The translations under genes were made by a program, and so were the position numbers. The notes under the pieces were generated by a model that ran no database searches, was not told where the DNA came from, and saw nothing but the letters and a program-made list of their open reading frames with translations. 32,841 nucleotides of DNA from NCBI GenBank assembly GCA_030064915.1, contig JASJEK010000078.1, forward strand, positions 1-32,841, given 5' to 3'. The first letter of the stretch is position 1. Each line of letters begins with the position of its first letter. Of the stretch, positions 1-32,841 are shown piece after piece. This DNA comes from Xenococcaceae cyanobacterium MO_234.B1. GTDB lineage: Bacteria > Cyanobacteriota > Cyanobacteriia > Cyanobacteriales > Xenococcaceae.

Positions 1-1
1 C

Positions 2-826
2 AACGCTATCGGTCTTCACTTCTACCCCATCTGGGAAGCAGCTTCTCTTGATGAGTGGTTATACAATGGTGGCCCTTACCAATTAGTAGTATTCCACTTC
101 TTAATTGGAGTATTCTGCTACATGGGTCGTCAGTGGGAATTATCCTACCGCTTAGGAATGCGCCCCTGGATTTGTGTTGCTTACAGCGCACCTGTATCCG
201 CAGCTACAGCAGTATTCTTAATCTATCCTCTCGGACAAGGTTCCTTCTCCGATGGTATGCCTTTAGGAATCAGCGGTACTTTCAACTTCATGTTAGTATT
301 CCAAGCTGAGCACAACATCCTGATGCACCCCTTCCATATGTTGGGTGTAGCTGGAGTATTCGGTGGTTCTTTATTCTCCGCTATGCACGGAAGCTTAGTA
401 ACTTCTTCCTTAGTTCGTGAAACTACTGAAACTGAATCTCAAAACTACGGTTACAAATTCGGTCAAGAAGAAGAAACTTACAACATCGTGGCAGCTCACG
501 GCTACTTCGGTCGTTTAATCTTCCAATATGCATCCTTCAACAACAGCCGTTCCTTGCACTTCTTCTTAGGTGCATGGCCTGTAATCGGAATCTGGTTTAC
601 TGCAATGGGTATCTCTACCATGGCATTCAACCTCAACGGATTCAACTTCAACCAGTCCATCATTGACTCACAAGGTCGTGTAGTAAGCACTTGGGCTGAT
701 ATCTTAAACCGCGCTAACCTAGGGTTTGAAGTAATGCACGAGCGTAATGCTCACAACTTCCCCTTAGACTTAGCTAGTGGAGAGCAAGCTCCTGTAGCAC
801 TAACTGCTCCTTCCATCAACGGCTAA
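2..826 (+). CDS. psbA: Photosystem II D1 protein, C-terminal part (5' end outside window)
   Basis: D1 is the photosystem II reaction-centre subunit in the thylakoid membrane; it carries the redox tyrosine, most Mn-cluster ligands and the QB site. The reading frame is open from base 2, whose first codon is D1 residue 87 by alignment to the canonical 360-residue protein. Key residues fall at canonical numbers: Tyr161, Asp170, Glu189, His190, His198, His215, His252, Ser264, His272 and Ala344. The 16-residue tail after Ala344 ([16 protein letters not shown]) is the extension removed by CtpA. Residue 130 is Gln (MGRQW), as in low-light type D1 isoforms, rather than Glu. Codon use is strongly biased, as expected for a highly expressed gene. 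A terminator follows 35 bases after the stop. Identity is certain; only the N-terminal 86 residues are missing. Confidence 0.98.
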
Positions 827-860
827 TCTAATACGAAGCGTATTAAAAGCTAAATAAACA

Positions 861-893
861 AACGTCCTCCTGTTAAGGGGGGCGTTTTTTTTT
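861..893 (+). terminator. Rho-independent terminator of psbA
   Basis: A ten-base-pair stem (861-870 with 877-886, including two G-T pairs) closes a six-base loop TGTTAA and runs into nine T residues at 885-893. It lies 35 bases after the psbA stop and before the next gene, so it should end the psbA transcript. Confidence 0.9.
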
Positions 894-986
894 GGGATGA
901 GATTTTTGTATTGAGCCTAAATCAACTACTGTTATGAGTTATAAAGTAAAAAGCAAAATTTACTCATCTAAAGAAAATATATATTT

Positions 987-1361
987 ATGTCTGTAATTGA
1001 AAGCTTAAAACCTGCGGGAAGAGCAGATGTAGTAATATATATGCCTTACTACGGTAAAAATAAACATAATTGGTTGCCCTATGCTATATCTCTTTATCAA
1101 ACAGGTTCTCTTGAAGGACAAAGAGTGATAGAAGGAGGGGAGTTAATTCCTTTTGTCGCAAGCTGGTATGTGTCTAAGTTACCCTCTGAGTTAACTCGTT
1201 GTCGCTTGCAATTTGATGGACAGGCTGAGTTAAGTTATGAAGTAACTTTGTCAAATTCTGAGTTTATTGATTATCTAATTGATGTCATTATGAATTTTAA
1301 ACGCTCTCACTTTACAGACTTTCCAGGTAGCTTTTATCGGAAGTTATTGCGATTTGAGTAG
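987..1361 (+). CDS. EbsA-like conserved cyanobacterial protein
   Basis: A 124-residue soluble protein with no signal peptide or membrane segment. The sequence (for example MPYYGKN, then EGGELIPFVASWYVSKLP, then LTRCRLQFDG) resembles the cyanobacterial family annotated as type IV pilus biogenesis protein EbsA, which in Synechococcus elongatus works with PilB and Hfq in pilus assembly and biofilm self-suppression. This assignment is from memory of the family and was not tested by a search. The ATG at 987 is preceded by an A-rich stretch with a weak AAAGAAA ribosome site. The next gene starts 36 bases downstream, so the two may be cotranscribed. If EbsA is wrong, the gene is still a real conserved hypothetical, given its codon use and context. 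Confidence 0.65.
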   Translation: MSVIESLKPAGRADVVIYMPYYGKNKHNWLPYAISLYQTGSLEGQRVIEGGELIPFVASWYVSKLPSELTRCRLQFDGQAELSYEVTLSNSEFIDYLIDVIMNFKRSHFTDFPGSFYRKLLRFE

Positions 1362-1397
1362 TGAGATAATAATAGCAAATTATAAAGGAGTTCGGAC

Positions 1398-2495
1398 GTG
1401 GCGAAACCAGCCAAATACCTACTAGTTGGTTCTACAGAAGCTTATAGTGGAAAATCAGCAATTATTTTAGGCATTACTCATCAATTGGCAGAGCAAGGAG
1501 TTAAGGTTGCATATAGTAAACCTCTGGGGACTTGTTTAGATGAAAACTTTGAGGAAATTATGGAAAAAGATGTGAATTTTCTCAAGGAGAGTTTAGGTTT
1601 ATCCGCAGAACAAGTACAGTCTCCACTCTTACGTCTCGATAACACAACTATTGGGAAACGTCTTCAAGGGAAAGACAACGATAACTATTCTCAGGCTCTA
1701 CAAGAATATATCACTCAATTACAAGGAGAAGTTGTATTGTTAGAAGGTCCAGAAACTCTATGGGAAGGAAGTTTATTTGGTCTTTCAACAGAAGATATTG
1801 CTGAGGCGATTAATGCTTCAATATTGTTAGTTTCTCGTTATGATCCTTTGTTATGTGTTTCTAACTTTCTCACGGCTAAAAAAATTCTTGGCGATCGCCT
1901 GATTGGAGTGGTCATTAATGATATTCCCCCGAAACATTTAGAAGAAGTGGCATCTTTAATTAAGCCTTATTTGGAACAACAGAACATACCACTTTTGGCA
2001 ATGATTCCCCAAGACAAGTTACTCAATAGTGTGAGTGTTCGAGAACTAGCAAAAAGACTTGATGCCAAGGTTTTATGTAGAAGCGATCGCCTTGATTTGA
2101 TGGTAGAAAGTCTCAGTATTGGGGCAATGAATGTCAACTCAGCATTAGAGTTTTTCCGTCAGCGAGAAAACATGGCGGTGGTAACAGGAAGCGATCGCAC
2201 AGAGTTACAAATGGCTGCATTAGAGACTTCAACTAATTGTCTAATTCTTACAGGTCATACATCTCCTAAATCTTTTATTATCAGTCGTGCTGAGGATTTG
2301 GAAGTTCCTGTTCTTGCAGTGGATTTTGACACTTTAACCACTGTTGAGATTGTGGATAATTCTTTTGGGAAAGTGCCGATCCATGAACCAATTAAGGTGA
2401 TGAGGATGCGGGAGCTGATGGCACAATATTTTGATTTTGAGAGGCTTAGAGAATATTTGGGTTTAGAGAAGATTCAGTTAACAGCTAATAGCTAA
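1398..2495 (+). CDS. Phosphotransacetylase-family protein (BioD-like NTPase plus DRTGG domain)
   Basis: A 365-residue protein starting at GTG 1398, with a good ribosome site AAAGGAG at 1384-1390. The N-terminal half is a P-loop dethiobiotin-synthetase-like fold with Walker A GSTEAYSGKS at residues 11-20. The C-terminal third is a DRTGG-type domain with the motif SDRTE at residues 265-269, encoded over a HIP1 site. This matches the N-terminal and middle regions of long bacterial phosphotransacetylases, but the catalytic PTA domain is absent. It is therefore probably a nucleotide-dependent regulatory protein rather than an acetyltransferase. Stand-alone proteins like this are widespread in cyanobacteria, but their function is not established. 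Its position 36 bases behind the EbsA-like gene suggests an operon. Confidence 0.75.
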   Translation: MAKPAKYLLVGSTEAYSGKSAIILGITHQLAEQGVKVAYSKPLGTCLDENFEEIMEKDVNFLKESLGLSAEQVQSPLLRLDNTTIGKRLQGKDNDNYSQALQEYITQLQGEVVLLEGPETLWEGSLFGLSTEDIAEAINASILLVSRYDPLLCVSNFLTAKKILGDRLIGVVINDIPPKHLEEVASLIKPYLEQQNIPLLAMIPQDKLLNSVSVRELAKRLDAKVLCRSDRLDLMVESLSIGAMNVNSALEFFRQRENMAVVTGSDRTELQMAALETSTNCLILTGHTSPKSFIISRAEDLEVPVLAVDFDTLTTVEIVDNSFGKVPIHEPIKVMRMRELMAQYFDFERLREYLGLEKIQLTANS

Positions 2496-2560
2496 TAATA
2501 CCTGAGTTCGGAGTTTGGTTCTCTCCAGACATAACGAAAGTAATTGGTTGGAGGCTCATG

Positions 2561-2717
2561 TTAATACCCACTTTCCGCACGTCAAAATGTAGTATATGAA
2601 GATTACTTAATTGGGGTCAGTTGGAGATCCCATTTTACCCAATTGGCGATCGCCAAAATACGAGAAAATATACTACAAAGCATATGACAACTTGACCTGC
2701 GGAAGATGGGTTAATAA
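2561..2717. repeat. MITE-like imperfect inverted repeat
   Basis: About 155 bases framed by imperfect inverted arms: 2561-2596 (core ACTTTCCGCACGTCA, then TGTAGTATAT) and 2668-2714 (core TGACCTGCGGAAGATGGG, preceded by ATATACTACA). The centre holds a HIP1 palindrome extended to TTGGCGATCGCCAA. There is no ORF inside. Outer bases are TTAATACCCA on one side and TGGGTTAATA on the other, compatible with a TA target. It lies between two intact genes and looks like a non-autonomous transposon relic. Confidence 0.55.
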
Positions 2718-2778
2718 TAATTATGGAAACTATTTATAAAAATCAATTTTTGAAGGTTGTAAAGGAGCAATTAACCTC

Positions 2779-2973
2779 ATGAAATTAGAATTTACTGTGT
2801 CGAGTATGGTTTGTGAAGGTTGTGTGGAGACAGTTAAAAAAGCTGTTATGAACCAAGAGCCACAAGCGGAAGTAGTAGTGGATTTAGACAGTAAGAAAGT
2901 AACTGTAGAAACCACCGCAGCCGAAAATGAGATTAAGCAAGCAATTGTGGCTGCTGGACATACTGTAGATTAG
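2779..2973 (+). CDS. Heavy-metal-associated domain protein (CopZ/Atx1-like metallochaperone)
   Basis: A 64-residue single HMA domain. The metal-binding motif MVCEGC places the two thiol ligands at Cys12 and Cys15, and the rest follows the usual ferredoxin-like pattern, ending in an AIVAAGHTVD segment. Such proteins bind Cu(I) or related soft metals and hand them to P-type ATPases. Cyanobacterial Atx1 delivers copper towards thylakoid plastocyanin. The ATG at 2779 follows an AAGGAG ribosome site near 2760. No copper ATPase lies nearby, so the partner is not indicated by context. Confidence 0.85.
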   Translation: MKLEFTVSSMVCEGCVETVKKAVMNQEPQAEVVVDLDSKKVTVETTAAENEIKQAIVAAGHTVD

Positions 2974-3065
2974 CTGTTGGGAAACAAAAGGGAGCAAAAT
3001 AGAGACAGATAGAAACAATTAACCATCATCTTTTCCAATTGAATCAAGGATACCCCTCAAAAAAT

Positions 3066-4229
3066 ATGCTGCAAAAAACATTTTTCTCTTTGAGTCTAGT
3101 ACTAGCTACCTTAATTGTTCCTGAGTCAGCAGTTTCTGCGTTTCCTTTAGAAAGGGTAGAAGTTAATACTCAAGAAAACTTTTCTTTAGATGAACAGTTA
3201 TGGGGGGATTTGTCTCGTCCAGGCGATCGCTCTGCCCTCTTAAAAGCAATTGATCACAGTTTGAGTTATTTGAATAGTCCCAAAGCGGTTAAGGCTTATG
3301 GTCGTTATTCTCGGTCTGATTTTAATTTAGATCGGGTGCGTCGCTCTCTGATTCGCTTTCGTGAATTACTAGTGACAGCTAACTCAGCAGTGGAGTTACA
3401 AGAAAAGGTCAAATCAGAGTTTGTATTTTATCAATCTGTAGGGAAGGATAAGCGGGGGACAGTAGATTTTACTGGCTATTTTGAACCCACTTATGTTGCG
3501 AGTCGGGTTCGTACTGAGGAGTTTCCCTATCCTCTCTATCGTAAACCTGCTAACTTTGAACGCTGGGGACAAAGCCATCCCACACGGCTACAGCTAGAGG
3601 GAAAAGATGGTTTATTGGGCAATAAAAGTATTCTCGCTGGTAACGAGATAGTTTGGTTACGCGATCGCCTAGAAGCTTTTTTAGTGCAAGTACAGGGCTC
3701 GGCAAGATTGCAACTTACTAATGGTAAAACCATGAGTATTACTTACGGAGGCAGTACCAATTATCGTTATACCAGTATTGGGGGAGAATTAGTTAAAGAT
3801 GGGGTATTTGCCAAGGAAGAATTGACCTTACCGAAGTTAATCACTTATTTTCAATCTCGTCCTGAAGCTTTAGATGAGTATTTACCTCGTAATAACCGAT
3901 TTATCTTTTTCTATGAAACCGATGGTAGAGCTCCTAATGGTAGTTTAGGTGTTCCTGTTACAGGCGATCGCTCTATTGCTACGGATAAATCTTTAATGCC
4001 ACCAGGGGCATTAGCTTTTATTGAAGCACCAATTCCCCAAGTTACAGCGAATGGAGGAATAGAAAATCGGATAGTGAGTCGTTATGTTTTAGATCAAGAC
4101 ACGGGAAGCGCGATCAAGGGAGCAGGAAGAGTAGATATTTTTTTAGGAAGTGGCACAGTAGCAGGAGAAAGAGCAGGATTAATTAACGGTACAGGAAAGC
4201 TTTACTATTTACTATTGAAAGATTATTGA
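3066..4229 (+). CDS. mltA: Murein transglycosylase A, MltA family
   Basis: A lytic transglycosylase that cleaves peptidoglycan glycan strands to 1,6-anhydro-muropeptides in the envelope. Starting at ATG 3066 gives 387 residues, beginning with a signal peptide (MLQKTFFSLSLVLATLIVP, then cleavage near AVSA-F). A TTG at 3039 would add nine residues that spoil the signal, so the ATG is preferred. The MltA barrel contains DFTGYFEP and a PNGSLGVP segment. The C-terminal 3D domain carries DTGSAIKGAGRVDIFLG, with the conserved catalytic-type Asp at about residue 345. The next gene's ATG lies five bases after the stop (a TTG alternative would overlap it), so the pair is probably coupled. Confidence 0.9.
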   Translation: MLQKTFFSLSLVLATLIVPESAVSAFPLERVEVNTQENFSLDEQLWGDLSRPGDRSALLKAIDHSLSYLNSPKAVKAYGRYSRSDFNLDRVRRSLIRFRELLVTANSAVELQEKVKSEFVFYQSVGKDKRGTVDFTGYFEPTYVASRVRTEEFPYPLYRKPANFERWGQSHPTRLQLEGKDGLLGNKSILAGNEIVWLRDRLEAFLVQVQGSARLQLTNGKTMSITYGGSTNYRYTSIGGELVKDGVFAKEELTLPKLITYFQSRPEALDEYLPRNNRFIFFYETDGRAPNGSLGVPVTGDRSIATDKSLMPPGALAFIEAPIPQVTANGGIENRIVSRYVLDQDTGSAIKGAGRVDIFLGSGTVAGERAGLINGTGKLYYLLLKDY

Positions 4230-4234
4230 ACCAG

Positions 4235-5353
4235 ATGAAAGCTAGGTTAAATCATGTATTTGTCTTTATTGAAATTTTTGCTCAAGAAGGGGGAATTCAG
4301 TCTTACGTTAAAGATCTTTTCGCAGCCTATCTAGAAATTGCCCAAAAGCATTCTTTGCGGGGAGAAGTGTTTATCTTACGGGATAAAATAGGATGTGACA
4401 ATCCCTATGAAAGAGACTACCTAACTTTTCACTACCTTAAGAGTTTACCCCCCTGGAAAGGGAGACTCAAACTTGCAGTATCTTTATTACAATGTTTGCT
4501 GCTACGTCGTCCCCAACATCTCTACTGTGGACATATTAAATTATCTCCCCTAATTAAATTAATCTGTACTCCCTTGGCTATTCCTTACACTATCCTGACC
4601 TATGGTAAAGAAGTCTGGTCAACTCTGCCAGAGAATCAACGTCAAGCACTGATCCAAGCAGAAAGTATTTGGACAATTAGCCGTTATAGTCGCGATCGCT
4701 TGTGTAAGGCAAATTCAATTGAGCCAGATAAAGTCAGCATCTTACCCTGTATTGTGGATGGGGTTAAGTTTACTCCTGGAGAGAAACCCCAGGATTTAGT
4801 TAATAAGTATGACCTGAAAGATTGTAAAGTCTTGATGACTGTAGCAAGATTGTGGTCAGGAGATATTTATAAAGGAGTCGATGTTACTATTAGAGCCTTG
4901 CCCAAGATTTTACAGGTATTTCCCCAAGTTAGATATTTAATCATTGGTCGAGGAGATGACCGCCCTCGCTTGGAAAAATTAGCTGTTGAATTGGGAGTTG
5001 GGTCCCGAGTTGTCTTTGCTGGATTTGTCCCGACAGAAGAGTTAGTGCATCACTATCGAGTTGCAGATGCCTATATTATGCCTTCCCAAGAGGGATTTGG
5101 TATTGTTTATTTAGAAGCAATGGTTTGTGGTAAACCTGTATTATCTGGTGATGCTGATGGCTCTGCCGATCCTCTACAAGATGGTAAGCTAGGTTGGCGA
5201 GTTCCCCACCGCGATCCTGAAGCAGTAGCTCAAGCTTGTATAGAAATACTGCAAGGAAACGATAAGCGTTGTCAAGGGGATTGGTTACGGCAGGAAACTT
5301 TAAGGAAATTTAGTAAGGAAGCTTTTAAAGAGCAGTTGTTATCTTTAATTTAA
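4235..5353 (+). CDS. Glycosyltransferase family 4 protein
   Basis: A 372-residue GT-B retaining glycosyltransferase. The N-terminal acceptor domain begins with the GGIQSYVKDL loop. The C-terminal Rossmann domain shows MTVARLWSGDIYKGVD, YLIIGRGDD and the EX7E motif (Glu286 and Glu294 in EGFGIVYLE) that binds the sugar nucleotide. The start at ATG 4235 is chosen over TTG 4226, which would overlap the mltA stop codon. Close coupling to mltA suggests joint expression, perhaps for envelope polysaccharide, but the sugar and acceptor cannot be read from the sequence. Confidence 0.85.
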   Translation: MKARLNHVFVFIEIFAQEGGIQSYVKDLFAAYLEIAQKHSLRGEVFILRDKIGCDNPYERDYLTFHYLKSLPPWKGRLKLAVSLLQCLLLRRPQHLYCGHIKLSPLIKLICTPLAIPYTILTYGKEVWSTLPENQRQALIQAESIWTISRYSRDRLCKANSIEPDKVSILPCIVDGVKFTPGEKPQDLVNKYDLKDCKVLMTVARLWSGDIYKGVDVTIRALPKILQVFPQVRYLIIGRGDDRPRLEKLAVELGVGSRVVFAGFVPTEELVHHYRVADAYIMPSQEGFGIVYLEAMVCGKPVLSGDADGSADPLQDGKLGWRVPHRDPEAVAQACIEILQGNDKRCQGDWLRQETLRKFSKEAFKEQLLSLI

Positions 5354-5593
5354 AGTTATAGTTTTCTGCAAGATGATGGGAACTTTACTACCAGGGTTTA
5401 TTAATAAATTCTCAATTAAAGTAGCCCAGTGTCTGCATAACTTAGTTGAGATTAGAAGTTTAGATTAGACAGCATCTAATTTCTAGTAAACCCCCAAAAG
5501 CCATAAACTTGACTCTATGAGTTACTCTAAGATAAAGAAGGTTACATTCAAAAAAACAACTAGCGGGGAAAGTATTAGGAGACGGTTAAATCC

Positions 5594-7960
5594 ATGGGAA
5601 AAGTAGTTGGCATCGACTTAGGAACAACCAATTCTGTCGTCGCCGTCATGGAGGGGGGGAAACCCGTTGTTATTGCCAATGCAGAAGGAATGCGTACCAC
5701 ACCCTCTGTAGTGGGTTTTAGTAAAGATGGAGAACTAGTAGTAGGTCAACTCGCCAGACGACAAGCTGTCTTAAACCCCCAAAACACCTTTTATGGGATT
5801 AAAAGGTACATGGGTCGTAAATATAGTGAGTTGCAACCCGAATCCAAAAAAGTTCCCTACACTATCAGAAGAGACGAAATTGGCAATATTAAAATTCGTT
5901 GCCCTCGTCTCAAAAAAGAATTCGCTCCTGAAGAAATTTCGGCGATGATTCTGCGAAAATTAACCGAAGAAGCAGAAAGATATTTAGGAGAAAAGGTTAC
6001 AGGTACAGTAATTACCGTACCTGCCTATTTTAATGATTCTCAAAGACAAGCTACCAGAGATGCAGGGAGAATCGCAGGATTAGATGTTCTAAGGATTATC
6101 AACGAACCTACCGCAGCAGCCTTGGCTTATGGTTTAGACCGTAGAAGAAGCCAAACCATTATGGTCTTTGACCTGGGGGGAGGAACTTTCGATGTTTCCA
6201 TACTAGAAGTTGGAGATGGGGTATTTGAAGTCAAAGCTACCAGTGGAGACACCCAATTAGGAGGCAATGATTTTGATAAGAGAATTGTCGATTGGTTAGC
6301 AGAAGAATTTTTAGAAAAGGAAAAAGTCGATCTCAGAAAAGACCGTCAATCTCTACAAAGACTAACCGAAGCAGCCGAAAAAGCCAAAATCGAGCTTTCG
6401 GGAGTTGCAGTTACAGATATTAATTTACCTTTTATTACTGCTACTGAAGATGGTCCTAAGCATATTGAAACTAGACTGGACCGCGCTAAATTTGAAGAAC
6501 TCTGCGGAGACTTAGTATCTCGCTTGCGCCGTCCCCTCAAACGAGCTATTTCTGATGCTGGAATTAACCCCATGGAAATTGATGAGGTGATTTTGGTGGG
6601 AGGGTCAACTCGTATCCCGATGGTACAAGACTTGGTACGTAGCTATATCGACCTCGAACCTAATCAAAATGTTAACCCTGATGAAGTTGTAGCTATTGGT
6701 GCAGCTATTCAAGCAGGAATTTTAACCAACGAAGTTAAGGATATCCTCTTACTAGATGTTACTCCCCTATCTATAGGACTAGAAACTATTGGGGGGGTCA
6801 TGAAAAAACTACTTCCTCGCAACACCACAATACCTGTAAGACGTTCTGATACTTTCTCTACAGGGGAAAATAATCAAACTGTAGTAGAAATTCACGTACT
6901 ACAAGGGGAAAGGGAAATGGCATCAGGGAATAAATCTCTAGGTCGATTTAAACTCACGGGAATTCCCCCTGCTCCTAGAGGTGTCCCTCAGATTCAAGTT
7001 TCCTTTGATATTGATGCTAATGGAATTTTGCAAGTTACGGCAAGAGATAAAACTACTGGTCGAGAACAAGGTATTACGGTTCAAGGAGCTTCTAATCTCA
7101 GTGAAATCGAAATCAATCGCATGATCCGAGATGCGGAAGAATTTGCCGATCAAGACCGCGAACGGAGGGAAAGAGTCGAAAAACGTAATGGAGCTAAAGC
7201 TTTAACGGATCAAGCACAACGCAGACTTAAGGAAGTAACTCTTGATTTTGGTAGTCAGTTTGCCAGTTATTATCGTCGTCGCATTGATGTTTTGTGTGAA
7301 GAAATTCTTGATAGCTTGAAAAAAGATGATGAGCGAACTTTAGATAGAGCGCAAGCTGATTTGCAAGATGTCCTCTACGAACTCAACAGAGAAGTAAGGT
7401 TGCAGTACGAAGAGGAAGAAGATGAGGATTTCTTTGGTGCAATTCGTAAAACCTTCTTGGGAGATGAAGATAATAGAATAGACGAAGACTATTCCTATGA
7501 CCCCCGTCGAGGAGATTATCGCGATAATTACAATTATCCTCCCTATCAAGATCAAGATCGCCAATGGAGTAGCGGAGCCGAACGCAGAAGTACTGGATAT
7601 CCCCAAGATAATTACGGAAATACTCCTAGAAGTAATGGTTATCGGGATAGTTATGCTGATAATTATGGAGAACCTCGTCGTACAGGGGATTATCCCCAAG
7701 ATAATTACGGAAATACTCCTAGAAGTAATGGTTATCGGGATAGTTATGCTGATAGTTACGGAGAACCTCGTCGTACAGGGGATTATCCCCAAGATAGTTA
7801 TGGAGACCCCAGACGTACTTCAGGAAGAGGAGAAAGCCCCACTTCTAGATATATCAACTCCAGAGATAGTGTAGAACAGGGTTACTATAATAGTAGCGAT
7901 CGCTCTCGCCGTATTCCCTATCAAAATGACTGGGATGAGGATGATGATGAATGGTTCTAA
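5594..7960 (+). CDS. dnaK3: Chaperone DnaK3 (Hsp70) with long repetitive C-terminal tail
   Basis: A 788-residue Hsp70, about 150 residues longer than E. coli DnaK. The ATPase domain starts [13 protein letters not shown] and includes the [13 protein letters not shown] phosphate loop and [11 protein letters not shown]. The substrate-binding domain follows to about residue 500, then the helical lid. The acidic segment [20 protein letters not shown] and a tail rich in Tyr, Asp, Arg, Gly and Asn, ending EDDDEWF, replace the usual EEVD-like end. Length, tail and the downstream dnaJ match the DnaK3 type, which is thylakoid- or polysome-associated and essential in model cyanobacteria. The ATG at 5594 has an AGGAG ribosome site at about 5578. 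No CIRCE operator is visible in the 240 bases upstream. The tail contains a 93-bp tandem repeat, listed separately. Confidence 0.92.
7598..7819 (+). repeat. 93-bp in-frame tandem repeat encoding the DnaK3 tail
   Basis: Units begin at 7598, 7691 and 7784, each with TATCCCCAAGATA. The period is exactly 93 bases (31 codons: YPQDNYGN..., then ...EPRRTGD). The first two copies are nearly identical in DNA; the third is partial ([12 protein letters not shown]). High DNA identity between copies implies recent duplication or active length variation in the disordered tail. Confidence 0.95.
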
Positions 7961-8029
7961 AACAGCAACCCAGTATCCCCAAATTTCGGATAAAACAAGA
8001 AACAAGTAAAGAAACAAGTAATTGATCAC

Positions 8030-8050
8030 TGATAACCGATAACTGAAAAC
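8030..8050. repeat. Heptad short tandem repeat between dnaK3 and dnaJ
   Basis: Three consecutive heptamers TGATAAC, CGATAAC and TGAAAAC, just after a doubled AGAAACAAGTAA. Heptameric short tandem repeats are common in cyanobacterial intergenic DNA. It lies in the 96-base gap before dnaJ; no function can be inferred. Confidence 0.6.
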
Positions 8051-8056
8051 TCTCAG

Positions 8057-8953
8057 ATGCAAAACTTGCGGAACTATTATGAAATCTTAGGTGTTACTAG
8101 AAAAGCTTCTAGCGAAGAAATTAAGAGGGCTTATCGCGCCCTAGCTAGAAAGTATCATCCTGACCGCAATCCAGGAAATAAAATTGCCGAAGAAAAATTT
8201 AAAGATATCAACGAAGCTTATGAAGTTCTTTCTGATGCTACCAAAAGATTAGAATACGACCAAGCAAGCCAAAGTCGGGGTAAAAGAACTAGCTATAATC
8301 CATTTGATCCTTTCAGTCGCAGTACTGCCTCTAGAAGTACAACCGCTACCACAGAACGTCCTCGTGTTAGGGTAGAGACTAAAGATTATCGAACCAGAAC
8401 GACTAGAAGAGAAAGAGTCGTATCTCGTCCTCCTGGGCGGGATATCGAGGCTAAATTAACCCTTCCTCTCAGTAAAGCTTATAAAGGTGGGAGAGAAAGA
8501 ATTCGTCTCGAAGATGGGCGATCACTAGAAGTAGATATGCCTCCTGGGATGTTTAATGGTCAACGTATTCGTCTGCGAGGACAAGGACTAGATGGAGGCG
8601 ACCTTTATCTTAAAATTACTGTAGCCCGTCATCCCTTCTTTGATGTCCAAGAAAACGATATTTATTGCACTGTTCCCATTACTCCCACTGAAGCCGTACT
8701 AGGAGGGGCGATCGAAGTTCCCACTATTGACGGTTTGGTCAAAATGAATCTCCCTTCAGGAGTGCGTTCGGGTCAAAGACTCCGTTTAGCCAATAAAGGC
8801 TATCCTGACCGCAACGGCGATCGCGGAGACCAGTTGGTAGAAATTTCTATTCTCACTCCTAAAGAAATTACTGAAGAAGAAAAAATACTTTACGAAAAAA
8901 TCAAGGAGATAGAAACCTTTAAACCCCGCCAAAACCTGATTAAAAGTTTATAA
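8057..8953 (+). CDS. dnaJ: DnaJ co-chaperone, class B (no zinc finger), partner of DnaK3
   Basis: A 298-residue Hsp40 that stimulates the DnaK ATPase and delivers clients. The J domain occupies residues 7-70, with the essential HPD at residues 34-36. A low-complexity Ser/Thr/Arg linker (about 75-130) takes the place of a Gly/Phe region, and there is no Cys-rich zinc domain. Two C-terminal client-binding barrels follow ([13 protein letters not shown], then [19 protein letters not shown]). It lies 96 bases downstream of dnaK3 on the same strand, the arrangement known for the cyanobacterial dnaK3-dnaJ pair, so it is the likely dedicated partner. Confidence 0.92.
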
Positions 8954-8981
8954 TTACAAAATTTAAGCCCCAAATTAGGCA

Positions 8982-9788
8982 ATGGAAGCAACTAAAGAGC
9001 GTACTTCTAAGAATTTTAAAAAATTACAAGCCCGTCTGCGGGGTTTAGTGGGAAAAGCGATTTATGACTACAACATGATTCAAGAAGGCGATCGCGTTAT
9101 GGTATGCCTTTCAGGGGGAAAAGACTCCTATACTATGCTCGATCTGCTATTGAGTCTACAACGTAGCGCACCGATTGACTTTGAAATTCTAGCAGTCAAC
9201 CTAGATCAAAAACAACCAGGATTTCCTGAAAATGTCTTACCAGAGTATCTATCATCTTTAGGTGTTCCCTATCGCATCGTAGAAGAAGATACCTATAGCA
9301 CCGTTACTAGAGTAATTCCTGAAGGAAAAACCATGTGCGGTTTGTGTTCTCGTTTGCGTCGCGGTATTCTTTATCGAGTAGCAGGGGAAGAGGGTGTAAC
9401 TAAAATTGCATTAGGTCATCACCGAGATGATATTGTAGAGACTTTATTTTTAAATATGTTTCATGGCGGAAGAATCAAAGCCATGCCTCCTAAACTCCTC
9501 AGCGACGACCAAAAGCATCTTGTCATTCGTCCTCTGGCTTATTGTCCTGAAAAAGACATTCAACGCTACGCTAATGCCCGAAATTTCCCAATTATTCCCT
9601 GTAATCTTTGTGGTTCTCAAGAAAATTTACAACGGGCTAAAATCAAGGAAATGTTACAAGCTTGGGAAAGAGAAAATCCCGGCAGAATGGATAGTCTATT
9701 TCGCAGTATTCAAAATGTTTCCCCTTCCCAATTAGCAGATAGAGAATTGTTTGATTTTGCTGGCTTAGATGAAAAATTCCATCCTTAA
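8982..9788 (+). CDS. ttcA: tRNA 2-thiocytidine(32) synthetase TtcA
   Basis: A 268-residue ATP-dependent sulfurtransferase that thiolates C32 in certain tRNAs. The PP-loop SGGKDS is at residues 44-49. Two CxxC pairs are present: CGLC at residues 119-122 and CNLC at 207-210. The TtcA family uses such cysteines to hold a 4Fe-4S cluster. The helix [16 protein letters not shown] is characteristic of TtcA/TilS-type enzymes. It starts 28 bases after dnaJ, so it may be read through from the chaperone operon. The length is normal for the family. Confidence 0.92.
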
Positions 9789-9820
9789 GTAATGGTGCTT
9801 TACCTTGATTTATTCTAGAT

Positions 9821-10459
9821 TTAAAGATTTTCCTTGATCCACTTTCTTAAAGATCTAATTGCTTTACTTCTGCCTTCAGTTTGAGCTTGTTTGACATGAA
9901 CTTCTATTAGTTCAACAATAGGAATATCAGGAAAATTAGGACTTGTTTGAGATTGAATATAGCGCTCGCCTTCTATTAAATTAATTTGAAAACCTTTTCT
10001 GGTATATCGCCACAATTCGGGAACTCTTAAGAGCAAATAGTTATCTAATTGTGTTCTATTAGTGATATCTATTTCTATGGCTAAATCTGGCGAAGGATCC
10101 CTACTTAAATCCAGTTTATTTTTACCAATAACAGCTTGATAATTTTGAATATAAAAACAAATATCTGGTTCTACAGCCTGAGTCATTTGCTCATTTTTAA
10201 ACGTTGTCGAACCTAGTGATTCAAAATCAATTTCTAATTTTTCAAGGAGAATTTTTACTATGTCTCCAATTATCTCTTTATCTTTTTCATGTTCTGGTAA
10301 GGGAACCATGATTTCTAAAACTCCATTGCTGTAAGAAATTCTGGAACTGCGTTGTTCCCCTAAGTCTTCCAAAATCTCTTCCAAGTCTTGCCAGCTAATA
10401 TCTTGTAATAATAATTGCTGACCTGGTTTGACAATAATTTTTTCTAAAGCTACTTGCAT
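9821..10459 (-). CDS. Uma2-family putative endonuclease (DUF820)
   Basis: A 212-residue protein of the Uma2 family, which has a PD-(D/E)XK nuclease fold and is greatly expanded in cyanobacteria. Visible family features are ISYSNGVLEIMVPLPEHE near the N-terminus, EPDICFYIQN, and the core strand SPDLAIEIDITN followed by the tyrosine segment LWRYTRKGF. The biological role of the family is unsettled. It sits convergent to ttcA and just downstream of a toxin-antitoxin pair, with a similar accessory flavour. Confidence 0.85.
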   Translation of the reverse strand: MQVALEKIIVKPGQQLLLQDISWQDLEEILEDLGEQRSSRISYSNGVLEIMVPLPEHEKDKEIIGDIVKILLEKLEIDFESLGSTTFKNEQMTQAVEPDICFYIQNYQAVIGKNKLDLSRDPSPDLAIEIDITNRTQLDNYLLLRVPELWRYTRKGFQINLIEGERYIQSQTSPNFPDIPIVELIEVHVKQAQTEGRSKAIRSLRKWIKENL

Positions 10460-10478
10460 AATTCAATTAAGTATCAAT

Positions 10479-10817
10479 CTAAAAGTTAAATAAGTATTGA
10501 AGCGATTTTTTAATATTATCGAGATCGCTTAATGCTAACTTGCCAATCTTTTTAATTACTAAAGCATCATCTAAGGTAAATAATTTCATTCTGACAATCG
10601 ATTTTGCTTTTAGTCCCGCACTCGCTAAATCCATAATAGGTACATCTAAAGCCCAAGGGGAATGAGATGCAGTGGTAATCATTGCCATGACACTTTTGAA
10701 GGTAGATTTATTAAACGCAGTAGCATCGGAAATAATTAAAGCAGGACGTTTTTTAGTAGCTGCGCGATCAGTAAAAGGAAAAGGTACAACTACCACGTCA
10801 AATTGTTTATAGGTCAC
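10479..10817 (-). CDS. MazF/PemK-family toxin (type II toxin-antitoxin)
   Basis: A 112-residue PemK/MazF fold protein. The N-terminal strand pair and basic loop VVVVPFPFTDRAATKKRPAL are typical, as is the following PALIIS strand. Family members are mRNA-cleaving ribonucleases. Its start overlaps the end of the AbrB-type antitoxin gene by 11 bases, the usual translational coupling of antitoxin first, toxin second. It appears full length, so the system may be active. Confidence 0.85.
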   Translation of the reverse strand: MTYKQFDVVVVPFPFTDRAATKKRPALIISDATAFNKSTFKSVMAMITTASHSPWALDVPIMDLASAGLKAKSIVRMKLFTLDDALVIKKIGKLALSDLDNIKKSLQYLFNF

Positions 10818-11049
10818 GATAAGCTTCCTCGTCAGCGTCAGATGACCATTCGCTGAGAGTAGCGGAGACTGACTCTAAATATTCCCAATCTACTGATGAT
10901 ACTTTTTTCAAAATTACTTTTTCGTCTTCTATTTCAAAGGTAACGCGATCGCCTTTTTCGATTCCTAGTTTTTTTCTCACTGCTTGGGGAATAGTCGCTT
11001 GATATTTTTGAGTGACTTTGGAAGTTAATTTAGTTTTCGGCATCCTCAT
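10807..11049 (-). CDS. AbrB/MazE-family antitoxin
   Basis: An 80-residue protein with an N-terminal SpoVT/AbrB swapped-hairpin DNA-binding domain (SKVTQKYQATIPQAVRKKLG, about residues 9-28, then GDRVTFEIEDEKVILKK) and an acidic C-terminal tail that would neutralise the toxin. ATG 11049 and ATG 11043 are both possible starts. The downstream gene is the MazF-like toxin, overlapping by 11 bases. Autoregulation is expected from the family, but no operator could be identified with confidence. Confidence 0.85.
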   Translation of the reverse strand: MRMPKTKLTSKVTQKYQATIPQAVRKKLGIEKGDRVTFEIEDEKVILKKVSSVDWEYLESVSATLSEWSSDADEEAYRDL

Positions 11050-11100
11050 AATAAATCTGTCCTAACTACATATCTACTCTAGTTATACCGTAATACCGTA

Positions 11101-11271
11101 TTACCAAAAAACTGAATTTAAAATGGTTCTCACGATTTTTAAAATAATCGTGAACGGATACTGACTAAACACCACAGCTTTACCCGCTTTCAATAACTTT
11201 TTAGCTATTGTTGGGAAGCAAGGTTCTAATGGTTTCTTGTTGGTATCTAGTACGAATACATAGTTAGACAT
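11101..11271 (-). pseudogene. iscB: Truncated IscB (RRXRR-type) N-terminal fragment
   Basis: From codon 11271 the product starts SNYVFVLDTNKKPLEPC and continues IAKKLLKAGKAVVF and YPFTIILK. This matches the start of IscB-type proteins, the RNA-guided nucleases of IS200/IS605 elements and the ancestors of Cas9. About 45 residues of homology remain before an unrelated tail. The bridge helix, RuvC pieces and HNH domain (some 350-450 residues) are absent. The RRYPF motif usually seen here is SQYPF, another sign of decay. No room exists for an omega RNA: the region upstream of the start is the end of the HAD gene 49 bases away. Family assignment rests on remembered consensus. Confidence 0.7.
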
Positions 11272-11319
11272 TTTTGGGTCTGTTCTCCATAAATGGATAA
11301 TGAAAGCCATCGTCAATCT

Positions 11320-11976
11320 TTAGCTTCGGTAACTGGCTAAAAAGTCCCAAAGTTTTTCACTATTAAAGTCCTTGATTGCCATACTAGCTCCTAGCTCCAG
11401 AAGATGCTTTGGTTCGTGGGTAGATGCGATCGCAATAGTATAAATACCAGCAGCTACAGCCGAGGTAATACCAGAAGGAGAATCTTCAAAAGCGATCGCA
11501 TTTTTACTTTTTACTCCTAAACGACTTAAGGCTAATCGATAAGGTGCAGGATCGGGTTTTCCTGGGGGTGCATCCTTTGCCATAATCACTACGGGAAATA
11601 CATCAGTAAGTCGTAAATTTTCCAACATATGTACCGCATTTTCCTGGGGTGCATTGGTGACGACGGCTCTTTTTAGGGAAGCGGTATCCGTGAATTTCAG
11701 TATTTTCCCTAAACCAGGCATGGGATGCAATATCTTGGCTAATTTTCGATATCGTACCTCTTTATCTATAGCTAATTGCCATGCTTCCTCTGGAGATAAT
11801 TGGGGTAGGAGATCATTGGCTATTTGAGTATTAGTTTTACCAGAAATATGTTTTTGAAAGAAATCTCTGTCAATATTGAGATTGTATTGACTCAAAATAT
11901 CTTGCCACACGGCGTAATGTATGGGGTCAGTATTGGCTATTGTTCCATCTAGGTCGAAGAGTATTGCAGATAACAT
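11320..11976 (-). CDS. HAD-superfamily hydrolase, beta-phosphoglucomutase-like
   Basis: A 218-residue HAD subfamily I phosphatase. The nucleophile motif DLDGT is at residues 8-12; motif II lies in AVVTNAP; the motif III lysine is in PGKPDP; and the acidic motif IV is EDSPSG. A helical cap lies between motifs I and II. The substrate is probably a small phosphorylated sugar or similar, but this cannot be specified. The start at ATG 11976 is followed at once by the conserved motif, so it is secure. Confidence 0.85.
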   Translation of the reverse strand: MLSAILFDLDGTIANTDPIHYAVWQDILSQYNLNIDRDFFQKHISGKTNTQIANDLLPQLSPEEAWQLAIDKEVRYRKLAKILHPMPGLGKILKFTDTASLKRAVVTNAPQENAVHMLENLRLTDVFPVVIMAKDAPPGKPDPAPYRLALSRLGVKSKNAIAFEDSPSGITSAVAAGIYTIAIASTHEPKHLLELGASMAIKDFNSEKLWDFLASYRS

Positions 11977-12143
11977 TGAATTAAATTAAGCGCTTCCATC
12001 TATGATTAACTTATATTATTAACATTTATTAAAAAATATTTCTATGTATTTCAAAAAACTCACTCTTCAACAGAAATATTGATCTTTTTAGAAATTACGA
12101 TAAATAGATAAGATAAAAATAAGTAGTTGGAACATAATAATCA

Positions 12144-12539
12144 ATGGCACAAAATAATTCTCAGCAAGATTATAATCAAAGCAAACCCTTAGGAAATTTC
12201 AACGAGGCTAAAGCACCAAATAAGTTTGATGTTCAACAAAGATTAGAAGAACTAGAAGCCCAAGTATATCAAACCACCAAAGAAACCACCCCTCCTTACG
12301 CAGAAACTGAATCTAGTTTTTTACAAAAGATAACTAATGGAATGAACGTATTTCGTAATTGGTTTAACAAACTACCCCAAGCAGGGAAATTGATTGTAGG
12401 GATCGTAGTAGTTTTAATGGGTTTTTCTATTCTGAATCTTTTTGTGCGTCTTATTGCCAACCTAATTACTTTAGCTATTCTCAGTTTAATTCTTTATGGA
12501 TTATACAAATACTTATTTTCCCCTTCTCAAACCAAATAA
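12144..12539 (+). CDS. Small conserved-looking membrane protein, unknown function
   Basis: A 131-residue protein not assigned to a family. Residues 1-60 are hydrophilic, Asn/Gln/Glu-rich, with a short coiled-coil-like stretch (QQRLEELEAQVYQ). Residues 81-125 are strongly hydrophobic and form two closely spaced membrane helices (GKLIVGIVVVLMGFSILNLF and LIANLITLAILSLILYGLYK). This suggests a cytosolic N-terminus with a hairpin anchor. The ATG at 12144 has only a weak ribosome site. It lies 20 bases ahead of cbiET on the same strand. Confidence 0.7.
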   Translation: MAQNNSQQDYNQSKPLGNFNEAKAPNKFDVQQRLEELEAQVYQTTKETTPPYAETESSFLQKITNGMNVFRNWFNKLPQAGKLIVGIVVVLMGFSILNLFVRLIANLITLAILSLILYGLYKYLFSPSQTK

Positions 12540-12559
12540 AATTATCATAGATATTGAAT

Positions 12560-13825
12560 GTGAGCCAAGTTGAAGTAATTGGTATTGGTTTAGACGGCAT
12601 AGCAGGACTGAATACTAATACTCTTAAGCTTATCAATTCCGCTAAAGTATTAATTGGTAGTTCTCGCCACTTAAGCTATTTTGCATCTCATACTGCTCAA
12701 AAAATAACTTTACATAACTTACAACAAGGAATTGATAATATTATCGAGATAATATCTCAAAATAAAGATGAATTTGTTGTAGTCTTAGCTAGTGGCGACC
12801 CTCTTTTTTTCGGTATTGGTCGTCTTTTACTATCTCAAATTCCTTCAGAAAAATTACGGTTTCATCCTCATGTTAGTTCTCTACAATTAGCTTTTAGTAG
12901 AGTTAAAGTTCCTTGGCAAGATGCTCAATTTATTAGTATTCATGGTCGTAGTGCAGAATCATTAATTCAAACTTTAAAGCAAGGCATAGAAAAAATTGCT
13001 GTCTTAACTGACAGTGACTATAATCCTAGAGAAATTGCTAAACTCTATTTGGATTTAGACATAGCTGCTAACTATGATTTTTATATTTGTGAAAATCTTG
13101 GGGGTCAAGATGAAAAAATTCGCTATTTTTCCTCAGATGAAATTGAAAAGTTAGCTTACTCACAATTTGATAGTTTTAGTAGTTTAAACATTCTTATTTT
13201 ACTGCGTTCATCTGCTTCAGAAACAACTTTAAACCTAGAAGATTTACCGAAATTAGGTTTGCCTGATAGCATATTTTTAAGTTATTCAGATCGCCCAGGG
13301 TTAATGACCAAAAAAGAAATTAGGATTGCTATCTTAGGACAACTAGCATTACAATCATCCCAAGTAATTTGGGATATCGGTGCAGGAACAGGCTCAGTAT
13401 CTATTGAAATCGCTCATCTCTGTCCTCACTCGGAAATTTTTGCTGTGGAAAAAACTGCTATTGGCTATTCTCTAATTAAACAAAACTGTCAACGGTTTCA
13501 AGTTGATAATGTTAAAGTTTTTCATGGTAAAGCACCAGAGATATTATCTCAGTTTCCTAATCCTGATCGTATTTTTATTGGTGGAAGTGGTGGTAATTTA
13601 GAGTCTATTTTAGAAGTCTGTTATCAAAAACTTTTACCTCAAGGATTGTTAGTTATTGCCTTAGCAACTATAGAACACTGTTGGGAAACTCTTAACTGGA
13701 TTAAAACCCATAACTGGCAATATAACCTATTGCAATTGCAAATATCTCGTTCTACTTCCATCGCTAATTTAACCCGTATGTCTCCCCTTAATCCTGTCAC
13801 TTTGATTACAACTTATCCAAGATGA
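12560..13825 (+). CDS. cbiET: Precorrin-6Y C5,15-methyltransferase (decarboxylating), CbiET/CobL type
   Basis: A bifunctional cobalamin (B12) biosynthesis enzyme that methylates C5 and C15 of the corrin ring and decarboxylates the C12 acetate. The N-terminal half is a CbiE tetrapyrrole methylase (VEVIGIGLDG, then VVVLASGDPLFFGIG). The C-terminal half is CbiT, with the SAM-binding motif DIGAGTGSVSIEIA starting at Asp272 and GGSGG later. GTG 12560 is taken as start; an in-frame TTG at 12554 is possible. The fused length (about 421 residues) is normal. No other cobalamin genes are adjacent. Confidence 0.92.
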   Translation: MSQVEVIGIGLDGIAGLNTNTLKLINSAKVLIGSSRHLSYFASHTAQKITLHNLQQGIDNIIEIISQNKDEFVVVLASGDPLFFGIGRLLLSQIPSEKLRFHPHVSSLQLAFSRVKVPWQDAQFISIHGRSAESLIQTLKQGIEKIAVLTDSDYNPREIAKLYLDLDIAANYDFYICENLGGQDEKIRYFSSDEIEKLAYSQFDSFSSLNILILLRSSASETTLNLEDLPKLGLPDSIFLSYSDRPGLMTKKEIRIAILGQLALQSSQVIWDIGAGTGSVSIEIAHLCPHSEIFAVEKTAIGYSLIKQNCQRFQVDNVKVFHGKAPEILSQFPNPDRIFIGGSGGNLESILEVCYQKLLPQGLLVIALATIEHCWETLNWIKTHNWQYNLLQLQISRSTSIANLTRMSPLNPVTLITTYPR

Positions 13826-13836
13826 GTTCAGAGTTC

Positions 13837-13857
13837 GGAATTAGGAATTAGGAATTC
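13837..13857. repeat. Heptad short tandem repeat
   Basis: Three heptamers, GGAATTA, GGAATTA and GGAATTC, lie in the gap between the convergent cbiET and rsmI genes. This is the cyanobacterial STRR type. Confidence 0.65.
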
Positions 13858-13910
13858 GGAGTGCCCGAGAAAATGGCAAATTCAGATATCTAGAAATCCA
13901 GAAATTTATC

Positions 13911-14768
13911 TTATCCTGAAATATCCATCTCTAGAGTCAACTGATAAATCTGTCTGCGGGATAAAGAAGTTAATTTTGCTAAATGACGACTAGCTTGCGA
14001 TCGCGTCATCCCCTGTTGCAATAACTCCATTAATTCCTGTTTTATCTCTGCTTCCGAGGTGATCAAGGCTTCTGTAATAGCACCAGCCACTACCAAAGTA
14101 TATTCTCCTTTTGGTTGACGAGTGTTTTGATAAAGTGCGATCGCCTCTCCCAAATTACCCCGCCAAAATTCTTCGTGCATCTTGGTTAACTCTCTAGCTA
14201 AAACCACTGGTCTTTCTTGCCCCATTACGATACTCAAATCTTGTAAGATAGTTAAGAGACGATGGGGAGCTTCGTAAAAAATTAAAGTTCTCGTTTCATT
14301 TTTTAAACTTTCTAACCTCTCTTGTCGCAGACTCTGTTTAGTCGGGAGAAACCCCTCAAAAACAAAGCGATCGGTAACAAACCCAGAAGCAGTTAAAGCC
14401 GTCAAACTAGCACTAACACCAGGAATAGGTACTACCGTAACTCCATGAGCGATCGCTGCAACTACAAGTTCTTGACCAGGATCAGAAATACTAGGCATTC
14501 CTGCATCACTTACTAAAGCAATATTAATTCCCTCTTGCAGTTTTTTGACTAATTCCATAGTGCGAGAACTTTTGTTATGCTCATGATAGCTAATTTGAGA
14601 TGTAGTAATCTCAAAGTGTTGTAATAGTTTTCCCGTATGGCGAGTATCTTCTGCTGCAATGAGATCAACTTCTTGAAGAATACGCACTCCTCGCAAAGTC
14701 ATATCTTCCAAATTCCCAATGGGTGTTCCTACCAGATACAATTTTCCCAAATTTGCAACTTGTTCCAT
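13911..14768 (-). CDS. rsmI: 16S rRNA (cytidine(1402)-2'-O)-methyltransferase RsmI
   Basis: A 285-residue SAM-dependent methylase of the tetrapyrrole-methylase fold that modifies C1402 in the ribosomal decoding centre. Diagnostic motifs are LYLVGTPIGNLEDMTLR near residue 10, AAEDTRHTGKLL, the glycine-rich SDAGMPSISDPG and the IFYEAPHR segment. The length is normal. It is transcribed towards cbiET and away from mrp's upstream side. Confidence 0.93.
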   Translation of the reverse strand: MEQVANLGKLYLVGTPIGNLEDMTLRGVRILQEVDLIAAEDTRHTGKLLQHFEITTSQISYHEHNKSSRTMELVKKLQEGINIALVSDAGMPSISDPGQELVVAAIAHGVTVVPIPGVSASLTALTASGFVTDRFVFEGFLPTKQSLRQERLESLKNETRTLIFYEAPHRLLTILQDLSIVMGQERPVVLARELTKMHEEFWRGNLGEAIALYQNTRQPKGEYTLVVAGAITEALITSEAEIKQELMELLQQGMTRSQASRHLAKLTSLSRRQIYQLTLEMDISG

Positions 14769-14921
14769 AACTATCTCATCATCAACAGTACCTATATTCC
14801 AATTTCTAAGTTAAAACAGGAGAATATTGTCCCTTAAAGCTACTCTCTAATAAAAACAAGTTATTCATAATTGAAGTTACAGCCTTTCTCAAATAGGTGA
14901 GATACAAAATTTTGCGAACGG

Positions 14922-15005
14922 GAACGGGAACGCGTTCCCGTTCGCGAAGCCGGATACGGTCGGTCAGCGGGATACAGCAGGTCAGCGGGATATGGTCGGT
15001 CACTC
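14922..15005. repeat. Perfect 22-bp palindrome followed by three 18-bp tandem repeats
   Basis: 14922-14943 is a perfect palindrome centred on CGCG (arms GAACGGGAACG). It is followed by three 18-base units at 14952, 14970 and 14988, each starting GGATAC or GGATAT and containing GGTCAGCG or GGTCACTC. The block is much richer in GC than its surroundings and lies in the 261-base gap between rsmI and mrp. A short ORF across it is an artefact of the repeat. It may act as a terminator-like hairpin or be an inserted small palindromic element. Confidence 0.8.
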
Positions 15006-15029
15006 CGAATTCCGCGCCTCACGCTCCCT

Positions 15030-16091
15030 CTAAGCAAAAGCAGCCAGAGAAACTTTAGCAGCTATTTGACCAGCGATTTTGGTCAAAGCTTTAGCAGAAG
15101 CTGACTCTGGCTCGGAAATTACAATAGGTAAACCTTTATCTCCTCCTTCTCTGAGGGATATTTCTAAAGGCACACAACCTAGCAAAGGTACTTGTAATTC
15201 ATTAGCAGTCTTTTCTCCACCCCCAGATCCAAAGAGGTCATAATTCTTATTGGGCATATCAGGGGGAATAAAATAGCTCATGTTTTCTACAATTCCCAAT
15301 ATATTAATCCCCAACTGTTGAAACATTTTTAATCCTCGACGAGCATCTAATAAAGATACAGTTTGAGGCGTAGTGACAATTACAGCACCAGCCATTGGCA
15401 CAGCTTGAGCTAAAGTTAACTGAGCATCTCCTGTACCAGGAGGCATATCTACAATTAAATAGTCTAGCTCTCCCCACTCTACCTGATAGAGAAACTGTCT
15501 AATAATTCCATTTAACATAGGTCCCCGCCAAATTACGGGTTGATCGGGATCAATCAAAAATGCCATGGAAACTAATTTAACTCCGTAGTTAAAAGCAGGT
15601 TCGAGAATTTCTCCCTGACTCCCTTGTTTTACCATGACTTTGGCATCTGCCAAACCCAACATATTAGGAGCATTAGGTCCATAAATATCAGCATCCAACA
15701 AACCAACTTTTGCACCTGTTTGAGCTAAAGCTACCGCGACATTAACGGAAACAGAACTTTTACCAACTCCACCTTTGCCACTGGAGATAGCAATGATATT
15801 TTTAATTCCAGGGACAGACTGGCGATCTGGTAAAGACTTTTGTTGGGGAGTTTCGGCAGTTACTTCTACTTCTACTGTTTCTACTCCTGGCAGCTTTTTT
15901 ACTGCATTTTGGCAATCTTCTACGATAAATTCTCTGAGAGGACAAGCAGGAGTTGTCAGAACTAATGTAAAGCTAACTTTTCCTCCATCCACCTGCACAT
16001 TGCGGATCATGTTCAATTCTACCAAGCTTTTTTGCAGTTCTGGGTCTTGAACAGGACGCAAGACATCGAGAATAGATTGAGTATCAAGCAT
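15030..16091 (-). CDS. mrp: Mrp/ApbC/NBP35-family iron-sulfur carrier ATPase
   Basis: A 353-residue P-loop protein that binds and transfers Fe-S clusters. The N-terminal MIP18/DUF59 domain (about residues 1-80) contains the reactive-type cysteine in TTPACPLREF. The deviant Walker A GKGGVGK is at residues 105-111, followed by DADIYGPNAP and DMPPGTGD. It lacks the C-terminal CxxC pair common in many Mrp proteins: the equivalent segment reads VENMSYFIPPDMPNKNY. This variation is worth noting, although some cyanobacterial members share it. ATG 16091 is the start. No operon partner is evident. Confidence 0.92.
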   Translation of the reverse strand: MLDTQSILDVLRPVQDPELQKSLVELNMIRNVQVDGGKVSFTLVLTTPACPLREFIVEDCQNAVKKLPGVETVEVEVTAETPQQKSLPDRQSVPGIKNIIAISSGKGGVGKSSVSVNVAVALAQTGAKVGLLDADIYGPNAPNMLGLADAKVMVKQGSQGEILEPAFNYGVKLVSMAFLIDPDQPVIWRGPMLNGIIRQFLYQVEWGELDYLIVDMPPGTGDAQLTLAQAVPMAGAVIVTTPQTVSLLDARRGLKMFQQLGINILGIVENMSYFIPPDMPNKNYDLFGSGGGEKTANELQVPLLGCVPLEISLREGGDKGLPIVISEPESASAKALTKIAGQIAAKVSLAAFA

Positions 16092-16144
16092 TTTTATAGA
16101 TTAATTTCTATGTAAAAAAATCAATTAATAATCTATTATAAATA

Positions 16145-16172
16145 ATCCCATATTTGTCACCAAATATGGGAT
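16145..16172 (-). terminator. 12-bp stem-loop, possible minus-strand terminator
   Basis: ATCCCATATTTG at 16145-16156 pairs perfectly with 16161-16172 around a four-base loop. On the minus strand it is followed by the AT-rich TTATTTATAATAG rather than a clean T-run. It lies between the broken kinase gene and mrp, so it could once have ended the kinase transcript. Confidence 0.45.
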
Positions 16173-16198
16173 CAATTCGCTTCTATTATTAAATAGAC

Positions 16199-16362
16199 TA
16201 AGAGAGTGTTTGTAAACTAATGTAAAGCCTACTGAATTACCCACCTAGTAAAGATTCCAAGATGTTGTAAGCATATATACTCAGGGAATCTGCCTTAATA
16301 CTGAAATCGTTTCTGTACAACCGTTTCGAGAGTTGTAACAATCATTTACAAACACTCTCTTA
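16199..16362. mobile_element. 164-bp MITE with 18-bp terminal inverted repeats
   Basis: The ends are perfect inverted repeats of TAAGAGAGTGTTTGTAAA (16199-16216 and 16345-16362), and similarity continues loosely inwards. No coding potential lies inside. The right end overlaps the last codons of the kinase relic, which stops inside the repeat (VGLRECL then TAA). The flanking TAA/TTA is compatible with a short IS5-type target site, but the TSD is ambiguous because the terminus itself is TAA. Related end sequences occur near 22929 and 32406. Confidence 0.8.
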
Positions 16363-16934
16363 ATCCAACTCGGACAAATCCTGTATCAGTAAATTTAATG
16401 GCATTCTCGATCAGATTAGTTAAAACTCTCCGTAATTCTAAGCGATCGCCTTTAACTAGTGCTACATTTTTTTCTAACTCAGATTTGAGCTTAATGCCTT
16501 TTTCTGTTGCTAGGGGTTGCAATTCGGTAACTACTTCTTGGGTTAATTGTTGAAGGTTGCAAGGAATAAAACTCAAGATTTTCTGTCCTACTTCGTATTG
16601 ATGGGTTTCCAGTAGGGTATTAAGCATTTGAAGCAAATTTTGATTACTATTTACTAGACTGGCGATCGCATTATTAATCTCTTTAGTAGTATCCCCGAAA
16701 GCTTGCTCTTGAATTAAAGTCAGCATCCTATTTGCAGCCACCAAAGGAGTACGCAAGTCGTGAGTCAGACAGGAAACAAAGTTTTCTCTTTGATCGATGG
16801 TGTTTTTCAGACGCAGCATTGACCGCACTCTGGCTTGTAATTCGTCAATTTGGACTGGTTTACGGATAAATTCATCTGCTCCTGCATCCAACCCTGTCGT
16901 CTATTAGCAAAATATTAATTGTTTTGTCCTCCAT
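16346..16934 (-). pseudogene. Response-regulator/histidine kinase relic, broken at both ends
   Basis: The original gene seems to start at ATG 16934 with MEDKTINILLIDD, the first strand and acidic pair of a receiver domain. The sequence then jumps out of frame to GLDAGADEFIRKPVQIDE, the last part of the same domain, so roughly 75 residues are deleted. A short linker is followed by the HisKA box SCLTHDLRTPLVAANRM (phosphoacceptor His) and the first half of the HATPase domain, including the N box LTNLIENAIKFTDTG. The G1, F and G2 boxes are gone because the 164-bp MITE replaces the 3' end. The remaining ORF from 16891 begins at a TTG and is unlikely to make a working kinase. Confidence 0.85.
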
Positions 16935-17175
16935 TTTGCTTAATTCAACGTCATGGATAACTATAGGTTTAACCAAAAAAAATAAGTTACTATCTCTATT
17001 TTTATCTATTCTATATCCATCGTATAGTAGCTTTTTGTCTCCGAGCCTCAGCTAAAGGGTAGATATCAGATTAATTCTCTATCTGAAGATATAGTCTGTC
17101 TTTGATTAGTGAGATATTTTTAAAACCTCAGTTACTAGATATCTTTCTCAAAATAATAACTGTTCCACCAAAGTA

Positions 17176-17661
17176 TTGATGTTGACAATGCACGATAGTG
17201 AAGACTCTGTGATGGCTGCTTTCGCTGCTGGTGCAGACTCCTATAGTCTCAAAGACATTAATATGGATAATCTAGTAGAAGCTATCCGCAACACTTATGA
17301 GGGAAACGCCTGGAGCGAGCCAGCGATCGCTCTTATTGTACTTAAACAAGCCAAAAACAGCAACTCCGCTACATCTGCCCCCAAGCCAGTAGCCGCTACA
17401 ACAGATTCTTCTGATACTCAATTAATCAACTCAGTAGCCGAGGAATATCAACAAATAATTGAAACCTATCCTTTAACAGACAGAGAACTAGAAGTATTAG
17501 AGTTAATTGTAGCTGGATGCAGCAATGCAGAGATTTCCGAGAAGCTATACATTACAGTAGGAACAGTAAAAACCCACGTTTGTCATATTCTCAATAAACT
17601 ATGGGCTAATGATCGTACTCAAGCAGCAGTGAGAGCGTTAAGAGCCGGCTTAGTTAAGTAA
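17176..17661 (+). pseudogene. NarL/LuxR-type response regulator lacking the front of its receiver domain
   Basis: The frame encodes the tail of a receiver domain (TKVLMLTMHDSEDSVMAAFA, with the conserved Thr-type strand and the Lys region SLKDINMDN), a linker rich in Ser, Ala and Pro, and a complete GerE helix-turn-helix (TDRELEVLELIVAGCSNAEI, then GTVKTHVCHILNKL). The phospho-acceptor Asp and first three strands are absent: nothing resembling them occurs in the 240 bases upstream. The first usable start is TTG 17176 with no clear ribosome site. It may yield a constitutive DNA-binding fragment or be dead. It is divergent from the broken kinase. Confidence 0.75.
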
Positions 17662-17761
17662 AAATTAATCATTACGGAACAATTATTATTATTATCTTGG
17701 TTCAGAGCCAATTATGATCTACTTGAGCTTAAAAACTCGTTGCTCTTAATAATTGCCTACC

Positions 17762-18580
17762 ATGAGAAGTAATAATACTTTCCCCGCACAACTGATCTTT
17801 TATCTTGTTGGAGGATTTTTCTTTTTCTTAATAATAGGTTTCCTCAAACCCTTTGTTATTGTCAATGCTGGAGAAAGAGGGGTAGTAATGAGATTTGGCA
17901 AAGTTCAGGATGTGGTTTTTGATGAAGGATTACATCCTGTTATCCCCGTGGTAACTACTGTCAAAAAACTTAGCGTCAGGGTTCAAAAAAATGATATGAA
18001 TGCGGAAGCTTCCTCCAGAGATCTACAAGATATTAAAATGGATATTGCCGTCAATTGGCATATCGAACCCACTCAAGTAAATAAGATTTTTCAACGAGTA
18101 GGAGATGAAGCACAAATTGTCTTTCGGATTATTAATCCTGCTGTATCAGAAGTAGTTAAAGCAGCTACAGCTAAAAAAAATGCTGAAGAAATTATTACTA
18201 AGCGCACAGAATTAAAACAAGAAATTGATAATCAACTAAAAAAAAGATTAGTCGATTATGGTATCGTTGTTGATGATATTTCCCTAGTTAATATCTCCTT
18301 TAGTCCTGAATTTGCCAAGGCAATTGAAGCCAAACAAATAGCGGAACAAGAAGCAAAAAGAGCAGAATTTGAAGCTCTAAAAGCCGAAAAACAAGCCTTA
18401 GCAGAAGTTAATCGAGCCAAAGGACAAGCCGAAGCACAACGCTTACAAAGAGAAACTTTAACCTCACAATTATTACAAAAGCAAGCGATTGAAAAATGGG
18501 ATGGTAGATTTCCTTTAGTCTTAGGGGGAGAAGGTGCATTACCTTTTATTAATATTGATTCTAAAGGATTAGGTAAATAG
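17762..18580 (+). CDS. SPFH/prohibitin-family membrane protein
   Basis: A 272-residue prohibitin-like protein. One N-terminal membrane helix (about residues 9-31, LIFYLVGGFFFFLIIGFLKP) is followed by the SPFH domain (VNAGERGVVMRFGKVQDVVFDEGLHPVIP), then a long charged coiled coil (AKAIEAKQIAEQEAKRAEFE onwards) and a short C-terminal segment. Such proteins form ring scaffolds in membranes; the cyanobacterial prohibitin homologue is Slr1106-like. ATG 17762 gives the family-like N-terminus; a TTG at 17753 would add three residues. Confidence 0.88.
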   Translation: MRSNNTFPAQLIFYLVGGFFFFLIIGFLKPFVIVNAGERGVVMRFGKVQDVVFDEGLHPVIPVVTTVKKLSVRVQKNDMNAEASSRDLQDIKMDIAVNWHIEPTQVNKIFQRVGDEAQIVFRIINPAVSEVVKAATAKKNAEEIITKRTELKQEIDNQLKKRLVDYGIVVDDISLVNISFSPEFAKAIEAKQIAEQEAKRAEFEALKAEKQALAEVNRAKGQAEAQRLQRETLTSQLLQKQAIEKWDGRFPLVLGGEGALPFINIDSKGLGK

Positions 18581-18617
18581 ATTTCTTGCACCCATTTTGA
18601 CAAGTCTCGGAAAGCGT

Positions 18618-18645
18618 CAAGTAGCAAGTAGCAAGTAGCAAGTTA
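18618..18645. repeat. Heptad short tandem repeat (CAAGTAG)
   Basis: Three exact copies of CAAGTAG at 18618, 18625 and 18632 plus a fourth degenerate copy CAAGTTA. It is located just after the SPFH gene; cyanobacterial STRR type. Confidence 0.8.
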
Positions 18646-18735
18646 GGAATTTTGCTCCAAAGTTGACTTTTACAAAATATCAAATGATTCCTCTTTGAAT
18701 TTAATCATTTTAATGTGAAGAAAGTGTGTCTAAAT

Positions 18736-18854
18736 GTAAGCATTCAGCTATCAGCAGTCAACATCCAGCTTTCAAAGTTTTAAAGTTTCTCAATGCTCTC
18801 TCTCCAAAAGATTTTTTTTACGCTCTAGCTGAAAGCTAACGGTTGAATGCTTAC
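18736..18854. repeat. Imperfect inverted repeat, small MITE-like
   Basis: GTAAGCATTCA at 18736-18746 is the inverse of TGAATGCTTAC at 18844-18854. Further inward, partial matches of the CAGCTTTCAG/CTGAAAGCTAA type follow. The 330-base gap 18581-18952 holds only this, the heptad repeat and AT-rich leader sequence for the protease gene. Confidence 0.55.
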
Positions 18855-18952
18855 CTAAAAATTTACTTTTTCGTTCCTAGTTTGTCACTTTTAGAACATT
18901 ATTATACTTTTTGAAGTACAAAAAACTAAAAGTAGGTTACAAAAAGAATTTA

Positions 18953-21208
18953 ATGAATAATGATAGCCTAAGATTAATTGAGGATTTAGTTAAGAATTTA
19001 AATATAAAACAATTGCCTAAAAAGGATAGCCTAAAATTAGTTGCGGATTTACTTAAAGATTTAAATACAAAACAATTGCCTAAAACTGATTTCGAATCTG
19101 ATGAGTCTGAGAATAGTAGAAATATCATAAATAGTAATTCTAAGCTCAGTCAAGGTTTTGGTTGGGTTGGTAATGACCAAGAAACAACAGAAATTTCTCC
19201 AGATTCATCTGGCTGTGATTGCCCCTATTGTTGTGGTGATATTGTCCCTGATTTAGAATTTACTAATACAAGTAATAATTTTTTAGATACAAATACATCT
19301 CTATTTGATGCTGCTTCATCAGACGTAACCGATGTTTCCTTGACAGGAGAGAATAACATCGATTCTCTAATGTATCCTGCTAAATGGGCTAGCAACACAA
19401 TTACTTATAGCTTTTTTGATGGAGGAAGTTACTACGGAAGCGAGGGTAATGTTAAACCCATAACCGAGAAAATGAAAGGTTATCTGCGAGACATACTAGA
19501 AAACAAAATCGAAAGCTTTCTCAATGTTGACTTCCGTGAAGTATCAGATCAAGGAAGTAATTACGGTCAAATTCGGTATATGTTTTCCGATGGTCCTTCC
19601 ACTGCCTATACCAAAGTACCCTATAAGTATCCTGATTCTCCAAAAGCTGGCGATATTCATTTGAATCGCGACAAGAGACAAGACTTTGACGCAGGTCCTG
19701 GGGCTTATCGTTACGAAACCCTAATTCATGAAACTCTCCATGCTCTAAACCTCAAACATCCAGGTAACTACAACGGCTCTAGTAATGGTAATCAATCAGG
19801 AGAATTTCTCCCTTATGCTGAAGACAACAGCACTAATACGGTAATGTCTTATAACCGCCTCAGATATACTAGTGGCTATTCTGGGGTAATTACAGCCATG
19901 TCTTATGACATGAGAGCATTGCAGTATATGTATGGTGCCAACAATGAATATTATGCAGATAATACTCTCTACGAATTTGAAAATATTGATGACTATAAGA
20001 TAGGTAATAAGAAGTTTGGGAATCCCGACTACAATTCCAAACAAACAGTGTGGGATGCTGGCGGTGAAGATACCTTCGACGTTTCCCAACTACAGTTTAA
20101 GGCTTCAGGTTATCGTATTGATTTACGACCAGGAGGAGTAATCACTTCTAAAGATGACTATAAGGCAACCTCCTATGAGGCTCGTGGCGATAATAGTGGC
20201 AGAAAATACTACGCTACTTCTAGAGGTACTTTCCTGGCTTACAACATGACCATTGAAAACCTTATAAACACCACTAGTGACGACACTATTTTTGCTAATG
20301 ACGGAGCTAATACTTTTGGTGGTTACCGTATAGATAGGTCAACTGGTGACGATAAAATCATTGGTGCTGATGGTGAAGATGTTCTAGATTTATCAAATTA
20401 CACCAATTCTGACTTGACCTCCACACAAAATGGTGACGACCTTGTTTATTATCTTGATAACAACGGTTCGGTTACTATCAAAGATTACTATAAAGCAGCA
20501 CAAAGCGATCGCATTCAAATCCTGACTTCCGATGCTAACTCCACACCACCAGCGCCCACTACCATAGACGGGGCTTTAGTTTGGGAAAATCTGTACTCAT
20601 CACCAGACGATGACGAGAGTGCTGTAGCTACAGGTTCACAATTTATTTTAGATAATGGTGTCACGGTAACGGTCAATTGGCAAATTGTCGCCGATCCCAC
20701 TCAATTCACTCCTCATGCTGGGAATGATTATGTCAGTTTTGACAGTGATACAACAGGTAATCACCAAGGTTACTTGTCTCTTGGGTTTGATAACTCTGAG
20801 AATAACCCCGATGACTTGATTAAATTATCTCTTGATTTTAATCAACCTGTTACAGGTTTAGACTTGACGCTATTAGATGTGGATCAGTCCAAATCCGCGG
20901 GTAAAACTTTTGATGATGGAGTGGAAATCCACGCAGATGGAATCAACATCAAGAACCTCTCAGGAGTTGAGATTGTAACTGGAGATAAGGTCTTTGCTGA
21001 TAACGAATCCTATATGAATGGTTTTGAAGGCAGAGGCAATTCTGGTGCTGATAATTTTAGTAAGGGTGGCAATATTGATCTTAACTTCGGTAGTACAGAG
21101 GTTTCTAGTCTAGAAATCAAATATTTCTCTACTGATGATGCCAACTCCGATCCTCATAGTCAGAAAATAGGAATTTCTGATTTGTATTTCCAAACTCAAT
21201 CTACTTAA
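18953..21208 (+). CDS. Serralysin-like M10 zinc metalloprotease with beta-rich C-terminal domains
   Basis: A 751-residue protein. The zinc site HETLHALNLKHPG begins at His259 (ligands His259, His263, His269; catalytic Glu260), and the Met-turn TVMSYNR (Met298) lies 39 residues after His259, as in metzincins of the serralysin family. The region after the protease has degenerate RTX-like Asp/Gly segments (TSDDTIFANDGANTFGG, STGDDKIIGADGEDVLDLSN). A beta-rich domain follows (SLDFNQPVTGLDLTLLDVDQ). No N-terminal signal peptide is present, consistent with type I export via the C-terminus, although no transporter is nearby. The N-terminus has a 21-residue duplication and a cysteine cluster CDCPYCC. 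ATG 18953 is preferred over TTG 18911. Confidence 0.85.
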   Translation: MNNDSLRLIEDLVKNLNIKQLPKKDSLKLVADLLKDLNTKQLPKTDFESDESENSRNIINSNSKLSQGFGWVGNDQETTEISPDSSGCDCPYCCGDIVPDLEFTNTSNNFLDTNTSLFDAASSDVTDVSLTGENNIDSLMYPAKWASNTITYSFFDGGSYYGSEGNVKPITEKMKGYLRDILENKIESFLNVDFREVSDQGSNYGQIRYMFSDGPSTAYTKVPYKYPDSPKAGDIHLNRDKRQDFDAGPGAYRYETLIHETLHALNLKHPGNYNGSSNGNQSGEFLPYAEDNSTNTVMSYNRLRYTSGYSGVITAMSYDMRALQYMYGANNEYYADNTLYEFENIDDYKIGNKKFGNPDYNSKQTVWDAGGEDTFDVSQLQFKASGYRIDLRPGGVITSKDDYKATSYEARGDNSGRKYYATSRGTFLAYNMTIENLINTTSDDTIFANDGANTFGGYRIDRSTGDDKIIGADGEDVLDLSNYTNSDLTSTQNGDDLVYYLDNNGSVTIKDYYKAAQSDRIQILTSDANSTPPAPTTIDGALVWENLYSSPDDDESAVATGSQFILDNGVTVTVNWQIVADPTQFTPHAGNDYVSFDSDTTGNHQGYLSLGFDNSENNPDDLIKLSLDFNQPVTGLDLTLLDVDQSKSAGKTFDDGVEIHADGINIKNLSGVEIVTGDKVFADNESYMNGFEGRGNSGADNFSKGGNIDLNFGSTEVSSLEIKYFSTDDANSDPHSQKIGISDLYFQTQST
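18962..19087 (+). repeat. 63-bp tandem duplication at the protease N-terminus
   Basis: Two copies of a 63-base unit start at 18962 and 19025 with GATAGCCTAA. They encode DSLRLIEDLVKNLNIKQLPK and DSLKLVADLLKDLNTKQLPK, amphipathic helices ending in KQLPK. The duplication is recent enough to be visible in DNA. Confidence 0.9.
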
Positions 21209-21230
21209 GCTGGATAGAATTGACAGACCA

Positions 21231-22262
21231 CTACACCACCAGGAAAAGCTGATCGCGAAAAATACGGAACTTATGACTCATACTAGTGACTTGTAGTGCT
21301 AAATTCTCACATTGACGATAAAAAGCAAGGGGTAAAAGATAGAGCATATAGGCAGCAGCCAAAGTTAAAATTGTACGGTTAGGTTCGCTCAAAACAATCT
21401 GCCAATGAGTTTTTAGAGCTTGATGAGTTAGTTTAACTGCCATTTTGCCATCTTTAAGACGTACTGCACGACGAGCCAGATAGCGTAATTGATAGGCTCT
21501 AGCAGGATTTTCCCACTCAGCTAGTAATTCAGGAAAGCGAGCGCGATGTTTGGCGATCATTTGTTCCCAAGAATCAAATTGCTTCAGAACATTAGCCGAA
21601 AGCCCCTCCCCATTAACGCGATATAAAGTTAAAGCTTCGGGGATACCTTCAATTTTCCAGTCAGTTTGAGCAGCAATTCTAAACCAACATTCAATATCTT
21701 CTGATTGACGGAAATGTTCATCGAAGTAGCAATCTTCCAATGTTCCATGAAGATCATCTTGAAAACAGATTGCGTCGAAGAGGGAGCGACGAATTACAGG
21801 TGCGGAGCCATTTCCTATAGGGTTACGACACAGAAGATGACCAGGAGTAATATCCTTGAGTTTGGGCATTTGGAAAATACCCAGAGAATTTCCTTGAGCG
21901 TCAATAAATTCGGAGCGACTAAAACTAACACCCACATCAGGATTATTCTCTAGGTGTTCTATGTGTCTAGCTAGTTTTTCTCTTAGCCACAGGTCATCCC
22001 CGTCTAAAAGAGCGATATAATCTCCTTGGGCGTGGCGAATTCCTGCATTTCTTGCCCCTGCTAAACCGCGATTTTTTTGACGAATAATTTTGATGCGAGG
22101 GTCATGAAATTGTTGACAAATCTCTACAGAGCGATCAGGAGATTCATCATCAACAATTAACAATTCAAAATGAGGATAGGTTTGAGCTAGAACTGATTGA
22201 ATCGTCTTAGCAATATATTTTTCGATGTTGTAGGTAGGAACAATAACAGACACCAATTTCAT
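21231..22262 (-). CDS. Glycosyltransferase family 2 protein
   Basis: A 343-residue GT-A inverting glycosyltransferase. It starts MKLVSVIVPTYNIEKYIAKT, with UDP-binding Asp38/Asp39 in VDDESPDRS and the metal-binding DGDD at residues 87-90. The GLAGARNAGIRHAQGDYIAL segment is typical. A C-terminal helical region (about residues 260-343) carries hydrophobic stretches (ILTLAAAYMLYLLPLAF) that may attach it to the membrane. The acceptor is unknown; it is probably involved in surface polysaccharide. It is convergent with the protease gene, with 22 bases between stops. Confidence 0.88.
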   Translation of the reverse strand: MKLVSVIVPTYNIEKYIAKTIQSVLAQTYPHFELLIVDDESPDRSVEICQQFHDPRIKIIRQKNRGLAGARNAGIRHAQGDYIALLDGDDLWLREKLARHIEHLENNPDVGVSFSRSEFIDAQGNSLGIFQMPKLKDITPGHLLCRNPIGNGSAPVIRRSLFDAICFQDDLHGTLEDCYFDEHFRQSEDIECWFRIAAQTDWKIEGIPEALTLYRVNGEGLSANVLKQFDSWEQMIAKHRARFPELLAEWENPARAYQLRYLARRAVRLKDGKMAVKLTHQALKTHWQIVLSEPNRTILTLAAAYMLYLLPLAFYRQCENLALQVTSMSHKFRIFRDQLFLVV

Positions 22263-22570
22263 AACTCAAACCCTCTTGAACTCTTGACGGTGGGGGATGC
22301 TCTCGGAAGCGCGAGCATATCCAACCACCATGTTGACAATACTATTATCTGGGTTCCATATATGCGATCGCGTATTTTTTGTCGTCTGATTTGTATAACT
22401 TGAGGTATGATACCAATTCACTTTAACTTTGCTAAGGATGAATTCCAATAAATCAGAGGCGGTACTCGTCTAATGTATAGCATTTATTTAAATAATTAGA
22501 AGCTAAGTTGAGCGAGCAAATTGATGGCAGAGAAATTTTTAGAAGTCCAAGAACGGCAAAAAATTCCAGG
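22263..22570. other. Intergenic DNA upstream of the GT2 gene
   Basis: No convincing gene. Short ORFs here have no family signature. The stretch 22500-22570 contains CAAATTGAT and AAATTTTTAG, which loosely resemble the 3' end of the ISKra4-type transposase near 25650, so it may be the scar of a second element copy; this is weak. Confidence 0.4.
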
Positions 22571-22675
22571 TGTAAATTTTTCGTTGATGAGAAAGTCGGA
22601 ATCGGTTAGCGAGTATCACTGGCTAACCGATTCCGACTTACCTGGCATTTTTCACTCAGGGTGTGCGATCTCGCC
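22571..22675 (+). repeat. Left 105-bp inverted repeat with internal hairpin
   Basis: This segment is the near-exact reverse complement of 25530-25634. It contains a hairpin at 22593-22639 whose arms begin AAGTCGGAATCGGTTAGC, with one mismatch near the loop. Together the copies bound about 3.06 kb. Confidence 0.9.
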
Positions 22676-22870
22676 TCGGCGAGGCACTGCGTGGTCAGGC
22701 TACGCCTGGCGCTGCGCGATCACTCGTTGCGCTAGGCCTAAGGGCTGTCCGCGTACGCGCCTCAGCTTCTCTGAGACCGCCATCGGCGCACCAGGGCGTG
22801 ATCGGCTCTACCTCTGCTAGATGGGTACAGTCAAAAGTAGTTGGTGATTCCCCAAGGCGATCGCTATTAA
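22676..22870. repeat. GC-rich palindromic cluster
   Basis: GC-rich DNA with short palindromes such as CCTCGGCGAGG, CAGGCTACGCCTG and GTCCGCGTACGCG. It contrasts strongly with the AT-rich surroundings. ORFs crossing it are by-products. Related words (GAGGCACTGCGTGGTC, CAGGCTACGCCTG) recur at 25440-25530. Confidence 0.7.
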
Positions 22871-23474
22871 GAAGGAATAAAAGTGGGTTCGATATCAACC
22901 AAAAAAAGGCAGTGTATTTAAAGAGATTAGAGACTGTTCATAAATAGTTAGCTTATTTTTTTTGCTAACTATTAAAAGTAATATCAAATTAGCAATTAAT
23001 GATTAAGCTGCTTGTGGAAACCAAGTTTGTTGCCACTGACCATTAAATTCAACTACGCGCGAGAATAGCTAAAGCTCTACTCCCTAAAGCTCTCCAACTC
23101 ATACCTTTATGCTTTTGGCGATTACCAATTACGCTCGTCAACTCCTTTTTCCATCCGACCACTACCGATAGTTTTTCCTGATTTACGACGCAGGTCATAA
23201 TTGATAATTTCACTTTTATGTTTAGTAAAATAGGTAATAAGTTCAGATAACTTTTGTTGGTTACGGACTTGAATTGCTGTGTTTAAATAATTTAAGACTT
23301 CTTTAATTTTCCCATGCCAAAGATGAAAAAATAAAAACTTAGAATGGTCAGTCTTTTCGGATTTATTACGAGCAATCATCGAGAGAAATTCTCTGACTTT
23401 TTTACAGAGATGATACCAGTCTAAAATTACCGTAACTGAGTTATTATTTAATTTATTTATAGCGTTTCTCGGAC

Positions 23475-23811
23475 TCATGAGGTACAGTAGCAACAATGAG
23501 TAAACCAGCTCCGAATATCTTGTTGAGTGACCCTCAACATAGCATCGAAAATCCCATCAATTAAATCTTTATAGGTTCTTGCTTTAAGTTTTCTCAAGAT
23601 AGCTTTGACCTTCGACCAAAAATTTTCAATGGGGGAAAATTCAGGAGAATAAGGAGGTAGATAAATAACTTTAGCGCCTGTTTGTTCAATAGCTTCTTTG
23701 ACCATTTCTCCAAGATGAATTCGAGCATTATCCATAACAACACAGGCATTTTTCCAAAGTTGAGGAACTAATTGTTTGACAATAAAAGCAGTAAGGTTGC
23801 ATTGACTAATT
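23475..23811 (-). pseudogene. IS630-family transposase, C-terminal fragment
   Basis: The open frame contains LTAFIVKQLVPQLW, then VVMDNARIHLGEMVKEAIEQ with the second catalytic Asp, then IYLPPYSPEFSPIENFWSKV with the catalytic Glu, typical of IS630/Tc1 enzymes. It is open from about 23811, but the N-terminal two thirds (helix-turn-helix and first Asp) are missing. The ATG at 23735 is internal. The stop at 23475 lies inside the left terminal repeat region. Confidence 0.85.
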
Positions 23812-23971
23812 TTATTTTTCTTTTTTTTCGGGTTTTTCCTTACTTATTCTACCTATTTCAGTTTCTCACAACTTTTGCCATCTCACTTCTACCAGCCAGG
23901 TCCAGCCCCACTCGCTACCGTGAGACTACCTTTCAGATTTAGCGATCGCAGTTAGTGTACCTCATGAGTCC

Positions 23972-24137
23972 CTGACTTTTCACGGCATCTTTTTTCTTTT
24001 ACGCGATCGCTAAATTTACCCATCCCCCAAGCCTGATTCTACCGTTATCTGTTGTCATTAAGTCAAGATTATTGAGAATCAGGCTTGGGGTGAAACCTTG
24101 GTCTGAAGGGACTTTCAGAGATGCCGTGAAAAGTCAG
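23972..24137. mobile_element. 166-bp MITE with 19-bp terminal repeats and 9-bp target duplication
   Basis: The ends are perfect inverted repeats, CTGACTTTTCACGGCATCT at 23972-23990 and its inverse at 24119-24137. They are flanked on both sides by the direct repeat CATGAGTCC (23963-23971 and 24138-24146). A second, inner perfect pair, CCCCAAGCCTGATTCT, lies at 24025-24040 and inverted at 24075-24090. It was inserted into the right terminal repeat of the IS630 relic. It has no ORF, so must have moved in trans with a transposase making 9-base duplications. Confidence 0.93.
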
Positions 24138-24460
24138 CATGAGTCCGAGAAACGCTATAAACGTTTACGAATATTGGATGCTCCATCAGTAATGGCAACA
24201 ATTGGCAAAGGATAATTAGAATTATGATAATGAGTTTTTAATTTAGCTATAATACTTTTTTCTAAAGAGAATAATGGGGTTCCGTCACTATTTATCGGAG
24301 GGGTTATATATTCAAAACTCCCCTTTGGTGTTTCTAATAAAACTACATCAGTAATTACATTTTTTCGGGATTTTTTCGGGTCAGATGTCTCAGTAACCTC
24401 AGAGGTGGTTGGCTGTGAAGTTATTATATTTTGATGACGCTCTCGATGCTCTTCTTGCTC

Positions 24461-24502
24461 CGTCCTTACGCGCCCGGAAACCTCGGCCTAATCGCGGTGC
24501 GC
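24461..24502. repeat. Small GC-rich insertion in transposase ORF
   Basis: A GC-rich block (CGCGCCCGGAAACCTCGGCC at its core) sits in otherwise AT-rich coding DNA and introduces a stop (HRD then TAG on the minus strand). The reading frame resumes beyond it with EEHRERHQN. It was judged an insertion from composition and the broken frame. Confidence 0.5.
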
Positions 24503-24883
24503 TTTTTGTTTTTTAACACCAATTCCATCATCAAATAGTAAAATTTCTTTTCCTTCTGGGTTATAAATATCAACAGTCGGAGAAATTTTAATTTCATTGG
24601 TTATTAATGAATTAATTTCTTCAATTTCATCTGACCATTGCGAAGATACTTCTACCGCTTTATTTACTACAATTTCCCAGATCTTTTGATCTGATAAAAT
24701 CTTCTCGCCAGCTAGTCTTTCAACTAAATCTTCTACTTGCTGATAACTAAGACGATTACTATAATATGCTATGAATTCTCTTAAAGCTGGACTAATATAA
24801 TCTCTCTTAAATTGAAAGGTTAAATCGAAGTAGTTAGAGTTTTCTTGGTTAATTAAATACTTTTGTAATGGAAATATAAATTG

Positions 24884-24932
24884 ACGAGCGACCCTGCTGA
24901 GGTTTCCTCAGCAAAGGAACGCGCGAGTCGTG
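24884..24932. repeat. Small palindromic GC-rich insertion in transposase ORF
   Basis: About 49 bases with a perfect stem GCTGAGG (24896-24902) and CCTCAGC (24906-24912) around TTT. On the minus strand it separates VTIKTIHG from the continuation FPLQKYLINQ and shifts the frame. Its composition differs sharply from both sides. Confidence 0.65.
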
Positions 24933-25189
24933 ACCGTGTATTGTCTTAATCGTTACTGGGTAGCTGCCATTACATACTACCTCTAAGTGTTTTTTTTATC
25001 TTGGGTAAATTCTTTTTGAGCCTGGACCATCAATTCTTTTGATATATCGGGAAGCATTTTTTTCTTGAATTTATCTACAGCTTGTTCAATTTCATATATA
25101 GTTTTATTCCCTAATTCTAAATCTAATGATTCTAAGTGAGAAATAGGTTTTCCTTGTTCGTCTTTTATAGTAATTTCTATTTTTACCAT

Positions 25190-25529
25190 CTGTTTTATTA
25201 ATCTTTCTCTAATTAAAATTGTTAGCGTAAAGTTTACGCTAATTTAATGGGGGATTTTACACCCCACTTGCTTTGCTGTTCTCTCCTCCGAAATGGTGCT
25301 GCGCTCCGAGTCTGGCGCGGAACGCGAGGGGCGAGAGCGATCGCGATCACTATTATAAATTACTTCATCCTCTTACCGAGCAATAGTTAGCGGACTTAAT
25401 CCGCTAAGTTAAAACCTTTCCCCCGATCTCGCCGAGGCGAGGCGCGATCGCTCTGGGTCAGGCTACGCCTGGCCCAGAGCGATCGCTCCGCGCGGAAGCT
25501 TCGCTGAGACCACGCAGTGCCTCGCGCCC
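25190..25529. repeat. Non-coding stretch with palindromes and GC-rich islands
   Basis: No gene. It contains a palindrome at 25224-25244 (TTAGCGTAAA, G, TTTACGCTAA), a smaller one at 25387-25407 (TTAGCGGA with TCCGCTAA), and a GC-rich cluster at 25430-25529 with CAGGCTACGCCTG inside inverted copies of GGCCCAGAGCGATCGCTC-like sequence. The first palindrome lies just upstream of the broken transposase gene and may belong to that element's end. Confidence 0.6.
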
Positions 25530-25634
25530 GGCGAGATCGCACACCCTGAGTGAAAAATGCCAGGTAAGTCGGAATTGGTTAGCGAGTATCACTCGCTAAC
25601 CAATTCCGACTTTCTCATCAACGAAAAATTTACA
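25530..25634 (-). repeat. Right 105-bp inverted repeat with internal hairpin
   Basis: Inverse copy of 22571-22675. The hairpin at 25566-25612 has a 22-base-pair stem (arms begin AAGTCGGAATTGGTTAGC) and a three-base loop ATC. One stem pair differs from the left copy in a compensated way (C-G there, T-A here). It abuts the truncated 3' end of the ISKra4-type transposase. Confidence 0.9.
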
Positions 25635-25635
25635 G

Positions 25636-26649
25636 CTAGGAAATTTTTAAGCGACGATCAATTTGTTTAACTGTGGACTCGACAGCTCCTGAAGCAATAG
25701 CACAAATATTTTCTGATTGATAATAATCATAGTTAATAATGCGGTCTCGCGAAGCGAGTGCTGCCGCACCGCGGTGATTCTCTAAATAAGTACAAAAATT
25801 TTGTGCTTGTTTCTTTTTGAGAGGAGAAAACAAAGCTAAGGTTTCATCAACTTTTCCTTGCCATAAAAGACTTTTAGCTTGTTCGAGCCGTTGATTTGAA
25901 CCACCGACTTTATGGAGATTTTCGCGCCATAGAAACCAATTCTTTAATTTCTCTCCTCTGTCCTTGAGGATTAAATCTTTTCACCAAATTCCAAATTCCT
26001 GAATGACCGTCTCCCAAGCAGTTTAAAAGATTTTCTAACTGTTGATGATTAACCCATTCAATTAGGGTTTCATTTTCTTGAAACCATGCCATTCTAGCTT
26101 GAGGATGAAGACAAACTGCTTTGTAATCTCTCCAAATACAAGGTTCTCCTCGCTCTTGAGTACGTAATCGCACTTTGCCTCCATCAACACTAACTTCTGA
26201 TACCGATTGAGAACAATTGATTTCAGGAAATTGGTAGCGATGTACTAATCTTTGTTGAGTTTTCTCCGATACTTTTATGCCTGTATAACGCTCTACATCT
26301 TGTGCTGCATTTTTATAGGAAACATTCGCACTTACTCTAAGACAACATTCTTGAAGATAGGGACTGATTCTGTGATGAGATTTTATCTTCAGGATTCGAG
26401 CTTGTTTTTCGCTCAATGGCAATTGACCGATGATGCTCTTGAGTTTTCTGATTCGCCCTACTTCCGTTCCTGTAATGTGTTTGATAAAAAAAATCCGATT
26501 TGTGGTGTGATATGTTCCAGAGTCTTATCTCGAACTGTTGCTTCGATTTTAGCTAAATTTTCTAATTCTTCTGGCTTCGTTTCTTCGTAAAGTATTTTCG
26601 CTATTGCTTCTATATGGTCTTTCAAGGCTTTTTGCTTTTCTGGTGTCAT
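25636..26649 (-). pseudogene. ISKra4-type transposase, frameshifted and 3'-truncated
   Basis: Three pieces in order on the minus strand. MTPEKQKALKDHIEAIAKIL to about 26490. In a shifted frame, HITGTEVGRIRKLK, LPLSEKQARILKIKSHHR, VSVDGGKVRLRTQERGEPC and CLGDGHSGIWNLVK to about 25945. After a second shift, LWRENLHKVGGSNQRLEQAK, LKKKQAQNFCTYLENHR and SGAVESTVKQIDRRLKIS. These are hallmarks of the cyanobacterial ISKra4 family (catalytic Asp in VDGG, GDGH, Glu in AVES). The usual C-terminal GAQW segment is missing where the 105-bp repeat begins. The first frame change sits on a T8 run at 26486-26493. A 27-bp in-frame insertion is at 25744-25770. Confidence 0.8.
25744..25770. repeat. 27-bp in-frame GC-rich palindromic insertion
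   Basis: It encodes GAAALASRD on the minus strand between YLENHR and RIINYDYY. It contains the palindrome CTCGCTTCGCGAG. Family members as remembered run directly from HR to I(I/V)NY, so these nine codons look inserted. Length is a multiple of three, leaving the frame intact. Confidence 0.6.
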
Positions 26650-26721
26650 TGGGCTCTTTTTCTCCTGAAACTTTTTGGCTCTATTTTACCGACACTGATT
26701 TTTCTAGTTCATTAGTTCTGA

Positions 26722-27459
26722 CAAATTTTACTTGCTCCCAGTATAGACCTTAAACGAAAAGAAATTATTATCAGTTTTTTATCGGAATCTAACTTACTTA
26801 ATTATCAAAAAGATGGAATTAGCTTAAGTTATTTTGACTTGTCAGGAATTAATCTAAGTGGATTTAATTTAATAGGTATCAATTTAGAAAATACCTCTCT
26901 TGTTGAGGGAAATCTTGAAGGTGCTTATCTCAATGTTGCTTATCTCAAGGGTGCTAACCTCGATGGTGCTAATCTTGTACGTACCGAGTTCCTAGGTGCT
27001 AACCTCGAAAATGCTAACCTCAAAGATGTTAACCTCAAAGGTGCTCACCTAGGTTTGGCTATCCTCGGTGGTGCTAACCTCAAAAATGCTAACCTAGGTA
27101 ATGCTAATCTCAAGAGGACTTACCTCAAAGGTGCTAATCTCGAAAATGCTAACCTCAAAGGTGCTTTCATCGAGAATGCTATCCTAGTCGAAGTTGAAAA
27201 TCTAACACCGAAACAAATCAAATCCGCTTGTTATTGGGATAACGCAGTCTATAAAGGTAAGCGGAAAACGTTTTGGGATAGGCGTTCGCGATTGCGTCGG
27301 AGTGGGTCTGAGAAATGGGATCTGAGTCATTTGAGTTCGCTTCTGGATGAAAGAATAGTTACTGAACCTGATAATACAAACTATATTGAAGTGTTAAAGA
27401 ATGATAAATCGTCAGACCCTGAAGAACCTGTTGATTGTAGTGGGTGGAAGCTAAAATAG
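26722..27459 (+). pseudogene. Pentapeptide-repeat protein, 5'-truncated
   Basis: The frame is open from 26722 and reads LAPSIDLKRKEIIISFLSES before the first usable start (TTG 26839). The start of the gene has therefore been lost to the ISKra4-type insertion just upstream. About 20 A(N/D)LXX repeats follow (GANLDGANLV, ENANLKDVNLKGAHL and so on), forming a right-handed quadrilateral beta helix. The C-terminal cap (VENLTPKQIKSACYWDNAVY, then DPEEPVDCSGWKLK) is common in cyanobacterial members, many of which have an N-terminal membrane part, here missing. The role of the family is mostly unknown. Confidence 0.8.
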
Positions 27460-27667
27460 TTAATTCATAAAAAATTACGTAATCAAAGTGTCAGAAGATC
27501 ACATGGGTCTGCAATACCTCTACTGCGGAACATTAGTCCCAAACTATAACAAAATACAGATTTTGTGTAACGCCCCCATGTTCGGAGACAATTCTTCTCT
27601 GAAAGTATCTGGGAACGCATTCAGAGATATGCAGAGAATTATAGCCATCGAAGATAACCATTTAGCA

Positions 27668-28066
27668 TCAATGCTGCTTTTGTTCCAATTCCATCTTGGC
27701 AAAATGCTCCATCAACATCCGATGAATGAAAATGTAACCTCTACCAACCTTTTGCATGAAAATGCGATCATTAGCATAGTTAAGGAAGCGAGCGTAGTTC
27801 CAGGGAATATAGTTTTTATAGTAAAGGACAATACGCAGGCTAAGGTGTTTGATGCTAGATGCTCCACCACTTATTAGCCCTATGATCACTCCGAAAAGTA
27901 TTCCATAAACAATGGCAATAAATAGGTTATTGAAAATCAATCTAAAAATTGATCCCAATATCAATCCACTAATCAGACTGCTTATACCAGCATTAAAGAC
28001 CGATAGCCTGATACTTTGATTTGGTTTACTACTTTCATTTATATCTGCTTGCGTTCTTCTAAATCC
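27668..28066 (-). pseudogene. C-terminal fragment of a NACHT-type NTPase
   Basis: The minus-strand frame, open from about 28066, reads GFRRTQADINESSKPNQSIR, then hydrophobic stretches (LFIAIVYGILFGVIIGLISG). It ends KHLSLRIVLYYKNYIPWNYA, RFLNYANDRIFMQKVGRGYI and FIHRMLMEHFA. This is the signature end of large cyanobacterial NACHT/STAND NTPases with C-terminal membrane helices. The NACHT ATPase core is absent, and the frame meets the recombinase fragment head-on near 28068. STAND proteins often act in phage defence or signalling, so this may be a defence-gene relic. Assignment is from remembered family endings. Confidence 0.7.
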
Positions 28067-28069
28067 ACC

Positions 28070-28330
28070 AAAAAAACCAGTAGAGCAGGAAAACCTTTAA
28101 CCCGTTCAATGGCAGATAAGTTACTGAGGGCTGCTTGTCAGCGGATTGGTGTAGAAGGTGCTAGCACCCATAGTTTTAGAAGAACAGCATTAACTCAGAT
28201 GCACAATGCAGGTATTCCTTTAAGGCATATTCAGGAAATCTCTGGACATAATGATTTGGGAACTTTGCAGAGGTACTTAGAAGTGTCTCCAGAGCAGAAG
28301 AAGAAAGCTGTGTCTGTAATTGGATGGTAG
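28070..28330 (+). pseudogene. Tyrosine recombinase (phage-type integrase), C-terminal fragment
   Basis: It encodes SRAGKPLTRSMADKLLRAAC, then STHSFRRTALTQMHNAGIPL (H-x-x-R box), HIQEISGHNDLGTLQRYLEV (His and nucleophile Tyr) and a stop. The N-terminal core-binding domain and first catalytic Arg are missing. The stop codon TAG at 28328-28330 uses the first G of the outer group II intron, so the original stop was altered or restored by the insertion. It is fused to the NACHT relic on its 5' side. Confidence 0.85.
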
Positions 28331-28993
28331 TGCGATTCGTTTCTCTGAAATGGGTAGTTCTACTCAGGGATAGAGAGCTTCTGTTAAGTAACCGATAAGG
28401 TAGAGTTCGCACTTTAATCCTTAACAGATGACAACTTCATAATCTTGTAAGTGAGTGTTAGTACCCTAGAAAGCACAAGTCTTACTCCTTCGGTACAAAG
28501 GTAAAAGCATATTCCCCAAGGTAGCGACTAGCCATCAATCCTTGAAGCGGGAATAAAAGCGGAAAGATGTCATAGCCTTAATGTAACATCCCGTGAGCAA
28601 GTTCCTATGGATAACGAAAGTGAAGGATGCGATTGAACTATCGTAACAATCAACCAGTGAAATGAGGCTGACACACTGGGAGTCCTAAAAAGGCATTAGT
28701 CAGGGTGATAGTCTGATTACCACATAACTATCTGTACTACCCTAAAACTCGGTGGACAGCACCATCCTAAAGGAACAAATCAAAGATTATGAGGAACGAA
28801 GTAACCCATCTATGTACTCTCAAACTATGGTCGAATTGATGAGTAGTCAGCTAAGACGTAAACTCTACCAAAAGGTAGGTAGTAGATGGTAAAGATTGAG
28901 TCAGAAGCAAATGCCTCATTGTAATGATGAGGATACGCAGACGGACTCACGGTAAGAACGGAATGTATAGCTACAAGTAGCAATGGATAAATT

Positions 28994-29201
28994 ATGAACA
29001 CGGTCTTAAAACCGATGTATAAGTGGAACGAGATCAACTGGCGCAAGCTGGAACGTAACGTTTTCAAGTTGCAAAAGCGGATATACAAAGCGTCACGTCG
29101 TGATGATGTCAAGACAGTTCGCCGACTCCAAAAACTCCTAATGAAGTCTTGGTCTACAAAATGCTTAGCAGTGCGTCGAGTTACCCAAGATAATCAAGGC
29201 A
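28994..29201 (+). pseudogene. Outer intron RT/maturase ORF, exon 1
   Basis: It encodes MNTVLKPMYKWNEINWRKLE, RNVFKLQKRIYKASRRDDVK and VRRLQKLLMKSWSTKCLAVR, then RVTQDNQG. This is the N-terminal RT-0 region of a group II intron-encoded protein. The 69 complete codons plus one base lead exactly to the 5' splice site of the inner intron. Without splicing the frame ends at a TGA (29210-29212). Confidence 0.88.
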
Positions 29202-29503
29202 GTGCGACCTGAAAGGTCAACTAAAACGGGACTCCGCAGTCCCTCTGGGTTTTCTACCCCAGACCTCCGTAGAGTAATCCGTATCTAACGGTACGTCACG
29301 GCTCAGTAGGCAACGAAACAGTCGGAATGCAGACGCTAAAAGTAGCCATAGCTGCCAGGGTTAGGCAGTGAGGAGCAAGGGGGAAAGATGTAGAAGGATG
29401 AACACAGTCTAAGGTATCGACTAAATCATGTCACTTGTCAACGAGCTAAATGACTCCTGGTTTAAGGCTCGAACCAAAATGGTAAATAGGTGGTTGTTAT
29501 GCT

Positions 29504-29509
29504 TGCCTT
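29504..29509 (+). promoter_or_regulatory. Inner intron EBS1 (target-recognition) sequence
   Basis: TGCCTT in a hairpin loop, perfect complement of IBS1 AAGGCA at 29196-29201. Position in the domain I region and placement in a loop fit EBS1. The equivalent site in the intron's own ORF reads ACGGCA, one mismatch. Confidence 0.75.
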
Positions 29510-29807
29510 TCATAACAAAGTAGAAACTTTCATCCCTATCGTGAAATAGATATCCATCCTAACTACATCAGAAACTTTAGTTGATACAACAGGATAAGCC
29601 CAACAGAGTCTAGGAAACGGTCGAATTTCCTAGTAAGCCAAGAGTAATCAAAGCAGAATCTCTGGGGGGTAAGGGATAAGTGAAAAAGCGAACGCCGACT
29701 TGTAATGAGATGGATAGGGGTGGTCATATTTGCCCCTGACCGAAAGGAAAGCAGAATTCACTTGGGTCATATACGAAATAAAAACTTAATCTTAGGAATG
29801 AATCCTC

Positions 29808-31496
29808 ATGAAAAGTTGGATACATCAAACTGATGTAAATGGACATAGGAAACAACTTTCAGACTGGAATCAAGTCAATTGGAAGAAAGCGAGAAAGATT
29901 GTTAATAACCTAAGAAAGCGGATATTTCGTGCGAGAAAACTTGGGCAATGGAAGCAGCTTAGGCGGTTGCAGAAATTGTTACTAAAATCCTACGCTAACC
30001 TACTACTTGCAATAGGACAAATTACTCAACAAAATAACGGCAAGAACACAGCAGGAGTAGATAAGGAGGTGGTTAACACTCCTGAAAAACGAGTAAAGAT
30101 GGTTAATAGTTGGAAAGAAATTACGGCCTCCCCCACAAGGAGAGTATACATTCCCAAATCCAACGGCAAGAAACGTCCCCTCGGTATTGCCACCATCAGG
30201 GATAGAGTCATGCAAGTAATAGTAAAAAACACGCTAGAACCCGAATGGGAATCACAGTTTGAGCCAAATTCATACGGCTTTAGAATAGGCAGAAGTTGTC
30301 AAGACGCCATAGCGCAATGCTTCAATAATTTAGTGGATAATCCACGGGGAGCTAGACATACTTGGGTTCTAGACGCTGATATATCAGGATTCTTCGATAA
30401 CATTGCTCATGAATCCATCCTGACCATGATTGGTACACACCCCGCCAGGGAATCAATCAAAGGGTGGTTAAAAGCTGGATACGTCTATCAGGGAATTAAA
30501 ACCCCCACAGACAAAGGCACACCGCAAGGTGGCCCGATTTCGCCATTATTAGCAAATATAGGGCTACATGGTCTGGAAAAACTGATTAAATCTATCAAAC
30601 TACCCAAAGATAAGTGGGGAAATAGACTAAAACTAGGTTTCGTCAGATACGCGGATGACTTTATCGTAACATCTAGAGACAAAGAAAGTCTTGAAAACGC
30701 CCTAATCCAGATTAAACAATGGTTATCAGAAAGAGGACTGGAAATCAGTGAAGAGAAAACCAGGATAGTTCACATAGGAGACGGATTTGATTTTCTGGGG
30801 TTCAACCTACGCCAATATAACGGCAAACTTTTAATTAAACCTCAAAAAGAAAAAGTGCTGAAATTCTGTAAAGAATTAGGACGCACAATCTCTAGTTGTG
30901 CCACATGGACGCAACAAAATCTTATCCATAAACTAAAACCTATTCTCCTAGGATTCGCTAACTACTACAGAGGGGTTGTTAGTAAGAAAACATTCAGTTA
31001 CATCAATCATCGAGTGACAATGTACCTCTGGCGTTGGGCAAAGCGTAGGCACCCCAACAAAAGAAAAAGATGGGTTAAAAACCGTTACTTCCACCGAATA
31101 GAAGAGAACGAATGGACATTTGCCTGTCAAGGAACTGATAGCAGAGGAAAGAACAAATTCTACACTCTATGCAACGTCAGCAAAACTCCTATAATAAGGC
31201 ACGTCAAAGTCACAGGAAATTACTCTCCTGACGACCCAGAATTAAAGAAATACTGGGAAACCCGCAATAATAAACAAGGAAAGCAATACTGGGCAAAAGG
31301 CTCAAAATATGAGCAAGTAGCTAAAAACCAAAGCTTTAAATGTCCCATCTGCGGGGGATACCTCTTTAACGGTGAAGAAATCGAAACCCATCACATAGTA
31401 CCTGTGGCAAAAGGTGGACTAAACGACGAAGAAAACCTGATGCACTTACACCTAATGTGTCACAAACAGGTACATAACACCAAGTTAAAAGCTTGA
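29808..31496 (+). CDS. ltrA: Group II intron-encoded reverse transcriptase/maturase with HNH endonuclease
   Basis: A 562-residue multifunctional protein. The N-terminal RT-0 region includes QNNGKNTAGVDKEV. RT fingers and palm follow, with RPLGIATIRDR, FEPNSYGFRIGRSC, LDADISGFFDNI, TPQGGPISPLLANI and the catalytic YADD at residues 281-284. The maturase (X) region spans about residues 350-450. The C-terminal HNH domain has CPIC at residues 512-515, HHIVP at 528-532 and a final CHKQVH. It assists splicing, then makes DNA copies at the cut target. The ORF is uninterrupted and catalytic residues are all present. The HNH domain and host lineage fit the chloroplast-like (CL) class of bacterial introns. 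The gene symbol is a general one for such proteins. Confidence 0.95.
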   Translation: MKSWIHQTDVNGHRKQLSDWNQVNWKKARKIVNNLRKRIFRARKLGQWKQLRRLQKLLLKSYANLLLAIGQITQQNNGKNTAGVDKEVVNTPEKRVKMVNSWKEITASPTRRVYIPKSNGKKRPLGIATIRDRVMQVIVKNTLEPEWESQFEPNSYGFRIGRSCQDAIAQCFNNLVDNPRGARHTWVLDADISGFFDNIAHESILTMIGTHPARESIKGWLKAGYVYQGIKTPTDKGTPQGGPISPLLANIGLHGLEKLIKSIKLPKDKWGNRLKLGFVRYADDFIVTSRDKESLENALIQIKQWLSERGLEISEEKTRIVHIGDGFDFLGFNLRQYNGKLLIKPQKEKVLKFCKELGRTISSCATWTQQNLIHKLKPILLGFANYYRGVVSKKTFSYINHRVTMYLWRWAKRRHPNKRKRWVKNRYFHRIEENEWTFACQGTDSRGKNKFYTLCNVSKTPIIRHVKVTGNYSPDDPELKKYWETRNNKQGKQYWAKGSKYEQVAKNQSFKCPICGGYLFNGEEIETHHIVPVAKGGLNDEENLMHLHLMCHKQVHNTKLKA

Positions 31497-31506
31497 AGTA
31501 TGGCTT

Positions 31507-31541
31507 GAGCCGTGTGATGCGATGAGTGTCACGCACGGTTC
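31507..31541 (+). ncRNA. Group II intron domain V (inner intron)
   Basis: A 35-base hairpin starting GAGCCGTG and ending CACGGTTC, the hallmark domain V form, with the catalytic AGC triad at 31508-31510. The lower stem is eight pairs, then a bulge and a five-pair upper stem with loop GATGA. It lies 10 bases after the maturase stop. Confidence 0.93.
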
Positions 31542-31544
31542 TTA

Positions 31545-31582
31545 GGGGGGTGAGGACTGGTAACAGTCCAATCCTACCCGAC
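31545..31582 (+). ncRNA. Group II intron domain VI (inner intron)
   Basis: The hairpin GGACTG...CAGTCC with a GTAA-type loop stands on a lower stem GGGGTGA/ATCCTACCC, in which an unpaired A on the 3' side is the likely branch point. It ends CCGAC at the splice junction. Confidence 0.82.
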
Positions 31583-31746
31583 AGAATACTGCTGGAGTAG
31601 ACAGGGTTAAATCACTCAACAACAGAGAGAGAATAAAACTTGCCAAAGAATTAAAAATCGACGGTAAAACAAGGGCAACTAGAAGGGTTTGGATCCCCAA
31701 ACCTGGAAAAACCGAAAAACGACCCCTTGGAATTCCGACGATGTAG
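31583..31746 (+). pseudogene. Outer intron RT/maturase ORF, exon 2 (truncated)
   Basis: Continues the frame of 28994-29201 after the inner intron: KNTAGVDRVKSLNNRERIKL, then KTRATRRVWIPKPGKTEKRP and LGIPTM, followed by a TAG stop at 31744-31746. Homologues continue KDRA.. into RT domain 1. The spliced product would be 123 residues with no catalytic domain, so the outer intron cannot encode a working maturase. Confidence 0.88.
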
Positions 31747-32009
31747 GCACAATGCACCTCCTTCAAGTAGGCTTTGGGAATAATTAAGGCAATTATGACA
31801 TGAGCTGGATTTTATTCAAAGTAGAATGGCACGCTTGATAAGGGCGATCGCGCTCTGACAAAAAAAGCTTAAAAGTCTGGTATCCATAAGGTTAACCTTT
31901 ATGAGGAGACTTTCGGATATGGGGACTACTAAGAGCCGAGTCCAAGTTTTAGTAGAGAAATACAGTTCATCCATAGGACTACCGTTTCAACAACTATTAC
32001 CATAATCTT
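31747..32009. other. Unassigned DNA after the intron junction, with a hairpin
   Basis: No gene recognised. A stem-loop spans 31871-31913 (arms AAAAGTCT and AGACTTT around a near-palindrome AAGGTTAACCTT). It may be an IS end structure. No transposase lies next to it. Confidence 0.4.
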
Positions 32010-32294
32010 TTATTGCCGACTGGTGATAACCGCTCCGAGCAAGGCTCCTTCGGTAGCGGTTTTGACATGGGAGTTCTGTTCTTTTCTATACCCAACTGTT
32101 TGAGGTAACGAGTGCCATTGCTGTTGGTCTTGGAACACTCGGTTCATCGACAGGCTCAATTGGAGCCACACTGACTGAGGTAAGTTGTGTTCAGCCATGT
32201 AGGTTAACGCTTCACTGCTGAGCACATAGTCTGTTCTGTCTCCTCGCAACAGTTCTGCCAAAATTAATTCGATTCTTACGCCCTGTGGTTTCAA
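32010..32294 (-). CDS. Hypothetical ORF, unrecognised
   Basis: An open frame of 94 codons from a TTG; the frame stays open further upstream to about 32348, where a GAAAGGAGGT ribosome-site-like word occurs but without a standard start at the right distance. The product (for example EALTYMAEHNLPQSVWLQLS, then EQNSHVKTATEGALLGAVIT) matches nothing I know. Codon use is acceptable but the opposite strand also has a partly open frame. The end overlaps a stem-loop at 32028-32061. It could equally be structured non-coding DNA of a decayed element. Confidence 0.25.
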   Translation of the reverse strand: MKPQGVRIELILAELLRGDRTDYVLSSEALTYMAEHNLPQSVWLQLSLSMNRVFQDQQQWHSLPQTVGYRKEQNSHVKTATEGALLGAVITSRQ

Positions 32295-32501
32295 ACCATT
32301 AAATTCAAATACATCTACCTCCGTGGTTACCAGTGACCCGACCTACCTCCTTTCAGTCGCTACGGTCTTGAGCTGGTTCTAACTGCTGGAGAGCTGCAAA
32401 GAGCTAAGAGACTGTTCGTAAATTATTGTAAACAAGCTGGTGTTTCTAAGGGGCAAAGCGTGTTTCATAGAGTCTAGTGTTAGTGGTCCAGCAGCTTATG
32501 A

Positions 32502-32579
32502 ATCGTCCTGCCAGAAAACCATGAGGGGGTTGTTTATATCGCAATGATTCGGTTAATGCTACGGCGTTTAACAGATAAT
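32502..32579 (+). pseudogene. IS5-type transposase C-terminal remnant
   Basis: The frame reads IVLPENHEGVVYIAMIRLML then RRL, close to the final helix of IS5-family transposases (LPE..E..IYLAMIRLMLRRL). A TGA at 32499-32501 precedes it and the catalytic Glu region is absent. A terminal-repeat-like sequence TAAGAGACTGTTCGTAAA lies about 95 bases upstream at 32405-32422, suggesting an internally deleted IS copy. Confidence 0.45.
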
Positions 32580-32841
32580 CGACGAAGTACGAAAATCTCG
32601 TGTTTTATCAATCGGGCGCAGCATCTGGCAACGGCAAATCCTTGCTCTTGTGAGGAGGTAGAATTTTGGCTCTTCCGTAATTCCCGTGGTAGACACTAGA
32701 TATGGTGGGTGGTCAGGTAAGACTAAGTAGTCGGACATAAATTTTGATGACTGTGTTAACTTTTGTAAAATCTTCAAACCCTATTGGAACAAGAGATATC
32801 TGTTTTTACATTTCTTAATACAGTGCCGTTTACTTATGTCC
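32580..32841. other. Unassigned DNA at window end
   Basis: The frame of the IS5-like remnant stays open to a stop at 32697-32699 without recognisable homology. A minus-strand ORF here lacks any family signature. Nothing else can be supported. Confidence 0.3.

Follow-up and report, generated by a model that had tools for sequence, protein, structure and literature searches.

Group II introns that home into other introns have been described in Methanosarcina acetivorans, according to a review (PMC4424553). In Thermosynechococcus elongatus, twintrons are formed by the F3 introns TeI3a-e, which reside in F1 introns (Mohr et al., 2010, PMC2882425). Additionally, the sequential splicing of a Trichodesmium twintron has been demonstrated on RNA, as given in the accessible part of the report (Pfreundt and Hess, 2015, PMC4649490). 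The outer intron of such nests is missed by the intron-finding program of PMC8919778.

Here, a nest of group II introns was analyzed in a 32,841-nt stretch of contig JASJEK010000078.1 from the Xenococcaceae cyanobacterium MO_234.B1, referred to as the window, and its relatives were traced in other genomes. The inner intron probably represents (at a probability of roughly 0.85) a mobile group II intron that encodes an RT and an HNH endonuclease, and whose homing site within other introns' RT genes is formed by the QxNxG^K codons of the RT0 (RVT_N) motif. The anatomy, the exact reading frame, the site specificity, the EBS/IBS covariation, and the independent insertions were all observed directly in the sequences.

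Structure of the nested introns

The features of the nest are listed in Table 1. The preliminary description had placed a second intron inside an outer RT gene that is split after 69 codons plus one base, with a base-for-base restoration of the frame upon its removal, and this was confirmed: the outer ORF opens with the ATG at 28994, and joining position 29201 to 31583 produced an in-frame sequence reading ...VTQDNQGKNTAGVDRVKSLNN...RPLGIPTM, followed by a stop codon at 31744-31746. The peptide across the joint is QDNQG-KNTAGVDR, and the joint itself reads QDNQGKNTAGVDR. As the rejoined product of 123 amino acids matched the RVT_N domain (PF13655) from end to end (1-83/83, E 5.8e-35), with an exact frame and a complete domain across the joint, both exon pieces are parts of a single RT gene, and a derivation from different RT genes was not observed.

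Table 1. Coordinates of the nested introns and their guide and target sequences in the window.
Feature	Position	Strand	Evidence
Outer group II intron, 5' part (GTGCGATTCG start, ribozyme 5' domains, beginning of ORF)	28330..29201	+	
Outer RT gene, piece 1 (69 codons + 1 base = 208 nt; RVT_N/RT0)	28994..29201	+	translation, RVT_N across joint
IBS2 (GATAA) in outer RT gene	29189..29193	+	pairs with EBS2; covaries in relatives
IBS1 (AAGGCA) in outer RT gene, directly 5' of inner intron	29196..29201	+	six Watson-Crick pairs with EBS1
Inner group II intron, complete (GTGCGACC ... CTACCCGAC)	29202..31582	+	ends common to relatives; Rfam domain V/VI at 3' end
EBS2 (TTGTC) of inner intron	29435..29439	+	pairs with IBS2; changes with target in relatives
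EBS1 (TGCCTT) of inner intron, loop of hairpin 29496-29516	29504..29509	+	pairs with IBS1
Inner intron-encoded protein (RT, maturase, HNH endonuclease; 562 aa, intact)	29808..31496	+	Pfam
Domains V and VI of inner intron	31505..31582	+	RF00029, 51.8 bits; fold z-score -3.8
Outer RT gene, piece 2 (K-NTAGVD ... GIPTM, stop)	31583..31746	+	in-frame join

The inner intron was likewise found to be complete, as the preliminary description had held. Its ends, GTGCG at 29202 and GAC at 31582, fit the GUGYG-type 5' and AY 3' termini and are the same in its relatives. The intact protein carries the RVT_N, RVT_1, GIIM, and HNH domains of Pfam as well as the YADD motif, and its best match in the PDB was 6me0 (E 3e-133, residues 17-557). 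Domains V and VI scored 51.8 bits with the Rfam Intron_gpII model (RF00029), for which the cut-off was 40 bits, and this domain V was the only one in the window. The guides paired fully with their targets (6/6 for EBS1/IBS1 and 5/5 for EBS2/IBS2, one pair being G-U), and the hairpin at 29496-29516 folds in a way that leaves EBS1 unpaired. Given the intact protein, domains V and VI, and full guide pairing, the earlier impression that the inner intron looks active seems fair.

The outer intron is preserved only in its 5' part. Its start was also found as GTGCGATTCGTT upstream of the outer RT genes of relatives, for example at position 734 of L153, a locus of genome G475. A scan of the whole window with the Rfam Intron_gpII model identified no outer domain V or VI, and downstream of 31746 neither a further RT match nor a domain V was found; the sequence there matches unrelated repeats. 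The outer intron is dead, in agreement with the preliminary description, since its RT ends after 123 residues and a domain V of its own is lacking from the window. The designation of the locus as a twintron stood only in part: removal of the inner intron does restore the outer RT in frame, but the outer element has lost domains V/VI and the remainder of its RT in the window and is no longer a complete intron. Since its 3' half was lost, the locus is a nested remnant rather than a twintron that splices twice. An intact copy of the outer intron free of the insertion, which the preliminary description had suggested looking for, was not found in the genome (5.3 Mb, 459 contigs), nor was the missing 3' part.

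Several neighboring sequences were also recorded. The region 31747-32841, in place of the lost outer 3' half, carries repeats, with pieces of 74-95% identity on several other contigs. On the 5' side, 28016-28330 encodes a fragment from the C-terminus of a tyrosine recombinase (PF00589, E 1.3e-15), and the outer intron starts within the stop codon of this fragment, with which its first base is shared. A strong G+C-rich hairpin with the HIP1-like core GCGATCGC is located at 25435-25495, where a match to a viral microRNA family was below threshold and surely spurious.

Because of the repetitive nature of group II introns and the draft state of the genome (81% completeness, 459 contigs), the nest might have been created by a misjoining of two intron copies during assembly, and contigs of other drafts do end inside such introns. 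However, the joint is base-exact with proper intron ends and guide pairing, the inner intron occurs as a single copy in its genome, and the same arrangement recurred in independent assemblies, which makes such an artefact extremely improbable.

Recurrence at the same codon in other genomes

A total of 13 insertions of the inner lineage (the window and 12 further, with those of G551 and G487 counted once per insertion) were identified in 11 genomes from at least four cyanobacterial families, and all of them reside at the QxNxG^K site of other group II RTs. In every readable case, the junction follows the first base of the lysine codon in QxNxG-K-xTxGVDG. Nine of these copies were recovered by homology (over 80% identity of the RT or the intron) with the insertion site disregarded, and all nine were found at the RT0 codon. 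Besides the window, they included relatives in Tolypothrix (L019), Richelia UBA3308 (L035), Okeania SIO3B5 (L038), Richelia SL_2_1 (L039), and G308 (L079), as well as 3' ends from G551 and G487 (L181, L180, and L183). No inner-lineage copy away from the RT0 codon was seen among those found.

With a junction pattern applied to 391 genomes of the order, further 5' ends (L147-L153) were obtained from G638, G104 (two), G551, G487 (two), and G475. Because the pattern is strict, the resulting occurrence in at least eight of the 391 genomes represents a lower bound. Four of the genomes, G104, G475, G638, and G551 (L150), entered through this pattern, which takes the site for granted, so that some bias attaches to the total of 13; the other nine are free of it. 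Allowing two mismatches in the 5'-end pattern across 386 cyanobacterial genomes added one copy. When the junction pattern was loosened to ARTGYG, many chance matches appeared in repeat-rich proteins, and the follow-up was restricted to matches of AGTGCGAC/AGTGCGGC with RT-like codons plus three controls, none of which were RT genes (3/3). Viral contigs yielded no relatives, and those on plasmids reached a protein identity of about 63% at most.

In a tree of the RTs, those at the RT0 site formed one clade with a support of 100/100, two rows being short. Several copies (L019, L035, L038, L039, and L149) were decayed or interrupted, and transfer may thus now be rare.

A sister clade with an RT identity of 60-70% was found in TnpB-like, IscB-like, and epimerase-like genes and in the RNA domains of other introns, where the TnpB-like and IscB-like host genes were named by eye from the rejoined ORFs. 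Given these sites in TnpB-like and IscB-like genes and in introns, the wider group may already have favored mobile elements. For two sister-clade introns (L029 and L032), the insertion site is in the domain I region of another group II intron and not in an ORF.

The varied and tolerated places occupied by the sister clade would also suit an ordinary twintron formed by chance, in which a broadly targeting intron landed in common and tolerant intron sequence. This is contradicted by the nine copies recovered blind to the site, all at one RT0 codon in outers that are only 53-82% alike, and by guides that covary with their targets. The recurrence of the same lineage at the same codon in 12 further insertions excludes chance as the source of the observed nest, and an ordinary twintron is disfavored and very unlikely.

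Independent insertions and guide-target covariation

The 5' ends of the inner introns are 80-100% identical, versus 53-82% for the adjoining 200 nt of the outer genes, which fall into two RT classes, QDN and QLN. For example, the pair L035 and L039 shares an inner identity of 99% and an outer identity of 59%. Across the class boundary, in the pairs L035/L039 and L035/L079, the inner 5' ends are 99-100% alike, and the QDN and QLN outers are less than 60% identical beside the junction. Additionally, the lineage is present twice in the single genome G487, each time in a different outer.

Both guides could be read in six introns, and in these, EBS1 and EBS2 pair with the codons of their own target. 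The IBS1/EBS1 sets included AAGGCA/TGCCTT and CTGGGA/TCCCGG, and the IBS2/EBS2 sets included GATAA/TTGTC, CTTAA/TTAAG, and TTAAA/TTTAA. A single mismatch was present in EBS1 of each of L035 and L153, and another in EBS2 of L035. When the guides were reassigned among these six introns, on which the covariation is based, six of the 720 arrangements scored as well, all of them swaps among the three introns that share guides. EBS1 of L150 requires a one-base bulge, and scoring without the bulge still gave 6/720. With EBS2 alone and the addition of L149, 24 of 5,040 reassignments scored as well. Against the RT0 codons of the inner introns themselves, the guides had mismatches in both helices, which would spare the lineage from inserting into itself.

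The single clade of the inner RTs would equally be expected if one ancient nested pair had been inherited or transferred as a unit, with the shared site reflecting a single insertion. Such a descent is hardly compatible with near-identical inners (99-100% at the 5' end) in QDN and QLN outers that are less than 60% identical, with the two insertions of G487 in different outers, or with guides that differ and each fit their own target, and it was given a very low likelihood.

Other nests of group II introns

A complete nest of the lineage was found in G475 (L153). Open frames of 567 codons for the inner ORF and of 553 codons for the rejoined outer RT were observed there. The outer intron begins with GTGCGATTCG at position 734, and 3' of its ORF follows a sequence that resembles, by eye, an outer domain V. 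In principle, this arrangement could splice twice, whereas that of the window could not.

Searching the window's own genome, an assembly of 5.3 Mb in 459 contigs, for matches to the inner protein and the domain V model revealed at least two further nested introns. The nest on contig C54 (L008, 4262-8500) looks complete: a related intron with an RT identity of 48% interrupts the YADD motif of an outer RT (GCAGATGATTTTGTGG^TGATG), rejoining leaves the outer ORF open, and each of the two introns has its domain V. A search of eight genomes with the pattern of this junction found C54 alone. On contig C422 (L009, 1-1011), an intron tail runs directly into an outer RT at SPILANIAL in the RT4 motif. 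A same-looking tail in the same genus (L162, about 2960-5340) occurs at the RT4 sequence QGGV^ISPLL of a different outer RT, for which the rejoined ORF has 595 aa, and the introns with this same-looking tail would represent a second RT-motif specialist.

Okeania (L166) contained a further nest at RT2a (GRSCQD^A), and Tolypothrix (L165) one at FADD^F. The RT0 codon itself is also occupied by a different intron family with a GTGCGGCTCG start and an RT of another class (L154 in G206, 1513-4016). A nest of three layers was found in L039 (2297-6058), where an intron with a start of the outer type (GTGCGATTCG) splits the inner RT of the RT0 lineage at RT2a (GFRIG^RS), and the split intron itself resides in an outer RT.

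In an alignment of eleven RTs, the four non-overlapping blocks of eight residues with the highest conservation scores were QGGVISPL, GKKTAGVD, VRYADDFV, and SFGFRPGR, which are the motifs hit by the nests (RT0, RT2a, RT4, and RT5). As the nests at RT2a, RT4, and RT5 were met while tracing the lineage and not through a systematic survey, their enrichment in the four motifs is suggestive only. We lean towards a broader picture in which RT genes serve as a general homing ground, where several cyanobacterial intron families would be specialized on RT0, RT2a, RT4, and RT5, with guides tuned to each host and a food web of up to three layers.

Proposed mechanism and significance

The inner lineage appears to live off other introns, and retrohoming would be the most likely route of its movement. 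EBS1 and EBS2 of the intron RNA would pair with the 13 nt that encode the RT0 motif, after which the RNA would reverse-splice into the site, the HNH domain would cut the other strand, and the RT would copy the intron. The RT0 motif is conserved in group II RTs and would thus offer a target wherever such introns occur. Copies would have moved between unrelated outer introns with the EBS sequences tuned to each, and splicing of the inner intron would restore the outer RT gene exactly. In the window, the 3' half of the outer intron would later have disappeared, so that the inner intron is intact while the outer one around it is dead. Splicing, retrohoming, strand cutting, and present activity are predicted here from the anatomy together with the established knowledge of group II introns.

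Under this mechanism, a retroelement lineage would aim at the most conserved codons of the replication protein of other retroelements, where a target is guaranteed as long as introns are common, and where the cost to the host should be small. The introns would provide a natural series of EBS/IBS guides and targets for studying intron retargeting, a route by which twintrons arise, and a way to ask whether introns limit the spread of each other. They also serve as a practical warning that some group II RT genes of these genomes that look 'truncated' are in fact parts of a single gene, each half lying on one side of a nested intron.

Comparison with known systems

The closest solved relative of the inner protein, the TeI4h protein of T. 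elongatus (PDB 6me0), has the same layout of RT, maturase, and HNH, while TeI4h belongs to a different intron family and has a different target, in a tRNA-Ile gene (PMC2882425). The Trichodesmium case also involves nested group II introns in a cyanobacterium, although it concerns one twintron, and the accessible part of that report describes no lineage that homes into intron RT genes (PMC4649490). The introns of Methanosarcina, known here through the review (PMC4424553), are archaeal, and the title of the original study names both ORF-less and RT-encoding introns. In contrast, the lineage described here encodes an RT/HNH protein, spans several cyanobacterial families, and is directed at a single RT motif, the codons of which covary with its guides.

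The F3 introns of T. elongatus likewise form a cyanobacterial family that occupies a conserved position within the RT ORF of a second intron family; their EBS/IBS pairing is good, and the inner copies are uniform within diverged outers (PMC2882425). However, they are ORF-less, whereas the inner introns here encode their own RT/HNH protein, and they were reported from one genome as opposed to at least 11. As compared by its description, their site lies between two start codons five codons apart (PMC2882425), in contrast to the conserved RT0 motif that is hit here in diverse RTs. As with Methanosarcina and the F3 introns, the ORFs of other introns were entered repeatedly at one conserved site, here in 13 insertions. 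In the literature, which was covered in part, no description was found of an RT-encoding lineage that is spread across cyanobacteria and directed at a conserved motif of the RT. Hence, while homing into intron ORFs was already known, such a lineage looks like a new form of it.
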